Below, piece after piece: positions 1 through 64,000 of a DNA stretch of 64,000 bases. The DNA comes from Gemmobacter caeruleus (GTDB lineage: Bacteria > Pseudomonadota > Alphaproteobacteria > Rhodobacterales > Rhodobacteraceae), in NCBI RefSeq assembly GCF_008271655.1, contig NZ_VKKX01000033.1:248001-312000 (forward strand), in the 5' to 3' direction. How positions within the stretch are numbered: the stretch's first letter is position 1; each line of letters begins with the position of its first letter. The notes under the pieces are model-generated. The model saw only the letters and a list, made by a program, of their open reading frames with translations. It was not told the DNA's origin and made no database searches. Position numbers and translations under genes: made by a program.

Positions 1-1184
1 GCCTCGTCCACCAGAATGTGATCCACGCCGCCATCCAGCCGGAACAGCACCCATTGCGCAACCGCCGGGTCGGTCAAAAGGCCGATGGCGCGGGCGATCA
101 GATCGTCGAAATCCAGCGCGCCGCGCAGCAGCTTGCGCCGGGCATAGCGCGGCAGAAAGGCCCCGGCAAAGCGGTGCAGAACGGCGGTGCGTTCGGCGGC
201 CAGCAGCGCCAGCCGCAACGGGCGCGCGGCCTCTACCCGCCGCATCAGCGCATCCAGCCGGTCTTGCAGGGGCGCAAGCTTTGGCTGCGTCGCCTTGGTG
301 GCGATGGCTTCCAGCCTGGCGGTATAGCTTTTGCCCGGCACCTTCGATTCGCCATGCAGCAGCACGCCTTCCAACGCGGCGAGCGTTGCCAGATCGGGCG
401 CATCAAGCGCTATCGCGGCCAGCTTGCCCGCCGCGCGCTGATCATTGACCGACCCGGTTTGCAGGATCAGCGCGGCGTCGCGCAGCAGTTCCGCCTCGCC
501 GCCCCGCAGCACATCGGCGATCAGGCGGGGGGCGTCAGTGCCCGGCGGCAGATCGAACAGCGCGCCGGCGATGGCGCCGGCCTCGCCCCGGGGAAAGGCG
601 GCAGCGTGGCGGGCGATCTCGGCTGTCAGTTGGGCGAAATCCTCGCCGGTGAAATGGGCGGCCAGATCGCGCACCACGTCCAGCCCCGGCCCGTCGGCCA
701 GCTCCTCGATCACCGCATCGCGCATCAGCCGCGCGGCGCGGTCATCCAGTTCGGTGAATTGCGGGGATACGCCCGCCTCCAGCGGAAACCGGCGCAAAAG
801 CGTGGCGCAAAAGCTGTGGATGGTCTGGATACGCAGACCCCCCGGGGTTTCGATGGCGCGGGCGAACAGGCGCCGCGCCTCGGCCAGCAGGGCGTCGGGC
901 ACGGCACCGGTGCCCAGATCCAGCAGCGCCTGCCGCAGCTCGGCCTCGGGCTTCATCGCCCAGGCACCGAGCCGCGCGAACAGGCGGTTCTGCATCTCCG
1001 AGGCCGCGGCCTTGGTATAGGTCAGGCACAGGATGCGCGCCGGATCGACCCCCGAAAGCAGCAGACGCGCCACGCGGTCGGTCAGCACGCGGGTCTTGCC
1101 CGATCCGGCATTGGCCGACAGCCAGGTTGACCATTCCGGCCGAGCGGCATCCTGCTGGCGGGCCGAGGCATCGTTCAGCGTCAT
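1..1184 (-). CDS. addA: AddA helicase-nuclease subunit (N-terminal part, cut by window edge)
   Basis: This is the UvrD-like helicase/nuclease subunit of the AddAB double-strand-break repair complex, which unwinds and resects DNA ends to load RecA. Only the first 394 codons are present; the frame is open to the left edge. Visible motifs are Walker A ANAGSGKT at residues 24-31, a QTIHSFC motif, LDFDDLI, and the start of the Walker B ILVDEA at the edge. The ATG at 1184 overlaps the addB stop (ATGA), so translation is probably coupled to addB. The reading frame and motifs are seen directly; the family and partner are established knowledge. Confidence 0.95.
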   Translation of the reverse strand, partial: MTLNDASARQQDAARPEWSTWLSANAGSGKTRVLTDRVARLLLSGVDPARILCLTYTKAAASEMQNRLFARLGAWAMKPEAELRQALLDLGTGAVPDALLAEARRLFARAIETPGGLRIQTIHSFCATLLRRFPLEAGVSPQFTELDDRAARLMRDAVIEELADGPGLDVVRDLAAHFTGEDFAQLTAEIARHAAAFPRGEAGAIAGALFDLPPGTDAPRLIADVLRGGEAELLRDAALILQTGSVNDQRAAGKLAAIALDAPDLATLAALEGVLLHGESKVPGKSYTARLEAIATKATQPKLAPLQDRLDALMRRVEAARPLRLALLAAERTAVLHRFAGAFLPRYARRKLLRGALDFDDLIARAIGLLTDPAVAQWVLFRLDGGVDHILVDE

Positions 1185-4132
1185 GGCGCCTCTCCGCTCT
1201 GGTCGCCCACATCCGCGGCGGTGGCGGGGCTGGTCATATCCCATTCGCCGAAGCGCGACAGATGGTCGTAATCGCCGGGGAAATTCGTCTCGAACATGGC
1301 CCGGCGGGCGGTATAGCCCTTGGACCGCTGCATGTATTGCCCGATCAGGCGATGCAGCGATTCCCAGGTTTCACCGATGATCTGCGGCGTGATCTCGGTG
1401 CTGACCAGCTTGGGCGTGCTGCCCAGGCCCAGATAGCTGATCCGCGCCACCTCGGCGGGGCCAAGCTGGCGGAAACCGCCCTGTTCGGCCATGCAGGCCG
1501 CCAGCAGCAGTTGCTTGTCAAAGGCGCGTTGCTGGGCCTCGGTCGGTGGGGTGCCGGTCTTGTAGTCGATGATATGCAGTCGCCCGTCGGGCAGGGCGTC
1601 GATCCGGTCAGGCGTGCCCGACAGCGCGAAATCAAGGCCGGTCAGCGGCACACGGCCCTTTTCCTCCAGCATGACGGGCTTGCCGCCCTCCATGCCGTCA
1701 TGCGCCAGAAAGAACCCGGCCGCTCGTTCCAGCCGCGCCAGCCAGAGCGCGCGGGCGGCGGGCCAGGGCACCTCGTCGGCCAGCACGCCCTCGGCCACGG
1801 CCAGAAGCTGCGCCCGCGCGGCGGCGGGGTCGGCGGGGCGGGGCATGCGCACATAGGTTTCCAGCACGCGATGCAGGATCGACCCGCGCAAGCGGGCATC
1901 GGGGCTGCGATGCAGCGGATCGAGCCGCGACAGCCGCAGCACATAGCGCGCATAGATGTCATAGGGGTTGCGGATCAGCGTCGCGATCCGGGTCAGCGCC
2001 AGTTCGCGCGGCCGATGCGCCACCGGCGGCCGGGGCGAGGGGCGCGGCGCCGAAGGCTCTGGCGCCTCGGGCTGTTCCAACTGCCGTGCCAGCGTCAGCC
2101 AGGCTTGCCCCCGCGCCTTCATCGCGGCCAGCGCCTGTGGCCCATTCCGGGCGGGCAGCCCCTCCATCAGGTTGGTCAGCCGGTTCAGCCAGCGCGAGGC
2201 GACCGTCTCGGCCTCGGCATCGCGGCGGGCGCGCGACAGCACGACGCGGGGCGCGGCGACGGCCTGCTGGTAATCATGCGCCGACAGGCCGATCAGTCGC
2301 TCGGGCAGACTCAGCCCGCATTCCTTGCGCATCCGGCGATTGAGCCAGGGGTCCGGCGGCGGCAGTTTGGGCCAGATCCCGTCATTCAGCCCGCCCAGGA
2401 TCAGCAATTCGGCGCCGTTCACCCGGGCCTCCAGCGTGCCCCAGACCATCAGTTGCGGATGCACGCCGCGATCCTGGCGCACCTCGCCGGTTTGCAGCAC
2501 GGCGTCGAACAGGTCGCGGTAATCCTGCACCGCCAGAACGCCGCCGGCCGCGGCCTCAGTGCGCAGCTCGCCGATCACGCGGGCGGCTTCCTCGCCGGCC
2601 GCATTCTGCCATAGCAGGCCCGGCGCATCGCCCCAGGGGCCGCGCGCCAGTGCCTCGGCGCAGGTCAGATGCCGGGTCAGATGGTCGGTCAGGCTCTGGC
2701 GGTCGATCCGGTCCAGCCCGTCAAGCGCGGCGATGATCCAGTCGGCCCAGGGGCGGGCATTGTCATCCTTGCGGGTGGCGGCCCAGGCGCGCAGGCTGTC
2801 GGGCGTGGGGAAGGGCGGCCCCTTGCGGCGCAGCGTCAGTTCCAGCTCGCGCGTCAGCAAGAGATGCGGCCCGCGCGCCCCGCCCGAGGCCGCCAGCGGA
2901 TGCTTGAGCAGCGTCAGCAGCGCCTCGGAGGTCAGCTTTTCGCCCAGAAGCGCGCCTACATGGCGCAGAAAGCGCCCCGGCGCCGAAAGCGGCAGCGGCT
3001 TGCCGGCGGAATCATCGGGCGTGATGCCCCAGCGGTCCAGCGCGGCCTCTACCTGCCGGGTCAGGCCGCGGTCCGGGGTGATCAGCGCGGCGGCGGTGCC
3101 GGTCTCGGCCGCCTCGCGCAGGATCAGCGCGATCGACAGCGCCTCGGCACGCGGGTTGTCGGCCTCGATCAGTGTCAGATCGGCGGTGGCATCGGGCAGG
3201 TCATCCAGCCCCGCGCCCTCGCTCAGCCATTGATCGGTCACGGGTGCGGGCCGCAATGACAGCGAAATCAAACGGTTGCGCGCAGGGGCGGGCGGCGGCG
3301 CCTCGGTCCAGCGTTGCACGGCGGCGACGGGCGCGCCCAATTCGTTCAGCAGATGGCGAAAGCGGTATTGCGGATGATCCTCGGCGGTCAGGGCATCGGT
3401 CATGCCCTCCCAGATCGGGGGCGGCTGGTCGAAATCAAAGCCGGGCAGGATGATCGCGCCCTGCGGTTGCCGCGCCACCAGCTTCATCAGGCGCATCGTC
3501 GTGCCGCGCGACCCGGTGGAGCCTGCGATCAGGATCGGGTCTTGTGGCGGCGTCGCCTCCCACAGCGCGGCCAGCCCGTCGATCGTGCGGCGCAGGCGGG
3601 TCTGGGGGTCGGGCGCGGCCTCGGGGGCAAAGAAATGCCGCACGATGCCCATGAAGGATTGCGTCCGCGTCCAATGCGCCGAATGGTTCGACACATCCAG
3701 CGCGGCGATATCGTCGGGCGTCACCTCCTCGCCCTGCATTTCGTCCATCAACGTGGCCAGACTGTCGGCCAGATCGAACAGCGCGGCGCGGGGGGCAAGG
3801 TCGGGTTCGGCATCCAGCAGGCCCAGGATCAGCTGAATCAGCTCCAGCCGTCGGCGCAGGGCGGGGGGCGAAGGCGGGATGCCCAGCCGCATCGCCTCGG
3901 GCGCCAGGTCGGTGACCAGACGCAGCCGGGGCAGAAAGCGCGCGCCCTCGGCCGCCAGCAGCGCGCCGATCCGCCGTCGCATGCGCTGCGTGTTCACGAA
4001 AAGCGTGACGCGGGCCATGGCCTCGGGCGGCTGGCCGGCCATGCGCGCGATCAGGCCGCGCGCCAGTTCGGCCGGAAAGTCGCATCCCGGCGGCAGGGCG
4101 AACAGGCGGTGGCCGGCGCCCGGATCAAACAT
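1181..4132 (-). CDS. addB: AddB, double-strand break repair subunit
   Basis: This 983-aa protein is the partner of AddA in the AddAB helicase-nuclease. The C-terminal third holds the RecB-type nuclease: a region reading IRNPYDIYARYVL, GSILHRVLE, a GTPDRID segment and the catalytic DYKTG, followed by a conserved Q-x-L-L. The N-terminus (LPPGCDFPAELARGL) has no GxGKT Walker A, so this end looks like a degenerate helicase, as is usual for alphaproteobacterial AddB. I chose the ATG at 4132, which overlaps the end of the upstream nucleotidyltransferase gene by 8 bp, over upstream in-frame codons that lie deep inside that gene. The stop overlaps the addA start. Confidence 0.93.
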   Translation of the reverse strand: MFDPGAGHRLFALPPGCDFPAELARGLIARMAGQPPEAMARVTLFVNTQRMRRRIGALLAAEGARFLPRLRLVTDLAPEAMRLGIPPSPPALRRRLELIQLILGLLDAEPDLAPRAALFDLADSLATLMDEMQGEEVTPDDIAALDVSNHSAHWTRTQSFMGIVRHFFAPEAAPDPQTRLRRTIDGLAALWEATPPQDPILIAGSTGSRGTTMRLMKLVARQPQGAIILPGFDFDQPPPIWEGMTDALTAEDHPQYRFRHLLNELGAPVAAVQRWTEAPPPAPARNRLISLSLRPAPVTDQWLSEGAGLDDLPDATADLTLIEADNPRAEALSIALILREAAETGTAAALITPDRGLTRQVEAALDRWGITPDDSAGKPLPLSAPGRFLRHVGALLGEKLTSEALLTLLKHPLAASGGARGPHLLLTRELELTLRRKGPPFPTPDSLRAWAATRKDDNARPWADWIIAALDGLDRIDRQSLTDHLTRHLTCAEALARGPWGDAPGLLWQNAAGEEAARVIGELRTEAAAGGVLAVQDYRDLFDAVLQTGEVRQDRGVHPQLMVWGTLEARVNGAELLILGGLNDGIWPKLPPPDPWLNRRMRKECGLSLPERLIGLSAHDYQQAVAAPRVVLSRARRDAEAETVASRWLNRLTNLMEGLPARNGPQALAAMKARGQAWLTLARQLEQPEAPEPSAPRPSPRPPVAHRPRELALTRIATLIRNPYDIYARYVLRLSRLDPLHRSPDARLRGSILHRVLETYVRMPRPADPAAARAQLLAVAEGVLADEVPWPAARALWLARLERAAGFFLAHDGMEGGKPVMLEEKGRVPLTGLDFALSGTPDRIDALPDGRLHIIDYKTGTPPTEAQQRAFDKQLLLAACMAEQGGFRQLGPAEVARISYLGLGSTPKLVSTEITPQIIGETWESLHRLIGQYMQRSKGYTARRAMFETNFPGDYDHLSRFGEWDMTSPATAADVGDQSGEAP

Positions 4133-4820
4133 CGGCCAGCAGCCTTTCGGCCTCGGCAATGCCATCGGGGCGGCCGACATCGGCGCAGCCGCCGCGATGC
4201 ACAAGGCCATAGGCCCGGCCCCGCGCGATTGCGTCATCCCAGAACAGATTGAGCGAGAAGGCGGTTTGCGGATAGGCCGCCAGCAGGTCGGTGCGGGTGA
4301 CATGCGCGCCGATATAGCTGTGGCCGGGGCGACCGGCGGCACGGGTCAGCCGCCCATCCGGGGCCAGCACGAAATCGCCGGTGCCGCGATGGCCGGTGAA
4401 GTCGCCGGCAGGCAACAGCAGCAGCAGCGCGTCCATCCGTGCCGGATCCCAGGCGGCGGCCAGTTGCTGCAACGGGTTTTCGCCGGTCCAGACCCCGTCG
4501 GTATTCATGACGAAAACCGGATCGGGCCCCAGCAAAGGCCGCGCCGCGCGCAGCCCGCCGCCGGTTTCCAGGATCTCGGGCTGTTCGTCGGAAAAGGTGA
4601 TCCCGGCGCGGTCATGCAGATGCGCGCGGATCTGGTCGGGCAGGTAATGCAGGTTGACCACGATCCGGTCGAGCGGCACCCCCGCCGCCTGCGCCAGCGC
4701 ATGATCCAGCAGCGCGCGGCCCGCCACCTCGATCAGCGGTTTCGGGCGGCTGCGGGTCAGGGCGCCCATGCGGGTGCCGAAACCGGCGGCGAACAGCATC
4801 AGGGCGCGGGGCTGGGGCAT
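4125..4820 (-). CDS. murU: Sugar-1-phosphate nucleotidyltransferase, MurU-like
   Basis: This 231-aa enzyme has the nucleotidyltransferase signature LFAAGFGTRMGALT near the N-terminus, followed by RPKPLIEVAG, an ETGGGL motif and the metal-binding NTDG. Length and order of motifs fit MurU, which makes UDP-MurNAc from MurNAc-alpha-1-phosphate and UTP in peptidoglycan recycling. Its position directly after an AmgK-like kinase, overlapping it by 22 bp, supports this reading, because AmgK makes the MurU substrate. A different NDP-sugar specificity cannot be excluded from sequence alone. It sits in the overlapping chain tsaE-amgK-murU-addB-addA. Confidence 0.85.
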   Translation of the reverse strand: MPQPRALMLFAAGFGTRMGALTRSRPKPLIEVAGRALLDHALAQAAGVPLDRIVVNLHYLPDQIRAHLHDRAGITFSDEQPEILETGGGLRAARPLLGPDPVFVMNTDGVWTGENPLQQLAAAWDPARMDALLLLLPAGDFTGHRGTGDFVLAPDGRLTRAAGRPGHSYIGAHVTRTDLLAAYPQTAFSLNLFWDDAIARGRAYGLVHRGGCADVGRPDGIAEAERLLADV

Positions 4821-5809
4821 GACTGGGCGATCCGGTTCAGGTTCTCGGGGGTTGGCGGTGGCAGCAGATCGGCGCAGATCCGCGCCAGCGGCGCCAGGGC
4901 GGGATGGGCCAGATTGCGCTGCAACTGCCCCCAGACCCGGGGCACCAGCCGCAGATAGCCGGGCTTGCCCGCCACCATGCAGAGCCGGGCAAAGATGCCC
5001 AGAATCCGCAGCGCCCGCTGGGCGCCCAGCACGGCATAGCTGCTGTCGAAATCGGTGGCCGTGCTGCCGGTCGCGGCGCGGAATTGCGCCTTGATGGCGG
5101 TTTCGGTCGCGGGGTCCACGTCGCGGCGTGCATCTTGCAGCAGCGATACGAGATCATAGCCCGGCTGCCCCATCTGCCCGAGCTGGAAATCCAGCAGCCC
5201 CACCCGCGCCAGGCCCGCGCGTTCCGGCAGCCAGAGCAGGTTTTCGGCATGGTAATCGCGCAGGATCAGCACGCGCGGACCATCGGCATGGCGCTGCATC
5301 AACCCGGTCAGGCAGGTGACGAAATCGCCACTATCGCAATCGCTGTTGGTGATGCCCCGGCGATACCATTGCAGTGCAAAGGCCGCGGCCGCGGCCCAAT
5401 CCTGCGCCGAAAGGTCGGGCAGGCCGGGCGGGGGCGGCGCGGCTTGCAGATGCAGCAGAACCCCGGCCGCGGCAGCATAGAGCGCGGCTTCCTGCGACGG
5501 GTCTGCGTCCAGCACGCGGGCAAAGATCGCGTCGCCCAGATCCTCCAACAGCAGAAAGCCGTGATCCAGATCCTGCGCCAGAATGGCTGGGGCCGAAAGG
5601 CCAAGCGCGGAGAGGTGCCGCGCGATGCGGATGAAATCGGCCGGATCGTCGCCCTTGCCGGGCGGCGCGTCCATCAGCACCGCACGGCGACCGCCGAGCC
5701 AGAGCCGGTCATAGCTGCGATCCGAGGCATCACCGGCCAGAAAGGCGCGGCGGGCATCGCCCCAACCATTTGCCGCAAGAAAGGCGATGGATCGGCTTTG
5801 ACGGGTCAC
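4799..5809 (-). CDS. amgK: Anomeric sugar kinase, AmgK-like (aminoglycoside phosphotransferase fold)
   Basis: This 336-aa protein has the aminoglycoside phosphotransferase fold. It carries a catalytic-loop segment LRDYHAENLLW and a metal-binding LLDFQLGQMGQPGYDL near residues 200-230. AmgK phosphorylates MurNAc/GlcNAc at the anomeric position in the cell-wall recycling route that bypasses de novo UDP-MurNAc synthesis. The start is taken as the GTG at 5809 because it forms a GTGA overlap with the tsaE stop; an upstream frame runs only inside tsaE. The following gene is the MurU-like nucleotidyltransferase, the expected partner. Substrate preference is inferred from that pairing. Confidence 0.85.
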   Translation of the reverse strand: MTRQSRSIAFLAANGWGDARRAFLAGDASDRSYDRLWLGGRRAVLMDAPPGKGDDPADFIRIARHLSALGLSAPAILAQDLDHGFLLLEDLGDAIFARVLDADPSQEAALYAAAAGVLLHLQAAPPPPGLPDLSAQDWAAAAAFALQWYRRGITNSDCDSGDFVTCLTGLMQRHADGPRVLILRDYHAENLLWLPERAGLARVGLLDFQLGQMGQPGYDLVSLLQDARRDVDPATETAIKAQFRAATGSTATDFDSSYAVLGAQRALRILGIFARLCMVAGKPGYLRLVPRVWGQLQRNLAHPALAPLARICADLLPPPTPENLNRIAQSCPSPAP

Positions 5810-6258
5810 GCGGGCCAGTCCTTCAGCAGCGGGTGATCGGTGGGGACGGGGCGCAGGGCGCGGCCCTCGCCCTCGGCCGCGAAATGCAGATGCAGCGCCT
5901 GTGGCGGCGTCTGGTCGCCCAGCCGGTCGGGCCATTCGATCAGGCTGATCGCATCGTCAAAGGCCGCCTCAAGCCCGAGTTCGACAATATCGTCGGGGTG
6001 GCCCAGCCGATACAGATCGGCATGCCAGAGATCGCCCCGCGGGTCTTCGTAGGTCTGGACCAGCGTGAAGGTGGGCGAGGGCACCTCGACCTCGGCGCCC
6101 AGCCGGGCGCGGATCAGGGCGCGAGCGAAATGGGTCTTGCCGGCGCCGATCGGGCCGGACAAGAGCAGCACATCGCCCGGCCGCAACCGCGCCGCGAACC
6201 ACTGCCCCAGGCGCGTGGTCGCTTCGTCATCGGGCAGATACAGGCGGCGGTCGGTCAT
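5806..6258 (-). CDS. tsaE: TsaE, tRNA t6A biosynthesis ATPase
   Basis: This 150-aa P-loop protein has Walker A GPIGAGKT around residues 35-42, the family motif PSPTFTLVQTY, and HADLYRL. TsaE is the ATPase that works with TsaB, TsaD and TsaC to add threonylcarbamoyl to A37 of tRNAs reading ANN codons. It is the first gene of an overlapping run on the minus strand and its TGA overlaps the GTG of the kinase gene. TsaD is encoded elsewhere in this window at about 32 kb. The length is normal for the family and nothing looks broken. Confidence 0.95.
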   Translation of the reverse strand: MTDRRLYLPDDEATTRLGQWFAARLRPGDVLLLSGPIGAGKTHFARALIRARLGAEVEVPSPTFTLVQTYEDPRGDLWHADLYRLGHPDDIVELGLEAAFDDAISLIEWPDRLGDQTPPQALHLHFAAEGEGRALRPVPTDHPLLKDWPA

Positions 6259-6304
6259 GCCGGCAATTTACCGCGCCTGCGTTCCGCCGCAAGCCGCTTT
6301 GCCC

Positions 6305-7885
6305 TCAGGCGCGCTTGCGGTCGCCGCCGCTGTCAAGAAGCGGCAGGCGCCCCTCATGCGGGGTGGTGCCGGCAAAGGTGACCAGCGTCATGTCGCCCGC
6401 CAGATGCTGCGCGCGGCACGAGATCAGCCGCCCGTCCAGCAGGCGCACTTCGCCCAGCAGGGTGTCGCGCTGGCCGGAACTGTCGCAAAAGGCCTGCAAC
6501 TCCATCCAGAAGGCGCTGGGGGCAGAGCGCGTGCGCCAATGGGTGCTGATGCGGGCAAGGCTTGCCTCGCCCAGTTGGGCGGCGGGGTCGTGATCCCACA
6601 GCGCGGCATAGCTGGCATTGGCCATCACCAGCGCGCCGCCGGGGGCAAAGACCACCAGCGCCTGTTCGACGGTATCCAGCACCGACTGGCTCAGCTCCAG
6701 ATCGGCGCGATAGCGGCGGATGCGCGACATTTCGGTGGTGATATCCTCGAACATCAGGGCCAGCGCGCCATTGGGATGCGGGCGCCCGGTCAGGCGGATG
6801 GTCTGACCGCCCGGCAGGGTCCAGGTTTCCTCGTGATGACCGCTGGAGGCGGCTTGCTCCAGCTCCGTCATCTGCCGGCGCCAGCTGCGGTAATCCTTGG
6901 GTTCGGGGATCATGTTGCGGTCGCGCAGCGCATCGAGAACGGCAAAGAGCGTGGGCCGCATCGACAGGAAATCCGGCGGCAGCGTGGTCAGATCGAGCAA
7001 GGCGGGGTTGAACATGGCAAGCTGGCGCTGACGGTCAAAGATCGCGATGCCGATCGGCAGATGGGCAAAGGTCTTGGCCAGGGTCTGCTTGAAATCGGCG
7101 GTGGATTCCTCGGCCAAGACCAGATCGTCGGCCGGTTCGGCAAAGACCAGACGCTCGGCCCCGTCATCGCGCGCCTGAAGCCGGAACCAGTGCGGCCGGC
7201 CATTGCCATCGGTCAGCTTGCCCCGCTGCGCGCCGCCGGTCGCGGCGGCCCCGGTATCGAACAGGCGCGGCAAGGGCCAGGTCAGATCCTCGCCGCTGGG
7301 CAGGCGCTCGGCCGCCTCGGACAGATAGGCGGCATTGGCCCAGACCACGTCGCCATCCCGCGTTTCGCGCCAGACAAGCCAGGGCGCATTGGCCAGCACC
7401 TGCCGCAACTGCCCCAGTTCCTGCTGGATCGCCTTTTGCGTCAGAAGATCCTGACCTGCCGTGCTGGCCGCCTCTTCGGCGTGGTGGAGCGCGATGCGGG
7501 TCAGGCCACCGCGCAGCTCTGCCTCGACCGTCAGCATGGCGCCATCGTCCTGCGGGGCGGTCAGCACGAAATTGCCCTCATCCGCCAGGCGGGCAAGGTG
7601 GGTTTCCAGATCGGGAAAGCGGGGCAGCAGGTAGGCAAGCAGCCGCGCGCGATGCGATCCGCTGCCGCTACGCTGGGCCAGCAGGGCGCGGGCCTGCGGC
7701 GTGGCATCCAGAAGCGCATCGCCATCGAACAGGAAGCACAGCCCGCCGCCGCGTTCGGCAAAGATCAGGCCCGCCTGTCGATCGGCCTGACCTTGCAGCG
7801 CGGCCAGAACAAAGACGCTGCCAAGCGCGATCAGGCCGCAGGTCACGAACAGCACCAAGGCGGGTGCCCAATCCAGACTCATCAT
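6305..7885 (-). CDS. Membrane-anchored multi-PAS protein without a visible kinase domain
   Basis: This 526-aa protein starts with one transmembrane segment (about residues 5-27). It is followed by a series of PAS-like modules, recognisable by segments such as GGGLCFLFDG, APWLVWRETRDGDVVWANAAY, LPIGIAIFDRQRQLAMFNPAL and ALVVFAPGGALVMANASY. The last two resemble the PAS_7 type. I see no HisKA H-box, no HATPase motifs, no GGDEF and no EAL, so it looks like a sensor with no output domain of its own. It lies directly downstream of regB on the same strand, 97 bp away, but has its own upstream region with a CtrA-type box. A TTG nine bases upstream (7894) is an alternative start. Its function is unknown. 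Confidence 0.75.
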   Translation of the reverse strand: MMSLDWAPALVLFVTCGLIALGSVFVLAALQGQADRQAGLIFAERGGGLCFLFDGDALLDATPQARALLAQRSGSGSHRARLLAYLLPRFPDLETHLARLADEGNFVLTAPQDDGAMLTVEAELRGGLTRIALHHAEEAASTAGQDLLTQKAIQQELGQLRQVLANAPWLVWRETRDGDVVWANAAYLSEAAERLPSGEDLTWPLPRLFDTGAAATGGAQRGKLTDGNGRPHWFRLQARDDGAERLVFAEPADDLVLAEESTADFKQTLAKTFAHLPIGIAIFDRQRQLAMFNPALLDLTTLPPDFLSMRPTLFAVLDALRDRNMIPEPKDYRSWRRQMTELEQAASSGHHEETWTLPGGQTIRLTGRPHPNGALALMFEDITTEMSRIRRYRADLELSQSVLDTVEQALVVFAPGGALVMANASYAALWDHDPAAQLGEASLARISTHWRTRSAPSAFWMELQAFCDSSGQRDTLLGEVRLLDGRLISCRAQHLAGDMTLVTFAGTTPHEGRLPLLDSGGDRKRA

Positions 7886-7931
7886 GATCCCCAAGCATTC
7901 TTGCTGTTTTCGCTACTTTCGCGCGAGAAAG

Positions 7932-7946
7932 TTAACTCGGGGTTAA
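7932..7946 (-). promoter_or_regulatory. Canonical CtrA box upstream of the PAS gene
   Basis: Read on the minus strand the site is TTAA-CCCCGAG-TTAA followed by C, an exact match to the CtrA consensus TTAA-N7-TTAAC. It lies about 47 bp upstream of the chosen ATG of the PAS protein, at typical promoter distance. CtrA is the essential or motility-linked response regulator of alphaproteobacteria. Binding itself is inference. Confidence 0.6.
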
Positions 7947-7982
7947 TCGGAAATTGCGCGACAGGCAGACTGGCGGGCGGGA

Positions 7983-9368
7983 TCAGGCGTTCAGCGGGTT
8001 GTCACCCAGGGCGCCCTTTGGCGCCTCGATCCGGCTCATGGGCCAGGTGACCTCGACAATGGCGCCGGTTTCGCCCTGGGGGCCGGGGCTGCGATTGGCG
8101 AAGGAAAGCTCGGCCCCCGTGCGCTCCAGCAGGGTCTTGGCGATGAAGAGGCCAAGGCCCATCCCGTCATATTCCGGGCGCGCGGCCAGATCGGCGGCGC
8201 TGCGGCGATTGCGCATGAAGGGTTCGCCCAGCCGGCCAATCACATGGGAGGGATAGCCCGGCCCGTCATCGCGGATGCGGAGCGTGAGGCGCGCCGCCGT
8301 CCATTCCGCCTCGATCGACACCTCTTGCCGCGCGAAATCGACGGCGTTCTGGATCAGGTTGCGCAGCCCGTGAATGACCTCGGGCTGGCGGCGCAGATCA
8401 GGCCCGGCGGCGGGGCTGCCGGCGCTGTCATCGGGCGGCAAAAGGTGAAACGCCACCCGTTTGCCGCGCGCGACATGCGGCTCGGCCGCCTCGCGCAGCA
8501 GCACCTCAAGGGGGGCGCGGCGCAGATGCAGGTCGTCCTTCCCGGCCCGCCCCATGGAGCGCAGGATCTCGCGGCAGCGGTCAGCCTGATCGCGGATCAG
8601 CTGCGCATCGGCCTGAAGATCGGGGTTGGTGTCCAGCTCGTCGATCAGTTCGGCGCTGACCAGCTTGATCGTGGCCAACGGCGTGCCCAGCTCATGCGCG
8701 GCGGCAGCGACCACGCCGCCCAGATCGGTCAGCTTCTGTTCCCGCGCCAGCGCCATCTGCGTGGCCAGCAAAGCGTCCTGCATCGTATGGATCTCGGCCG
8801 CGACGCGATGCGCATAGGCGCCCAGAAAGGCGATGCCGATGATGACCGACAGCCAGAAGCCAAAGGCGAACAGCGTGGGCAGGGTGAACAGCGTGCCATC
8901 GGGCAGGGTCAGCTTGAGATGCGACAGCGCCAGGATGGTGATCGCCGCCATAGCCAAAGTGCCCAGAACCAGGGTCGCCCGTGCCGACAATGCGGTGGCC
9001 GAAATGGTCACCGGCGCCACGATCAGCAGCGCGAAGGGGTTGGTCAGCCCCCCGGTCAGCCAGAGCAGCAGCGCCAGTTGCCCGAGGTCGAACAGCAGCG
9101 TCAGGAAGACCTGATATTCCGACAGCCGCGTGCTTTCGGGATAAAGAAAGATCAGCAGCAGGTTCACGATGACCGAACCGCCCACCACCAGCAGGCACAG
9201 GCCCAGCGGAAAGCCGATCTGGAACAGGTTGCTTGCAATCAACAGGGTGGCGATCTGCCCGGTGATCGCCGCCCAGCGGATCAGCACCAGACCGCGCAGA
9301 TGCAGCACGCCGTTGCGCGGGCCGTGATCGGTCTCTGCGCGAAAGAAACTGGACCACATGATTGACAC
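7983..9368 (-). CDS. regB: RegB/PrrB redox-sensing histidine kinase
   Basis: This is the membrane sensor kinase of the RegB/RegA (PrrB/PrrA) system, which controls energy metabolism in response to quinone redox state and oxygen. It has six hydrophobic segments within residues 25-190, including the quinone-site motif GGLTNPF at 106-112. The H-box AAAAHELGTPL follows, with phospho-His225, then the redox Cys265 in ADRCREILR, and HATPase motifs NLIQNAVDFA, DDGPGY and GMGLGLFIAK. The GTG at 9368 gives the same His225/Cys265 numbering as R. capsulatus RegB; an ATG at 9359 is the alternative. It is divergent from senC-regA-hvrA, the classical arrangement. Confidence 0.97.
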   Translation of the reverse strand: MSIMWSSFFRAETDHGPRNGVLHLRGLVLIRWAAITGQIATLLIASNLFQIGFPLGLCLLVVGGSVIVNLLLIFLYPESTRLSEYQVFLTLLFDLGQLALLLWLTGGLTNPFALLIVAPVTISATALSARATLVLGTLAMAAITILALSHLKLTLPDGTLFTLPTLFAFGFWLSVIIGIAFLGAYAHRVAAEIHTMQDALLATQMALAREQKLTDLGGVVAAAAHELGTPLATIKLVSAELIDELDTNPDLQADAQLIRDQADRCREILRSMGRAGKDDLHLRRAPLEVLLREAAEPHVARGKRVAFHLLPPDDSAGSPAAGPDLRRQPEVIHGLRNLIQNAVDFARQEVSIEAEWTAARLTLRIRDDGPGYPSHVIGRLGEPFMRNRRSAADLAARPEYDGMGLGLFIAKTLLERTGAELSFANRSPGPQGETGAIVEVTWPMSRIEAPKGALGDNPLNA

Positions 9369-9395
9369 ATCCTGCCGCAGGTGACGTTTTTGCCA

Positions 9396-9424
9396 TTGTT
9401 ATGGCCGCCCGGTTGCGGGATCAA
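9396..9424 (-). promoter_or_regulatory. Candidate regB promoter
   Basis: Minus strand: -35 TTGATC (9424-9419), a 17-bp spacer, and -10 TAACAA (9401-9396). This places the transcription start roughly 20 bp before the regB start codon. The match is moderate and was judged by eye only. Confidence 0.35.
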
Positions 9425-9464
9425 TGCGCGCCGGTCAGGTGCCGGAGAGACAAAGGGGGTTCCG

Positions 9465-10097
9465 ATGCAAAAGCTTTATGCCGGTATTGCGGTGGCGGCG
9501 GTGGCGGCGCTGGTGGGGGGCAGCCTGTATTATGTGCAGTCGCGCCAGGCGGATGATCCCTTTGCGGCCTGCCGGGCCGGGGCCGTGGGCGGCGGCACGA
9601 TTGGCGGGCCGTTCACGCTGGTCAATGGCGAAGGCAAGACCGTGACCGATGCCGACGTGATCACCAAACCCTCGATCGTCTATTTCGGATATACCTTCTG
9701 TCCCGATGTCTGCCCGATGGACAATGCCCGCAATGCGGCGGCCATCGACCTGCTGGATGAAAAGGGGGTGGATGTGCAGCCGGTCTTCATCTCCATCGAC
9801 CCGACACGCGATACGCCCGAGGTGGTGAAGGATTTTGCCGCCAACCTGCACCCCAAGATGATCGGCCTGACCGGATCGCCCGAACAGGTCAAGGCGGCAT
9901 CGCAGGCCTACAAGACCTATTACAAGGCGCAAAACCCCGAGCAGGAATTCTATCTGGTCGATCATTCGACCTTTTCCTATCTGGTTCTGCCAAAGCTGGG
10001 TTTCATGGAATTCTACAAGCGTGAAACCACGCCCGAGGAAATGGCCGCGAATGTCGCCTGTTATGTCGATGCGGCATCCGATCGCGCGGCAAATTGA
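9465..10097 (+). CDS. senC: SenC/PrrC, SCO-family copper chaperone
   Basis: This 210-aa SCO1/SenC protein is anchored by one N-terminal transmembrane helix (residues 5-27) with a periplasmic thioredoxin-like domain. The copper ligands are visible as C79 and C83 in CPDVC and H167 in VDHSTF. SCO proteins help assemble the CuA/CuB centres of cytochrome oxidases. In Rhodobacter, SenC/PrrC is encoded between regB and regA and also influences signalling through RegB. The start is the ATG at 9465, preceded by the strong Shine-Dalgarno run AGGGGG; an upstream in-frame ATG would add a segment without signal character. Confidence 0.95.
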   Translation: MQKLYAGIAVAAVAALVGGSLYYVQSRQADDPFAACRAGAVGGGTIGGPFTLVNGEGKTVTDADVITKPSIVYFGYTFCPDVCPMDNARNAAAIDLLDEKGVDVQPVFISIDPTRDTPEVVKDFAANLHPKMIGLTGSPEQVKAASQAYKTYYKAQNPEQEFYLVDHSTFSYLVLPKLGFMEFYKRETTPEEMAANVACYVDAASDRAAN

Positions 10098-10157
10098 CCT
10101 TATGGGCAAAGCGGCCTAGGTTTTGGCGATAACGTGGGTCGTTGAAAGGATTTTGCC

Positions 10158-10712
10158 ATGGTGGATGATCTGGGCGCCGAACTCGGGCCGGACCGGACCT
10201 TGCTGCTGGTCGATGACGACGAGCCCTTTGTGAAGCGTCTGGCGAAAGCCATGGAAAAGCGTGGATTTCAGCCCGAAACGGCAGAAAGCGTGGCGGCCGG
10301 CAAGGCCATCGCGCAAAGCCGCCCGCCGGCCTATGCGGTGATCGACCTGCGGCTGGAAGACGGCAACGGGCTGGATGTCGTGGAGGCCCTGCGCGAGCGG
10401 CGCCCCGATTGCCGGATCGTCGTGCTGACCGGCTATGGCGCGATTGCGACCGCCGTCGCCGCGGTGAAGATTGGCGCCACCGATTATCTGTCGAAACCCG
10501 CAGACGCGAATGAAATCACCAATGCGCTGCTGGCGCGGGGCGAATCGCTGCCGCCGCCGCCGGAAAATCCGATGTCGGCAGACCGGGTCCGCTGGGAGCA
10601 TATTCAGCGCGTTTATGAAATGTGCGATCGCAATGTGTCGGAAACCGCGCGCCGACTTAATATGCATCGCCGGACATTGCAGCGTATTCTGGCAAAGCGC
10701 AGCCCCAAATAA
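10158..10712 (+). CDS. regA: RegA/PrrA response regulator
   Basis: This 184-aa response regulator is the partner of RegB. The receiver domain occupies residues 13-125, with acidic pocket DDD at 19-21, phospho-acceptor Asp63 (VIDLRL), Thr in VVLTGYG and the conserved lysine in YLSKPAD. A proline linker (PPPPEN) leads to a Fis-type helix-turn-helix at about 150-180 (NVSETARRLNMHRRTLQRIL). RegA binds DNA at genes for respiration, carbon and nitrogen fixation and, where present, photosynthesis. A GAAAGGA ribosome site precedes the ATG. It lies 60 bp after senC and 96 bp before hvrA. Confidence 0.97.
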   Translation: MVDDLGAELGPDRTLLLVDDDEPFVKRLAKAMEKRGFQPETAESVAAGKAIAQSRPPAYAVIDLRLEDGNGLDVVEALRERRPDCRIVVLTGYGAIATAVAAVKIGATDYLSKPADANEITNALLARGESLPPPPENPMSADRVRWEHIQRVYEMCDRNVSETARRLNMHRRTLQRILAKRSPK

Positions 10713-10749
10713 GTTGCCGCAATTCGATTGGACGATTATACCGAGTTAA

Positions 10750-10777
10750 AGCCCGGCTCGAATAACCGCGCCGGGCT
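10750..10777 (+). repeat. Hairpin between regA and hvrA
   Basis: An inverted repeat AGCCCGGC ... GCCGGGCT (8-bp stem, 12-nt loop) lies between the two cistrons. No T-run follows, so it is not a textbook terminator. It could serve as a processing site, stabiliser or weak attenuator setting regA versus hvrA levels. Confidence 0.4.
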
Positions 10778-10808
10778 GCGATTTAATGGAAAGCGGGACT
10801 ATCGAAAC

Positions 10809-11117
10809 ATGGATCTGAATGCGCTGTCTCTGAAGGAATTGAAAGACTTGCAGGCGCAGGTCGCGCGGGCCATCGCCTCTTTCGAGGAGCGCAAAAAGAA
10901 AGAAGCCCTGGCCGAGCTGGAAGACCGCGCGCGCCAGATGGGCTTTTCCCTGTCGGAATTGCTGGGCACACCGGTTGCCCGCAAGCGCGCCCCGGCCGCC
11001 GCGAAATATGCCAATCCCGAGAATGCGGCGGAAACCTGGTCGGGCCGCGGGCGCAAGCCGCGCTGGTTCGAAGCCGCGCTGAAGGCGGGCCGTGCGCCCG
11101 AAGAAATGTCGGTCTGA
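10809..11117 (+). CDS. hvrA: HvrA, H-NS-family trans-activator
   Basis: This 102-aa protein has the H-NS family layout. The N-terminal helical oligomerisation segment (MDLNALSLKELKDLQAQV) is followed by a basic linker (ARKRAPAAAK) and the C-terminal DNA-binding motif TWSGRGRKPRWF. HvrA of R. capsulatus is the same length and lies directly after regA; it tunes photosynthesis, respiration and nitrogen-fixation genes. The ATG at 10809 begins at the conserved N-terminus; an in-frame start 27 codons upstream lies in the inter-cistronic hairpin region and is unlikely. After this gene the conserved reg cluster ends and the catabolic island begins on the other strand. Confidence 0.93.
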   Translation: MDLNALSLKELKDLQAQVARAIASFEERKKKEALAELEDRARQMGFSLSELLGTPVARKRAPAAAKYANPENAAETWSGRGRKPRWFEAALKAGRAPEEMSV

Positions 11118-11124
11118 CCGCGCC

Positions 11125-12030
11125 TCAATCCTGATCTGGTGCGGCGCTGCTCGGCCCTGTGGCGGCGGAGCGAAAGGTCGCGCGATAGGCGGTCGGGGTC
11201 TGGCCCCGCGCCCGGCGAAACCGCCGCGCCAGATCGGCGGCATCGGAAAAGCCGCAGGCGCCGGCGATCTGCGCGATGGTCCGGTCGGTTTGCACCAGTT
11301 GTTGACAGGCCTGCCCCAGCCGCAGCTGCATGACATAGGCGCTGATCGACATACGGGCGCTGCGCCGGAAAATGCGCTGCAACTGGCTTTCGGTCAGATG
11401 CACCAGATCGCAGAGCGGCGCCAGGCGCAGCGGCTGGTCGTAATGCTGGTGCAGGTGATCCAGCACCTTTTGCAGCCGGGCACGATCGCGCGGCAGATCG
11501 CTGATCGTGACGGCATCGGCCGCCAGTGGCCTGCGGTCGGGCGCCGCGGCCAGCGCAACGAGCAGCGATTGCAGTGCCATGACCTGCGAAAGATCGTCCA
11601 TACCGCCCAGATCCAGAAACCGCTGGCGCAGCGCATCTGAGGTCGCGGGGCCGAAATGCAGCCCGCGCCGTGCCTGGGCCAGCAGATCGGCCACCGGCGA
11701 CAGCTCGGGCACGGCGCGGATCAGGCCGGCGGCCCAATCCTGCGTGAACCAGCAGACCACCGCGCGGTGCCGCGTGGCGCCCCCGGTCAGGCCGCGCGAC
11801 TGAAACGCATGGGGCAGGTTCGGCGCGATCAACACCAGATCACCGTCGCCATATTGCCCGACATGATCGCCGACAAAGCGCATCCCGTGGCTATCGACCG
11901 TCAGGGTCAGCTCGAATTCCGGGTGATAATGCCAGTTGAACGGAAATTCCGGCAATTGCCGGTCAAACACCAGAAGCGACCGGCCCGGTGCGATGGTCAC
12001 GGTTTCGAAATAGGGCGGCGCTATGGGCAT
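11125..12030 (-). CDS. AraC-family transcriptional regulator
   Basis: This 301-aa protein has an N-terminal cupin sensing domain (FNWHYHPEFELTL near residues 30-45, GDLVLIAPNLPHAF near 62-75). The C-terminal AraC/XylS double helix-turn-helix covers about 190-290, with FSDAADLARRFRRARGQTPTAYR as the second motif. The domain layout suits a regulator of sugar or sugar-acid catabolism. It is transcribed away from the GMC oxidoreductase gene with 112 bp between them, so it most likely controls that gene pair and itself. The inducer is unknown. Confidence 0.88.
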   Translation of the reverse strand: MPIAPPYFETVTIAPGRSLLVFDRQLPEFPFNWHYHPEFELTLTVDSHGMRFVGDHVGQYGDGDLVLIAPNLPHAFQSRGLTGGATRHRAVVCWFTQDWAAGLIRAVPELSPVADLLAQARRGLHFGPATSDALRQRFLDLGGMDDLSQVMALQSLLVALAAAPDRRPLAADAVTISDLPRDRARLQKVLDHLHQHYDQPLRLAPLCDLVHLTESQLQRIFRRSARMSISAYVMQLRLGQACQQLVQTDRTIAQIAGACGFSDAADLARRFRRARGQTPTAYRATFRSAATGPSSAAPDQD

Positions 12031-12142
12031 TGCGGATCATTTACCGTGATGGATGCGGCAATCATACAAGGATTCGCCGCTTTGGGGAATGGGCGCTGCG
12101 GGTGGCCTCTGGCATCAGGAAACGGTCAGGCGGGAGGCGGGC

Positions 12143-13654
12143 ATGGACAGCATTCAGGCGGATGTGGTGATCATCGGGTCGGGCGTCGGCGGCTCGGCCG
12201 TGGCGCATCGGCTGGTCGGCAGCGGTGCCCGGGTGCTGATGCTGGAGCGCGGCGATTTCCTGCCGAACGAGTCGCAGAACAGCGATGCCCGGGCGGTATT
12301 CGGCGAACAACGTTACAAGACGCGCGACATATGGTTTGACGCGCGGGGCGCGGCGTTCCGGCCGGGGCAATATTACCATGTCGGCGGGCATACCAAATTC
12401 TACGGCACAGCGATGTTCCGTTTCCGTGAATCGGATTTCGCGGCGACGGCGATTGACGGTATGACCTCGCCGGCCTGGCCCATCGGCTATGGGGATCTGG
12501 CGCCGTTCTATGCCGAGGCAGAGCAGCTTTACGGGGTGCGCGGGGCGGCAGGGTTCGACCCGACCGAGCCGCCGCGCGACGCCTTTCCGCATGCGGCCAT
12601 CCCGCATGAGCCGGTGATCGCCCGGCTGGCCGAAGGGCTGGCGGCACAGGGGTTGCGGCCTTTCCCCATGCCTTCGGCGGTGGATTACGGCCCGGGCGGC
12701 ACCTGCCGGCGTTGCGACAGTTGCGATGCCTTTGCCTGCCGCTTTGGCGCCAAGGGCGATGCCGAGACGCGGGTCTTGCGCCCCTTGCTGGCGCAGGGCG
12801 ATTTTCGGTTGGAGCGGCGGACGGAGGTGAGGCGGCTGATCCTTGACGATCAGGGCCGGCATGTCGTGGCGGCCGAGGCGCTGCGCGAGGGCGTGCCGAT
12901 CCGGGTGGAGGCGCCGGTTTTCGTGCTGTCGGCCGGGGCGATCAATTCGGCGCTGATCCTGTTGCGCTCGGCCTGTGACGCGGCGCCGGCGGGGGTGGCG
13001 AACCGCTCGGGCGTGGTGGGGCGCTATCTGATGAACCACCACTTGACAGGGCTGATGGGCATCCGGCCGCTGGCGGTGAACGACACGCGCTTTCCCAAGA
13101 CATTGGCGATCAACGATTTCTATCATGGCCTGCCGGGCGACGAGGGCGCGCGGGGCAACATGCAGATGCTGGGCAATATCCGGGGGGCGATGATCCGTCC
13201 GGCCTATCCGGCGCTGCCCGGCCCGCTGGCCGATTGGCTGGGCCGGCATTCCGTCGATGTGCTGGCCATGTCGGAAGACCTGCCCGACCGCGACAGCCGC
13301 GTGCGGCTGTTGCCGGGGGACCGGGTCGAGGTGGATTATCGCCCCGGCGGCACCGCGGCGCATGACCGCTTTGTGCGGCATCTGCGGGGCGTGCTGCGGC
13401 GCGCGGGCTTTCCGCTGGTGCTGCGTCACCGCTTTGGCATTCAGGCGCCGTCACATCAATGCGGCACGGTGCGGATGGGCCATGACCCCGCACAATCGGC
13501 GCTGGACGGTCTGTGCCGGGCGCATGACCACCCCAATCTGCATGTGGTGGACGGGGGGTTCCTGCCCTCATCCGCCGCGCTGAACCCGGCCCTGACCATC
13601 GCCGCGCAGGCGCTGCGGGTCGGTGCCCATCTGCGCGCCCGTCGCGCGCCCTGA
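12143..13654 (+). CDS. GMC-family FAD oxidoreductase
   Basis: This 503-aa glucose-methanol-choline oxidoreductase has the FAD-binding VVIIGSGVGGSAVAHRL at residues 8-24, LERGDF, and the C-terminal SHQCGTVRMG and ALNPALTIAAQAL, which carry the active-site His and Asn. A cysteine-rich segment GTCRRCDSCDAFACRFGAK lies mid-protein, as in some membrane-linked sugar and alcohol dehydrogenases of this family; whether it binds metal is unknown. The ATG at 12143 follows a GGGAGG ribosome site. It forms a two-gene unit with the shikimate-dehydrogenase-like gene 20 bp downstream and faces an AraC regulator. The substrate is likely a polyol or sugar but cannot be read from sequence. Confidence 0.87.
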   Translation: MDSIQADVVIIGSGVGGSAVAHRLVGSGARVLMLERGDFLPNESQNSDARAVFGEQRYKTRDIWFDARGAAFRPGQYYHVGGHTKFYGTAMFRFRESDFAATAIDGMTSPAWPIGYGDLAPFYAEAEQLYGVRGAAGFDPTEPPRDAFPHAAIPHEPVIARLAEGLAAQGLRPFPMPSAVDYGPGGTCRRCDSCDAFACRFGAKGDAETRVLRPLLAQGDFRLERRTEVRRLILDDQGRHVVAAEALREGVPIRVEAPVFVLSAGAINSALILLRSACDAAPAGVANRSGVVGRYLMNHHLTGLMGIRPLAVNDTRFPKTLAINDFYHGLPGDEGARGNMQMLGNIRGAMIRPAYPALPGPLADWLGRHSVDVLAMSEDLPDRDSRVRLLPGDRVEVDYRPGGTAAHDRFVRHLRGVLRRAGFPLVLRHRFGIQAPSHQCGTVRMGHDPAQSALDGLCRAHDHPNLHVVDGGFLPSSAALNPALTIAAQALRVGAHLRARRAP

Positions 13655-13674
13655 CCCGAGGGAGGAGAAGACCG

Positions 13675-14517
13675 ATGAACTTTCTGTTGCCGCTGACCGG
13701 ATCCTTTGCGCAGCCCGCCGCCGAGAACCCGACCGTCGCGATGATCGAGGCCGCCTTTGCGCATCACGGGCTGGACTGGCGTTACCTCAATGTCGAGGTG
13801 GCGCCCGCGGATCTGGGCGATGCGGTGCGCGGTGCGCGGGCGATGGGGTGGCGGGGGTTCAACTGCTCCATCCCGCACAAGGTGGCGGTGATCGCGCATC
13901 TGGATGGGCTGGGCCAGTCGGCGCAGATCATCGGCGCGGTGAATACCGTGGTGCGGCAGGGTGACCGCCTGATCGGCGAGAATACCGATGGCCGCGGCTT
14001 TGTCGCCGCCCTGCGCCAGGAGGTCGATCCTGCGGGCAAGGCGGTGGTGTTGTTCGGCGCCGGTGGGGCGGCGCGGGCGGTGGCGGTCGAGATGGCGCTG
14101 GCCGGGGCGCGGCAGATCACCATCGTCAACCGGAGTGCGGGGCGCGGGCAGGCTCTGGTCGATCTTTTGAACGATCGCACCCCGGCGCAGGCCCGGTTGG
14201 CGATCTGGGATGGCCCCTTTGCCGTGCCGGCCGGGACCGATATCGTGATCCATGCGACCTCGGTCGGGCTTTACCCTGATGTGGAGGCGATGCCCGCGAT
14301 CGCGATCGAAAGCCTGACCCCGGCCATGGTGGTGGCCGATGGCATCCATAACCCGCCGCTCACGCCCCTGTTGCGGGCCGCGCAGGCACGGGGCTGCCGC
14401 ACGGTCGATGGGCTGGGCATGCTGGTGCAGCAGGGGGTGATCGGTTTGAAATACTGGACCGGGGTCGATGCCGATCCGCAGGTGATGCGGCAGGCCTTGC
14501 TGGCGCTGCGGCTCTGA
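13675..14517 (+). CDS. Shikimate dehydrogenase-like NAD(P)-dependent oxidoreductase (atypical)
   Basis: This 280-aa protein has the AroE fold: SIPHK with the catalytic Lys69, GAVNT with Asn90, ENTDG with Asp105, and the Rossmann motif VLFGAGGAARAVAVEMALAGA. The N-terminal SxS motif that holds the shikimate carboxylate in AroE is missing; the same place reads GSFAQPAAENPTV. It therefore probably acts on a related hydroxy or keto acid rather than being the housekeeping AroE. A GGGAGGAGAA ribosome site precedes the ATG. It follows the GMC gene by 20 bp and converges on oiaK with only 5 bp between them, at the edge of the apiose block. Confidence 0.8.
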   Translation: MNFLLPLTGSFAQPAAENPTVAMIEAAFAHHGLDWRYLNVEVAPADLGDAVRGARAMGWRGFNCSIPHKVAVIAHLDGLGQSAQIIGAVNTVVRQGDRLIGENTDGRGFVAALRQEVDPAGKAVVLFGAGGAARAVAVEMALAGARQITIVNRSAGRGQALVDLLNDRTPAQARLAIWDGPFAVPAGTDIVIHATSVGLYPDVEAMPAIAIESLTPAMVVADGIHNPPLTPLLRAAQARGCRTVDGLGMLVQQGVIGLKYWTGVDADPQVMRQALLALRL

Positions 14518-14522
14518 CCGGA

Positions 14523-15893
14523 TCAGCGCGGGCCGCCGCCGGCGCGGATCCAGCCAAAGTAATCTTCGCTGCCCATCTGCCCGCCCTTCAGCGCCAGTTC
14601 CAGCCCGTCATGCGGCCCGTCGCCATGGGCGCGGAACAGCGCCGCCCCGGGAATGGTGGGCGCAAGGGCCGAGAGCGCGAACAACCCGAGCTGCGCCGTG
14701 CCATGGCCCGACGTATCGCCGCCCGAGATCACCGCCCGGCGCAGGCCGGATTGGCGCAGGATCGTCTCCAGCACCCGGCCAAGCGCGGCGCCGATACGGG
14801 TATTCACCCGATCGGCTGGCAGGCCGCTGGTGGCGATGGCATCGCGCAGCGCGGCGACGGCGGGGTCGTCCGGGCCGGCGGCGCTGTGGATCAGCGGGCT
14901 TTGTCCGCGGTCCAGCGCGGCCAGGGCGGCGGCGATGGCGCGGCCTTCCTCGGCGGCAAGGTCGGCCTCGCTGCCGCAGGCGGCGCGGGCGTCCAGGCGG
15001 ATGCCGGCAAAGCCGTTTTCCAGCGACCAGCCGATCTGCCCCGCCGTGATCGGCGAGACCGAGCCGGAGACCGCCACGATCCGCGCCACCGCCCCGGCAG
15101 ATTGCGGCGGCGGGGCGTCGGGCAGCAGCCCCTTGTCCTGCCAGTGGCGGATCAGCGCATATTCCACCCCCTGCGACCCGACCGCGACCGGCATCCGGTC
15201 GCGATTGCGCCACAAGAGCCGGCCCACGGCGGTTTCGCTCGTGCTGTCCATCATGTCGCACAGGATCAGCCGCGCGCCGGCCTGCAAGGCATGGTCCAGC
15301 CGGGCCTGTGCGGTGTCGGGGCTGTGCAGGGTCTCCAGATCCAGCAGGGCGGGGGGCAGGTCGGTCTGCCCCGCCAGATGGCGCGCGACATCGGATTCGG
15401 TCATCGGGGTCACCGGATGGCGCGCCATGACCGGGTGGCGATCCAGCCGGAACACCCCGTCGGGCGTGCCGGCGAACAGATGACCGAAGGCCTGATAGCG
15501 GCGCATCTGCGGTGCGGCGACCACGACACTCGCCGCCTGCCCGCCCCGCGCCGCCAGCGCGAGTTCGGTGCCTTTGCCGATCGACCCGATCCCCGGCGCG
15601 GAGTCGAGGGTGGAGCAGATCTTCCAGTGCAAAAGCGGCGCCCCCAGCCCTGCCAGAAAACCCAGCGGTGCCGGCATGTTGGCCTGCATCCAGCCCGGAT
15701 CCTGCGCCCGCGCGGTCGAGGCGATGCCGATGCCGCGCAGACCCGGAAACCGCGCCAGCCGTTCCGGCGTCGGGGTATCGAGGAACAGGATGGCGGGCAG
15801 GCCGGCGAAATGCAGCACCTCCATCACCGCGGCAGAGCCGGTGAAATCGTCGCCATACCAGGCGATCAGCAGGCCGGGGGGCAAAGCGGTCAT
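14523..15893 (-). CDS. oiaK: 3-oxo-isoapionate kinase (DUF1537 / four-carbon acid sugar kinase family)
   Basis: This 456-aa DUF1537 kinase has the N-terminal DDFTGSAAVMEVL motif, KICSTLDSAPGIGSIGKG near residue 90-107, and the C-terminal nucleotide-binding SGGDTSGH and KGGQMGSEDYF. DUF1537 enzymes phosphorylate four- or five-carbon sugar acids. With ApnO and a RuBisCO-like protein as neighbours, the best fit is OiaK, which makes 3-oxo-isoapionate 4-phosphate in the D-apiose pathway. It is transcribed divergently from apnO across a 132-bp region that holds a perfect 16-bp inverted repeat. The domain is clear; the substrate is inferred from context. Confidence 0.82.
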   Translation of the reverse strand: MTALPPGLLIAWYGDDFTGSAAVMEVLHFAGLPAILFLDTPTPERLARFPGLRGIGIASTARAQDPGWMQANMPAPLGFLAGLGAPLLHWKICSTLDSAPGIGSIGKGTELALAARGGQAASVVVAAPQMRRYQAFGHLFAGTPDGVFRLDRHPVMARHPVTPMTESDVARHLAGQTDLPPALLDLETLHSPDTAQARLDHALQAGARLILCDMMDSTSETAVGRLLWRNRDRMPVAVGSQGVEYALIRHWQDKGLLPDAPPPQSAGAVARIVAVSGSVSPITAGQIGWSLENGFAGIRLDARAACGSEADLAAEEGRAIAAALAALDRGQSPLIHSAAGPDDPAVAALRDAIATSGLPADRVNTRIGAALGRVLETILRQSGLRRAVISGGDTSGHGTAQLGLFALSALAPTIPGAALFRAHGDGPHDGLELALKGGQMGSEDYFGWIRAGGGPR

Positions 15894-15909
15894 ATCGGGC
15901 CTCGGTGTT

Positions 15910-15932
15910 TTACTGGTATGATGAGTATATCA
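15910..15932. promoter_or_regulatory. Operator site 1 (oiaK/apnO intergenic)
   Basis: Bases 15910-15925 form the left arm of a perfect 16-bp inverted repeat whose right arm is at 15979-15994. Bases 15915-15932 (GGTATGATGAGTATATCA) recur exactly, in opposite orientation, in the second divergent region of this cluster. The core TGAT-GAGTAT-ATCA is itself palindromic. On the minus strand it contains TATACT, a good -10 for oiaK, so binding would block that promoter. Confidence 0.65.
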
Positions 15933-15935
15933 TTG

Positions 15936-15964
15936 TTGCGGATTGGCAAGAAGCAATCTATGCT
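15936..15964 (+). promoter_or_regulatory. Candidate apnO promoter
   Basis: -35 TTGCGG (15936-15941), a 17-bp spacer and -10 TATGCT (15959-15964). It sits between the two operator arms, so a regulator bound at both could loop or block it. The match is moderate and was judged by eye. Confidence 0.35.
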
Positions 15965-15978
15965 GCGCCAAAGGTTAC

Positions 15979-15994
15979 CTCATCATACCAGTAA
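15979..15994. promoter_or_regulatory. Operator site 2 (right arm of the inverted repeat)
   Basis: CTCATCATACCAGTAA is the exact reverse complement of 15910-15925, with a 53-bp gap between arms. It lies just downstream of the candidate apnO transcription start and 31 bp before the apnO ATG. The core CTCATCATACC also occurs at 18171-18181 upstream of oiaX. Confidence 0.6.
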
Positions 15995-16025
15995 GGCGCT
16001 GGTTCCGGGAGGATTGGAGGAAGAC

Positions 16026-16853
16026 ATGACAACGATCGCTTTGTTCGGTGCAGGCGGCAAGATGGGCGTGCGCCTGTCGCGTAACCTGGCCGCGACCGAT
16101 TTCACGGTGCGCCATGTAGAGGTGAGCGAGGCCGGGCAGGCGCGGCTCAAGGCCGAGGTCGGCGTCGATTGCATGGCCCCCGCCGTCGCGATCGACGGGG
16201 CGGATGTGGTGATCCTTGCGGTGCCCGATACCGTCATCGGCAAGGTCGCGGCCGGCATCGTGCCGCAGCTTGCACCCGGAACGATGGTGGTCTGCCTTGA
16301 CGCAGCGGCACCCTTTGCCGGCCATCTGCCGCAGCGCGACGACCTGACCTACTTCGTCACCCATCCGTGCCACCCGCCGATCTTCAACAACGAATCCACG
16401 CCAGAGGGGCGGCGCGATTTCTTTGGGGGGGTGGCGGCGCAGCAAGGCATCGTGAATGCGCTGATGCAGGGCCCCGAGGCGCATTATGCACTGGGAGAGG
16501 CCGTGGGCCGCGCGATCTATGCCCCCGTCGCCCGCAGCCATCGCGTGACGGTGGAACAGATGGCCATCCTCGAACCCGGCCTGTCGGAGACCGTCTGCGC
16601 CTCGCTTCTGGTGGTGATGCGCGAGGCGATGGACGAGGCGGTGGCGCGGGGCGTGCCGAAAGAGGCGGCGCGCGACTTTCTGCTCGGCCATATGAACATC
16701 CTCGGCGCCGTGATCTTTGAAGAGGTGCAGGGCGTGTTCTCGGATGCCTGCAACAAGGCGATCGAATTCGGCAAGCCCGTGCTGATGCGCGATGACTGGA
16801 AGCGCGTGTTCGAACCCGAGGAAATCGCCGCCTCGATCCAGCGGATCACCTGA
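16026..16853 (+). CDS. apnO: D-apionate oxidoisomerase (6-phosphogluconate-dehydrogenase-like)
   Basis: This 275-aa NAD-dependent enzyme has the N-terminal Rossmann motif ALFGAGGKMGVRLSRNL, DVVILAVPD, and the stretch THPCHPPIFNNES near residue 117-128 that I associate with the ApnO group. The family resembles 6-phosphogluconate dehydrogenase. ApnO oxidises and isomerises D-apionate to 3-oxo-isoapionate. I chose the ATG at 16026 because GGGAGGATTGGAGG precedes it; the frame is open far upstream, but only as a shadow of oiaK. It converges on oiaX with a shared terminator hairpin between them. Fold and motif are seen; the substrate follows from the full set of pathway genes. Confidence 0.82.
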   Translation: MTTIALFGAGGKMGVRLSRNLAATDFTVRHVEVSEAGQARLKAEVGVDCMAPAVAIDGADVVILAVPDTVIGKVAAGIVPQLAPGTMVVCLDAAAPFAGHLPQRDDLTYFVTHPCHPPIFNNESTPEGRRDFFGGVAAQQGIVNALMQGPEAHYALGEAVGRAIYAPVARSHRVTVEQMAILEPGLSETVCASLLVVMREAMDEAVARGVPKEAARDFLLGHMNILGAVIFEEVQGVFSDACNKAIEFGKPVLMRDDWKRVFEPEEIAASIQRIT

Positions 16854-16860
16854 CGAAAAG

Positions 16861-16881
16861 GGGCGCCGCGCAGCGGCGCCC
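16861..16881. terminator. Bidirectional terminator between apnO and oiaX
   Basis: A perfect 9-bp stem GGGCGCCGC / GCGGCGCCC closes on a GCA loop. It is flanked by AAAAG on the left and CTATTT on the right, so it could terminate both converging genes. Its last base is part of the oiaX stop codon. Confidence 0.6.
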
Positions 16882-18140
16882 TATTTGAGGAACTTCGCGA
16901 GACTGGCGGCCAGTTCGGGGTGGTCGCGGGCGTAATCGTCCAGCGTCACCCCGGCCTCGGCGGCCGCCCAGGCCTGACGGATGGCGCGCACGCCGTCGGC
17001 CGGGCCCCCCGGATGGCCATGAATGCCGCCACCGCCCAGATACATCAGATCGAGCCGCCCGCCGGTGCGGGCAAAGGTCTCGGGCGCCTGGCCGCCCCAT
17101 TGGCCGGAACAGACCACCGGCAGGGCGCGGTCGGCCTCGGAAAAGATCGGCGTCAGGCAGGCGTCAAACGATCTGACAAAGCTGTCATCGGGTTCCCAGT
17201 ATTTCGCGGCGATCCCGTTGACCTGAAACTGATCGACGCCCAGCAGCCGCCAGATCTTGTGCCAGGCGCGGAATTCCAGCCCAAGCGCGGGGTGCCGGGT
17301 CAGGATATCCCATCCGTTGCGATGCGCATGCAGGCACAGCGCCGAACGCCGGCGCAGAAAGCTCATGCCGCCATAGCCGATGGAGTTGATGTTGATCACC
17401 GCCGCATTGCCGCCCGCCGCCAGCACGCAATCATGGTTGCGCATCATCTCGTCCGGGTCGGCGGCCGAGATGCCAAAGGCATACATCACGCGCTTGCCGG
17501 TGCGTTGTTCATGGTCGCGGATCACCGGCATGATCGCCGCGACCCGCGCCGCCAGCGGCGAATAGGCCGGGCTCATCAGCTTTTCATCGTCCTTGATGAA
17601 ATCCACCCCTGCCGCGCAGAGGGTGCGAACCACCGCCGCGGTATCTTCGGGGGAAAGCCCCAGCGAGGGTTTGATGATCGAGGCGATCATCGGCCCGCGC
17701 GCCACGCCCATCAGCCGGCGTGACCCTTCGATGCCGAATTGCGGGCCGGGGTGGCAGGCCCATTCCGGCGGCAGGTCGATATCCATCACCCGGATGCCGG
17801 TCAGCCCGCGCGCGGCAAAGACCCCGCCCACGGCGATGGTCATCAGGGCGGCGATATCGGTGCCCACGGCCTCCAGCGGGTAGCCGATCACCGCATCGGC
17901 GCGGTTGTATCGCGTGCCCGCCGGGGCGTCGGGCTGTGGAAAGCCGGGGGTTTCCGTGACGGGCAGGGGGGTGAGCGAAATCACCCGCGCCGCATAGCGG
18001 GCCTTGAGTGCGGCGGTTTCGCCGGGCAGGTCGGTAAAGGTGCCGGTCGATTGATCCGCCGCGATCTTGGCGGCCATGGCTTCGGGGTGGCCGGCTGTCT
18101 CGATCCGATAGGTTACCCGGATTTCCGCCCTGTCCGTCAT
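16881..18140 (-). CDS. oiaX: RuBisCO-like protein, 3-oxo-isoapionate-4-phosphate transcarboxylase/hydrolase
   Basis: This 419-aa RuBisCO-superfamily protein keeps the metal-site lysine, Asp and Glu in FIKDDEKL (K183, D185, E186; Lys201/Asp203/Glu204 in plant RuBisCO). It also keeps the lysine of IIKPSLG (K157), HAHR (271-274), a loop lysine K313, S345 in CSGQWGG, and the phosphate-binding GGGG at 369-372. The second lysine of the RuBisCO KPK motif is serine here, so it is not a CO2-fixing RuBisCO. With OiaK and ApnO present it fits OiaX, giving 3-phosphoglycerate plus glycolate. The ATG at 18140 follows GGGAGGG; upstream in-frame TTG and ATG codons are less likely. Confidence 0.85.
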   Translation of the reverse strand: MTDRAEIRVTYRIETAGHPEAMAAKIAADQSTGTFTDLPGETAALKARYAARVISLTPLPVTETPGFPQPDAPAGTRYNRADAVIGYPLEAVGTDIAALMTIAVGGVFAARGLTGIRVMDIDLPPEWACHPGPQFGIEGSRRLMGVARGPMIASIIKPSLGLSPEDTAAVVRTLCAAGVDFIKDDEKLMSPAYSPLAARVAAIMPVIRDHEQRTGKRVMYAFGISAADPDEMMRNHDCVLAAGGNAAVININSIGYGGMSFLRRRSALCLHAHRNGWDILTRHPALGLEFRAWHKIWRLLGVDQFQVNGIAAKYWEPDDSFVRSFDACLTPIFSEADRALPVVCSGQWGGQAPETFARTGGRLDLMYLGGGGIHGHPGGPADGVRAIRQAWAAAEAGVTLDDYARDHPELAASLAKFLK

Positions 18141-18163
18141 CGCGCCCTCCCTCATTTGCAAAT

Positions 18164-18193
18164 TGATATACTCATCATACCTGTTGACATCAA
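18164..18193 (-). promoter_or_regulatory. oiaX promoter with built-in operator
   Basis: Minus strand: -35 TTGATG (18193-18188), exactly 17 bp, then -10 TATATC (18170-18165). The spacer and -10 contain the 18-bp motif of operator site 1 (18164-18181 here). Any protein bound to it would cover the oiaX promoter. On the plus strand a perfect TTGACA (18184-18189) abuts the motif and may be the -35 of the transport operon, though no clear -10 follows. Confidence 0.6.
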
Positions 18194-18257
18194 GATCATT
18201 CTACCTCAACGTCCATCTCGTCAGTGTGGAGACCGCGACCGTTCCGGCGCGGACTGA

Positions 18258-19214
<957 letters not shown>

Positions 19215-19227
19215 GCCCGCGCCTTTC

Positions 19228-19253
19228 GGGTCCGGCGCCGCGCCGGACCCTTT
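19228..19253 (+). terminator. Intra-operon hairpin after the binding-protein gene
   Basis: GGGTCCGGC and GCCGGACCC form a 9-bp stem with a 5-nt loop, followed by TTTCCCC. Such leaky hairpins after the first gene commonly let the binding protein be made in excess over the membrane parts. The T-run is short, so partial read-through is expected. Confidence 0.55.
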
Positions 19254-19272
19254 CCCCTATTCGGAGCCGCCC

Positions 19273-19932
19273 ATGACCTGCCGCGCGCCGCATGTGCTTT
19301 TCGTCATCGTGCTGGGCCTGATGCCCCTGACGGGCTGCAAGATCGTCAAGACCCCGGAACCCGGTTCGGAAGCCGCCGGTTCCGCCACGGCCACCCCCGC
19401 CGATGATGCCGCCCGCATGGCGCGGATGGCGGCCGAAATCTTTGCGGCCAAGGTCGTGCCCTTTGTCGCCGAACAGGCGGTGGATCTGTCCACCCTGCGC
19501 GATGCGGTTGCGGGCGGGCTGGATGCCGCCGGCGCACAGCATGGCCACCGCCCGGAAAGCGAGGGCAGCCCCTGGAATTTCCTGGTGAAAGGGCAGGGCA
19601 AGGTGGTCAAGGCCGATACCGCCAGCCGCGCGGCAAAGCTGGAACTGGACAGCGACGGCGACGGGGTGGCGGATGTGACCGTGCAGCTTGGCCCTGTGAT
19701 CAAGGGCACCTCGCTGCGCGATGCCGCCGATTTCCTGGTCTTTACCGATTTCCGCGATCAGATCGAATTCGCCAAGCTGGCCCGCGCCCTGAATGACGAG
19801 GCGCACAAGGCGCTGCGCCTGCCAGAGGGCGATCTGACCGGCCGACGCTTTGCCTTTGAGGGCGCGTTGACCTTGCGTGCCAAGGGCGATGCCCTGCTGC
19901 TGGTGCCCACGCAATTGTCCGAGGTGCCGTGA
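19273..19932 (+). CDS. DUF2291 family lipoprotein
   Basis: This 219-aa protein has a lipoprotein signal with lipobox LTGC (cysteine at residue 21), so it is predicted to be membrane-anchored in the periplasm. The body contains SPWNFLVKGQGKVV, a DSDGDGVADV segment and LRDAADFLVFTDFRDQIEFAKLARALN, which match my knowledge of DUF2291 proteins found beside sugar ABC transporters. No function is established. It lies between the binding-protein gene and the ATPase gene, and its stop overlaps the ATPase start (TGATG), implying it is made in step with the transporter. The ATG at 19273 was chosen because it begins the signal peptide. Confidence 0.75.
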   Translation: MTCRAPHVLFVIVLGLMPLTGCKIVKTPEPGSEAAGSATATPADDAARMARMAAEIFAAKVVPFVAEQAVDLSTLRDAVAGGLDAAGAQHGHRPESEGSPWNFLVKGQGKVVKADTASRAAKLELDSDGDGVADVTVQLGPVIKGTSLRDAADFLVFTDFRDQIEFAKLARALNDEAHKALRLPEGDLTGRRFAFEGALTLRAKGDALLLVPTQLSEVP

Positions 19933-21467
19933 TGGATCATCCGGTCGGCTTGCAGATCCGCGGCGGGACCAAGGTCTATCCCGGCACGCGGGCGCTGAAA
20001 TCGGTGGATTTCGACCTGCGCATGGGCGCGGTCAATGTGCTGGTGGGCGAGAATGGCGCCGGCAAATCCACCATGATGAAGGTCATTGCCGGGGTCGAGC
20101 AACTGACCGAGGGCCGCATCCTCATGCAGGATCGCGAGGTGCATTTCCGGGGCACCGACGATGCCCGCCGCCATGGCATCGGCATCGTGTTCCAGGAACT
20201 GAACCTGTTTCCCAACATGACGGTGGCGGAAAACATCTTCATCGGGCGCGAGATCACACGGGGCGGCGTCGATATCGACATGGAGACGCAGCGCGCCGCC
20301 ACAAGACGCCTGATGGAACGGCTGGAACATGACATCCATCCCGACACCCCGGTTGCAGAGCTGCGCGTGGGTCAGCAGCAGATCGTGGAAATCGCCAAAT
20401 CGCTGGCCCAGGATGCGCGCATCCTGATCCTGGACGAACCGACCTCAGCCCTTTCTGCCGCCGAGGTGGAGATCCTGTTCCGCGTCATTGCCGAATTGAA
20501 GCGTGACGGGGTCGGCATCGTCTATATCTCGCACCGGCTGGAGGAACTGATCCGCATCGGCGATTACATCACCGTCCTGCGCGATGGCACCATCACCGGC
20601 GCGCGGGCCATGGCGGGGGTGGATGTGCCCTGGATCGTGCGCAACATGATCGGCGAGGCGTCCAAGGACTTCGCGAAAGAGGTCGAACACCCGTTCGGGG
20701 CCGAGATCTTTCGTGCCGAGGATGTCTGTCTGCCGCGTGCCGGCGGCGGGCTGGCGGTCGATCACGTCTCGCTTTCGCTGCGCGCGGGCGAGATCGTGGG
20801 GGTTTATGGGCTGATGGGCGCCGGCCGGTCGGAGTTTCTGGAATGCGTGATCGGCCGTCACCCCCATGCCACCGGGCAGATGGCCATTGCGGGAGAGCCG
20901 CTGCGCGACCGCAGCATTGCCGGGCGTATCGCCCGGGGCATCGCGCTGATCCCCGAGGATCGCAAGAATGACGGGCTGATCCAGATGGCCAGCATCCGCG
21001 AGAACATGACCCTGTCGAGCCTGGGCCGCTTTACCCGGTTGTTCCACATGGTTCTGGGTGCCGAACGTCGGGGCGTCGCCGAATTCGTGAAACGGCTGAC
21101 GGTGAAGATCGCCTCGATGGAAAACCCGGTTTCCAGCCTGTCGGGCGGGAACCAGCAAAAGGTGGTGATCGGCAAGGCGCTGATGACCACGCCCAAGGTG
21201 CTGTTGATGGACGAACCCTCACGCGGGATCGACATCGGCGCCAAGGCCGAGGTGTTCCGCACCATGCGTCAGCTTGCGGCGCAGGGGCTGGGCATCCTGT
21301 TCGTGACCTCGGATCTGGAAGAGGTCATGGCCCTGTCGGACCGCATCATCGTGATGTCCGAGGGCCGCATCACCGGAGAATTCGACCGCGGCACGGCGAC
21401 CGAAACCGCCGTCATCGCCGCCGCGGCGCCCGGACAGGGCCGCCCCGCACAGGAGCTTGTTGCATGA
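19932..21467 (+). CDS. Sugar ABC transporter ATP-binding protein, RbsA type
   Basis: This 511-aa ATPase has two fused ABC domains. The first has Walker A GENGAGKSTMMK, signature LRVGQQQIVEIAKSL and Walker B ILILDEPTSAL. The second has a divergent P-loop YGLMGAGRSEFLE, signature LSGGNQQKVVIGKAL and VLLMDEPSRGID. This is the standard ribose/xylose/galactose importer layout, in which the second P-loop lacks the usual GKS/T. The ATG at 19932 overlaps the DUF2291 stop and the stop overlaps the permease ATG, so the three are translationally coupled. It powers uptake of the sugar bound by the 18.3-kb binding protein. Confidence 0.93.
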   Translation: MDHPVGLQIRGGTKVYPGTRALKSVDFDLRMGAVNVLVGENGAGKSTMMKVIAGVEQLTEGRILMQDREVHFRGTDDARRHGIGIVFQELNLFPNMTVAENIFIGREITRGGVDIDMETQRAATRRLMERLEHDIHPDTPVAELRVGQQQIVEIAKSLAQDARILILDEPTSALSAAEVEILFRVIAELKRDGVGIVYISHRLEELIRIGDYITVLRDGTITGARAMAGVDVPWIVRNMIGEASKDFAKEVEHPFGAEIFRAEDVCLPRAGGGLAVDHVSLSLRAGEIVGVYGLMGAGRSEFLECVIGRHPHATGQMAIAGEPLRDRSIAGRIARGIALIPEDRKNDGLIQMASIRENMTLSSLGRFTRLFHMVLGAERRGVAEFVKRLTVKIASMENPVSSLSGGNQQKVVIGKALMTTPKVLLMDEPSRGIDIGAKAEVFRTMRQLAAQGLGILFVTSDLEEVMALSDRIIVMSEGRITGEFDRGTATETAVIAAAAPGQGRPAQELVA

Positions 21468-22528
21468 GCCACGCCGCCACCCATCCGCCCACCGGCGCCG
21501 CCGCGCCCAATCTGGGCCTGCTGGTGCTGAAGGCGCGCACCTTCATCGCCCTGATCCTGGTCTTTGCCTTTTTCGCCGTGGCCGCACCGAATTTCCTGTC
21601 GGCGGCGAATATGGTGATCATGTCGAAACATGTGGCGCTGAACGCCTTTCTGGCCATCGGCATGACCTTTGTCATCATCTCGGGCGGGATCGACCTGTCG
21701 GTCGGCTCCATCGTCGGGCTTTGCGGCATGGTCGCGGGCTGGCTGGTGCTTTATGGCGTCGATTTCGGGCTGGGCTGGTCGATCCAGTTCAACACGCTGG
21801 AAATTTGCCTGATCGTCTGTCTGGTCGGTATCGCCATCGGCGCGGTGAACGCGCTGCTCATCACCCGGCTGAACGTCGCGCCCTTCATCGCGACGCTGGG
21901 CACGCTTTACATCTGCCGGGGGGCGGCGATGCTGTCCTCGGACGGGCGCACCTTTCCCAACCTGAATGGCAGCGCGGAATACGGGTCGGAGAGTTTCCGC
22001 CAGATCGGGGCTGGCAGCCTGCTGGGCCTGCCGATCTCGATCTGGATGCTGATCGTGGTGGCGGCGCTGGCCGCCTATATCTCGCGGCGCACGCCGCTGG
22101 GGCGCTATATCTACGCTGTCGGCGGCAATGAACGCGGCGCCGCCCTGTCAGGGGTCAAGGTCAACCGGATCAAGCTGTTCGTCTACATGTTCTCGGGGTT
22201 TTGCGCGGCGCTGGTCGGGCTGATCGTCAGCTCGCAGCTTGTCGCGTCGCACCCCGCCACGGGCGAGACGTTCGAGCTGAACGCCATCGCGGCGGCGGTG
22301 CTGGGCGGCACCTCGATGTCGGGCGGGCGCGGGCGGATCGGGGGCACGATCATCGGGGCCTTCGTGATCGGCGTTCTGTCGGACGGTCTGGTGATGATGG
22401 GCGTCTCGGCCTTCTGGCAGACGGTGATCAAGGGGCTTGTCATTGTGGCCGCCGTGGTGGTGGATCAGGCACAGCAGAAACTTCAGGCCCGCGTCGCGTT
22501 GCAGGCGCAGGCCGCACTGGGGAAATGA
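21464..22528 (+). CDS. Sugar ABC transporter permease, RbsC type
   Basis: This 354-aa polytopic membrane protein has about eight to ten hydrophobic segments and the RbsC-family motifs TFVIISGGIDLSVGSIVGL, GRYIYAVGGNERGAALSGV and ELNAIAAAVLGGTSMSGG; the last two regions contact the ATPase or line the channel in this family. The ATG at 21464 overlaps the end of the ATPase gene (ATGA). Only one permease is encoded, so it probably forms a homodimer, as for RbsC. One base separates it from apsD, tying transport to the first catabolic step. Confidence 0.93.
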   Translation: MSHAATHPPTGAAAPNLGLLVLKARTFIALILVFAFFAVAAPNFLSAANMVIMSKHVALNAFLAIGMTFVIISGGIDLSVGSIVGLCGMVAGWLVLYGVDFGLGWSIQFNTLEICLIVCLVGIAIGAVNALLITRLNVAPFIATLGTLYICRGAAMLSSDGRTFPNLNGSAEYGSESFRQIGAGSLLGLPISIWMLIVVAALAAYISRRTPLGRYIYAVGGNERGAALSGVKVNRIKLFVYMFSGFCAALVGLIVSSQLVASHPATGETFELNAIAAAVLGGTSMSGGRGRIGGTIIGAFVIGVLSDGLVMMGVSAFWQTVIKGLVIVAAVVVDQAQQKLQARVALQAQAALGK

Positions 22529-22529
22529 C

Positions 22530-23549
22530 ATGCTGAACGGTGCCCTGATCGGATGCGGCTTCTTTGCACAGAACCAGATGCATGGCTGGGCCGGCATCGA
22601 GGGGGTGCGGATCGTCGCGGTCTGTGACCGCGACGCGACCCGCCGCGATGAAACCGCCGCCCGTTTTGGCGCCCGGCCTTATGCCGATGCGGCCGCGATG
22701 CTGGCGGCGGAACGGCTGGATTTCGTGGATATCGCGACCACCGTCGCCTCGCATCGCCCGCTGGTGGAACTGGCGGCGGGGGCGGGGCTGCATGTGATCT
22801 GTCAAAAGCCCTTTGCCGAAACGACGGCCGATGCCCGCGCCATGGTCGAAGCGGTGGAGCGTGCCGGCAAGACGCTGATGATACACGAGAATTTCCGATG
22901 GCAATCGGCGGTGCGCGCCGCGATCTCTGCCATCCGCGACGGTGCCGTGGGCAGGCCGTTTTTTGGGCGCGTCACTTTTCGGTCGGGCTATGATGTCTAT
23001 GCCGGTCAGCCCTATCTGGCGACGGATGAGCGGTTCATCATTCAGGATCTGGGTATTCACATTCTGGATATCGCGCGCGCGCTGTTCGGCGATGTCGCGA
23101 CGATCAGCGCCACCACGCGCCGTGTGAACCCGCGTATCCGGGGCGAGGATGTCGCGACCATGCTGCTGGAACATGAGGGCGGTGCGACGTCGGTGGTGGA
23201 TTGTTCCTATGCCACGCGGCGCACGCCCGAGACCTTTCCCGAAACCCTGCTGGAGATCGACGGCGATCTGGGCAGCTTGCGGCTGGAGGCCGGCTACCGG
23301 CTGGTGATCCAGCGTGACGGCGAACAGACCCTGCGCGATGTGGCGCCGCCGGTCCTGCCCTGGGCATCGCGGCCCTGGCACAACATTCAGGAAAGCGTGC
23401 AGATCATCCAGCAACATTTCGTGGATTGCCTGCGCGCGGGCGGGGTGCCTGAAACCTCGGGTCAGGACAATCTGAAGACGCTGGCGCTGGTGGAGGCGGC
23501 CTATGTCTCGGCGCGCGAGGGCACGCGCATTGATCTGCGGGGCTGGTGA
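22530..23549 (+). CDS. apsD: D-apiose dehydrogenase (Gfo/Idh/MocA family)
   Basis: This 339-aa oxidoreductase has the N-terminal NAD-binding motif ALIGCGFFAQNQMHGW and the family's lysine motif as CQKPFAETTADA near residues 90-101 (EKP in most members). The C-terminal part carries GHxxD-like features (IIQDLGIHILDIARALFG). In the D-apiose pathway ApsD oxidises the sugar to apionolactone. The ATG at 22530 follows the permease stop by one base, and the gene's own stop overlaps the lactonase start. The family is clear; the specific substrate is inferred from the complete set of neighbours. Confidence 0.78.
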   Translation: MLNGALIGCGFFAQNQMHGWAGIEGVRIVAVCDRDATRRDETAARFGARPYADAAAMLAAERLDFVDIATTVASHRPLVELAAGAGLHVICQKPFAETTADARAMVEAVERAGKTLMIHENFRWQSAVRAAISAIRDGAVGRPFFGRVTFRSGYDVYAGQPYLATDERFIIQDLGIHILDIARALFGDVATISATTRRVNPRIRGEDVATMLLEHEGGATSVVDCSYATRRTPETFPETLLEIDGDLGSLRLEAGYRLVIQRDGEQTLRDVAPPVLPWASRPWHNIQESVQIIQQHFVDCLRAGGVPETSGQDNLKTLALVEAAYVSAREGTRIDLRGW

Positions 23550-25312
23550 TGGAGGCGCGCGCGCTCTATGGCACCGAGGCTCCGCCCGCGCTGCAACAGC
23601 GGTTGGTTGCAGGGCCGGTCTCGCTGGGGCTGGAGGGTGGCAATCTGCGCCATCTGCGTCATGGCGAGACCGAGCTGATCCGCGCAGTGGCCTTTCTGGT
23701 GCGTGACCGCGACTGGGGCACGCTGGCGCCCGAAATCCGCGATCTGCGCATCGAGGTGGGCGATGAAACGCGCGTCAGCTATACCGCGCATTTCGACAGC
23801 GGGGTGGCGCGGCTTGCGGTGGATGTGACGATCCGCCTGACCGCTGGCCTCCTGCGCTTTGCCGCCGAGGCGCGGGCGACCGGCGATTTCGAGACCAACC
23901 GCACCGGCTTTACGGTGCTGCACCCGATCGAGGGTGTGGCCGGTGCGCCGCTGCGGGTGGAACATGGCGATGCCCTGGCCGAAGACAGCCAGTTTCCCGT
24001 GCTGATCGCGCCGTGGCAGCCCTTTCAGAATATCACCGGGCTGATTCATCAGGCGGGCGGGCTGCGGGTGACCTGCCGGTTCGAGGGTGATGTCTTCGAG
24101 ATGGAGGATCAACGGCAATGGGGCGATGCCAGCTACAAGACCTATGTGCGCCCGCTGGCCCTGCCCTGGCCCTATTGCATCGCCGATGGCAGCGTGATCC
24201 GGCAGGCGGTGGAAATCCGGTGGGAGGCGGTGGCGCCGGCCGCCCCGGTCGCGCCGCTGCGTTGTGTCGTGCCGGATGCGGTCTTTCCTGAAACCGCCTT
24301 GCTGCTGGACGCGGCCGAGGCCGCGCGCCCCGATGCGCCGGCGCTGATCCGTCAGATCGGGCCGCAGCGCCTTTTGTGCCATCTGGATGCGGCGGCGGGG
24401 CATGGGCTGACCGAGCTGCGGGCCTTTGCCGATTTGCAGGCGCGTCTGCCTGAATGCGCGTTCGATCTGGAGCTGATCGCGCACTGTCGTCCCGACGGTG
24501 ATCTGACCGCAGAATTTACCGGCCATGCCGCCGATCTGGCGCGTGCGGGGTTCCACCCGGCCTCGGTCATGGTCTGCCCCGCGGTCGATCGGCAATCGAC
24601 GCCGCCCGGGTCGGAATGGCCGGCCTGCACGCCGCTGGAGGCGATCCATCGCGCCGCGCGCGCGGCCTTTGCCGGTATCGCGCTGGGCGGCGGCATGGCA
24701 AGTTTCTTTCCCGAGCTGAACCGCAAGCGCCCGCCGGTGGCGCTGCTGGATTTCGTGAGCCATGGGCTGTGCCCCATCGTGCATGCGGCTGACGATCTTT
24801 CGGTGATGGAGACGCTGGAGACGGTGCCGCATATCATGCTTTCGGCGCAGGCGATCGCGGCGGGCGCGGCGCGGCGGCTTGGCCCTTCGACCCTCGCGAT
24901 GCGGCAAAACCCCTATGGCAGCCGCACTTTGCCCAATCCGGGGCGGGGGCGGGTCTGCATGACCGACGATGACCCGCGTCAGGATGGCGCCTTTGCGGCC
25001 GCCTGGACACTGGGCCTTGCCACGCAGATCGCCCCGGCCGGGTTGCAGGTCTGGACACCCGCCGGGTTGACCGGGCCGCGCGGGCTGTTTCACACCGATG
25101 GAAGGGCGCGGCCGCTGGCGGCGGTGGTGGCGCGACTGGCGGGGCTTGCCGGCCAGCCGGTCAATGCGGCGGAACTGGGCGGCGGCCGGTCGCGGCTGGC
25201 CTGTGGGGCGCGCGTGCTGGAGGCGAACCTGACCGCCACCGCGCAGGGGCCCCTGCCGCCCTATGGCTGGCGCGAGGATTTGCAAGCGGGACGGCAAGGC
25301 ACTATGCCTTGA
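23549..25312 (+). CDS. apnL: Probable D-apionate lactonase
   Basis: This 587-aa cytoplasmic protein (no signal peptide) has no motif I can tie to a well-known hydrolase. It carries RTGFTVLHPI near residue 115-125 and the conserved-looking MEDQRQWGDASYKTYVRPL near 185-203. A large protein of this kind next to ApsD fits ApnL, which opens apionolactone to D-apionate. The ATG at 23549 overlaps the apsD stop (TGATG); a GTG three bases upstream is the alternative. It is the last enzyme of the operon before the GntR regulator. The assignment is mainly from position and length. Confidence 0.68.
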   Translation: MEARALYGTEAPPALQQRLVAGPVSLGLEGGNLRHLRHGETELIRAVAFLVRDRDWGTLAPEIRDLRIEVGDETRVSYTAHFDSGVARLAVDVTIRLTAGLLRFAAEARATGDFETNRTGFTVLHPIEGVAGAPLRVEHGDALAEDSQFPVLIAPWQPFQNITGLIHQAGGLRVTCRFEGDVFEMEDQRQWGDASYKTYVRPLALPWPYCIADGSVIRQAVEIRWEAVAPAAPVAPLRCVVPDAVFPETALLLDAAEAARPDAPALIRQIGPQRLLCHLDAAAGHGLTELRAFADLQARLPECAFDLELIAHCRPDGDLTAEFTGHAADLARAGFHPASVMVCPAVDRQSTPPGSEWPACTPLEAIHRAARAAFAGIALGGGMASFFPELNRKRPPVALLDFVSHGLCPIVHAADDLSVMETLETVPHIMLSAQAIAAGAARRLGPSTLAMRQNPYGSRTLPNPGRGRVCMTDDDPRQDGAFAAAWTLGLATQIAPAGLQVWTPAGLTGPRGLFHTDGRARPLAAVVARLAGLAGQPVNAAELGGGRSRLACGARVLEANLTATAQGPLPPYGWREDLQAGRQGTMP

Positions 25313-25333
25313 GGAGCGCCGCAAGGAGAAGCC

Positions 25334-26086
25334 ATGACCCGCCGAGCCAACCCGATTGCCCCGTCAGATCCTGCCGGTGCCCCCGTGGCGGAAAAGATCG
25401 TGCGGCGCAAGCTTTCGGATCAGGTCTTTGACCGCCTGCGCGACCTGATCGCGCGCGGTGAATTGCAGGCGGGCGATCCGATGCCCTCCGAGCGCGACCT
25501 GATGGAGCGTTTCGGTGTGGGCCGCCCCGCCGTGCGCGAGGCGTTGCAATCCATGCATACGATGGGTCTGATCACCATCGCCCATGGCGAACGCAGCCGG
25601 GTGAACGAATTGAATGCCGGCAGCGTGCTGAACCGGGTGGACGAGGTGGCACGGCTTCTGCTGTCGGCCGAGCCGGGGCAGCTTGACCATCTGAAAGAGG
25701 CGCGCGGCATGTTTGAATGCGGGGTGGTGCGCCGGGCGGCCGAAACGGCCGATGATGGCGCCGTGGCCGATCTGCGCGGCCTGGTGGCGCAGCAGCGTGA
25801 TCGGCTGGGCGATCCGGCGGCCTTTGTCGCGGCGGATGTGGCCTTTCACGCGCGCATCGCGGCCATGACCGGCAATCCGATCATCGCGGCGGTCAGCCAG
25901 GCCATGCTGGGCTGGCTGTTCCAGTATCACGGCGGATTGCTGCACTGGTCGGGCAATGAGGACACGACGCTGCGCGAGCATGACGAGATCGTCAATCTGA
26001 TCGCCGCGCGCGACGGCGAAGGTGCGGCGCAGGCGATGCGGCGGCATCTTGACCGTTCTAATGACTACTACCGCCATCCGGGCTGA
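25334..26086 (+). CDS. GntR/FadR-family transcriptional regulator
   Basis: This 250-aa regulator has a winged helix-turn-helix at about residues 26-92 (LSDQVFDRLRDLIARGEL, PSERDLMERFGVGRPAVREAL). An FCD effector domain follows, with likely metal-binding histidines in DVAFHARIA, REHDEIV and MRRHLDRS. The domain order resembles NanR-type FadR regulators. A GCAAGGAGAAGCC ribosome site precedes the ATG, 21 bp after apnL, so it is the last gene of the transport and catabolic operon. It is the natural candidate to bind the repeated GGTATGATGAG motif at 15.9 and 18.2 kb and to respond to a pathway intermediate. Confidence 0.88.
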   Translation: MTRRANPIAPSDPAGAPVAEKIVRRKLSDQVFDRLRDLIARGELQAGDPMPSERDLMERFGVGRPAVREALQSMHTMGLITIAHGERSRVNELNAGSVLNRVDEVARLLLSAEPGQLDHLKEARGMFECGVVRRAAETADDGAVADLRGLVAQQRDRLGDPAAFVAADVAFHARIAAMTGNPIIAAVSQAMLGWLFQYHGGLLHWSGNEDTTLREHDEIVNLIAARDGEGAAQAMRRHLDRSNDYYRHPG

Positions 26087-26095
26087 GGCCGGCGC

Positions 26096-26713
26096 TCAGC
26101 TTTCCAGTTCCAGCAGGGCCTTGTGCCGCGCGGTGTAATCGGCCCGCACCAGCACGGGCGGGCGCAGCCGGATTTCCAGCGCGGCCACCAGCGTGGGGGC
26201 AGGCAGGCCGAACAGCTTGTTCGCCTCGGCCGGCGAGAAACCGGCGATCTGCACCGCTTCCAGCCAGGCAGAGACCTTGTCGGCGGCCTTGATCGCGCGT
26301 TTGATCGCAACCGGAAGGGCCGCCGGCAGGCCAAAGCGCAGATGAATGGCGGCGGTCAGGCGCTGATCCAGATCGCCATAGGCGGTGCCGATCGCGGCCT
26401 TGACCGGGCTGATCATGTCGCCGATCACATATTCCGGGGCGTCATGCAGCAATGCCGCCAGGCGCCACCGCGCCGCAATGCCGGGGTTTTGCCGGGTGAA
26501 GATATCCTCGACCAGCAGCGAATGTTCGGCCACGGAATAGGGGTAATCGCCCTGGGTCTGGCCATTCCAGCGGGCAACGAAGGCCAGGCCATGCGCGATG
26601 TCCTCGATCTCGATATCCATTGGGGTTGGGTCCAGCAGATCAAGCCGGCGGCCCGACAACATCCGCTGCCAGGCGCGCGGCGGTTGACCGCGCCGGGTGT
26701 TTGCAACCGCCAT
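26096..26713 (-). CDS. HD-domain hydrolase (YfbR-like)
   Basis: This 205-aa protein has HD-domain metal ligands: H in VAEHSLLV, the HD pair in ALLHDAPEYVIGDM, and a later aspartate in KAADKVSAWLEA. This order matches YfbR-like 5'-deoxynucleotidases and related small HD hydrolases; the true substrate is not known. The ATG at 26713 is preferred over an upstream GTG because it starts the conserved part after a GGGGCGGA site. It converges on the GntR gene and is transcribed divergently from ahcY, 84 bp away. Confidence 0.82.
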   Translation of the reverse strand: MAVANTRRGQPPRAWQRMLSGRRLDLLDPTPMDIEIEDIAHGLAFVARWNGQTQGDYPYSVAEHSLLVEDIFTRQNPGIAARWRLAALLHDAPEYVIGDMISPVKAAIGTAYGDLDQRLTAAIHLRFGLPAALPVAIKRAIKAADKVSAWLEAVQIAGFSPAEANKLFGLPAPTLVAALEIRLRPPVLVRADYTARHKALLELES

Positions 26714-26797
26714 GATCCGCCCCACCCCCCAAAACATTGCCGCGCGTGTGTCAGAGTGCTATCTCAGCGCCAAATGTAAATGCAAGGAGTGCGGCGC

Positions 26798-28192
26798 ATG
26801 CCGAAGGATTACATCGTCAGGGACATCGCGCTGGCCGATTTCGGACGCAAGGAACTGGATATTGCCGAAACCGAAATGCCGGGCCTGATGGCCTGCCGCG
26901 AGGAATTCGGCAAGGCGCAGCCGCTCAAGGGTGCGCGCATCGCGGGCAGCCTGCACATGACCATCCAGACCGGCGTGCTGATCGAGACGCTGAAGGCGCT
27001 TGGCGCCGATGTGCGTTGGGCCTCGTGCAACATCTTTTCCACCCAGGACCATGCCGCCGCCGCCATTGCGGCCTCGGGCACCCCGGTTTTCGCGGTGAAG
27101 GGCGAGACGCTGGAGGAATACTGGGAATATACCGACCGTATCTTCCAGTTCCCCGAGGGCACCTGCAACATGATCCTCGACGATGGCGGGGACGCGACGC
27201 TTTACATCCTGCTGGGGGCGCGGGTCGAGGCGGGCGAAACCGGCCTGATCGAAGTGCCGACCTCGGACGAGGAGGTTTGCCTGTTCAACCAGATCAAGAA
27301 GCGCCTGGCCGCCAGCCCCGGCTGGTTCACCAAGCAGCGCGAAGCGATCAAGGGCGTGTCGGAGGAAACCACCACCGGCGTGCATCGCCTGTATGACCTG
27401 CACAAGAAGGGCCTGCTGCCCTTCCCGGCGATCAACGTCAATGACAGCGTGACCAAGTCGAAATTCGACAACAAATATGGCTGCAAGGAATCGCTGGTGG
27501 ACGGTATCCGCCGCGCGACCGACACGATGATGGCCGGCAAGGTCGCCGTGGTCTGCGGTTATGGCGATGTGGGCAAGGGCTCTGCCGCCTCGCTCCGCGG
27601 TGCGGGTGCCCGGGTGAAGGTGACCGAGGTCGATCCGATCTGTGCGCTGCAAGCTGCGATGGACGGGTTCGAGGTCGTGGTGCTGGAGGATGTGGTGCAT
27701 GACGCCGACATCTTCATCACCACCACCGGCAACAAGGACGTGATCCGCATCGAGCATATGCGCGAGATGAAGAACATGGCCATCGTCGGCAATATCGGCC
27801 ATTTCGACAATGAAATTCAGGTGGCCAGCCTGCGCAACCACAAATGGACCAATGTCAAGGATCAGGTGGACATGATCGAGATGCCTTCGGGCAACAAGAT
27901 CATCCTGCTGTCCGAAGGGCGTCTGCTGAATCTCGGCAATGCCACCGGGCACCCGTCCTTCGTGATGTCGGCCAGCTTTACCAATCAGGTTCTGGCGCAG
28001 ATCGAATTGTGGACCAAGGGGGGCGAGTATCAGCCCGGCGTCTATATCCTGCCCAAGGCGCTGGATGAAAAGGTCGCCCGCCTGCATCTGAAAAAGATCG
28101 GTGTGAAGCTGACCGAACTGCGCGCCGATCAGGCCGATTATATCGGCGTGAAGGTGGAAGGCCCGTTCAAATCGGATCATTACCGCTACTGA
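26798..28192 (+). CDS. ahcY: Adenosylhomocysteinase
   Basis: This 464-aa S-adenosylhomocysteine hydrolase splits SAH to adenosine and homocysteine, removing the inhibitor made by methyltransferases. Visible regions are [32 protein letters not shown], the NAD-binding [25 protein letters not shown], and the C-terminal KSDHYRY with the lysine and tyrosine that reach the partner subunit's NAD. The ATG at 26798 has AAGGAG 9 bp upstream. In R. capsulatus ahcY lies near regA-hvrA; here 15 kb of catabolic genes separates them. A strong terminator follows. I see no SAH or SAM riboswitch in the 84-bp leader. Confidence 0.98.
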
Positions 28193-28214
28193 GGCGGCTT
28201 TTTTGCATCACGTC

Positions 28215-28243
28215 AAAGGCCCGCAGCGCGCTGCGGGCCTTTT
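28215..28243 (+). terminator. Rho-independent terminator after ahcY
   Basis: A nearly perfect palindrome AAAGGCCCGCAGC-GC-GCTGCGGGCCTTT is followed by another T. The stem is 12-13 bp and GC-rich, 22 bp after the ahcY stop. Confidence 0.85.
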
Positions 28244-28310
28244 GCTGTCGCAATCGCAGCGGCGGGGCCTATCATGCGGCCCAAAACATCGCAGAGTGTT
28301 GAGGGAAAGC

Positions 28311-28913
28311 ATGACCGAGCAGGTTCTGGAAGAAAGCAAGCGTGACCGCATCCGCCGCAAGTTGCTGGCGGGTCTGCCCAAGGGCGCCCGCGTGGCCGAG
28401 GTCGGCGTCTGGGAAGGCGCCTTTTCGCGCCGGATCCTGGAGATCTGCGAGCCGGTCGAACTGCATCTGATCGACCCCTGGCTCTATCAGCCGGAATTCG
28501 CCAATACCGGCTTCGGGCGCAAGAAGAACGAAAACCTGATGGAGCAGAAGTATCAGGATGTCTGCGCCGCCTTTCGCGATGACGCACGGGTGAAGATCCA
28601 TCGCGCCATGTCGGACGAAGCGCTGGCCGCGCTGCCCGATGCCTCGCTCGATTGGGTCTATCTGGACGGGAACCACAATTCTCCGTTTATCGACAATGAC
28701 ATCGTGCAATGCCTGCGCAAGGTCAAACATGACGGGATCATCGCGGGTGACGATTTCAACTGGATGTCCGATGCCCGGGGTGCGCCGGTCAAGCGCGCGG
28801 TAGAGGCCCTGGTGGCCGAGCTGGGCGACCAGGCAAAGCTGACCCTGATGGCAAATCAATGGGTGGTGCAACTGAACCGTCCGGCGCCCAAAGGGGGGAA
28901 GCTGCGGCGATAA
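28311..28913 (+). CDS. Class I SAM-dependent methyltransferase
   Basis: This 200-aa protein has the SAM-binding motif I VAEVGVWEGAFSRRIL near residue 27-42, LIDPW as motif II, and LDWVYLDGNHN with IIAGDDF as the acidic post-motifs typical of the Methyltransf_24 type. The substrate is unknown; relatives act on small molecules or sugars. The ATG at 28311 has GAGGGAAAGC upstream. It is a single gene between the ahcY terminator and the DUF2853 gene. Its placement after ahcY (which removes SAH) may be coincidental. Confidence 0.8.
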   Translation: MTEQVLEESKRDRIRRKLLAGLPKGARVAEVGVWEGAFSRRILEICEPVELHLIDPWLYQPEFANTGFGRKKNENLMEQKYQDVCAAFRDDARVKIHRAMSDEALAALPDASLDWVYLDGNHNSPFIDNDIVQCLRKVKHDGIIAGDDFNWMSDARGAPVKRAVEALVAELGDQAKLTLMANQWVVQLNRPAPKGGKLRR

Positions 28914-29015
28914 TTCCCTTTGTGATGATCGCCCCTTGGCCTAGTGTTCGCGCCGAGGCGGCACCTGCCAGAGTTTCAGCCGCCCGCAGTCATAAACGAA
29001 TACAGGGAGTTTCAC

Positions 29016-29357
29016 ATGAGCAAACGTCAGGCTCTGATCGAGAAATACGCGGGCGATCTGCGCAACAAGTGCAAGGTCGAGCCGGATATGGCGCTCCTGA
29101 CCAAGGTGACCATCGGTTGCGGCCCTGCGATCTATGACGCCGATGCCGAAACCGTTGCGGCCAGCCAGGAATCCGAGCTGGAAACCGTGAAGCGCAATTT
29201 CATGATCAAGAAGCTGGGCCTGAAGGACGGGCCGGAATTGTCTGAGGCGCTTTCTGCGGTGATCGACATTTACGGCAAGTCCGAGCGCAACAAATATCGC
29301 GCGGTCATCTATTATCTTCTGGTCAAGCATTTCGGCAAGGAAGCCGTCTACGCCTGA
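29016..29357 (+). CDS. DUF2853 family small protein
   Basis: This 113-aa soluble protein is mainly helical (SKRQALIEKYAGDLRNKC..., TIGCGPAIYDADAETVA). It ends with KYRAVIYYLLVKHFGK. I recognise it as DUF2853, a small family common in alphaproteobacteria and of unknown function. It has an AGGGAG ribosome site and its own upstream region, and a good terminator follows, so it is probably a monocistronic unit. There is no signal peptide or membrane segment. Confidence 0.75.
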   Translation: MSKRQALIEKYAGDLRNKCKVEPDMALLTKVTIGCGPAIYDADAETVAASQESELETVKRNFMIKKLGLKDGPELSEALSAVIDIYGKSERNKYRAVIYYLLVKHFGKEAVYA

Positions 29358-29374
29358 TCGGCCGATAATCCCGC

Positions 29375-29403
29375 AAATGCCCGCCGTTCTGGCGGGCATT
29401 TTT
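29375..29403 (+). terminator. Rho-independent terminator after the DUF2853 gene
   Basis: AAATGCCCGCC and GGCGGGCATTT form an 11-bp stem with a GTTCT loop and a T-run. It lies 18 bp after the stop codon. Confidence 0.85.
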
Positions 29404-29437
29404 CGTTTGATTGAAACAAATGCAAGAAAGACGGGTT

Positions 29438-29466
29438 TTGCGCCGGCCCGCCGGATCAGTTATACC
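29438..29466 (+). promoter_or_regulatory. Candidate promoter of a small RNA
   Basis: -35 TTGCGC (29438-29443), a 17-bp spacer and -10 TATACC (29461-29466), downstream of the DUF2853 terminator and with no coding gene following on this strand. Transcription would start near 29473. Confidence 0.35.
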
Positions 29467-29472
29467 TGATTC

Positions 29473-29571
29473 AACGGCAGTATGCCCGGGACCTTTATCG
29501 AACACGTGTGGTGCTAAGGGAGCACGTGGGGTGGATGGAGGGTCCCGTTGGGGTCGGGGCCCTCCGTTTTC
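29473..29571 (+). ncRNA. Candidate intergenic small RNA (about 100 nt)
   Basis: The gap between two converging genes contains a promoter-like element and then a hairpin GTGCT-AAGGG-AGCAC (29511-29525). A terminator-like hairpin GGAGGGTCCC / GGGGCCCTCC (29537-29565, 10 bp with one G-U pair) follows, then GTTTT. The DUF2853 gene already has its own terminator upstream, and the minus-strand gene would need A residues on the left side of the hairpin, which are absent. An independent plus-strand transcript is therefore the simplest reading. No known family is recognised. Confidence 0.42.
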
Positions 29572-29579
29572 ATGAATTC

Positions 29580-29999
29580 TCAGGTCTCCAGACCGCCCAG
29601 CCGGCAGATGATCTGCCATTCGGCGTCTGTCACCGGCTGCACCGAAAGGCGCGAATTGTTCACCAGCACCATGTCCTGCAAGCCCGGCTCGACCTTGCAT
29701 CGGTCCAGCGTGACCGGCTGCAACAGCGGCCTGACCGCGCGGATATGCACGCAATCCCAGCGGGGGTCGTCGGTGGTGCTGTCCGGCGCGCTTTCGGCGC
29801 AGACCTCGACTATGCCCACCACCGCCTTGCCGATGTTGGAATGGTAGAAAAAGCCCAGATCGCCCAGCCGCATCGCCCGCATGTTGTTGCGGGCCTGATA
29901 GTTGCGCACGCCGCCCCATTCCTCGCCCGCGGCACCCTTGGCGACCTGCTGGTCCCAGCTCCAGGTATCGGGTTCGGATTTGAACAGCCAATAGGTCAT
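29580..29999 (-). CDS. EVE-domain protein
   Basis: This 139-aa protein is a stand-alone EVE domain: it begins MTYWLFKSEPDTWSWD and has GVRNYQARNNMRAMRLGDLGFFYHSN, the family signature. EVE domains belong to the PUA-like superfamily and are thought to read modified bases in DNA or RNA. The ATG at 29999 overlaps the stop of the YciI gene (ATGA), so the two are coupled. A longer start 18 bases upstream would lie inside YciI. The housekeeping setting (gpsA, tsaD upstream) argues against a defence role here. Confidence 0.88.
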   Translation of the reverse strand: MTYWLFKSEPDTWSWDQQVAKGAAGEEWGGVRNYQARNNMRAMRLGDLGFFYHSNIGKAVVGIVEVCAESAPDSTTDDPRWDCVHIRAVRPLLQPVTLDRCKVEPGLQDMVLVNNSRLSVQPVTDAEWQIICRLGGLET

Positions 30000-30268
30000 C
30001 CGACGACCTTTTTCCATTCGGTGATCTGCACGCTTTCGAACAGGCCGGCCTTGGCATAGGGGTCATTCGCGGCCCAGTCCTGCGCCTGGGCGAGCGTTTC
30101 CACCTCCAGGATCACCAGCGAGCCGCACATCTCGCCGGCCTCGCTCAGAAAGGGGCCGGCCATTTCCACGACGCCGGTGCTGCGGATATGCTCCAGATGG
30201 GCGGGGCGGTTTTCCTGGCGGATATGCAGGCTGGCGGGCTTGTCCTTGCAGACGAGGGCGACGCGCAT
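29996..30268 (-). CDS. YciI-family protein
   Basis: This 90-aa ferredoxin-fold protein has the conserved histidine in RPAHLEHI and the Asp-Pro motif WAANDPYAKAGLF. The pair is considered the active site of the YciI/YCII group, though substrates are mostly unknown. AGGAGTAACCCG precedes its ATG on the minus strand, 4 bp after gpsA. It lies in the run tsaD-gpsA-yciI-EVE, all overlapping or nearly so, so it is likely expressed with glycerol-3-phosphate dehydrogenase. Confidence 0.85.
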   Translation of the reverse strand: MRVALVCKDKPASLHIRQENRPAHLEHIRSTGVVEMAGPFLSEAGEMCGSLVILEVETLAQAQDWAANDPYAKAGLFESVQITEWKKVVG

Positions 30269-30272
30269 CGGG

Positions 30273-31208
30273 TTACTCCTGTTTCAGCGGGCGGTTGAGA
30301 AGGCTCTGCATGGCGTCGGCAAGGCTGATCCTGCCATCCACCAGTGCGGCGACCATGGTCGAGATGGGCATGTCCAGCCCCTCGGTCCGGGCGATCTGTG
30401 CCACGGCGCGCGCGGTGGCGGCGCCCTCGACCGTGGTCGCGGGATCGAATTCCTGCCCGGCGCCAAGCGCCAGACCATAGCGGAAATTGCGCGAGTGATC
30501 CGAGGTGCAGGTCAGCACCAGATCGCCAAAGCCCGACAGGCCCGCCAGCGTCTCGGCCCGCGCGCCGCGCGCCAGCGCAAAGCGCAGCATCTCGGCATAG
30601 CCGCGGGTCATCAGCGCGGCGCGGGCGGAATCGCCCAGCCCGGCGCCAATCACCGCACCGGCGGCAATCGCGATCACATTCTTCAGCGCGCCACCCAGTT
30701 CCGCCCCGATGACATCCGGGCTGCGATACAGCCGCAGCGCCGCTGTCGAAAGCCGGGCCTGCAAGGTTTCGGCCAGCGCATCGTCGGCGCAGGCCAGGGT
30801 CAGCGCGGTCGGCAGGCCCCGCGCGATATCGGCGGCAAAACTGGGGCCGGTCAGCACGGCGGGGGCGGGGCCATCCAGCCGCGCCAGGATCTCGGCCGGG
30901 CCCAGCCCGCTGCGCAGATCGACCCCCTTGCAGCAGGCCACCAGCGGCCTGCCGCGCAGGCGGGTGGCGTGGTCATCGACAAACCGGCCCAGCACCTGCA
31001 TCGGCAGCGCCAGAAGCACGATCTCCGCCTGGTCGGTATCGGCGATTTCAGCGGTGACAGTGACGTTTTCGGCCAATTCCAGCCCGGGCAGCTTTGCGAT
31101 GCGGCGTGTCGTCTGGCTGCGGCCCCAGAGGATGACCGGCTCTTGCCGGCTGAGCGTTTCGGCCAGCGCGGCGCCAAAGGCCCCTGCGCCCAGAACAGCG
31201 ATCGTCAC
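30273..31208 (-). CDS. gpsA: NAD(P)-dependent glycerol-3-phosphate dehydrogenase
   Basis: This 311-aa enzyme reduces dihydroxyacetone phosphate to sn-glycerol 3-phosphate for phospholipid synthesis. It has the Rossmann motif [17 protein letters not shown] at the N-terminus, the substrate lysine in [22 protein letters not shown], the catalytic lysine in [13 protein letters not shown], and the C-terminal TVEGAATA. The start is a GTG at 31208 that overlaps the tsaD stop (GTGA). The length is normal. It belongs to the overlapping tsaD-gpsA-yciI-EVE unit. Confidence 0.95.
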
Positions 31209-32287
31209 GCCTTCGCTCCTTTCTTGCCCGACCCCAGCAGGGCGGGGCTGGTCTGATCCAGCGGCCAGCGCGGCCGCGCTGACAGTGTCATGTCATCGGC
31301 GCCGGTCAAGCGGAACCGCTCGATCCCGGCCCAGGCGATCATCGCGGCATTGTCGGTGCAAAGCGCCATCGGCGGCGCAAGGAACCGCGTGCCGGTGCTG
31401 GCGCAAAGTGCCTCCAGCCGGGCGCGGATCAGGCTGTTGGCCGCCACGCCGCCCGCCACCGCCAGGGTGGTGACCGGATGATCGGCCAGCACCCGGCGGG
31501 ATTTTTCGGCCAGCACATCCGCCACGGCCAGTTGGAACGCGGCGCAGAGATCGGCGCGGTTCTGCCGGTGCAGGCCTCCCTCCGGCGTCAGCAACGCATC
31601 GCGCGCGCGCAGCACAGCGGTTTTCAGGCCCGAAAAGCTCAGGTCATAGCCGGGCCGGTCCAGCAGAGGGCGGGGCAGGGCGATGCGCCGGGCATCGCCG
31701 GTTTCGGCCGCGCGCTGCACCTCGGGGCCGCCGGGCTGTGGCAGGCCGAGGATCTTGGCGACCTTGTCGAAAGCCTCGCCCGGGGCATCGTCGATCGAAC
31801 CGCCCAGACGGGTAAAGCGGTCGGCGGCATCCACGCGCAGGAACTGGCAATGCCCGCCCGAAACCAGCAGCATGACATAGGGATAGGCGATCGCATCGGT
31901 CAGGCGCGGGGTCAGCGCATGGCCCGCCAGATGGTTCACCCCCACCAGCGGCAGGCCGGTGGCAGCGGCCAGCCCCTTGGCGCACATCACCCCCGACAGC
32001 ACGCCGCCAATCAGCCCGGGCCCGGCGGTGACGGCGATGCCATTCAAGGCCGTCAGCGGCAGGCCGGCCTCGGCCAGCGCCTGTTCGACACAAAGGTCGA
32101 TGCGTTCGGCATGGGCGCGGGCGGCGATTTCCGGCACTACGCCGCCAAAGGCCGCGTGCAGGCTGGTCTGGCCCTGCACCACCGATGACAGGATTTCGGC
32201 GGCGCCAGAGCCGCTTTGCCGCACGACCGCCGCCGCGGTATCATCGCAACTGCTTTCGATTCCGAGGAAGGTCAGCGTTTCGGACAT
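31205..32287 (-). CDS. tsaD: TsaD, tRNA N6-threonylcarbamoyladenosine transferase
   Basis: This 360-aa ASKHA-fold protein transfers threonylcarbamoyl to A37 of ANN-decoding tRNAs. Motifs seen are [13 protein letters not shown] at the N-terminus, [15 protein letters not shown], the metal ligands in [50 protein letters not shown], and [11 protein letters not shown] with the catalytic-site aspartate. The ATG at 32287 starts the conserved region; a much longer open frame upstream is a shadow of hemD. It is divergent from hemD with only about 46 bp between starts. Its ATPase partner TsaE is encoded at 5.8 kb. Confidence 0.96.
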
Positions 32288-32333
32288 GGTGTCGCGGTTG
32301 AAACAGGGCATGACCGCAGGTAACACCGGACGC

Positions 32334-33077
32334 ATGGTCAGGCAATCCCGTCTTCCCGACGACTCGGTCCTTGTGCTTGTGACGCGGCCGGCGGCGGATG
32401 CGGCGCGGTTCGCGGCGATGCTGGTGCAGGCGCGGCGGGGAACTTGTGTCCTGACTTCCCCTTTGCTGGCCCCGTCACTGCTGCCGGTCCATGTGCCGCC
32501 GGGCGGGCTGGGCGGGCTTGTCCTGACCTCGGGCACCGCGCTGGAGGTGGTGGCGGGGCTCGATCTGCCACCGGGCCTGCCGGCCTTTTGCGTCGGCCCC
32601 CGCACCGCAGAACGGGCGGCCGCGCTTGGCCTTGCCGCGCAAAATGCGGGCGGCGATGCCGAGGCGCTGCTGGCGCTGATCCTGCGGCTGCGGCCCCAAG
32701 GCCCCCTGTGGCATCTGCATGGCGCTGAAACGCGCGGTAACCTGTCGGAAAGGCTCAATTCCGCAGGAATAGAGACGATTTCAACCGTCTGCTACCGGCA
32801 GGAGGCCCAGCCATTGTCACCCGAGGCGGTGCAGGCGCTGGTGCGACCGGGGCGGATCGTGCTGCCGGTGTTTTCGCCGCGCTCCGCGCAGCTGTTGCTG
32901 GCCGCGTTGGCGCCGCTGGGACTGCGCGCGACGCTGGAATTCGCGGCGATATCGGAGGCGAGCGCCGCGCCGCTGCATGCGGCGGGGCTGGGTGCGATCA
33001 CAGTTGCCGACCGGCCTGATGGCCCCGCGATGCGCGATTGTGTGCTGCGACTTCTGGACAGGGCCGAGTCGGGTTGA
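32334..33077 (+). CDS. hemD: Uroporphyrinogen-III synthase
   Basis: This 247-aa protein has the loosely conserved HemD layout: [17 protein letters not shown] at the N-terminus, [28 protein letters not shown], and [18 protein letters not shown] in the second lobe. HemD closes and inverts ring D of hydroxymethylbilane to make uroporphyrinogen III. Another in-frame ATG at 32310 is possible. HemD sequences vary greatly, but the position ahead of mitofilin-like and HemY genes is the usual alphaproteobacterial arrangement, which supports the call. Confidence 0.87.
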
Positions 33078-33137
33078 ACCGGGGCGGCCGGAATGATTAG
33101 CTTGGTTGAAATCGACGCGGCACGAAGGGGGAGCGGA

Positions 33138-34238
33138 ATGTCAGAGACCGAAAAACAAGAGGTTCCCGAACCCCGCGAGACTGACGCCATTCAAGATGGC
33201 ACGCCCGATCCCGTTATCGAGGTGCCCGCCGTCACGCAAGAGGAGCCGGCGCCGCAAGAGGCCCCGCCGGTGATCGACACCATGCCGCCGCCGCCGCCCC
33301 GGCGGTCAGGCGGGTTCGGCCGCTTCCTCGGGCTGGTGGCCGGCGGCGCGCTTGCGGCGGGCATGGGTTTTGCGCTGGCGACCTATGGTGTGCAGCAGGG
33401 CTGGCCGTTGATGGATCAGTTCATGCCGCGCAACACGACTGAAACCGATGCGCTCCGCGCCGAGATCGACAAGCTGGGCCATGCGCTTGCCGCGCTTGAG
33501 GCCAATCCGGCCGCTGCCGTCGATCTGGCGCCGGTTGAACAGCGTCTGACCGCGCTGGAGGAACGCCCCGCCGCAAGCGCCGATCTTTCGGCGGTGGAGG
33601 GGCGCATCGCGGCGCTGGAAAGCCGGGTCGCCGCGCAACAGCCGGGCGACAGCACCGCCATCGCCGCCGAGATCGAGGCGCAAGTCGCCGCGCGGATGCA
33701 GGATGTAAAGCGCGAAGCCGACGCGATGCAGGCCGAGGCCGAGGCGCTGCGCGATAGCGCGGCACGCGATGCCGCGCTGATCGGGCTGCGCAGTGCCGTG
33801 CAGACCGGCATCGGTCTGCCCGCAGCCTTGGCCGAGATCGAGGCGCAAGGGATCACGCTGCCCGACCCCCTGCCGGCCTTTGTGGCGGCGCCGGTGTCGC
33901 TTGCATCCTTGCAGGACAGTTTCCCCGAGGCCGCGCGCGCGGCCCTTGCGGCGGCGCGGATGGCGGCGCAGGCTGACGGCACGGTGACCGACCGGCTGGC
34001 GGTGTTTCTGCTGAACCAGACCGGCGCGCGGGCGACCGAACCGCAAGAGGGCGACAGCCCCGATGCCGTGTTGTCGCGGGCCGAGGCCGCGCTGGCCAGC
34101 GGCGACGTGGCGGCGGCGCGTCAGGGCATCGCCACCCTGCCCGAAGCGGCGCAGCCCGCCCTTGCGGAATGGGCAGCCGAGGCCGACCGTTTTCTTGCCG
34201 CACAGGCCGCGCTTGCGGCGCTGATCCCCGCCCAATGA
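33138..34238 (+). CDS. Mitofilin/Mic60-like inner-membrane protein
   Basis: This 366-aa protein has an acidic, proline-rich N-terminus (PPPPPRRSG), one transmembrane helix near residues 60-83 (GRFLGLVAGGALAAGMGFALATYG), and a long alanine-rich coiled-coil with DLAPVEQRLTALEER and DLSAVEGRIAALESR repeats. A C-terminal mitofilin-like domain ends it. This is the layout of the alphaproteobacterial Mic60 homologue, which lies beside hemD and HemY and is linked to membrane curvature. The ATG at 33138 follows a GGGGGAGCGGA site. It is 13 bp upstream of the HemY gene. Low sequence conservation makes length and context the main support. Confidence 0.8.
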   Translation: MSETEKQEVPEPRETDAIQDGTPDPVIEVPAVTQEEPAPQEAPPVIDTMPPPPPRRSGGFGRFLGLVAGGALAAGMGFALATYGVQQGWPLMDQFMPRNTTETDALRAEIDKLGHALAALEANPAAAVDLAPVEQRLTALEERPAASADLSAVEGRIAALESRVAAQQPGDSTAIAAEIEAQVAARMQDVKREADAMQAEAEALRDSAARDAALIGLRSAVQTGIGLPAALAEIEAQGITLPDPLPAFVAAPVSLASLQDSFPEAARAALAAARMAAQADGTVTDRLAVFLLNQTGARATEPQEGDSPDAVLSRAEAALASGDVAAARQGIATLPEAAQPALAEWAAEADRFLAAQAALAALIPAQ

Positions 34239-34251
34239 CAGGAGCCATGGC

Positions 34252-35709
34252 ATGATCTGGACACTGATCAAGGCGCTGACCTTCTTTCTGGTGGTCGCGG
34301 CGCTGACCTGGGGGGCGACACTGCTGCTCGATAGTGGCGAGGGGGTGCGCATCGTCGCGGCGGGCTATGAATTCACGCTGGGGCCATTGCAGGCGGTTGT
34401 GGCCGTGCTGCTGGCCCTTGTGGCGCTATGGCTGCTGGTCAGGATCGTCGGCCTGCTGATGGCGATCCTGCGATTCATCAGTGGCGACGAGACCGCGCTG
34501 TCGCGCTATTTCGACCGCAACCGCGAACGCAAGGGTTATGCCGCGCTGGCCGATGGTATGGTGGCGCTGGCCAGTGGCGAACATCGCGTGGCGCTGTCGC
34601 GTGCGCTCAAGGCCGAGAAGCTGCTGGGGAACCCGGAGTTGACCAACCTTCTGGTCGCGCAATCGGCCGAGGCGGCAGGCGATACCAGGCGCGCAGAACA
34701 GGCCTACAAGGCGCTGCTTGATCATGAGCGCACGCGCTTTGTCGCCATTCGCGGGCTGATGGCGCAAAAGATTACCGAAGGCGATCGCGATACCGCGCTC
34801 AAGCTGGCGGAAAAGGCCTTCACGCTGAAGCCGAAGCACGCGGATACGCAGGATATCTTGCTGAAATTGCAGGCGGAATCGCAAGATTGGAAGGGTGCAC
34901 GCGCCACGCTGGACGCCAAGCGCCGCGCCGGCAGCCTGAGCAAGGATGTCTTCCGCCGCCGCGATGCCGTGCTGGCGTTGCAAGAGGCGCGCAAGGTGAT
35001 GGAGGATGGCGCCAGTATCGAGGCGCGCGAGGCGGCGATCGCCGCCAACAAGCTGTCGCCCGATCTGGTGCCGGCGGCCGCGATGGCGGCGCGCAGCCTG
35101 TCGCTGGCGGGCGATGCCAAGGGGGCGACGCGGGTGCTGAAAAAGGCGTGGGAGGCACAGCCGCACCCCGATCTGGCCGCCGCCTTTGCCGAGATCGAGC
35201 CGGAGGAGACGCCTTCGGCCCGGCTCAAGCGGTTCAAGGCGCTGACGGCGATTCATCCGGACAATCCCGAAACCCGGATGCTGCTAGCAGAGCTGTTGAT
35301 AGCGGCGGAAGATTTCCCCGAGGCGCGGCGCGCCCTGGGCGATCTGCCGGAAACCGGCCCGACCGGCCGGGTCATTGCCCTGCGCGCGGCGATTGCGCGG
35401 GGCGAAGGCGCCGACGAGGCCGAGGTGCGCGCCTGGCTGGCCCGCGCCCTGACCGCGCCGCGCGGGCCGCAATGGGTGTGTGACAAGTGCCACACGGTGC
35501 ATGCGCAATGGGGCCCGATCTGCGACAGCTGCGGCGGGTTCGACACGCTGAGCTGGCGCGCGCCGCCAGAGGCCGAAGCGATGAGCCCGACCGGGACCGA
35601 GCTTTTGCCGCTTCTGGTCAATCCGCCCCGGCCCGAGGCGCCGCCCCCGCCCGAGCCGGAGCCTGAAGCGCCGGTCGATCTGGCCGAGATCGCGCGAAAG
35701 GGCAGTTGA
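34252..35709 (+). CDS. hemY: HemY-family TPR membrane protein with C-terminal zinc ribbon
   Basis: This 485-aa protein has two N-terminal transmembrane helices (about residues 5-25 and 42-75) forming the HemY_N domain. Helical TPR-like repeats run over about 95-400 (for example AEAAGDTRRAEQAYKALLDHE, DTALKLAEKAFTLKPKHADT). Near residue 407-430 it has a two-CxxC knuckle, WVCDKCHTVHAQWGPICDSCGG, like the rubredoxin-type zinc site of LapB. A proline-rich tail ends it. The proteobacterial HemY is an inner-membrane scaffold of unclear role beside heme genes. It follows the Mic60-like gene by 13 bp, in a hemD-mic60-hemY unit. Confidence 0.88.
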   Translation: MIWTLIKALTFFLVVAALTWGATLLLDSGEGVRIVAAGYEFTLGPLQAVVAVLLALVALWLLVRIVGLLMAILRFISGDETALSRYFDRNRERKGYAALADGMVALASGEHRVALSRALKAEKLLGNPELTNLLVAQSAEAAGDTRRAEQAYKALLDHERTRFVAIRGLMAQKITEGDRDTALKLAEKAFTLKPKHADTQDILLKLQAESQDWKGARATLDAKRRAGSLSKDVFRRRDAVLALQEARKVMEDGASIEAREAAIAANKLSPDLVPAAAMAARSLSLAGDAKGATRVLKKAWEAQPHPDLAAAFAEIEPEETPSARLKRFKALTAIHPDNPETRMLLAELLIAAEDFPEARRALGDLPETGPTGRVIALRAAIARGEGADEAEVRAWLARALTAPRGPQWVCDKCHTVHAQWGPICDSCGGFDTLSWRAPPEAEAMSPTGTELLPLLVNPPRPEAPPPPEPEPEAPVDLAEIARKGS

Positions 35710-35781
35710 TCGCCCCCGCCCCGCCCCCGCCAGCGTCGCAAGACAAACTGGCGCGAAGCGGGGCCGGGGCCGGAATTGCTG

Positions 35782-35810
35782 TTGCACGCGCCCGACCGCT
35801 CGGTTAAACG
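35782..35810 (+). promoter_or_regulatory. Candidate tRNA-Thr promoter
   Basis: -35 TTGCAC (35782-35787), a 17-bp spacer and -10 TAAACG (35805-35810), ending 10 bp before the mature tRNA 5' end. The spacing fits a dedicated tRNA promoter. Confidence 0.4.
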
Positions 35811-35820
35811 AACTCCCGAA

Positions 35821-35896
35821 GCCGCAGTAGCTCAGCTGGTAGAGCACGTCATTCGTAATGATGGGGTCGGGGGTTCGAGTCCCTTCTGCGGCACCA
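35821..35896 (+). tRNA. tRNA-Thr (anticodon CGU)
   Basis: A full cloverleaf can be drawn. The acceptor stem is GCCGCAG/CTGCGGC, the D-arm is GCTC...GAGC, the anticodon stem is CGTCA/TGATG with loop TTCGTAA (anticodon CGT, reads ACG), and the T-arm contains GTTCGAGTC. The 3' end carries an encoded ACCA. A37 is a substrate for the TsaD/TsaE pathway also encoded in this window. I found no second copy of its 3' end that would mark an integrated element. Confidence 0.97.
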
Positions 35897-36013
35897 GGTT
35901 TTCCCGCACAATCCTAACATTTGCTGCGCCCTGCTGGACAGGCGGGGGCAAAGGCGTCAGTCTTGGCCAAGGCCGGAGACGGTCTTTTGTCCTTGTGCGT
36001 GGGGTGTGCCGTG

Positions 36014-37561
36014 ATGCGGCGGATGTTGCGAAGGCTGGTGGCGCTGATCGCCGGGGTGGCGGTGCTGATCGGGGCGGCGCGCCTGATCTTTCCGCTGCCG
36101 GATATCAGCGCCCGCCCGGCCGAGACCGCGCAGCCCGCCTCGGCGGATACGGCGCTTGGCGGGTTGATGGCGCGCGGGATGGCGGCGCATCCGGGCCTGT
36201 CCGGGGTGGTGCCACTGGCGAATGGCCATGACGCGCTGGCCAGCCGGCTGGCGCTGATCGAGGGGGCGCAGGCCAGCATCGACGCGCAATATTACATCTG
36301 GCACGACGACCTGTCGGGGATGCTGCTGCTGGCCGCGCTGGACCGGGCCGCACAGCGCGGGGTGCGGGTGCGGCTCTTGCTGGATGACAACGGGATTCCG
36401 GGCCTGGACGCGATGCTGGCGGCGCTGAATGCCGATCCGAAGCTGGACATCCGGCTGTTCAACCCCTCAACCCTGCGGCGGCCCAAGATGCTGGGCTATG
36501 CCTTTGATTTCTTTCGCATGAATCGCCGCATGCACAACAAGGCGCTGATTGTGGACGGCGCGGTGGCGATCATTGGCGGGCGCAATATCGGCGACGAATA
36601 TTTCGAAATTGGCGAGGCCTTCTTCAAGGATATGGACGTGCTGGCCACCGGCGCCATCCTGCCCGATACCGCGCGGGTCTTTGACGAATACTGGAACAGC
36701 GCCTCGGTCTTTGCGCTGGAGACGATTGTCGCCGACCCCGGCGATCGCGCGGGGTTCGATGCGCGCCTGGCCGAAGTGATGGCCGACGCGGAAACCCAAA
36801 CTTTGCTGGGCGATCTGCAAAGCAGTGCGGCGCGCTATGTGCAGGGCGCGCAGGCGATGGAATGGACGCAGGCGCAGCTTGTGGCAGATGATCCGGCCAA
36901 GGGGCAGGGCATCGCGCGCCGCGATCAGCTGATGATCACGCGGCTGGCCGAAATACTGGGGCCGGTGCAATCGCGGCTAGATCTGGTCAGCGCCTATTTC
37001 ATTCCGGGCACGCCGGGCACCGCCTATTTCGCCGGGCTGGCGCAGGCGGGCAAGCAGGTGAACATTCTGACCAATGCGATGAACACGACCGATGTGGTCA
37101 TGGTCCATGCAGGTTACGCGAAATACCGCCGCGATCTTCTGGCGGCCGGCGTGCGTCTTTATGAATTGAAGCTGCGCGGCGGGGTCACGCCGGAATCGCA
37201 TCTGCAACTGAAACCGCTGGGCCTGTCGGGTGCCTCGCTTCATGCCAAGACCTTTGCGGTGGACGGGCGGCGGGTCTATATCGGGTCGTTCAACTTTGAT
37301 CCCCGCTCGGCCCTGCTGAATTGCGAGATGGGCCTGCTGATCGACAGTCGCGACATGGCAAGCCGGGTCAGCGCGGGGTTCGACGGGCCGCTGGACAGGG
37401 TCAGCTATCGCCCGGATCTGAGCGCCGACGGGCGGATGATCTGGCACGAGGCCGGCGTGGACGGGCAAACCGAAACCTGGCAGCAAGAGCCGGGGACAAG
37501 CTGGTTCCGGCAGATCTCGTTGGCGGTGATCGGGCTCCTGCCGGTGGAATGGATGCTCTGA
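36014..37561 (+). CDS. Phospholipase D-like / cardiolipin synthase-type protein
   Basis: This 515-aa protein has an N-terminal membrane anchor (residues 5-26, RRLVALIAGVAVLIGAARLI) and two HKD catalytic motifs: HNKALIVDG at residue 174 followed by GGRNIGDEYF, and HAKTFAVDG near residue 380 followed by GSFNFDPRS. The pair defines the phospholipase D superfamily; the layout fits a periplasm-facing phosphatidyltransferase such as a cardiolipin synthase C type. The ATG at 36014 is chosen since it opens the membrane anchor; a GTG at 36011 is also possible. It follows tRNA-Thr and converges on the SCP2 gene with 3 bp between stops. Confidence 0.87.
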   Translation: MRRMLRRLVALIAGVAVLIGAARLIFPLPDISARPAETAQPASADTALGGLMARGMAAHPGLSGVVPLANGHDALASRLALIEGAQASIDAQYYIWHDDLSGMLLLAALDRAAQRGVRVRLLLDDNGIPGLDAMLAALNADPKLDIRLFNPSTLRRPKMLGYAFDFFRMNRRMHNKALIVDGAVAIIGGRNIGDEYFEIGEAFFKDMDVLATGAILPDTARVFDEYWNSASVFALETIVADPGDRAGFDARLAEVMADAETQTLLGDLQSSAARYVQGAQAMEWTQAQLVADDPAKGQGIARRDQLMITRLAEILGPVQSRLDLVSAYFIPGTPGTAYFAGLAQAGKQVNILTNAMNTTDVVMVHAGYAKYRRDLLAAGVRLYELKLRGGVTPESHLQLKPLGLSGASLHAKTFAVDGRRVYIGSFNFDPRSALLNCEMGLLIDSRDMASRVSAGFDGPLDRVSYRPDLSADGRMIWHEAGVDGQTETWQQEPGTSWFRQISLAVIGLLPVEWML

Positions 37562-37564
37562 GCC

Positions 37565-37843
37565 TTAGCCCAGCAGCTTTGCCAGCCCCATTGCCACTGC
37601 CGGATTGCCCGAAAGCTTCAGCTTGCCCGTCGCCAGCGCCATCATCGGATTGAGCTTGCCTTTCAACAGGCTGACCAGATTGTCGCGCGACAGGCGCAGG
37701 GTGCAATCAGCGTCACCATCCTGTGTCGTCGCGGTGCCATCGGCCAGCACGATCACGCCATCGGCGCCGCAATCGAATTTCAGGCTGCCGGAAAAGCTTT
37801 TCGTTTCCAGCACGTTGCGAATATCTGCGGCGATCTGTTCCAT
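37565..37843 (-). CDS. SCP2 sterol-carrier-type lipid-binding protein
   Basis: This 92-aa protein is a minimal SCP2 domain: GSLKFDCGADGVIVL, DADCTLRLSRDNLVSLLKGKLNPMMALATGKLKLSGNPAVA. The LxxLLxGKLxPxxAxxxGKLKxxG pattern is the hallmark of bacterial SCP2 proteins, which bind acyl or other lipids in a hydrophobic tunnel. There is no signal peptide, so it acts in the cytoplasm. It stands alone between the converging phospholipase D gene and argG, which is on the same strand 125 bp upstream and separated by a terminator. Confidence 0.9.
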   Translation of the reverse strand: MEQIAADIRNVLETKSFSGSLKFDCGADGVIVLADGTATTQDGDADCTLRLSRDNLVSLLKGKLNPMMALATGKLKLSGNPAVAMGLAKLLG

Positions 37844-37912
37844 GGCTCCCCCCTTGGTGTTGCCGCAGCTAATGCGGGATCGGAGGGTCGCGCAACCACG
37901 CCGTCACGTCAC

Positions 37913-37943
37913 AAAAAAGGGCCGCGCCTGGCTGGCACGGCCC
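37913..37943 (-). terminator. Rho-independent terminator after argG
   Basis: On the minus strand a hairpin (GGGCCG outer stem and GCC inner stem, separated by one mismatch, 5-nt loop) is followed by six T residues at 37918-37913. It lies 25 bp after the argG stop. Confidence 0.85.
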
Positions 37944-37968
37944 CCGGGTTCTTGTGGCGGGCGGGGCA

Positions 37969-39201
37969 TCAGCCCTTGTTGGCCACCCGCGCATTGCGCG
38001 TCGCGATCAGTTTCAGGCGCAGCGCGTTCAGCCGGATGAAGCCGGCGGCGTCTTTCTGGTCATAGGCGCCGGCGTCTTCTTCAAAGGTCACATGCTTTTC
38101 GCTGTAGAGCGAATGTTCCGACCAGCGGCCGACGCAGGTGGCCGCGCCCTTGTAGAGCTTGAGCCGCACGGTGCCGGTGACATGTTCCTGGCTCTTGTCG
38201 ATCAGGGCTTGCAGCATCTCGCGCTCGGGGCTGAACCAGAAGCCATTATAGATCAGCTCTGCATAGCGCGGCATGATCGAATCCTTCAGGTGGCCGGCGC
38301 CGGCGTCGAGCGTGATCTGTTCGATCCCGCGATGCGCCTCCAGCAGCACGGTGCCGCCGGGGGTTTCATAGATGCCGCGCGACTTCATGCCGACAAAGCG
38401 GTTCTCGACGAAATCCAGCCGGCCGATGCCATGCTTGCCACCCAGTTCGTTCAGGCGGGTCAGAATGGTGGCGGGCGACAGGGCCTCGCCATTGATCGCG
38501 ACGGCATCGCCCTTTTCAAAGGTGACTTCGATATATTCCGGCGTGTTCGGCGCGTCTTCGGGCGAAACGGTGCGCTGATAGACATAATCGGGGGCTTCCT
38601 GGGCCGGATTTTCCAGCGCCTTGCCCTCGCTGCTGGTGTGCAGCAGGTTGGCATCCACGCTGAACGGCGCCTCGCCGCGCTTGTCCTTCGCGATCGGAAT
38701 CTGGTTCGCCTCGGCGAATTCGATCAGCTTGGTGCGGCTGGTCAGATCCCATTCCCGCCAGGGCGCGATGACCTTGATCGACGGATCCAGCGCATAGGCC
38801 GAGAGTTCGAACCGGACCTGGTCGTTACCCTTGCCGGTGGCGCCATGGGCCACGGCATCGGCGCCATGCTTATGCGCAATCTCTACCAGATGCTTGGAAA
38901 TCAGCGGCCGCGCGATGGAGGTGCCCAGCAGGTAAAGCCCTTCATAGACCGCATTGGCGCGGAACATCGGGAAGACGAAGTCGCGCACGAATTCTTCGCG
39001 CACATCGACGATATGGATGTTTTCCGGCTTGATGCCCAGAAGTTCGGCCTTGGCGCGGGCGGGTTCCAGCTCCTCGCCCTGGCCCAGATCGGCGGTGAAG
39101 GTGATCACCTCGCAGCCATATTCGGTTTGCAGCCATTTCAGGATGATCGAGGTATCAAGGCCGCCGGAATAGGCCAGGACAACTTTCTTGGGCTTCGACA
39201 T
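37969..39201 (-). CDS. argG: Argininosuccinate synthase
   Basis: This 410-aa ATP-dependent ligase joins citrulline and aspartate in arginine synthesis. The N-terminal [15 protein letters not shown] is the ATP pyrophosphatase signature. Further conserved regions are [31 protein letters not shown] and [17 protein letters not shown]. Length and motifs are normal for the type I enzyme. It is a single-gene unit with a strong terminator. The ATG at 39201 is followed directly by the conserved [10 protein letters not shown]. Confidence 0.98.
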
Positions 39202-39325
39202 GAGGATGCTCCGAACGGGTTTTGCCTGCGATTAAAGGGAAATCGCCCGGGTGGCAAGCCGGGCCACTGGTTGACAGCGGCCGATCCCTCTGCCTTTTGT
39301 GGCGCAACGGCGCAGGGAGATGGCG

Positions 39326-40072
39326 ATGAAGGGCTGGGCAATATTCGTGCATTCGATCCGGCAGGTTTTCGGGAACCTGCCCGAGGCGCTGCATGTGTCG
39401 GGCCTGCTGTATCTGGCGCAGATGGCGGTGGCGGTGGCGCTTGGCGTCACGCCGTCGATGATGGCGCCGGGGGCCGAGCTGTCGGCCGGGCAGGCCGTCA
39501 ATACGCTGGTTTCGGTGATCGTGCTGTTTCTGACGACGCTGTGGATCGCCGTCGCCTGGCACCGTTTCGTGCTGCTGGAGGAACGTCCGCAGGGCTATCT
39601 GCCGTCGTTTCATGCCGGGCGGCTGGCGGGCTATGCGGGGCGGTCATTGCTGATCGCGCTGGTCGTGGTGGCCATGGCGCTGGTGATCGGCGTTGCCGCG
39701 GCGGTGGTGCTGTCGCTTCTGTTGGGGCAAACCCCGCTGGCAAGCCTCTTGTCGGCGCTGGCGATGATCGTGCCGGCCTTTGCGGTGCTGTATCGGCTCA
39801 GTGCCGCATTGCCGGGGGTCGCGCTGGACCGCAAGCCGGGCTTTGCCGATGGCTGGGTCGCGACGGCGGGGGATACGGCGACGATCCTGATTCTGGCGTT
39901 CTTTACCGGGCTGATCGGCATCGTGCTGGGCGCGCCGTTGAACCTGATGGCGCAGGGGTCGGTTGTCGCGCTGATCTGGGAACTGGTGGCGGGCTGGCTG
40001 CAACTGATGATCTCCGCCTCGATCCTGACCACGCTTTACGGGCATTATATCGAAAAGCGCCCGCTGGTCTGA
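39326..40072 (+). CDS. Polytopic inner-membrane protein of unknown function
   Basis: This 248-aa membrane protein has about six hydrophobic segments, for example VSGLLYLAQMAVAVALGV, VNTLVSVIVLFLTTLWIAVA, SLLIALVVVAMALVIGVAAA and TILILAFFTGLIGIVLGA. It ends with YGHYIEKRPLV, a tail I associate with a group of uncharacterised alphaproteobacterial membrane proteins. No catalytic motif is seen. The ATG at 39326 has AGGGAG at good distance; an ATG six bases upstream would overlap that site. It lies 36 bp ahead of ilvA on the same strand. Confidence 0.72.
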   Translation: MKGWAIFVHSIRQVFGNLPEALHVSGLLYLAQMAVAVALGVTPSMMAPGAELSAGQAVNTLVSVIVLFLTTLWIAVAWHRFVLLEERPQGYLPSFHAGRLAGYAGRSLLIALVVVAMALVIGVAAAVVLSLLLGQTPLASLLSALAMIVPAFAVLYRLSAALPGVALDRKPGFADGWVATAGDTATILILAFFTGLIGIVLGAPLNLMAQGSVVALIWELVAGWLQLMISASILTTLYGHYIEKRPLV

Positions 40073-40108
40073 CCTTGCCAAGCCGGGCTGGCCGGGTCTA
40101 ATCGGCGC

Positions 40109-41356
40109 ATGACCGATTTTGTCCAATCCGCCCGCCATACCACCGAGGCCCTGCGTGACCTGTTCGAGGCCACGCCCTTGCAGCGCAACGACCATCTTTC
40201 GGCGCGCTATGGGGCCGAGATCTGGCTCAAGCGCGAGGATCTGACCCCCGTGCGCAGCTACAAGCTGCGCGGCGCCTTCAACGCCATGCGCAAGATGCGG
40301 GCGGCGCGGCCCGATCTGGGGCATTTCGTCTGCGCCAGCGCGGGCAATCACGCGCAGGGCATGGCCTATGCCTGCCGGCATTTCGGGGTGCGCGGCACGA
40401 TCTTCATGCCGGTGACGACGCCGCAGCAAAAGATCGACAAGACCCGCACCTTCGGCGGTGCGGCGATCGAGATCGTGTTGACCGGCGACTATTTCGATCA
40501 GACGCTGGCGGCCAGCCAGGCCTATTGCCGCGATCAGGGCGCACATTTCCTGTCGCCCTTCGATGATCCCGATGTGATCGAGGGGCAGGCCAGCGTGGCG
40601 GTAGAGGTGTTGGACCAGCTGGGCCGTGCGCCCGATCTGGTGATTCTGCCGGTGGGGGGGGGTGGCCTCGCCTCGGGCGTGACGCGATATCTGCGCGCGG
40701 CCGCGCCCGGCACGGCCTTTCGTTTTGTCGAACCTGCCGGCGGCGCCAGTCTGCGTGCCGCGTTGGAGGCCGGCGCGCCGGTCACGCTGCCGCGTATCAA
40801 CAGTTTCGTCGATGGCGCCGCCGTGGCGCGGCTTGGCACCCATACGTTCGACGCGCTGAAATGGGCCGATCCGGCGCAGGTTCTGCTGGCGCCCGAGGAT
40901 CGCATCTGCATCACCATGCTGGAGATGCTGAATGTCGAGGGCATCGTGCTGGAACCCGCAGGTGCGCTTTCGGTCGATGTGTTGCCGGTGCTGGCCGATG
41001 AAATTCGCGGCAAGACCGTGGTTTGCGTCACCTCTGGCGGGAATTTCGATTTTGAACGCCTGCCCGAGGTGAAGGAACGTGCCCAGCGATATTCCGGGTT
41101 GAAGAAGTATTTCATCCTGCGCATGCCGCAACGCCCGGGTGCGCTGCGCGAGTTTCTCAATATGCTGGGGCCGCAGGATGACATCACGCGGTTTGAATAC
41201 CTCAAGAAATCGGCGCGCAATTTCGGGTCGGTGCTGATCGGCATCGAGACGAAACAGGCCGGTCAGTTTGCCTTGCTGGCCGAGCGGATGAACGAGGCGG
41301 GCTTTGCCTATCGCGATATTACCGGCGACGAGGCACTGGCCGAATTCCTGATCTGA
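40109..41356 (+). CDS. ilvA: Threonine dehydratase
   Basis: This 415-aa PLP enzyme deaminates threonine to 2-oxobutanoate for isoleucine synthesis. The PLP lysine is in VRSYKLRGAFNAM, the substrate loop is SAGNHAQGMA, the phosphate-binding loop is VGGGGLASG, and a TSGGNFDFERLPEV segment precedes the regulatory end. One ACT-like regulatory domain is present (LRMPQRPGALREFLNML), the short form found in many bacteria, against two in E. coli IlvA. The stop abuts the Hpt gene's stop on the other strand. Confidence 0.94.
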   Translation: MTDFVQSARHTTEALRDLFEATPLQRNDHLSARYGAEIWLKREDLTPVRSYKLRGAFNAMRKMRAARPDLGHFVCASAGNHAQGMAYACRHFGVRGTIFMPVTTPQQKIDKTRTFGGAAIEIVLTGDYFDQTLAASQAYCRDQGAHFLSPFDDPDVIEGQASVAVEVLDQLGRAPDLVILPVGGGGLASGVTRYLRAAAPGTAFRFVEPAGGASLRAALEAGAPVTLPRINSFVDGAAVARLGTHTFDALKWADPAQVLLAPEDRICITMLEMLNVEGIVLEPAGALSVDVLPVLADEIRGKTVVCVTSGGNFDFERLPEVKERAQRYSGLKKYFILRMPQRPGALREFLNMLGPQDDITRFEYLKKSARNFGSVLIGIETKQAGQFALLAERMNEAGFAYRDITGDEALAEFLI

Positions 41357-41686
41357 TCAGGCGGCGGGTTTGCGCTGCAACCGTTCCATCAGACTGCGCC
41401 GGGACGCGGCATAGATCTCGTGCAGCCTATTCAGATCGACACTGCCTGACCCGCCCGGCGCGCAGGCGCGCTCTCCCTCCTGGCAAAAGCGTGCCATCTG
41501 GTCGAAACCGAGATTGAGCGCGCTGCCTTTCAGGAAATGCAGATCCCGGCCCAGATGATCGGGTGCGGCACCGTGAATGCGTTGCATCACCTCATCGGTT
41601 TCCTCCAGAAACATGCCGACAACCTCATCAAAACCGTCTTCCCCGATTTCGGTGCGCAGCTCCTCCAGCCGTTCCCAATCCACCAT
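41357..41686 (-). CDS. Hpt-domain phosphotransfer protein
   Basis: This 109-aa stand-alone Hpt domain is a four-helix bundle. The phospho-accepting His50 is in RDLHFLKGSALNLGF, matching the HxxKGSxxNLG signature. It begins MVDWERLEELRTEIGEDGF. It is transcribed divergently from a receiver-phosphatase protein, 145 bp apart, which is its most likely phosphotransfer partner. The gap contains a CtrA-like site. No histidine kinase is encoded next to it, so the input kinase lies elsewhere. Confidence 0.9.
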   Translation of the reverse strand: MVDWERLEELRTEIGEDGFDEVVGMFLEETDEVMQRIHGAAPDHLGRDLHFLKGSALNLGFDQMARFCQEGERACAPGGSGSVDLNRLHEIYAASRRSLMERLQRKPAA

Positions 41687-41735
41687 GATCGCCCCCGTTT
41701 TCCTTTCGGCTGGTCGCAGTTTCGGGTGGCAAGGC

Positions 41736-41750
41736 TTAACGGCGGGTTAG
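41736..41750. promoter_or_regulatory. Near-consensus CtrA-type site between Hpt and RR-phosphatase genes
   Basis: TTAA-CGGCGGG-TTAG matches TTAA-N7-TTAA at seven of eight positions. It lies 50-64 bp upstream of the Hpt ATG and 82-96 bp upstream of the response-regulator ATG, so it could act on either. Confidence 0.35.
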
Positions 41751-41831
41751 GCGCCGCGGGCATTCCCTGTGCAATTTTAGCTTTCATGGTCTTTTAAGGT
41801 CCGGGCGCGAATCTGTCGGCTACCGGAGCTG

Positions 41832-43115
41832 ATGGAGCCTGACGTGTCGTTTCCCAGTCGCACCCCTGTCGAACCCATTCCCGAGGCGCGTCCGGCGCGT
41901 CAGGTGCTTGTGGTCGATGACAGTCGCGCGCAGCGCCGGATCCTGACGCTGTGGCTGCAACGCTGGGGCTATGCCGTGACCGAGGCCGATTCCGCTGAAC
42001 AGGCGCTGGATCTGTGCCGTGATCGCAGCTTCGACATCGTGCTGTCCGATTGGGTCATGCCCGGCATGTCGGGTCTTGAATTCTGCAAGGCTTTCAGGGC
42101 CTTGCCGCAAGACAGCTACGGTTATTTCGTGCTGCTCACCTCCAAATCCGAAAAGGGCGAGATTGCCGATGGCCTGGATGGTGGGGCCGATGATTTCTTG
42201 ACCAAACCGGTCAATTCCGACGAATTGCATGCCCGCCTGCGCGCGGGTGAGCGGCTATTGGTCATGCAGCGCGAGCTGCTGCACAAGAACCGTCTGATCG
42301 GCGCTACATTGGAGGAATTGCAGCAGCTTTATGATTCACTCGACCGTGACCTGATCGAGGCGCGCAAGCTGCAACAGACACTGGTGCGCGAACGGTTCCG
42401 GCGGTTTTCCGGCGGCAGCGCCTCGATCCTGCTGCGCCCGTCAGGGCATGTCGGTGGCGACCTGGCGGGGTTCTTCGAAATCAGTGCGCGGCGAATCGCG
42501 ATCTATTCGGTTGATGTCTCGGGGCATGGCGTGGCCTCGGCGATGATGACCGCGCGACTGGCCGGATTGCTTTCTGGCGCCGCGCCCGACCAGAATATCG
42601 CGCTGACCGGCGGGGTGGATGGCAATCGCGGCGCCTGGCCGCCCGAAATGGTGGCCTGGCGGCTGAACCGCATGATGCTCGACGATATGCAGGTAGAGCA
42701 GTATTTCACCCTCGCCTATGCCGAAATCGACCTCGTGACGGGCAAGGTGATGCTGGTGCAGGCGGGCCATCCGCACCCGGTGCTGATCCGCGCCGATGGC
42801 CGGGTGGAGCAGTTGGGTCAGGGCGGGATGCCCATCGGGCTGCTGCCGAATGTGGTCTATGAGCGCATTGATGCGCAGCTTGATCCCGGGGATCGGCTGT
42901 TTCTCGTGTCAGATGGCGTCACCGAATGCCCGGATTCGCAGGGGAATGAGCTGGGCGCCGAGGGGTTGGTGAAATTCCTGCACGAAAATCACCAGATGGA
43001 TCCCCCCGATCTGCTGGAGGCGCTGGTCTGGATGCTGAACGCGCATACGGGGCATGGCGATTTTCCCGATGACGTGTCGGGTGTCCTCTTCGCGCGGTCG
43101 CAGGCACCGCCCTAG
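41832..43115 (+). CDS. Response regulator with PP2C/SpoIIE-type serine phosphatase output
   Basis: This 427-aa protein has a receiver domain (residues 24-145; acidic DD at 29-30, phospho-Asp73 in LSDWVMPG, lysine in FLTKPVN). A coiled linker follows (LEELQQLYDSLDRDLIEARKLQQTL), then a PP2C domain with GHVGGDLAGFF, DVSGHGVASAMMTARL, QAGHPHPVL and SDGVTEC. The layout is that of RsbU/RbaY-like phosphatases, which dephosphorylate an anti-sigma antagonist in partner switching. No antagonist or anti-sigma gene is adjacent. It is divergent from the Hpt gene. Its TAG stop is shared, as a palindromic CTAG, with the converging Nudix gene. Confidence 0.92.
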   Translation: MEPDVSFPSRTPVEPIPEARPARQVLVVDDSRAQRRILTLWLQRWGYAVTEADSAEQALDLCRDRSFDIVLSDWVMPGMSGLEFCKAFRALPQDSYGYFVLLTSKSEKGEIADGLDGGADDFLTKPVNSDELHARLRAGERLLVMQRELLHKNRLIGATLEELQQLYDSLDRDLIEARKLQQTLVRERFRRFSGGSASILLRPSGHVGGDLAGFFEISARRIAIYSVDVSGHGVASAMMTARLAGLLSGAAPDQNIALTGGVDGNRGAWPPEMVAWRLNRMMLDDMQVEQYFTLAYAEIDLVTGKVMLVQAGHPHPVLIRADGRVEQLGQGGMPIGLLPNVVYERIDAQLDPGDRLFLVSDGVTECPDSQGNELGAEGLVKFLHENHQMDPPDLLEALVWMLNAHTGHGDFPDDVSGVLFARSQAPP

Positions 43116-43549
43116 CGCAGGGCTTGTGCCAGAAAGGCGCGGTCGCCGGCATTGCCCAGACTTGTCAGCGCGGTTTCGATCGGCAGCCAGACAGCGCTGT
43201 GCCCCGGTTCCGACGGGGGCCCGATCGGGCGGGTCGGCCGCGCGAGATAGAGCGTGCAGAGCTTTTCGGCCCAAAGATCGTAATCCGGCATGTAGCAGAA
43301 GCGGCGGAACGCACCCAGGCGGCGCTGCACCTGAATGGTCCAGCCGGTTTCTTCACGCACCTCGCGATGCAGCGCGGCCAGGGGCTGTTCGCCGGGGTCG
43401 ATTCCGCCGCCGGGCAACTGGAATTCCGGCTTGGGGGCCTCCTGAAAGGTGGTCAGGATGTGATCGCCATCCAGAAGCACCGCATAGACCCCCGGACGGC
43501 GCCGATAGGCAATGCCCGGCCTCACTGCCTCGCCAAAGCGTCGTATCAT
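43112..43549 (-). CDS. Nudix hydrolase
   Basis: This 145-aa protein has a clear Nudix box, GGGIDPGEQPLAALHREVREETG (GX5EX7REUXEEXGU pattern), at about residues 47-69. An upstream RPGVYAVLLDGDHILTTFQ forms the central beta strand. It hydrolyses some nucleoside diphosphate-X compound; the substrate cannot be told. It converges on the phosphatase gene with overlapping stop codons and is divergent from hslO, 71 bp away. Confidence 0.9.
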   Translation of the reverse strand: MIRRFGEAVRPGIAYRRRPGVYAVLLDGDHILTTFQEAPKPEFQLPGGGIDPGEQPLAALHREVREETGWTIQVQRRLGAFRRFCYMPDYDLWAEKLCTLYLARPTRPIGPPSEPGHSAVWLPIETALTSLGNAGDRAFLAQALR

Positions 43550-43620
43550 CCCTTGGGTCCTGATCTTGCTGCGCCTATATGATCGCGGTATGCCAGCAGT
43601 GGCGCCATCAGGAAACCCCC

Positions 43621-44622
43621 ATGACCATCGGAACGCAGATTGCCTGGGACGATACCGTCCTGCCGTTTCAACTTGATCTTTCGGACATCCGCGGGCGGGT
43701 TGCCCGGCTGGACGGTGTGCTGGATCAGGTATTGAAGCAGCACGCCTATCCGCCGCAGGTCGAGGCGCTGGTCTGCGAAGCCGCCTTGCTGACCGCGCTG
43801 ATCGGCCAGACCATCAAGCTGCGCTGGCGCTTGTCGCTGCAAATTCGCGGCACCGGCGCGGTCAAGATGGTCGCGACTGATTATTACGGCCCGACCGAGG
43901 ACGGCGAGCCCGCCCGGATTCGCGCCTATGCGCATTTCGAGGCGGATCGGCTTGACCCCGAGGCGCGGCCCTTTGACCTGCTGGACGAAGGGTATTTCGT
44001 CATCGTGATCGACCAGGGGCAGGGGATGACGCCCTATCAGGGCATCACACCGCTGACCGGCGGGTCGCTTTCGGATTGTGCGCAGACCTATTTCGCGCAG
44101 TCGGAGCAGTTGCCGACCCGCTTTGCCCTGACCTATGGCCGCAGCCAGCAGCCCGGCGCCGCGCCGCATTGGCGGGCCGGGGGCGTCATGATCCAGCATA
44201 TGCCGAAGGCCTCGCCCTTTGTCGCCGATCAGGGCGGGTCGGGCGCGGGCGGGCTGCTGCAATCGGCCGATATCCTGGACGGCTCCGAGGGCGAGAACTG
44301 GACGCGGGTCAATCTTCTGCTCGACACTGTCGAGGAGATGGAGCTGATCGGCCCCTCGGTCGCACCGACCGACCTGCTGATCCGCCTGTTCCACGAGGAA
44401 GCGCCGCGGGTCTATGACGCGCAACCGGTGCGATTCGGCTGTTCCTGCTCGGCGCAGAAGGTGCGCGATGCGCTGTCGATCTATTCGGCCAAGGATCTGC
44501 GCCACATGACGACGCCCGAGGGCGTTCTGACCGCCGATTGCCAGTTTTGCGGGGCCCATTACGAGTTTGACCCCGCGACGCTGGGTTTCGAGGCCGGAAA
44601 GGCCGCGCCCGATGGGGCCTGA
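43621..44622 (+). CDS. hslO: Hsp33 redox-regulated chaperone
   Basis: This 333-aa protein is Hsp33, a holdase switched on by oxidative unfolding. The C-terminal zinc site is the expected CxC...CxxC: FGCSCSAQKV and ADCQFCGAHY. The N-terminal domain has LVCEAALLTALIGQTIKLRWRLSLQIRG, QGQGMTPYQGITPLTGG and YFAQSEQLPTRFAL. The ATG at 43621 precedes MTIGTQIAWDD, the usual short N-terminus; an upstream ATG 42 bases earlier is less likely. Its end overlaps the next Nudix gene by 11 bp. Confidence 0.96.
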   Translation: MTIGTQIAWDDTVLPFQLDLSDIRGRVARLDGVLDQVLKQHAYPPQVEALVCEAALLTALIGQTIKLRWRLSLQIRGTGAVKMVATDYYGPTEDGEPARIRAYAHFEADRLDPEARPFDLLDEGYFVIVIDQGQGMTPYQGITPLTGGSLSDCAQTYFAQSEQLPTRFALTYGRSQQPGAAPHWRAGGVMIQHMPKASPFVADQGGSGAGGLLQSADILDGSEGENWTRVNLLLDTVEEMELIGPSVAPTDLLIRLFHEEAPRVYDAQPVRFGCSCSAQKVRDALSIYSAKDLRHMTTPEGVLTADCQFCGAHYEFDPATLGFEAGKAAPDGA

Positions 44623-45199
44623 AGCGCTGATCCGTGCGCTGGAGCGTCCCGCGCCGGAAAGCTCGGACTATGATCTCAACCCTGGCACGGTGCTGCCGCC
44701 CGGGCGCAAGCTGCGGGCGGCGGCGGTGCTGGTCGCGATCTGTGAAACGCCGCGCGGGCCGGCGGTGCTGCTGACCAAGCGTGCCTCGGGGCTTCAGCAT
44801 CATCCAGGGCAGATTGCCTTTCCGGGTGGCAAGATCGACGCCGGTGATGCGGATGCCGAGGCCGCCGCGCTGCGCGAGGCGCGCGAGGAGGTGGGGCTGG
44901 ACCCGTCCTTGGTGCGGATTCTGGGGCGGATGCCGGCGCATGAAACCGTGACCGGCTATAGCGTGACCCCCGTTTTGGGCCATATCAGTGACGTTTTCGT
45001 GCCCCGCCGCGAGATCGGCGAGGTGGACGAGGTGTTTCTGGTGCCGCTGGCGCATCTGCGCGATCTGTCTGCCTATCGGGTAGAGCGGCGGATGTGGCGC
45101 GGCGACTGGCGGCGATATTATGCTGTGCCCTGGGGCCCCTATTACATCTGGGGCGCGACGGCGCGGATGTTGCGGGGGCTGGCGGAGCGGCTGAGATGA
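44612..45199 (+). CDS. Nudix hydrolase, CoA pyrophosphatase type
   Basis: This 195-aa enzyme has the CoA-pyrophosphatase motif LLTKRASGLQHHPGQIAFPGGK directly before the Nudix box AALREAREEVGLDPSLV. These together mark the NudL/Nudt7-like group, which cleaves CoA or its derivatives to 4'-phosphopantetheine and adenosine 3',5'-bisphosphate. The ATG at 44612 lies within the last codons of hslO, and the stop overlaps the CCA-enzyme ATG (ATGA), giving a three-gene coupled unit. Confidence 0.9.
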   Translation: MGPEALIRALERPAPESSDYDLNPGTVLPPGRKLRAAAVLVAICETPRGPAVLLTKRASGLQHHPGQIAFPGGKIDAGDADAEAAALREAREEVGLDPSLVRILGRMPAHETVTGYSVTPVLGHISDVFVPRREIGEVDEVFLVPLAHLRDLSAYRVERRMWRGDWRRYYAVPWGPYYIWGATARMLRGLAERLR

Positions 45200-46338
45200 A
45201 AGTGACCGGCGACTGGCTGGAAAATCCGGCGACTCAGGCGGTCTGCGCGGCCTTGTCGCAGGCGGGCTATCAGGCGCTGTTCGTCGGGGGCTGCGTGCGC
45301 AATGCATTGCTGGGCGCGCCGGTGGCCGATACCGATATCGCGACCGATGCCCTGCCCCAAACAGTCTCTGACATTGCGGAAAAGGCTGGTTTTCGGGTGT
45401 TTCCGACAGGAATCGAACATGGCACGGTGACGGTGATCGCCGAGGGTATTCCGCATGAGATCACCACCTTCCGCCGCGATGTGGAGACCGATGGCCGGCG
45501 CGCGGTTGTCGCCTTTTCGGACCGGATCGAAGAGGATGCGCAGCGGCGCGATTTCACGATGAACGCGCTTTATGCCCGTGCGGATGGCATCGTGCTTGAT
45601 CCGCTGGGCGGTCTGCCAGACCTGCACGCTCGGCGTCTGCGTTTTGTCGGCGATGCCCATGCCCGCATCCGCGAGGATTACCTGCGCATCCTGCGCTTTT
45701 TCCGGTTCCATGCCTGGTATGGCGACCCCGATCAGGGAATTGACGCCGAGGGGTTGGCCGCCTGTGCCGAACTTTCCGCAGGAATAGAGACGCTTTCGGC
45801 CGAGCGGATCGGGGCGGAGATGCGCAAGTTGCTGGCCGCGCCAGACCCTGCGCCGGCGGTGGCGGTGATGGCGCAGGCCGGCGTTCTGGCGCGGGTGCTG
45901 CCGGGTGCCGACCCGCGGGCGCTGGCGCCGCTGATCTGGCTGGAAAAGGGGCAGCCGGGGCATTGGCTGCGCCGTCTGGCGGTGCTGGGTGGCCAGGATC
46001 CGAGCGAATCCTGGCGGCTTTCCCGGGCGGAATCGCGCGATTTTCGCCATGTCAGAGACGCTTTGACGGAAGATGCGGCGCCGGCGGTGCTGGGCTATCG
46101 TCTGGGTGTCGGCCTGGCAACGGACGCCATTCTGGCGCGCGCGGCGATGATTGCTGCGCCCCCCCCGACGGATTGGCAGGCCGAGGTCGCACGCGGTGCT
46201 GCTGCACAGTTCCCGGTGCGCCCGGCCGATCTGATGCCCGGCTTGCAGGGGGCCGCCCTGGGCGCCCGCTTGCGGGAACTTGAGGCGCGCTGGCTCGATT
46301 CGGGTTTGCGGGCCAGCCGCGCGGCGCTTTTGGGCTGA
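45196..46338 (+). CDS. CCA-adding tRNA nucleotidyltransferase family protein
   Basis: This 380-aa protein is a class II tRNA nucleotidyltransferase/poly(A) polymerase family member. It has FVGGCVRNALLGAPVADTDIATDA with the catalytic aspartates, HGTVTV, EITTFRRDVETDGRRAVV, RRDFTMNALY, and the tRNA-binding head motif RIREDYLRILRFFRFHAWYG. It probably repairs or adds the tRNA 3' CCA end. The tRNA-Thr in this window encodes its CCA, so here the role may be repair. The start at 45196 overlaps the Nudix stop. Confidence 0.92.
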   Translation: MKVTGDWLENPATQAVCAALSQAGYQALFVGGCVRNALLGAPVADTDIATDALPQTVSDIAEKAGFRVFPTGIEHGTVTVIAEGIPHEITTFRRDVETDGRRAVVAFSDRIEEDAQRRDFTMNALYARADGIVLDPLGGLPDLHARRLRFVGDAHARIREDYLRILRFFRFHAWYGDPDQGIDAEGLAACAELSAGIETLSAERIGAEMRKLLAAPDPAPAVAVMAQAGVLARVLPGADPRALAPLIWLEKGQPGHWLRRLAVLGGQDPSESWRLSRAESRDFRHVRDALTEDAAPAVLGYRLGVGLATDAILARAAMIAAPPPTDWQAEVARGAAAQFPVRPADLMPGLQGAALGARLRELEARWLDSGLRASRAALLG

Positions 46339-46399
46339 ACTTTTCCTTCTGGTCAAACCGGTCTATATCAGGTGCCTGTCTGACCCGAAGGTTTCGCCG

Positions 46400-48241
46400 A
46401 TGTTCCGGTTCTTTGAAGGGCTTGTTGACCCGTATCAGGCCTATCCGCGCTCTGACACGCCGCCGCGCCGGCTGTGGCCCTTTCTGAAGGAATATGTCCG
46501 CCCGTTCCGCAAGGTCTTTGCGGCGACGGCGGTTCTGTCGGTGATCGCAGCCGCGCTGGACGTGGCGCTGATCTGGTATGTTGGGCGGCTGGTCGATCTG
46601 CTGACGCAGGGCAGCCCGGCGCAGGTCTGGGCGGACTACGGCATCGAAATCGTCTCTGTCGGGCTGTTTGTGCTGATTGTGCGGCCCGCACTGATCGTGA
46701 CGAATGTGGCGCTGCTGCATAATACGATTCTGCCGAATTTCGGCACGATGATCCGGTTCCGGGCGCATGATCATGTGATGCGCCAGCCTGTCGGCTGGTT
46801 CGAGGGCGATTTTGCCGGGCGTATCGCCAATCGGGTGATGCAGACCCCGCCCGCGGCCGGCGACGCGGTGTTTCAGACCTTTGATGCCGTGGCCTTTGCC
46901 AGCGTGACGGTGGTCGGCTCGGCGGTCATGCTGGCGGGGGCGGATCCGCGGCTGTTGCTGCCGATGCTGATCTGGTTCGCGCTGTATCTGGCGCTGGTGC
47001 GCTGGACGCTGCGGCGCGCGGGGCCGGCGGCCAAGGCGAGTTCCGACGCGCGCTCGGCCGTGACCGGGCGGGTGGTGGATGCCTATACCAACATCCATTC
47101 GGTCAAGCTGTTCGCCCATCATGGCCTGGAGATGCGGCACGCGACCGAGGCGATCGAACATGCCCGCGCGACCTTTCAGAAAGAAATGCGGATCATCACG
47201 CGGATGGACCTCGCGCTGACGGTGCTGAACGGGTTTCTGATCGTGTCGGTGACCGGCTGGGCGGTGCTGCTTTGGTATCAGGGCGCGGCGAGTGTGGGGA
47301 CGGTGGCGGCGGCGACGGCGCTGGTGCTGCGGCTCAATAACATGACCTATTGGATCATGTGGGCGACGACCTCGCTGGTGCAGGCGCTTGGCGTCGTGCA
47401 GGAGGGGATGGAGACGATCACCCAGCCCATCGGTCTGGTCGATGCCCCCGGGGCGCGCCCGCTGCGTCTGACGGAAGGCGAGGTGCGGATCGAGGGCGTT
47501 TCGCATCACTATGGCCGCGGAACCGGCGGGTTGCGCGATGTGACGCTGACCCTGCGGCCGGGGGAACGGGTCGGGCTGGTCGGGCGTTCGGGTGCCGGAA
47601 AATCGACTCTGGTGAAGCTGATGCTGCGATTCTACGACTGTGAGGCGGGGCGGATTCTGATTGACGGGCAGGATATCGCGCAGGTCACACAGGACAGTCT
47701 GCGCCGCGAAATCGGCATGGTTCAGCAGGATTCGAGCCTGTTGCACCGCTCGGTTCGGGAAAACATCCTGTATGGTCGGCCCGACGCCACCGAAGATCAG
47801 ATGATCGCCGCCGCCCGGCGGGCCGAGGCGCATGAATTCATCCTGACGCTGGAAGACCCGGAGGGGCGGCGCGGCTACGATGCCCATGTGGGTGAGCGGG
47901 GGGTCAAGCTTTCGGGCGGGCAGCGGCAGCGCATCGGGCTGGCGCGGGTGATCCTGAAGGACGCGCCGATCCTCATTCTGGACGAAGCGACCAGCGCGCT
48001 GGACAGCGAGGTGGAGGCGGCGATTCAGGATGCGCTTTATGGCGTGATGGAGGGCAAGACGGTGATCGCCATCGCGCACCGGCTTTCGACCATCGCGGCG
48101 ATGGACCGGATTGTGGTGCTGGAGGATGGTGCTGTGGCCGAGGATGGCAGCCATGCCGAATTGCTGGCGCAGGGCGGGCTTTATGCCCGGTTCTGGGCGC
48201 GGCAATCGGGGGGCTTCATCGGAACAGAGGATGCGGCATGA
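46400..48241 (+). CDS. ABC exporter, half-transporter A
   Basis: This 613-aa half-transporter has an N-terminal six-helix membrane domain (about residues 30-330) fused to an ATPase domain. The ATPase has Walker A GRSGAGKSTLV, signature LSGGQRQRIGLAR, Walker B ILILDEATSALD and switch histidine in AIAHRLSTIA. The type is the MsbA/LmrA-like exporter family. The following gene is a paralogue overlapping by 4 bp, so the two most likely form a heterodimer. All nucleotide-site residues appear intact in both. The start is the ATG at 46400 (MFRFFEGLVDPYQ), 61 bp after the previous gene. The cargo is unknown. Confidence 0.93.
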   Translation: MFRFFEGLVDPYQAYPRSDTPPRRLWPFLKEYVRPFRKVFAATAVLSVIAAALDVALIWYVGRLVDLLTQGSPAQVWADYGIEIVSVGLFVLIVRPALIVTNVALLHNTILPNFGTMIRFRAHDHVMRQPVGWFEGDFAGRIANRVMQTPPAAGDAVFQTFDAVAFASVTVVGSAVMLAGADPRLLLPMLIWFALYLALVRWTLRRAGPAAKASSDARSAVTGRVVDAYTNIHSVKLFAHHGLEMRHATEAIEHARATFQKEMRIITRMDLALTVLNGFLIVSVTGWAVLLWYQGAASVGTVAAATALVLRLNNMTYWIMWATTSLVQALGVVQEGMETITQPIGLVDAPGARPLRLTEGEVRIEGVSHHYGRGTGGLRDVTLTLRPGERVGLVGRSGAGKSTLVKLMLRFYDCEAGRILIDGQDIAQVTQDSLRREIGMVQQDSSLLHRSVRENILYGRPDATEDQMIAAARRAEAHEFILTLEDPEGRRGYDAHVGERGVKLSGGQRQRIGLARVILKDAPILILDEATSALDSEVEAAIQDALYGVMEGKTVIAIAHRLSTIAAMDRIVVLEDGAVAEDGSHAELLAQGGLYARFWARQSGGFIGTEDAA

Positions 48242-50082
48242 ACCTGACCCGGCGCCTTGGTGGCCTGATCGACGCCTTTCGCCCCGCCGAGGGGCAGCCG
48301 CCCCAGATGCTTGGCCCGTTCTTTCGCTGGTGTCTGCGCGGGGCCTGGGCACCGCTGATCGTGGCGGGGGTGATTTCGTCGCTGGCCGGCACGACCGAGG
48401 TGGTTTCGGCGCTGATCCTGGGCTGGGTGGTGGATGCCGCCGTCAATCACGGGCCGGTCGGGTTCTTTGCGCAGAACATGTCTCTGCTCTTGCTGTTTTT
48501 GCTGTTTTACCTGCTGTTGCGGCCTCTGGCCATGGCGGCCTCGGCCGCGTCGAATTCGATCATCGTGGGCCCGAATGTCATGCCCCTGGTGCTGAGCCGG
48601 CTGCATCGCTGGACGCTGGGGCAGGCGGTCACCTTCTTTGACAATGACTTTGCCGGGCGCATCGCGCAAAAGCAGATGCAGGCTGCGCGGGCGGTCACCG
48701 ATGTCGCGACCGAGGTGATCAACACCGTCTGTTTCGCGCTGGCCTCGGTGATCGGGTCGGCGGTGTTCCTGATTTCCATCGACGCGCGCATCGCGCTGGC
48801 CTTGCTGGCATGGCTTGTCGCCTATCTGGCGCTGGTGCGGTTCTTTCTGCCCAAGGTGAAGGGAAATTCGGCGGCGCGGGCGGGGGCGCGGGCCATGGTC
48901 TCGGGTCAGGTGGTGGACACGATCACCAATATCAAGACGGTGAAACTGTTTGCCCATGCCGCCTTCGAGGATCGCGTGGCCCTGAAAAGCATGGAGGTTT
49001 TCCGCGAGCGCAGTCTCGAATTCGGGCAGATCTCCACCTGGTTCCGCTTTTCGCTGATGACGCTGGCGGGGGTGCTGCCGGTCTTGCTGCTCGGGGGCAC
49101 GGTCTGGCTGTGGCAATCGGGCCATGCCACGGCGGGCGATATTGCGGCGGCCGGCGCGGTGGCGATGCGCATTGCGCAGATGACCGGCTGGGTCAGCTTT
49201 ACCCTGATGTCGATCTATACCAGCGTGGGCGAGGTGGAGGACGGCATGCGCACGCTGGCGCAGCCGCATGTCCTGGCCGATGCGCCCGATGCGCTGGACC
49301 TGCCGCGCATCAAGGGGCGAGTGGCCTATGAGGCGGCAAGCTTTGCCTATGGGCGCCGGCGTGGCGGCATCGACGGTGTTACGCTGCATATCGCGGCGGG
49401 CGAGAAGATCGGCATTGTCGGGGCTTCGGGCGCCGGGAAATCGACGCTGGTTTCGCTGCTTTTGCGTCTCTATGACTGCGAAAAGGGGCGCGTTCTGGTC
49501 GATGGTCATGACGTGCGCGACGTGACACAGGAAAGCCTGCGCCGGCAGATCGGCATGGTCACGCAGGAAACCGCGATGTTCAACCGCTCGGCACGCGACA
49601 ACATCGCCTATGGCCGCCCCGATGCCACCGAGGCCGAGATCATAGCCGCCGCGCAGGCCGCCGAGGCGCATGGTTTCATCATGGCGATGGAAGATCATCA
49701 GGGCCGCAAGGGCTATGACGCGTTTCTGGGCGAACGCGGGGTGAAGCTGTCGGGCGGGCAGCGGCAGCGCATCGCGCTGGCGCGGGCCTTTCTCAAGGAT
49801 GCGCCGATCCTGGTGCTGGACGAGGCGACCTCGGCGCTGGACAGCGAAGTGGAGGCCAGCATCCAGGAGGCGCTGGACCGGGTGATGCAGGGCAAGACGG
49901 TGCTGGCCATCGCGCACCGGCTTTCGACCATCGCGGCGATGGACCGGATCATCGTGCTGGAAGAAGGTCGCATCGTCGAGGAAGGCAGCCATGAGGCGCT
50001 TTTGGTCAAGGGGGGGCTTTACGCCCGCTACTGGAACAGGCAATCGGGGGGCTTCATTGTCACCGACGAGGCAGCGGAATGA
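48238..50082 (+). CDS. ABC exporter, half-transporter B
   Basis: This 614-aa paralogue of the preceding gene has the same fused membrane-ATPase design: Walker A GASGAGKSTLV, signature LSGGQRQRIALAR, Walker B ILVLDEATSALD and switch region AIAHRLSTIAAMDRI. Parts of the C-terminus are almost identical in both proteins (VEA-S/AIQ-A, HRLSTIAAMDRI, QSGGFI), pointing to tandem duplication. The ATG at 48238 overlaps the end of the first exporter gene, and its own stop overlaps the next gene's ATG. A heterodimeric exporter is inferred. Confidence 0.93.
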   Translation: MNLTRRLGGLIDAFRPAEGQPPQMLGPFFRWCLRGAWAPLIVAGVISSLAGTTEVVSALILGWVVDAAVNHGPVGFFAQNMSLLLLFLLFYLLLRPLAMAASAASNSIIVGPNVMPLVLSRLHRWTLGQAVTFFDNDFAGRIAQKQMQAARAVTDVATEVINTVCFALASVIGSAVFLISIDARIALALLAWLVAYLALVRFFLPKVKGNSAARAGARAMVSGQVVDTITNIKTVKLFAHAAFEDRVALKSMEVFRERSLEFGQISTWFRFSLMTLAGVLPVLLLGGTVWLWQSGHATAGDIAAAGAVAMRIAQMTGWVSFTLMSIYTSVGEVEDGMRTLAQPHVLADAPDALDLPRIKGRVAYEAASFAYGRRRGGIDGVTLHIAAGEKIGIVGASGAGKSTLVSLLLRLYDCEKGRVLVDGHDVRDVTQESLRRQIGMVTQETAMFNRSARDNIAYGRPDATEAEIIAAAQAAEAHGFIMAMEDHQGRKGYDAFLGERGVKLSGGQRQRIALARAFLKDAPILVLDEATSALDSEVEASIQEALDRVMQGKTVLAIAHRLSTIAAMDRIIVLEEGRIVEEGSHEALLVKGGLYARYWNRQSGGFIVTDEAAE

Positions 50083-51299
50083 AACTGACGATCGCACGGC
50101 TGGGCCATCTGGGTGACGGCATCGCCGAAGGGCCGGAGGGGCCGGTCTATGTGCCGGGCATGCTGCCGGGCGAAGAGATCGAGGGCGATCTGTCGGGCGG
50201 CACCCTGCTGGCGCCGAAGATCGTCACCCCTTCGCCTGACCGGATCAAGGCACCCTGCGCCCATGCCAAAAGCTGTGGCGGCTGTCTGATGCAGCATGCC
50301 CGCGACGGTTTCGTGGCGGACTGGAAGCTGGGAATCGTGCGCGGGGCACTGGCGGGGCAGGGGCTTGAGGCGGCGCTGCGGCCCATCGTGACCTCGCCGC
50401 CCCGATCGCGGCGCCGGGCGACGCTGGCGGCGCGGCGCACCAAGGGCGGTGCGCTGATCGGATTTCACGCGCGCGGGTCGAACCTCATCATTCCGGTGCC
50501 GCAATGCCAGCTGCTCCATCCCGATCTGATGGCTGCCCTGCCTGCGCTGGAGGCGCTGGTGGTGGCCGGCGGGTCGCGCACGGCCGAGCTTGACCTTTCG
50601 GTCACGCGCACGCTGGCCGGGCCGGATGTGGTGGTGACGGGGGGCAAGCCGCTGGATGCCGAGCTGCGGCTGGCGCTGGCCCGCATCGCCGAGGCGCGGG
50701 GCCTGTCGCGCCTGACATGGGGCGATGAGGTGGTCGCCCTGCGCGCCGCGCCGATGCAGCGCTTTGGCAAGGCGCTGGTGGCGCCGCCGCCCGGGGCCTT
50801 TCTTCAGGCGACGGCCGAGGGCGAGGCCGCGCTGCTGGCTGCCGTGCAAGAGGCCATAGGCCGCGCGACCCGCATCACCGATCTGTTCGCGGGGGCGGGC
50901 ACCTTTGCGCTGCCGCTGTCGGAACAGGCCGATATTCACGCGGTGGAGGGCGACGCCGCGATGATGGCCGCGCTGGACAAGGGCTGGCGTCAGGTCGGCG
51001 GCCTGCATCGCGTGACCTGCGAGACCCGCGACCTGTTCCGCCGTCCGCTGGAGCCGGATGAGTTCAAGGGCGTGGAGGCGGTGGTCATCGACCCGCCCCG
51101 CGCCGGGGCCGAGGCGCAGACCGCGACGCTGGCACGCAGCGCCGTGCCGGTGATTGCCATGGTGTCGTGCAATCCGGTGACCTTTGCGCGCGACGCGGCG
51201 GTGCTGGTCGCGGCGGGATACCGGCTGGATTGGGTGCAGGTGGTGGACCAGTTCCGCTGGTCGGCCCATGTGGAGCTGGCCGCGCGCTTCTGCCGCTGA
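50079..51299 (+). CDS. 23S rRNA (uracil-5)-methyltransferase-type enzyme (RlmD/TrmA family)
   Basis: This 406-aa protein has an N-terminal TRAM-like region (LTIARLGHLGDGIAEGPEGPVYVPG) and an iron-sulfur cluster site with C60, C66 and C69 in APCAHAKSCGGC plus a distal VPQC. The SAM-binding fold has ITDLFAGAGTFALPL, VIDPPRAGAE, and the catalytic cysteine in MVSCNPVTFARD. It methylates U to m5U in rRNA. The exact target (U1939, U747 or other) is not decided by these motifs. It overlaps the second ABC exporter gene by 4 bp. Confidence 0.92.
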   Translation: MKLTIARLGHLGDGIAEGPEGPVYVPGMLPGEEIEGDLSGGTLLAPKIVTPSPDRIKAPCAHAKSCGGCLMQHARDGFVADWKLGIVRGALAGQGLEAALRPIVTSPPRSRRRATLAARRTKGGALIGFHARGSNLIIPVPQCQLLHPDLMAALPALEALVVAGGSRTAELDLSVTRTLAGPDVVVTGGKPLDAELRLALARIAEARGLSRLTWGDEVVALRAAPMQRFGKALVAPPPGAFLQATAEGEAALLAAVQEAIGRATRITDLFAGAGTFALPLSEQADIHAVEGDAAMMAALDKGWRQVGGLHRVTCETRDLFRRPLEPDEFKGVEAVVIDPPRAGAEAQTATLARSAVPVIAMVSCNPVTFARDAAVLVAAGYRLDWVQVVDQFRWSAHVELAARFCR

Positions 51300-51402
51300 C
51301 ATGCGCACGCAGCCGTGATCCGGTTGTGCGCCGGCGCACCTTTGCGGGCTTTGCAGAACATGCGAAAACCGCTAAGGGGCAGAAAAACACTCGGGCAGTT
51401 CC

Positions 51403-51903
51403 ATGACATTCCTGCGCATCCTGATTCTGGTCACGCTGGCCTTCGGGCTGGCCGCCTGTGGCGGTGGCGGCAAGTTCCGCAGCTATCACGGACCGGCGGT
51501 GACGGCGATCCAGGTCCACAAGGCCGATCGCAAGATGTATCTGCTGCACAATGACAAGGTGCTGAAGCAATACGATATTTCGCTGGGTTTTGCCCCGGTC
51601 GGCCACAAGCAGTTCGAGGGCGACGGCAAGACCCCGGAAGGCGCCTATTACATCTCTTACCACAACCCCAAGAGCCGCTATCACCTGTCTGTCGGGATTT
51701 CCTACCCGAACCAGAACGATGTCGCCTTTGCCGAGGCGCAGGGCAAATCGCCCGGCGGGGACATCATGATTCACGGGCGGTCGCGCTACAAGGGGATCAA
51801 CAAGGGCGACTGGACAGCGGGCTGCATCGCCATCACCGACAGCGAGATGGAAGAGGTCTATTCCATGCTGCGGCAATATACGCCGATCTATATCTTGCCC
51901 TGA
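51403..51903 (+). CDS. L,D-transpeptidase family lipoprotein
   Basis: This 166-aa protein has a lipoprotein signal with lipobox LAAC (Cys19) and a YkuD catalytic domain. His124 is in IMIHGRSRYKG and the nucleophile Cys141 is in DWTAGCIAIT. The domain starts with VHKADRKMYLLHNDKVLKQYDISLG. Such enzymes make 3-3 crosslinks in peptidoglycan or attach proteins to it; anchoring in the membrane is predicted. A strong terminator follows, and the next genes are a CAP-domain lipoprotein and a second L,D-transpeptidase. Confidence 0.9.
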   Translation: MTFLRILILVTLAFGLAACGGGGKFRSYHGPAVTAIQVHKADRKMYLLHNDKVLKQYDISLGFAPVGHKQFEGDGKTPEGAYYISYHNPKSRYHLSVGISYPNQNDVAFAEAQGKSPGGDIMIHGRSRYKGINKGDWTAGCIAITDSEMEEVYSMLRQYTPIYILP

Positions 51904-51909
51904 CGGCAG

Positions 51910-51934
51910 AAAGGGGGCCGCTGGCCCCCTTTTT
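51910..51934. terminator. Terminator between the L,D-transpeptidase and CAP genes
   Basis: AAAGGGGGCC and GGCCCCCTTT form a 10-bp stem with a GCT loop, followed by TT. It follows the L,D-transpeptidase stop by 6 bp and sits between converging genes, so it may serve both directions. Confidence 0.85.
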
Positions 51935-51957
51935 CGTTTCGCGCAGGGTCGCTGGCC

Positions 51958-52560
51958 TTATTGGGCGGCCGCGAGGTTATCCATCTCGGAGGTGACGGTG
52001 CGGCCAAGCGCCAGCGAGGTCACATTGGCGACCGGCGGGCGGTTGCGGTCGCCGGTGACCAGCGTCCACCAGATCTTGCCGCTGGGTTCCTGATACCAGG
52101 AAAAGCCCATTTCATTGGCGGCGGCATCCATTATCACGCCCAGCGTATCGGCCTGACCCGACCATTCCGCCAGGGTCTCCAGATCGGATTCATAGGTTTC
52201 CGCGATCAGTTCGCCCTGAAGATGGCCGCCATAGCCGGCGCGTTGCGCCCGCACCAGCGGCGACGACCCGTCAGATCCGAAATGCCAGGGCCGACCCTGG
52301 GCCGACATGTCGCGCGCATGGGCCAGCGCCGCGGCGTTGAGGGCCGCGTTGAATTCCAGCGGAGCCAGACCACGCGCGGCGCGCAGCGTGTTCAGCGAAT
52401 CGCGCACCCGCACGGGGATCTCTGCCTCGCTGCGCTTGTCGATCTTGTAGATCGTCGGCAGCGGGCGGCCGTCAGGCCCCAGTTGCGGCCCGGTCGGCGC
52501 CGAGGAACAGGCCGCCAGAAAGGCGGTAGCGCAGACCGCAAGCACGGTAAGTTTCGTCAT
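51958..52560 (-). CDS. CAP/SCP-domain lipoprotein
   Basis: This 200-aa protein has a lipobox LAAC (Cys18) and a CAP domain: LNTLRAARGLAPLEFNAALNAAALAHARDM, then WHFGSDGSSPLVRAQRAGY, GELIAE, and WSGQADTLGVIMDAAANEMGF. The paired His and Glu of the CAP cavity appear in these segments. Bacterial CAP proteins are secreted and often linked to cell-wall or envelope functions, without a settled activity. It is divergent from the second L,D-transpeptidase with 161 bp between starts. Confidence 0.88.
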   Translation of the reverse strand: MTKLTVLAVCATAFLAACSSAPTGPQLGPDGRPLPTIYKIDKRSEAEIPVRVRDSLNTLRAARGLAPLEFNAALNAAALAHARDMSAQGRPWHFGSDGSSPLVRAQRAGYGGHLQGELIAETYESDLETLAEWSGQADTLGVIMDAAANEMGFSWYQEPSGKIWWTLVTGDRNRPPVANVTSLALGRTVTSEMDNLAAAQ

Positions 52561-52721
52561 TTCTCAAACACCAAAGGCTTCGGACCTGCTGTCTTTAGCC
52601 AATCACATGTGCAGGATCAAACCCAACTCTGCGTGAATTCGCCGAATGACACCTGTTTGATTTGCGATGCGGCGTTGCAGCGGCTAAAAACCGCCCAAAG
52701 TGCAATCTAAGGAGATCGCGG

Positions 52722-53291
52722 ATGTCTTCGGACATGACGTTCAAGCCCAGCCGCCGGGCAGTTCTGGGTGGCGCGGCGGCGGTTCTGGGCGCCTCCGCAT
52801 GGCCGGCGCTGGCGGAACAGGCGCCGGTGCGCAGCAATATCGCCAGCTTTCGCATGCTGGACTGGCAGTCGTATTTCCCGGATCTGAAGAACGGGGCGCT
52901 GCTGGTCGATACGCAGTCGCGGGCGCTGCATTTCTGGTCTGCCGACCAGTCGGTCTACAAGCTCTATCCGACCTCGGTCCCCGTCTCGCCGGAGCTGACC
53001 CGACTGGGCCGGACCAGCATCATCAAGAAAGACCCCGCGCCCAGCTGGCGCCCGACGCCTTCGATGAAGGAACGCAATCCCGACTGGCCGGATTTCATCC
53101 CGCCCGGGCCGGATTGTCCGCTGGGCACGCGCGCCATGTGGCTGTCCTGGGAATATTACCGCATCCACGGCACGCATGACACGCGCAAGATCGGGCGCAA
53201 GTCGTCGAATGGCTGCATCGGCATGTATAACGAACATGTCGAGGAACTTTACGATCTGGTGCAGGTCGGTGCGCAGGTGTTGCTGATTTGA
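52722..53291 (+). CDS. L,D-transpeptidase with Tat-like signal
   Basis: This 189-aa protein begins with a twin-arginine-like leader (KPSRRAVLGGAAAVLGASAWPALA, cleavage expected after residue 31). The YkuD domain follows, with His149 in YRIHGTHDTRKIG and the nucleophile Cys165 in KSSNGCIGM. The family is commonly seen in Rhodobacterales and forms or edits 3-3 crosslinks or attaches proteins to peptidoglycan. TAAGGAGATCGCGG precedes the ATG at 52722. A hairpin without a T-run follows. Confidence 0.9.
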   Translation: MSSDMTFKPSRRAVLGGAAAVLGASAWPALAEQAPVRSNIASFRMLDWQSYFPDLKNGALLVDTQSRALHFWSADQSVYKLYPTSVPVSPELTRLGRTSIIKKDPAPSWRPTPSMKERNPDWPDFIPPGPDCPLGTRAMWLSWEYYRIHGTHDTRKIGRKSSNGCIGMYNEHVEELYDLVQVGAQVLLI

Positions 53292-53308
53292 CGCCTTGAG
53301 GCGACTCG

Positions 53309-53333
53309 AACGGGGCGCCATATGCGCCCCGTT
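53309..53333 (+). terminator. Hairpin after the second L,D-transpeptidase gene
   Basis: AACGGGGCGC and GCGCCCCGTT form a perfect 10-bp stem with a CATAT loop. Only two T residues follow, so termination may need Rho or be partial. Confidence 0.5.
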
Positions 53334-53434
53334 GCCAGAAAGATTGGCCGTGCTACAAGGCCAACACGAGGTCTGTTCGTGGCCTGATGTCCCACTCTGC
53401 AAACCCGGGCATCAGGTTCTATCTGGAGGTCATC

Positions 53435-53614
53435 ATGAAAAAACTCGCTCTCGCTGCCGCCCTGTCGCTCGCTACCTCGACCGCTTTCGCGGGCGGCATG
53501 GTCCAGCCGGTGATGGAAGAAGAAGTCGTTGTGAATGGCACTTCGTCGTCGGCCGGCGGCGTCGTGGTTCCGCTGCTGCTCCTGCTGGTTGTGGCTGCTG
53601 CCGCCGCCAACTGA
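53435..53614 (+). CDS. Small secreted or membrane protein (59 aa)
   Basis: This 59-aa protein has a clear signal peptide (MKKLALAAALSLATSTAFA, cleavage after residue 19) and a short acidic middle (VMEEEVVVNGTSSS). The C-terminus is hydrophobic (VVVPLLLLLVVAAAAAN). After cleavage the mature protein would be only 40 residues with one membrane-spanning segment. TCTGGAGGTCATC precedes the ATG, and a strong bidirectional terminator follows, as for a well-expressed monocistronic gene. I know of similar small proteins in Rhodobacterales but no function. It converges on hemH. Confidence 0.75.
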   Translation: MKKLALAAALSLATSTAFAGGMVQPVMEEEVVVNGTSSSAGGVVVPLLLLLVVAAAAAN

Positions 53615-53636
53615 GCTGCGCTGTTTTCCAGTTGCG

Positions 53637-53665
53637 AAAGGCGCCGGGGCAACCCGGCGCCTTTT
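53637..53665. terminator. Bidirectional terminator between the small-protein gene and hemH
   Basis: AAAGGCGCCGGG and CCCGGCGCCTTT form a 12-bp stem with a GCAA loop, followed by T. A residues on the left side and T residues on the right suit both converging genes. Confidence 0.85.
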
Positions 53666-53671
53666 GTGTTT

Positions 53672-54757
53672 TCAGACCCAGCCGGCCAGATTGTCGCGAA
53701 TCACCGCGGTCAGCGCGGCGATATGCGCGGGCCCGGCATTCAGGCAGGGGATATAGGTAAAGACCTCGCCCCCGGCATGTTCGAAACTTTCGCGGATCTC
53801 GCCATTGATTTCCTCCAGCGTCTCGATGCAGTCGGCGCTGAAGGCCGGGGCGATCACGGCGATGCGTTTCTTGCCCTGTTTCGCCAGTTCGGCAACATGT
53901 TCGACCGTATAGGGGCGCAGCCATTCCTCGGTGCCAAAGACCGACTGGAAGGTGGTGAGGATCTCGCCCTTGTCCCAGCCCAGCCGTTCCCGCAGCAGGC
54001 GCGAGGTCTTCTGGCACTGGCAATGGTAGGGGTCGCCTTCCATCAGATAGCGTTGCGGCATGCCGTGATAGGACGCGACCAGCACATCGGGCCGGTGGTC
54101 AAGGCCGGCATAGGCCGTCTCCACCGATTGCGCGAGGGCGTCGATATACTGCGGATGGTCGAAATATTCCGGCAAGGTGCGCGCGGCGGGCTGGCGCTTT
54201 TCCTTCATCAGCGCGCGAAAGAACTGGTCATTCGCGGTCGCGGTCGTCGCGCCGGCATATTGCGGGTAAAGCGGGCAGAACAGGATCTTTTCGCAGCCCG
54301 CCGCCACCATGGCCCTGACCTTCGATTCCGTTGAAGGATTGCCATAGCGCATGCAGAAATCGACCATGACGCTATCGCCCAGATCGGCTTGCAGGGCGGC
54401 GGCCACGGCTTCGGTCTGGTCGCGGGTGATGGTCATCAGGGGGCTTTCGTCGCGCTCCTGATCCCAGATCAGCTTGTAATTGGCGCCACTGGTGAAAGGC
54501 CGCTTGGACAGGATGATCAGCTGCAACAGCGGCTGCCATTTCCAGGCCGGATAGTCGATCACCCGCTTGTCCGACAGAAACTCGTTCAGATAGCGCCGCA
54601 TGGACCAGTAATCGGTCGCGTCCGGCGTGCCGAGATTGGCAAGCAGCACGCCGATCTTGCGCGCCGCGACAGGCGGGTGCGTGGCGGGGGCATGTTCCAG
54701 CCGTTCCTCGCCGGGGCGGATCATCCGGGCCATGGTTTCGCGCAGCGCATCCAGCAT
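53672..54757 (-). CDS. hemH: Ferrochelatase
   Basis: This 361-aa enzyme inserts Fe2+ into protoporphyrin IX, the last step of heme synthesis. Family motifs are VLLANLGTPDATDYWSMRRYL, FCPLYPQYAGATTATANDQF, VASYHGMPQRYL with the metal-ligand histidine, and GEVFTYIPCLN near the end. YHCQCQKTSRL carries two cysteines. The ATG at 54757 has AAGGAGAACGCG before it; an ATG 15 bases upstream lacks such spacing. It follows the methyltransferase gene on the same strand by 51 bp. Confidence 0.96.
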   Translation of the reverse strand: MLDALRETMARMIRPGEERLEHAPATHPPVAARKIGVLLANLGTPDATDYWSMRRYLNEFLSDKRVIDYPAWKWQPLLQLIILSKRPFTSGANYKLIWDQERDESPLMTITRDQTEAVAAALQADLGDSVMVDFCMRYGNPSTESKVRAMVAAGCEKILFCPLYPQYAGATTATANDQFFRALMKEKRQPAARTLPEYFDHPQYIDALAQSVETAYAGLDHRPDVLVASYHGMPQRYLMEGDPYHCQCQKTSRLLRERLGWDKGEILTTFQSVFGTEEWLRPYTVEHVAELAKQGKKRIAVIAPAFSADCIETLEEINGEIRESFEHAGGEVFTYIPCLNAGPAHIAALTAVIRDNLAGWV

Positions 54758-54808
54758 CGCGTTCTCCTTCATTCCTGCCTTTCCCAGATAGCGGCGCGGC
54801 GCGCGGGG

Positions 54809-55621
54809 TCAACCACCCTGTTTTGTCGCAGCCTTCAGCGCGTCTTCCAGGCGCGCGATGGCCGAGCCGGGCCGCAGCGGTTTTTGCTGGCTTTCATGCG
54901 GCGCCCAGCCGGTGAGGCAGATCACCTCGAAACTGGCGGTGATGCGCCCGTCGGCGGTGGCAAAGCTTTCGGCATAGCGGCGGGCAGCATCGACAAACAG
55001 GCTGCGCCGCGTGGGGTGGCGCAGGCGTTCGGTCAGGGCATTGGTCTCGCCCATGGCGCGCAGATCGGCCATCAGGTGAAACATGTCGCGATAGCTGGCG
55101 GTGCGGGTGAACCCGTCGGCCACCGGCAGCGCCAGCCCTGCGCGTTGCAGCAAGGCGCCCAGATCGCGGATCTCGCCCATCGGCAGCACGCGGGGCGACA
55201 GGCCGCCGGTCAGTGCGGCCTCGGCGCCGGCCAGGCTTGCCCGCAGTTCGTGCAGGGTCTGGCCGCCCAGGGTAAAGGCCATCAGCAGCCCGTCGGGTTG
55301 CAGCGCGCGGCGGCATTGCACCAGCTGGCCCACCGGATCATTCGCCCAGTGCAGGCCAAGCGCGTGGATCACCAGATCATGCGCCCCGGGCGCGAGGTCG
55401 AGCAGTTCATCATCCGCGACGATGCGCGCGCCGGGCAACAGATCGCGCCAGATTTCTGCGAAAGGCGTGACGATGGCAGGTTTCGTAAACTGCCTGTTAA
55501 CCGCGAGGAGTCTTTCCTGAACCTCGAAGACGGCTTCGTCATGCAGGAACAGCGCGTCGCGCCGGGCGCGGCGGCGGTTCCGGGTCAGGGCGGCGCGGTC
55601 TGTCAGCGGCGGGGGGGTCAT
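54809..55621 (-). CDS. SAM-dependent methyltransferase, BioC/NDUFAF5-like
   Basis: This 270-aa protein lacks the usual GxGxG motif I but has DELLDLAPGAHDLVIHALGLHWANDPVGQLVQ, a form typical of the BioC-like group that includes mitochondrial NDUFAF5. It also has RALQPDGLLMAFTLGGQTLHELR. NDUFAF5 hydroxylates an arginine of a complex I subunit, and alphaproteobacterial relatives may do the same; this is inference. The ATG at 55621 begins MTPPPLTDRAAL. It is divergent from comF by 38 bp and lies upstream of hemH. Confidence 0.78.
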   Translation of the reverse strand: MTPPPLTDRAALTRNRRRARRDALFLHDEAVFEVQERLLAVNRQFTKPAIVTPFAEIWRDLLPGARIVADDELLDLAPGAHDLVIHALGLHWANDPVGQLVQCRRALQPDGLLMAFTLGGQTLHELRASLAGAEAALTGGLSPRVLPMGEIRDLGALLQRAGLALPVADGFTRTASYRDMFHLMADLRAMGETNALTERLRHPTRRSLFVDAARRYAESFATADGRITASFEVICLTGWAPHESQQKPLRPGSAIARLEDALKAATKQGG

Positions 55622-55659
55622 GCGGCTCTCCTTGATCGCCGAGACCATAGGAGGGTCGG

Positions 55660-56382
55660 ATGAGATTGCAAGCCGCGGTGCAACTGGTTTACCCGCCGCA
55701 ATGCCTGAGCTGCGATGCGCTTGTGACCACCGATTTCGGGCTTTGCGCGAAATGCTGGCGCGATACGCCCTTTGTCACGGGGCTTGTCTGCGATTGCTGC
55801 GGCACCCCCCTGCCCGGGGATGATGCCGAGGGCGCGGTGCAATGCGACGAATGCCTGAGCATCGCCCGCCCCTGGAGCCGGGGGCGCGCGGCCATGCTTT
55901 ATCGCGACAATGCCCGCCAGATGGTCATGGCGCTGAAACATGGCGACCGGCTTGATCTCGCGCGGCCGGTGGCGGGCTGGATGTATCGGGCGGCCGGGCC
56001 GCTCTTGCAGCCCGATACGCTGATCGCGCCGGTGCCGCTGCACTGGATGCGGCTGGTGCGGCGGCGTTACAACCAGTCGGCGCTGCTGGCCTCGGGGCTG
56101 GCACGGCTGGCCGATCTGCCGCATTGCCCCGATCTGCTGATCCGCCGCCGCAACACCCGCAGCCAGGAGGGGCGCGACCGCGAGGGGCGGTTCCTGAATG
56201 TGGAGGCGGCGTTTCGCGTGAATGAAAAACGCAGCTGGCAGGTGCAGGCTCGGCCCGTGCTGCTGGTGGATGACGTGATGACCTCGGGTGCCACGCTGGG
56301 CGCCTGCGCCGACGCGCTTCTGGCCGCGGGGGCGGCGCGGGTCGATGTTCTGGTGATGTGTCGCGTTGCGAAAGAAGGGTAA
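55660..56382 (+). CDS. comF: ComF-family phosphoribosyltransferase-like protein
   Basis: This 240-aa protein has an N-terminal double zinc ribbon (PPQCLSCDALV, LCAKCW, VCDCCGTPL, CDECLS) and a C-terminal phosphoribosyltransferase fold with the PRPP motif VLLVDDVMTSGATLGAC. Between them is the YNQSALLASGLARL region. ComF proteins are needed for uptake of DNA during transformation in several bacteria. It is followed by grxC on the same strand. The gene is complete and of usual length. Confidence 0.92.
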   Translation: MRLQAAVQLVYPPQCLSCDALVTTDFGLCAKCWRDTPFVTGLVCDCCGTPLPGDDAEGAVQCDECLSIARPWSRGRAAMLYRDNARQMVMALKHGDRLDLARPVAGWMYRAAGPLLQPDTLIAPVPLHWMRLVRRRYNQSALLASGLARLADLPHCPDLLIRRRNTRSQEGRDREGRFLNVEAAFRVNEKRSWQVQARPVLLVDDVMTSGATLGACADALLAAGAARVDVLVMCRVAKEG

Positions 56383-56427
56383 ATGCCTATAGTTCGCGGC
56401 AAAACTGCCCTTGCCACGGATCCTGCC

Positions 56428-56685
56428 ATGAAACCCGTCGAGATTTACACCACCCCGACCTGCCCCTATTGCGCCGCCGCCAAGCGGCTGCTGGGCAAGA
56501 AGGGCGCCGCCTATACCGAGATCGACGTGAGCCGCGACCCCGCGCTCCGCGCCGCGATGACCGACCGCGCGGGCGGACGGCGCACCGTGCCGCAGATCTT
56601 TATTGGCGGGCGGCATGTGGGCGGCAGCGACGACATTCACGCGCTTGACGCCGAGGGCAGGCTTGACCCGCTTCTGGCGGATTGA
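56428..56685 (+). CDS. grxC: Glutaredoxin 3
   Basis: This 85-aa thioredoxin-fold protein has the dithiol motif TCPYC at residues 11-15, the cis-proline motif TVPQIFI and the GGSDD glutathione-contact motif. It reduces disulfides using glutathione. The ATG at 56428 is chosen because it gives the normal start MKPVEIYTTPTCPYC; a longer frame adds 15 residues without sense. The nitrilase-family amidase starts 3 bp after its stop. Confidence 0.96.
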   Translation: MKPVEIYTTPTCPYCAAAKRLLGKKGAAYTEIDVSRDPALRAAMTDRAGGRRTVPQIFIGGRHVGGSDDIHALDAEGRLDPLLAD

Positions 56686-56688
56686 GCG

Positions 56689-57519
56689 ATGCGTTGCGCC
56701 CTTGTCCAACTGACGGTGACCGACGATCCGGCGGCGAACCTGCCCGAGACGCTGACCTTTCTGCGCGCGGCGGCGGCGGGTGGGGCCGAACTGGTGCTGA
56801 CGCCGGAATGCACCAACATGCTCAGCTCCAGCCGTGACCACCAGCGCGCCACCCTGCGCCACGAGGAAGAGGACGCCACGCTGGCCGCGCTGCGGGCCGA
56901 GGCGGCCGCGCTTGGCATCTGGGTGCTGATCGGCTCGCTGGGGGTGTTGACGCATGATGCGGACGGGCGTTTTGCGAACCGGTCTTTCCTGATCGCCCCC
57001 GATGGCAGCATCGCGGCGCGCTATGACAAGATCCACATGTTCGACGTGAACGTGTCGGAAACCGAGGTCTATCGCGAAAGCGCCGCCTATCGCCCCGGCA
57101 CGCGGGCGGTGGTGGCGCAGACGCCGCTGGGCGCGATCGGCATGGCGGTCTGTTACGACCTGCGCTTTCCGCATCTGTTCCGCCGGTTGGCGCAGGGCGG
57201 CGCGCAGATCCTGACCGTGCCCGCCGCCTTCAACCACCTGACGGGCGAGGCGCATTGGGAAACGCTGTTGCGCGCGCGGGCGATCGAGACCGGCTGTTTC
57301 GTGCTGGCCCCGGCGCAGACCGGATTTCACCCCGAGACGCAGGGCAAGGGTCGGCGCACCCATGGGCACAGCCTGGCCATCGCGCCCTGGGGCGAGGTGC
57401 TGGTGGATGCGGGCACCGATCCGGGCGTGACGCTGGTCGATCTCGATCTGGCCGAGGTGGCGCGGGCGCGGGCGCGCGTGCCCTCGCTGTCGCATGATCG
57501 CGATTTCGAGGGGCCGTGA
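56689..57519 (+). CDS. Nitrilase-superfamily amidohydrolase (Nit1/deaminated-glutathione-amidase-like)
   Basis: This 276-aa enzyme has the Glu-Lys-Cys triad of the superfamily: E40 in LTPECTN, K114 in RYDKIHMFDV and C155 in MAVCYDLRFP. KIHMFDV and VPAAFNHLTGEAHWETLLRARAIET match the Nit1/NitFhit branch, whose known activity is repair of deaminated glutathione. Being coupled to grxC, a glutathione-using protein, agrees with that idea. Its stop overlaps the start of the MarR gene (TGATG). Confidence 0.87.
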   Translation: MRCALVQLTVTDDPAANLPETLTFLRAAAAGGAELVLTPECTNMLSSSRDHQRATLRHEEEDATLAALRAEAAALGIWVLIGSLGVLTHDADGRFANRSFLIAPDGSIAARYDKIHMFDVNVSETEVYRESAAYRPGTRAVVAQTPLGAIGMAVCYDLRFPHLFRRLAQGGAQILTVPAAFNHLTGEAHWETLLRARAIETGCFVLAPAQTGFHPETQGKGRRTHGHSLAIAPWGEVLVDAGTDPGVTLVDLDLAEVARARARVPSLSHDRDFEGP

Positions 57520-57962
57520 TGGCGGAAAAGACCGACGATCTGGCAATCGCGCTGTTCGGCGAGCTGTTCATGGCCGATCAGCTGGCGCGCAACCGCATCT
57601 CCAAGGTGCTGCCCAAGGGGATGGAGCTGTCGCATTTCGGGGTGCTGAACCATCTGGCCCGCATCAATGAGGAACGCACCCCCGCGCAACTGGCACGCAG
57701 CTTTCATGTCACGCGTGGCGCGATGACCAATACGCTGACCAAGCTGGAATGGGCGGGGCATGTGCATATCCGCCCCGATTGGGACGATGCGCGGCGCAAG
57801 TTCGTGGCGATCAGCCCCGCCGGGCGTTCGGCGCGCGATGCGGCGGTGCAGGCCATCGCGCCGCTGATCGGCGAGGTGGTGCAGGCAATCGGCGCCGAAC
57901 GGGTGCGCGCCGTGCTGCCGGTGCTGCGCGAGATGCGCACCCAGCTTGAGGGCGAGGAGTAA
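57519..57962 (+). CDS. MarR-family transcriptional regulator
   Basis: This 147-aa protein has the winged helix layout of MarR: a dimerisation helix (DLAIALFGELFMADQLARN), then LSHFGVLNHLARI, TPAQLARSFHVTRGAMTNTLTKLEWAGHVHI as recognition and wing regions, and DARRKFVAISPAGR. It is the last gene of comF-grxC-nit-marR and may control that group or a target elsewhere; the ligand is unknown. It converges on the polysaccharide export gene with 21 bp between stops. Confidence 0.88.
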   Translation: MAEKTDDLAIALFGELFMADQLARNRISKVLPKGMELSHFGVLNHLARINEERTPAQLARSFHVTRGAMTNTLTKLEWAGHVHIRPDWDDARRKFVAISPAGRSARDAAVQAIAPLIGEVVQAIGAERVRAVLPVLREMRTQLEGEE

Positions 57963-57983
57963 CCTCGCCCCCGGCGGTCAGGG

Positions 57984-59108
57984 TCAGTTGGTGATCTGCT
58001 CTGCCCGCAGGCCGATGCCGAAGAGATCATAGATCAGCGTGATCGTCGCCGAATTGTTGATCAGCGGGCTTTCGGTGACCATGACCACGTCCCGATCCTG
58101 GATCAGGAATTCGCCGGCGCTGAACAGACCGTCGGCCGTGGTCAGATCGACGGTAAAGACCACGCGATCCTTGTTCGGGCCGGTGCCATCGCTGCGCACC
58201 TGCCGCGCGTCATAATCCCGCAACACCAGAACGGCCTTGGGATTGGCGCGCGTGTCCTTGAGACCGCCCGCCAGTGAGGCCGCGTCAAGTGCGGTGACCT
58301 TATCGTCGGGGAAGGGGATCTGCTGTTGCTTGTTGGTGGCGCCGAGCGACAGGAAATAACGCTCGTCGCTTTCGACATAGACCTTGTCACCGCCGCGCAG
58401 CGTGGTGTCGAGCGCGGGCGTCTTCATCAGCCGGTCGGCCGAGATGCCATAGACCTTGGACCCGCGCAGCAGCCGGACCTGCGGGTTCGTCAGATCCTTG
58501 GTCAGGCCGCCGCCCTGGGCGATCAGGCTCAGCACCGTGAAATCGCGGTCGGGCATCACGAAATTGCCGGGCTTGTTGACGCCGCTGATCAGATCGACCG
58601 AGCTTTGCCGCCCCGGTTCATGGCGCAGCTGCACCTGGGCCGACGGAATGATGGCGTCGAATTTTTCCTGCACGGCGGCGCGGGCGCGGTCGGGCGTCAT
58701 ATTGGCGATATAGACGCGGTCCACATAGGGCAGGAACACCTCGCCATCGGGCGAGACGCGGATGCCTTTCAGTTCCACCACCTTCTGTCCGTTCTGCGCC
58801 AGAAGCGAGCTTTCGCCGTTATCCCAGATCGACAGGTCGAGCGTGTCGCCCACCTCGATCGTCTGCGACGAGGGGCCGCGCACGCGGTCGATCCAGCCGG
58901 TCGGGTTGGGGTTGGGCTTGTGCGGCCAGCTGGACAGGATGGGCAGGGTTTCACGGGTGACCGGGAAAACCGCGAAAGTCGCATCTTCCTTTTCCGCGCC
59001 TTTCAGGATCTGTTCGGCGCGCGGCGCGGCGCCAGGCCCATCGGCGCAGGCCGCCAGAAGCGACATCCCCGCCGAAAGCAGGAGCAACTTGCCGGTCTTG
59101 TGAAACAT
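57984..59108 (-). CDS. Polysaccharide export outer-membrane lipoprotein, Wza-like
   Basis: This 374-aa lipoprotein (lipobox LLAAC near residue 21) has a Poly_export domain (IEVGDTLDLSIWDNGESS..., GIRVSPDGEVFLPYVDRVYIANMTPDRARAAVQEKF). SLBB-type repeats follow (VNKPGNFVMPDRDFTVLSLIAQGGGL, and DDKVTALDAASLAGGLKD). It forms the outer-membrane channel for capsule or exopolysaccharide export. The ATG at 59108 opens the signal peptide and has GGAG upstream. It is divergent from the sugar-nucleotide and glycosyl-transferase genes, marking the start of an exopolysaccharide locus. Confidence 0.93.
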   Translation of the reverse strand: MFHKTGKLLLLSAGMSLLAACADGPGAAPRAEQILKGAEKEDATFAVFPVTRETLPILSSWPHKPNPNPTGWIDRVRGPSSQTIEVGDTLDLSIWDNGESSLLAQNGQKVVELKGIRVSPDGEVFLPYVDRVYIANMTPDRARAAVQEKFDAIIPSAQVQLRHEPGRQSSVDLISGVNKPGNFVMPDRDFTVLSLIAQGGGLTKDLTNPQVRLLRGSKVYGISADRLMKTPALDTTLRGGDKVYVESDERYFLSLGATNKQQQIPFPDDKVTALDAASLAGGLKDTRANPKAVLVLRDYDARQVRSDGTGPNKDRVVFTVDLTTADGLFSAGEFLIQDRDVVMVTESPLINNSATITLIYDLFGIGLRAEQITN

Positions 59109-59221
59109 TAACGAACTCCGGTGTCGTCGCACCTGCAAGGGTGGACTAATGCAGTCGGGGCAAGATACTTGGGTGCAGGAATGGGTTCAACGTCCAAATG
59201 CGGAGGCGGCGTCCGATCGGC

Positions 59222-60076
59222 ATGATCTGTGTTCTTGGCGCAAATGGCCGGCTGGGCGGCATCCTGCGGCGTGGCTGGCAAGGCGGGGCAATGCCGGTGC
59301 TGTGGCAGGGCCGCGGCGTGGTGCCGGAGGGCTGGCTGAGCTGGGCGCCGCTGGAGGCGCCGGTGCCGGCATTGGCGGGTCCGGTTTCGGTCGTTCTGGC
59401 GTTGGCCGGAGTGACGCGGGGCGATGCGGTGGCGCTGGCGCGCAACACCGATCTTGCGCTGGCGGCCTGCGAGGCGGCGCGGATCTGGGGCGCGCGGCGG
59501 GTTTTTCTGTGTTCCAGTGCCGCGGTTTACGGGCGCAACGGTGCCGATGGCCGCAAGCTGCATGAGGACGCGCCCGCGCATCCCGCCAGCGATTACGGCC
59601 ATGCCAAGCTGGAGATGGAACATGCGGTGGCCGCCTGGGCAGGCGCGGGCCGTCCGGCGGTCAGCGTGCTGCGCATCGGCAATGTTCTGGGGGCCGATGC
59701 GGTGGTCGGCCGCGGCCGCCGGGGGGAGGTCGTGCGGCTTGATCCGGTGCCGGGCCAGAAGGACGGGCCGCGCCGGTCCTATATCGGGCCGCTCGCGCTG
59801 GCGCGGGTGCTGGCCGCGCTTTGCGCCCGCGCGGCGGCGGGCGAGGCGCTGCCTTTCGCGATCAATATCGCGGCGCCCGGGGCCGTGGGCATGGCGGATC
59901 TGCTGACGGCGGCGGGCATCGACTGGCAGTGGGGGCCGGAAAACCCCGGCGTCTTGCCGCATGTGGAGCTGGATACCGCGCGGCTTGAAGCGCTTTTGCC
60001 CGGTCTGGCCGGCACCAGCCGGGCAGAGGCGCTGATCGCCGACTGGCGCGCGGCGGGGATGGAGGAGGGGGCATGA
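59222..60076 (+). CDS. NAD-dependent epimerase/dehydratase-like SDR protein
   Basis: This 284-aa extended-type SDR has the nucleotide-binding MICVLGANGRLGGILR, LALAGVTRG, the active-site serine region LCSSAAVYG and the catalytic YGHAKLEMEH (YxxxK). It probably changes a nucleotide sugar for polymer synthesis, but the substrate is not evident. The start is uncertain: the ATG at 59222 begins the fold directly, while an ATG at 59198 adds eight basic residues; neither has a well-placed ribosome site. It overlaps the sugar transferase by 4 bp. Confidence 0.83.
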   Translation: MICVLGANGRLGGILRRGWQGGAMPVLWQGRGVVPEGWLSWAPLEAPVPALAGPVSVVLALAGVTRGDAVALARNTDLALAACEAARIWGARRVFLCSSAAVYGRNGADGRKLHEDAPAHPASDYGHAKLEMEHAVAAWAGAGRPAVSVLRIGNVLGADAVVGRGRRGEVVRLDPVPGQKDGPRRSYIGPLALARVLAALCARAAAGEALPFAINIAAPGAVGMADLLTAAGIDWQWGPENPGVLPHVELDTARLEALLPGLAGTSRAEALIADWRAAGMEEGA

Positions 60077-60693
60077 CCCTGTCCAAGCGGCTGTTCGATC
60101 TGGTGCTGGCGGTGCTGCTGATCGCGCTTCTGGCGCTGCCCTTCGCGATTCTGCTCGGGGTGTTGCTGGTGGTCGAGGGGCGGCCGCTGTTCTATGTGGC
60201 CGAACGGATGAAGGCCCCGGACCAGCCCTTTCGCCTTTGGAAGCTGCGCACCATGACCGTGGTCAGTCAGGATTCCGGCGTGTCGGGCGGTGACAAATCG
60301 GCGCGGGTCACCCGCATCGGGCGGCTGCTGCGCCGGGCGCGGCTGGACGAGATCCCGCAATTGTGGAACGTGATCCGCGGCGACATGAGCTTTGTCGGCC
60401 CACGCCCGCCGCTGCGGCTTTATGTGGAGAAATTCCCCGATCTCTATGCCGAGGTGCTGAAATGCCGGCCGGGGATCACCGGCCTTGCCTCGCTGCATTT
60501 TCACGCGCATGAGGAATGGATCCTGCGCCAATGCGACAGCGCCGAGGCGACCGATGCCGCCTATAGCCGCCGCTGCGTGCCGCGCAAGGCGCGGATGGAC
60601 CTGATCTATGCCCGGAACCGGTCGATCTGCTACGATCTGCGACTCATTGCCGAGACGGGTGGGCGCGTCCTTTTCAAAAAGCTGTTACAGTAG
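60073..60693 (+). CDS. Initiating sugar-phosphate transferase (WbaP/PglC type)
   Basis: This 206-aa bacterial sugar transferase has one N-terminal hydrophobic helix (LFDLVLAVLLIALLALPFAILLGVLLV). The catalytic domain has LWKLRTM, TRIGRLLRRARLDEIPQLWNVIRGDMSFVGPRPPLRLYVE and KCRPGITGLASLHF, the standard PglC/WbaP motifs. It moves a phospho-sugar from a UDP-sugar to undecaprenyl phosphate, the first step in building a repeat unit. Size and single helix fit the minimal PglC-like class. It overlaps the SDR gene by 4 bp. Confidence 0.94.
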   Translation: MTLSKRLFDLVLAVLLIALLALPFAILLGVLLVVEGRPLFYVAERMKAPDQPFRLWKLRTMTVVSQDSGVSGGDKSARVTRIGRLLRRARLDEIPQLWNVIRGDMSFVGPRPPLRLYVEKFPDLYAEVLKCRPGITGLASLHFHAHEEWILRQCDSAEATDAAYSRRCVPRKARMDLIYARNRSICYDLRLIAETGGRVLFKKLLQ

Positions 60694-60722
60694 TAAGCGG
60701 GAAACAAGACAGGGTTGTATCG

Positions 60723-60741
60723 CCGCAGCGCGGCGCTGCGG
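60723..60741 (+). repeat. Hairpin between transferase and dehydratase genes
   Basis: CCGCAGC and GCTGCGG flank a 5-nt GC-rich loop. There is no T-run. It may slow or partly stop transcription into the large dehydratase gene, or simply be a GC-rich structure. Confidence 0.3.
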
Positions 60742-60789
60742 CCCCATTGCAATTTGTGCAGTTGGCCTGCCACCAGGGCAAGGGAAGCC

Positions 60790-62700
60790 ATGAAACAGAT
60801 CCGGACGGCCCTTTTCGGCCTGCAATCCCGCCTGACGCGGCGCAACAAGCATGCGATCCTGCTCCTGATCGACGTGATCCTGCCGCCTGTCGCGCTGTTG
60901 CTCTGTATCGGGATGCTGCATGATGGCTGGGCGCTGCTGTTTCAGACCATGGGGCTGCGCGTCATCCTGCCGCTGAGCGGGGTTCTGGGCGGGCTGGTCG
61001 CGCTGCAACTGGGCCTGCCGCGCATCCAGCTGAAATCCTATGAAACCTCGGCCATGCTGCGGACCGGGATCTATGCGGCGGTGATGGCGGTTGCGGTGGG
61101 CATCCTGCTGCGGATCGCGCTGCCGGCCTTTCCGTTTCTGGGCATCGTCACCTTCGGGCTGATGCTGTTCCTGGCCTCGGCCGGGTTGCGCATCGCCATG
61201 CTGAACATGCTGCTCTGGGTGCTGCGGCAGGGCCAGCCCAAGCATCGGGTGCTGATCTATGGCGCCGGCACGACGGGGGTGCAACTGGCCGCCGCCCTGC
61301 GCTCGCATGAGCGGATCGCGCCGGTTGCCTTCATCGACGACAATGTGGCGCTGCAATCGACCACGGTCGCGGGGCTGCGGGTGCTGTCGCCCGACAATCT
61401 GAAACGTCTGGCCGAACGGCATGACGCGCATCGGGTGATCCTGGCGATGCCCTCGGTCTCGCCGCCCAAGATCGCGCGGCTGACGCGCAAGCTGCGCGAC
61501 ATGGGGCTGAAGGTGCAGTCGCTGCCGTCATTTTCGCAGCTTGTGGGCACCGAGGAACTGATCGACCGGCTGACGCCGGTGGCGCCGGGGCAGTTTCTGG
61601 GGCGTGAACAGGTGGATCAGGGTCTGTCGCGCGCGGCAGATGCCTATCGCGGCAAGTCGATCCTGGTCTCGGGTGCGGGCGGGTCGGTCGGGTCGGAACT
61701 GTGCCGGCAGCTTTTGCAATACGGCCCGGCGCGGATCGTGCTTTATGAGGTGAGCGAGGTCGCGCTTTATAATGTGGATCGCGAATTGTGCGACGCTGCC
61801 CGCCGCGCCGGGGTGGAGATCGTGCCGGTTCTGGGGTCGGTCACCGACAGCCGGCTGACCCGGATCGTGATGCAGAGCTATGGCATCCATGTCGTGTTCC
61901 ACGCTGCCGCCTACAAGCATGTGCCGCTGGTCGAGACCAATCCGCTGGCCGGGCTTGCGAATAACGTGCTGGGCACCCGGACCATCGCCGATGCCGCGCA
62001 TGAGGCCGGGGTGGGGCGGTTCATCATGATTTCCACCGACAAGGCGGTGCGCCCCACCAATGTCATGGGTGCGTCCAAGCGTCTGGCCGAACTGGTGGTG
62101 CAGGATATGGCCAAACGCTCGCGCGGGACGGTGTTTTCCATGGTGCGCTTCGGCAATGTGCTGGGCTCGTCTGGGTCGGTCATTCCGCTGTTCAAGGAAC
62201 AGATCGCGCATGGCGGCCCGGTCACGCTGACGCATGAGGATGTGACGCGCTATTTCATGACGATTTCCGAGGCGGCACAACTGGTGCTGCTGGCGGGGTC
62301 TTTCTCCGACAAGGAAAGCTCGCGCGGCGGCGATGTCTTCGTGCTGGATATGGGGACGCCGGTGCGCATCCGCGAACTGGCGGTGCAGATGATCCAGGCC
62401 GCCGGCTATTCCGTGCGCGATGCCGATCACCCCGATGGCGATATCGAGATCAAGGTGACGGGCCTGCGTCCGGGCGAAAAACTGCATGAGGAACTGCTGA
62501 TCGGCGAGGGGCAACTGACCACCCCGCACAGCAAGATCCTGCGCGCGCGCGAGGAAAGCCTGTCGGAAATCGAGATGGCTTCGGCGCTGCGGGCATTGCG
62601 CAGCGCCATTGCGACCGGCGATGAAGAGGCCGCGCGGCAGGTGATCCTGGCTTGGGTGAACGGCTATCAACCGCCGCAGCATGCCGCCGCCGTGCAATGA
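60790..62700 (+). CDS. Membrane-bound nucleoside-diphosphate-sugar 4,6-dehydratase/epimerase (PglF/CapD type)
   Basis: This 636-aa protein has four N-terminal transmembrane helices (about residues 20-140) and a CoA-binding-like Rossmann domain (VLIYGAGTTGVQLAAAL). A second Rossmann domain follows: SGAGGSVGSELCRQLL, AAYKHVPLVETNPL, STDKAVRPTNVMGASKRLAE and RFGNVLGSSGSVIPLF. The usual catalytic YxxxK tyrosine is Met (MGASK), as in PglF-like dehydratases. It probably makes a UDP-4-keto-6-deoxy sugar for the polymer started by the transferase upstream. The ATG at 60790 follows AGGGAAGCC. Confidence 0.92.
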   Translation: MKQIRTALFGLQSRLTRRNKHAILLLIDVILPPVALLLCIGMLHDGWALLFQTMGLRVILPLSGVLGGLVALQLGLPRIQLKSYETSAMLRTGIYAAVMAVAVGILLRIALPAFPFLGIVTFGLMLFLASAGLRIAMLNMLLWVLRQGQPKHRVLIYGAGTTGVQLAAALRSHERIAPVAFIDDNVALQSTTVAGLRVLSPDNLKRLAERHDAHRVILAMPSVSPPKIARLTRKLRDMGLKVQSLPSFSQLVGTEELIDRLTPVAPGQFLGREQVDQGLSRAADAYRGKSILVSGAGGSVGSELCRQLLQYGPARIVLYEVSEVALYNVDRELCDAARRAGVEIVPVLGSVTDSRLTRIVMQSYGIHVVFHAAAYKHVPLVETNPLAGLANNVLGTRTIADAAHEAGVGRFIMISTDKAVRPTNVMGASKRLAELVVQDMAKRSRGTVFSMVRFGNVLGSSGSVIPLFKEQIAHGGPVTLTHEDVTRYFMTISEAAQLVLLAGSFSDKESSRGGDVFVLDMGTPVRIRELAVQMIQAAGYSVRDADHPDGDIEIKVTGLRPGEKLHEELLIGEGQLTTPHSKILRAREESLSEIEMASALRALRSAIATGDEEAARQVILAWVNGYQPPQHAAAVQ

Positions 62701-62790
62701 TTCGCCTAAAATCATTGTCTCCGATTGTTGAACGCCGGGCTTTCTTCTAGACTGCCCGCGGATCCAAGTTTCTTGCAAGGCAAACGACGC

Positions 62791-64000
62791 ATGACTTCTC
62801 TGGCTGCCCGGAAAGCCCGGCTTCTGATCGCAAGTTCCCTGGTGGCCATCGGCGCCCATCACGCCGCCCATGCGGAAACCGGAACCGTGGCGCCCAGCCT
62901 GAATGGCTACGGCGTGTCGGGTCTGATCGACATGCCCTCGGGGGAGATGCAGCCTGACGGTTACCTGACCATGACCACCGCGCATTGGGGGCCGATCAGC
63001 CGCACGACGCTGACCTTCCAGATCGCGCCGCGCATGTCGGCCAGTTTCCGTTTCCTGGGTATCCGCGACTGGTCGGATTGTCTGCCGGCCTGTAGCACCT
63101 CGACCTTCGGCACCTATTACGACCGTTCCTTCGATTTCCGCTATCAGCTGCTGGAAGAGGGGCGCTATCTGCCCGCCGTTACCGTCGGCTTGCAGGATTT
63201 CGCGGGGACCGGCGTTTTGTCGGGCGAATATATCGCCGCGACCAAGAACCTGACGCCGAATTTCAAGGCGACGGTCGGTCTGGGCTGGGGCCGGCTGGGC
63301 AGCCATGGCGCCATCGGCGCGCCCTTTGGCGAACGGGACAAGATCGACATCGGCAAGGGCGGCAAGTTCAACTACAACCAGTGGTTCCGTGGCGATGCCG
63401 CCCCCTTTGCCGGGGTCGAATGGCGCGCGACCGACAAGCTGACGCTCAAGGCCGAATATTCCTCGGATACCTACCGGATCGAGGATGACCAGCGCGGCAC
63501 CTTCAAGCAGCGCAGCCACCTGAACTATGGCGCGGAATATCGCGTCAATGAATGGTTCCAGATCGGCGGCTATTACATGTATGGCAGCGAACTGGGCCTG
63601 ACCGCCCATTTCGTGATGAACCCCAAGCAGCGGCCGCAGGGCAGCATCAAGGACGGCGCGCCCGATCCGGTGAAGCTCCGCCCCTCGCGCAGCGCCGACC
63701 CCGAGGCCTATTCGACCGACTGGGTCACCCAGTCCGATGCGGCGCCGATCCTGATCGTCAACCTCAACAAGCGGCTCAAGGCTGACGGGGTCGAGGTCGA
63801 GGCGATCTCCTACAGCGCCGACCGGGCGCAGGTGCGCATCCGCAACAAGCGCTATGACGCCGAGGCGCAGGCCATCGGCCGCGTGGCGCGCGCCATGGCC
63901 CATGCGATGCCCGAATCCATCGAGGTGTTCGAGATCGTGCCGGTGGTCGATGGCCTGCCCACCTCGCGCGTGACGATGCGGCGCAGCGATCTGGAGCGGT
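62791..64000 (+). CDS. YjbH-like exopolysaccharide outer-membrane protein (C-terminus beyond window)
   Basis: At least 403 codons are open to the right edge. The protein has a signal peptide ending in HAAHA near residue 28, then LNGYGVSGLIDMPSGEMQPDGYLTMTTA and FQIAPRMSASFRF. A run of beta-strand-like segments follows (LPAVTVGLQDFAGTGVLSGEYIAATKNL, LTLKAEYSSDTYRIEDD), as in YjbH-family beta-barrel proteins of exopolysaccharide operons. Near the end is a periplasmic-type domain (RLKADGVEVEAISYSADRAQVRIRN). AAGG precedes the ATG. It follows the dehydratase by 90 bp and probably helps move the polymer across the outer membrane. Confidence 0.85.
   Translation, partial: MTSLAARKARLLIASSLVAIGAHHAAHAETGTVAPSLNGYGVSGLIDMPSGEMQPDGYLTMTTAHWGPISRTTLTFQIAPRMSASFRFLGIRDWSDCLPACSTSTFGTYYDRSFDFRYQLLEEGRYLPAVTVGLQDFAGTGVLSGEYIAATKNLTPNFKATVGLGWGRLGSHGAIGAPFGERDKIDIGKGGKFNYNQWFRGDAAPFAGVEWRATDKLTLKAEYSSDTYRIEDDQRGTFKQRSHLNYGAEYRVNEWFQIGGYYMYGSELGLTAHFVMNPKQRPQGSIKDGAPDPVKLRPSRSADPEAYSTDWVTQSDAAPILIVNLNKRLKADGVEVEAISYSADRAQVRIRNKRYDAEAQAIGRVARAMAHAMPESIEVFEIVPVVDGLPTSRVTMRRSDLER

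Follow-up and report, generated by a model that had tools for sequence, protein, structure and literature searches.

A D-apiose gene cluster of the predicted OiaX (decarboxylase) type in Gemmobacter caeruleus, with erythritol-type isomerases on another contig

Introduction

The D-apiose pathway is already known, and its reactions and intermediates are taken here as general background. Its decarboxylase route depends on two isomerases, one TIM-like and one RpiB-like; its transcarboxylase/hydrolase branch needs no isomerases and, as Carter et al. are said to have described in 2018, yields 3-phosphoglycerate and glycolate. Two activities of RuBisCO-like proteins (RLPs) on 3-oxo-isoapionate-4-phosphate, a decarboxylase and a transcarboxylase/hydrolase, are described in an excerpt of PMC6302742, the sources being A. 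radiobacter K84 and Xanthobacter. Rhodobacteraceae strain LCG007 carries the same five enzymes as those considered here and grew on D-apiose, the decarboxylase (EC 4.1.1.121) being listed beside the other four in an extract of PMC11747546.

The window analysed here is a stretch of 64,000 nucleotides from Gemmobacter caeruleus, in which positions 14523–26086 had been read as a complete D-apiose route ending in 3-phosphoglycerate and glycolate (the original prediction). Our own reading, to which we give a probability of roughly 85%, is a D-apiose cluster of the OiaX (decarboxylase) type, with the final two steps carried out by erythritol-type isomerases encoded on another contig (C52) and with candidate operators for a NanR-like regulator.

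Results

Profile searches gave the expected family matches for every gene named in the original prediction, each of which is an open reading frame at the position given below; the gene set is therefore where it was said to be.

14523..15893, minus strand: oiaK-like, 3-oxo-isoapionate kinase of DUF1537 type (SBD_N/NBD_C); NF042436 best model; PF07005 and PF17042
15914..15932, plus strand: candidate operator 1 (TGGTATGATGAGTATATCA), oiaK/apnO divergent gap
15979..15990, minus strand: candidate operator 2, 12-bp core, oiaK/apnO divergent gap
16026..16853, plus strand: apnO, D-apionate oxidoisomerase; PF16896 (PGDH_C), 246 bits
16881..18140, minus strand: oiaX, predicted RuBisCO-like 3-oxo-isoapionate-4-phosphate decarboxylase; NF042437 passed; OiaX clade
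18171..18182, minus strand: candidate operator 3, 12-bp core, oiaX/SBP divergent gap
18273..19214, plus strand: solute-binding protein (SBP) of the putative D-apiose importer; best solved chains 5ibq (517 bits) and 4ry0 (516 bits)
19273..19932, plus strand: DUF2291 periplasmic lipoprotein of the importer; PF10054, 174.9 bits; ATG at 19273
19929..21467, plus strand: importer ATPase, RbsA type; PF00005 in two stretches
21464..22528, plus strand: importer permease, RbsC type; PF02653; NF007067 267.6 bits (cut-off 398)
22530..23549, plus strand: apsD, D-apiose dehydrogenase (Gfo/Idh/MocA); PF01408, PF22725, PF02894
23546..25312, plus strand: apnL-like, D-apionate lactonase; NF049900 the only NCBIfam match, below cut-off
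25334..26086, plus strand: GntR/FCD regulator, NanR-like, to which the operators are tentatively assigned; NF003011; PF00392 and PF07729

With ATG starts the two largest gaps, 15894–16025 and 18141–18272, are both divergent and each 132 bp long, in agreement with the earlier statement that no gap exceeds this length. The DUF2291 lipoprotein was not among the genes originally named. GMC oxidoreductase and shikimate-dehydrogenase-like genes at 12053–14517 were considered as cluster members and set aside, no match of at least 35% identity being listed for them in other loci. Homologues of OiaK, ApnO, ApsD and ApnL all lie near OiaX in 38 of the 61 full-length loci (at least 21200 bases) among the 80 related loci fetched, so the gene set is not a chance assembly.

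The RLP scored 778.6 bits with NF042437, the NCBIfam model for the OiaX decarboxylase (cut-off 700), and is 65% identical to the annotated OiaX of R. etli, with which it groups in a branch of 82 rows (SH-aLRT 100); the tree came from a quick search with SH-aLRT values and no bootstrap, and long-branch warnings for L117, L120, L110 and L004 mean that the placement of these four may be wrong. The protein thus falls inside the OiaX clade, the position on which the original prediction had been made to depend, and its nearest relatives in the tree are from Gemmobacter. L120 adjoins the OiaX branch yet keeps the RuBisCO residues.

RuBisCO Glu60, Asn123, His327 and Ser379 are replaced in all 82 rows of the OiaX clade (by Asp, Gly, Gln and Cys/Gly respectively) and kept in 26/26 other RLPs, the latter being RuBisCO-like relatives rather than established transcarboxylases. 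The OiaX of this locus has D36, G113, Q313 and C351 at these columns (numbering of the 426-aa TTG form), so that none of the four is retained; Lys175, Lys201, Asp203, Glu204, His294, Arg295 and Lys334 are kept both in the OiaX clade and in the other RLPs. These counts cover RLP matches of at least 100 bits and proteins longer than 330 aa, with the window copy (L001) set aside. RuBisCO numbering was assigned on L117, a form I protein from Paracoccus, by means of familiar sequence motifs and of the residue lists in excerpts of PMC5786004 and PMC9570433. We infer that retention of Glu60, Asn123, His327 and Ser379, for CO2 recapture and hydrolysis, defines the transcarboxylase/hydrolase, and on sequence grounds the enzyme of this locus appears to be of the decarboxylase type.

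For the R. etli orthologue RHE_RS26630, which is the gene annotated oiaX, an in vivo role as a carboxylase that fixes CO2 has been put forward: according to the excerpt of PMC8914248, mutants in this gene and in its R. phaseoli counterpart no longer recover growth when subcultured, and the authors claim that the protein takes part in CO2 fixation. We find this scarcely credible for OiaX, given that the clade lacks the four RuBisCO residues and sits in apiose clusters, and that the 14C values printed in the same excerpt (1047.3 for the R. phaseoli mutant versus 630.2 for the wild type) run contrary to the word 'diminished'.

If OiaX is indeed a decarboxylase, isomerases should be found. Neither a TIM-like nor an RpiB-like gene is present in this locus, but the genome carries both on contig C52 (C52:207257-208482), where the TIM-like protein, 72% identical to that of R. 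etli, adjoins an RpiB-like DerI scoring 246.2 bits (cut-off 240). In a 390-genome sample both isomerases occur in 17/17 genomes with OiaX, which span 11 genera and are not independent; among the matches listed, DerI was found in 25/373 and LerI in 24/373 genomes without OiaX, and both in 4/40 genomes with only other RLPs (G185, which has both RLP types, was counted as OiaX). All 78 distinct genomes searched behind the 80 related loci contain a match of DerI type scoring 221 bits or more (L034 left out, L033 and L061 being one genome), a count that overlaps the first since at least 11 of the 78 share coordinates with genomes of the 390-genome sample. An isomerase gene lies within the fetched stretch in 21/80 OiaX loci versus 0/26 loci of other RLPs. 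Of the 40 genomes whose RLPs are all of other types, 20 supplied the neighbourhoods for the latter count.

Because the RuBisCO-like enzyme looks decarboxylase-type, the route most likely ends in CO2 and erythrose-4-phosphate; with the isomerases on another contig, the locus alone is incomplete and glycolate is not expected. The original prediction of a route complete in one locus is therefore not supported (the R. etli cluster has both isomerase genes in place), and its end products, 3-phosphoglycerate and glycolate, belong to the transcarboxylase/hydrolase. Its further point, that another part of the genome would have to deal with glycolate, becomes moot: GlcD-type genes exist (five genome matches to the GlcD model, none above cut-off, the best at C1:598264-599490), but nothing suggests glycolate formation, and glycolate handling was rejected as a missing step. 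It remains improbable, in our judgement, that the enzyme is a transcarboxylase/hydrolase giving 3-phosphoglycerate and glycolate, with the five genes complete in themselves and the isomerases incidental. Such an arrangement would account for a cluster without an isomerase gene, both here and in Paracoccus sp. TOH (RLP 80% identical, no isomerase in the 31 kb shown), and for the GlcD-type matches, but not for the OiaX model score, the clade placement, the residue replacements or the distribution of the isomerases among genomes.

The remaining enzymes were then compared with known families and solved chains. No NCBIfam model was passed by ApnO or ApsD. ApnO, a PF16896 dehydrogenase within an apiose cluster, shares 75% identity with its counterpart in the R. 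etli cluster, and its best solved chain is 5t57 (448 bits), which we take to be related to ApnO. The best solved chain for ApsD is 5uhw (442 bits), from Agrobacterium radiobacter and presumably ApsD itself; a predicted structure (pLDDT 90.0) superposes on it with a TM score of 0.93 at 59% identity. The SBP, whose structural model is of moderate confidence only (pLDDT 69.9), is 83% identical to 4ry0, i.e. RHE_PF00037 of R. etli CFN 42, a type of SBP for which we assume D-apiose to be the ligand. The importer ATPase scored below the cut-offs of the XylG, AraG and RbsA models, and the regulator passed NF003011 (NanR subfamily) with 295.9 bits (cut-off 260); the RbsABC-type importer and the regulator are supported as named.

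NF042436 is the best of three models for the OiaK-like kinase and was not passed (475.4 bits, cut-off 700), nor was NF049900 by the ApnL-like protein (666.6 bits, cut-off 750). Kinases of other OiaX clusters likewise miss the former (R. etli p42f 473.2, Paracoccus TOH 441.3), and among 394 family genomes NF049900 has a match in 31 and none over cut-off, the Paracoccus TOH protein scoring 672.3; a different substrate is therefore unlikely as the reason for the low scores, though the R. etli ApnL does pass (1049.7). All five enzyme names are accordingly supported, those of OiaK and ApnL only as best matches under a curated cut-off. These two scores, together with the RLP of an Ochrobactrum D-hamamelose route (excerpt of PMC8914248, also cited in PMC10176493), are what could be said for another branched sugar or sugar acid, D-hamamelose for example, with the RLP acting on a related phosphorylated oxo-acid. 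Going by the published description of the hamamelose route, we consider this very unlikely, as the SBP is so close to RHE_PF00037, OiaX exceeds its cut-off, and the five enzyme names match those of the D-apiose-growing strain in the excerpt of PMC11747546. D-apiose, the substrate originally proposed, stands on the same SBP identity and five-enzyme match; enzyme names, importer and regulator stand with it, and end products and completeness in one locus do not.

The 11-bp core GGTATRATGAG has exactly three copies in the 3.99 Mb genome, all at this locus, and a candidate operator is present in both divergent gaps. With one mismatch allowed, the core occurs at 19 genome places and its reversed pattern at 9, which leaves the exact copies, three in number, as the informative ones. 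Across the 80 related loci, 79/79 copies of the 12-mer core lie upstream of route genes, which is not an independent trial because the motif was worded after viewing those upstream sites; that it is almost missing elsewhere in 1.56 Mb is an independent observation. The 19-mer, at up to five mismatches, lies upstream of a route gene in 65/83 loci, some matches being inside oiaK or distant from route genes and shuffled loci giving 10. In the 26 loci of other RLPs the 12-mer has 10 copies spread over 8 loci, and 8 of these copies lie ahead of a listed gene. Scans for sigma-70 promoters (0 found, 1.6 expected) and terminator-like hairpins (4 found, 5.4 expected) were uninformative. The NanR-like regulator probably represses from the candidate sites in both gaps. 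The core at up to one mismatch is absent from the genome's own isomerase stretch (L090), and two-mismatch copies at its positions 1201 and 8399 are not ahead of the isomerase run; as no copy stands in front of them, the C52 isomerases must presumably have another control.

Discussion

In the route that we propose, the importer would take up D-apiose, which ApsD would oxidize to apionolactone; the ApnL-like enzyme would open the lactone to D-apionate, ApnO would convert this to 3-oxo-isoapionate, and the OiaK-like kinase would phosphorylate it. Decarboxylation by OiaX would then give L-erythrulose-1-phosphate and CO2, and the TIM-like LerI/EryH and RpiB-like DerI/EryI of C52 may convert the former to D-erythrose-4-phosphate. 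The predicted end products of the D-apiose route of this genome are thereby corrected, two further genes are named as an expected requirement for growth, and the candidate operator opens induction to a direct test. The residue signature and isomerase test together offer a simple rule for separating the decarboxylase from other RLPs in apiose clusters, and also bear on the CO2-fixation claim for the OiaX orthologue made in the excerpted PMC8914248.

For a wider proposal we see even odds: that an active-site switch took place in which the OiaX clade lost Glu60, Asn123, His327 and Ser379 (to Asp, Gly, Gln and Cys/Gly), and with them the recapture of released CO2, relatives keeping these residues returning CO2 and hydrolysing. 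Similar apiose importer clusters within one family would carry either enzyme, the choice tracking the erythritol-type isomerases of the host, with the NanR-like operator common to many of both kinds.

Among known systems, the Xanthobacter transcarboxylase/hydrolase also has an RLP acting on 3-oxo-isoapionate-4-phosphate (PMC6302742, in part) and is set apart by description; the LCG007 cluster is alike by enzyme names and description. A 5.5 kb contig of Gemmobacter sp. UBA12163 (L012) has the same order, oiaK(-) apnO(+) oiaX(-) SBP(+), with OiaX 86% identical. Plasmid p3 of Paracoccus sp. TOH (L003) has all ten genes in a different order (OiaX 80%). The C52 genes resemble the Brucella-type eryABCDRHI, the order of which was read from the successive locus tags tabulated in an excerpt of PMC5992420, with kinase, GlpD-like, PF01261, LsrR/DeoR-like, DeoR, TIM-like and RpiB-like genes in the same order; they differ in an inserted iron-containing alcohol dehydrogenase gene and in fructose-bisphosphatase and aldolase genes that follow. 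The R. etli CFN 42 p42f cluster (oiaX RHE_RS26630, SBP RHE_PF00037) shares all ten gene types with this locus, at identities of 44% (kinase), 65% (OiaX), 75% (ApnO), 79% (SBP, which reaches 83% against solved chain 4ry0), 40% (DUF2291), 64% (ATPase), 69% (permease), 63% (ApsD), 45% (ApnL) and 51% (NanR-like regulator); the order differs, and its TIM and RpiB genes lie between kinase and ApnO, whereas here they are on the other contig.

Gene content and layout

The locus (14523-26086) is most likely a decarboxylase-type D-apiose cluster whose final two steps depend on genes located elsewhere in the genome. The gene calls of the original prediction were right: ten genes lie within these coordinates, and each matched its expected family in profile searches. 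A kinase and a RuBisCO-like protein (RLP) are encoded on the minus strand and the other eight genes on the plus strand, and therefore both divergent gaps should hold promoters. The lipoprotein gene was absent from the list originally drawn up.

15894-16025, divergent gap of 132 bp
18141-18272, divergent gap of 132 bp
19273-19932, plus strand, DUF2291 lipoprotein gene, flanked by the binding-protein and ATPase genes

Adjoining oiaK at 11125-14517 are an AraC-type regulator, a GMC oxidoreductase and a shikimate-dehydrogenase-like gene, none of which was seen alongside the other apiose loci compared.

Type of the RuBisCO-like protein

Decarboxylation and transcarboxylation/hydrolysis of 3-oxo-isoapionate-4-phosphate are described, in a part of PMC6302742, for the RLPs of A. 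radiobacter K84 and Xanthobacter autotrophicus. The name OiaX originally given to the window protein stands, but the end products given with it, 3-phosphoglycerate and glycolate, are of the transcarboxylation/hydrolysis kind and most likely wrong, as four tests (OiaX model, tree, residues and isomerases) agree in predicting a protein of the decarboxylase kind.

The window RLP passed the OiaX decarboxylase model NF042437 (778.6 bits; cut-off 700); three other RLPs adjoining apiose-type or related genes scored 416-481 bits and, among the matches listed, 41 of 390 genomes held an RLP at 370-461 bits. A tree of 109 rows placed all 82 OiaX rows on a single branch (SH-aLRT 100), which includes the window protein as well as OiaX of R. 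etli; the nearest OiaX relatives of the window protein are from Gemmobacter. At RuBisCO active-site columns, taken from residue lists in portions of PMC5786004 and PMC9570433, all 82 OiaX rows had Glu60 replaced by Asp, Asn123 by Gly, His327 by Gln and Ser379 by Cys or Gly; these four residues were retained in 26/26 other RLPs, and Glu, Asn and His stand at the first three columns in the solved RLP 3nwr (printed alignment). Lys175, Lys201, Asp203, Glu204, His294, Arg295 and Lys334 were retained in 108/108 RLP rows. The residues lost in the OiaX clade would be those required for CO2 recapture.

Counting against the decarboxylase reading, the OiaK-like and ApnL-like proteins fell below curated cut-offs, and an excerpt of PMC8914248 assigns RHE_RS26630, annotated as oiaX in R. 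etli, a role in CO2 fixation. The residue replacements speak against carboxylation, and the paper's values for one strain are opposite in direction to its text. The same excerpt reports that strains mutated in the OiaX orthologue (RHE_RS26630 in R. etli, RHECIAT_RS30265 in R. phaseoli) were affected in growth in biotin-poor succinate subcultures, which an apiose role leaves unexplained. The genome itself holds one RLP, and a search at E 0.001 returned no further RuBisCO-family match.

Co-occurrence with isomerases

Decarboxylation yields L-erythrulose-1-phosphate, which requires a TIM-like (LerI) and an RpiB-like (DerI) isomerase for conversion to D-erythrose-4-phosphate. Among 390 genomes sampled at order level, OiaX was above cut-off in 17, a DerI-type protein was present in 42 (at least 223 bits; next match at most 168, among the matches listed) and a LerI-type protein in 41 (E 1e-60 or better). 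Both isomerases were found in 17/17 OiaX genomes; non-OiaX genomes had DerI in 25/373 and LerI in 24/373 (Fisher p ~1e-18 for each association, with independence overstated, the 17 genomes falling in 11 genera). Genomes with only other RLPs had both in 4 of 40 cases. DerI-type matches scoring 221 bits or more were present in all 78 distinct genomes searched behind 80 related loci, a count overlapping the first, since at least 11 of the 78 share match coordinates with sampled genomes. An isomerase gene lay within the fetched stretch of 21/80 OiaX loci versus 0/26 other-RLP loci.

The isomerases of this genome lie on another contig (C52:207257-208482), outside the locus, so that a route complete in one locus, as originally claimed, is most likely wrong. 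Genome G255, of the same genus, has DerI and LerI types without OiaX or ApnL matches, and therefore the apiose locus varies within the genus.

A candidate operator

The sequence GGTATGATGAG has three exact copies in the 3.99 Mb genome, every one within the two divergent gaps; allowing one mismatch gives 19 places versus 9 for the reversed pattern. Across the 1.56 Mb of the 80 related loci, the 12-mer WGGTATRATGAG had 79 copies (~0.7 expected at equal base use) distributed over 55 loci, and its reversed pattern had 0; the 12-mer was formulated once these loci had already been scanned more loosely. All 79 copies lay upstream of a gene for the apiose route or an isomerase, at a distance of at most 350 bp (such regions make up 3.6% of bases), with copies in L023, L028, L044 and L052 standing upstream of LerI or DerI. 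Other-RLP loci held 10 copies (8/26 loci). The regulator gene at 25334-26086 encodes a protein above the cut-off of the NanR subfamily model; GGTATA repeats are given as E. coli NanR binding sites in a section of PMC8012715. The candidate operator, searched for as its 11-bp core with up to one mismatch, was not found at the genome's own isomerases in the C52 stretch, which also counts against the decarboxylase reading.

Related loci

The closest OiaX relative (87%) is in Gemmobacter lanyuensis (NZ_BMYQ01000014, 9820-19820), where importer, ApsD, ApnL and NanR genes adjoin OiaX and no ApnO or OiaK match was found in the next 10 kb. In loci L112, L113 and L114 (genomes G357, G180 and G319), the importer ATPase and permease and, where seen, the binding protein are 70-84% identical to those of the window. 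These genes adjoin a non-OiaX type of RLP (41-42% identical to OiaX), and genome searches found neither LerI nor DerI type; therefore the RLP seems exchangeable within one kind of cluster. A MAG labelled Acidimicrobiales bacterium DHS20C19 (Actinomycetota) has an OiaX 71% identical, inside an otherwise proteobacterial clade and with LerI and DerI close by, reflecting either transfer or a misbinned contig.

Comparison with known systems

Among solved chains, the best sequence matches of the solute-binding protein are 5ibq and 4ry0; the latter is RHE_PF00037 from Rhizobium etli CFN 42, with 83% identity. The dehydrogenase is 59% identical to the Agrobacterium radiobacter oxidoreductase 5uhw. We take the ligand of RHE_PF00037 to be D-apiose and 5uhw to be ApsD, both reportedly from the work of Carter et al. 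in 2018. The entire gene set has matches in the R. etli p42f cluster. The D-apiose pathway and its occurrence in Rhodobacteraceae are already known, because part of PMC11747546 describes a Rhodobacteraceae strain that has the same set of five enzymes and grew with D-apiose as its only carbon source. The C52 run comprises FGGY kinase, GlpD-like, PF01261, iron-containing alcohol dehydrogenase, LsrR/DeoR-like, DeoR, TIM-like and RpiB-like genes, followed by fructose-bisphosphatase and then class II aldolase. Except for the alcohol dehydrogenase, it has the locus-tag order of erythritol genes found in a part of PMC5992420 (EryA, B, C, D, R, H, I), and therefore EryH and EryI most likely supply the steps that the apiose locus lacks.
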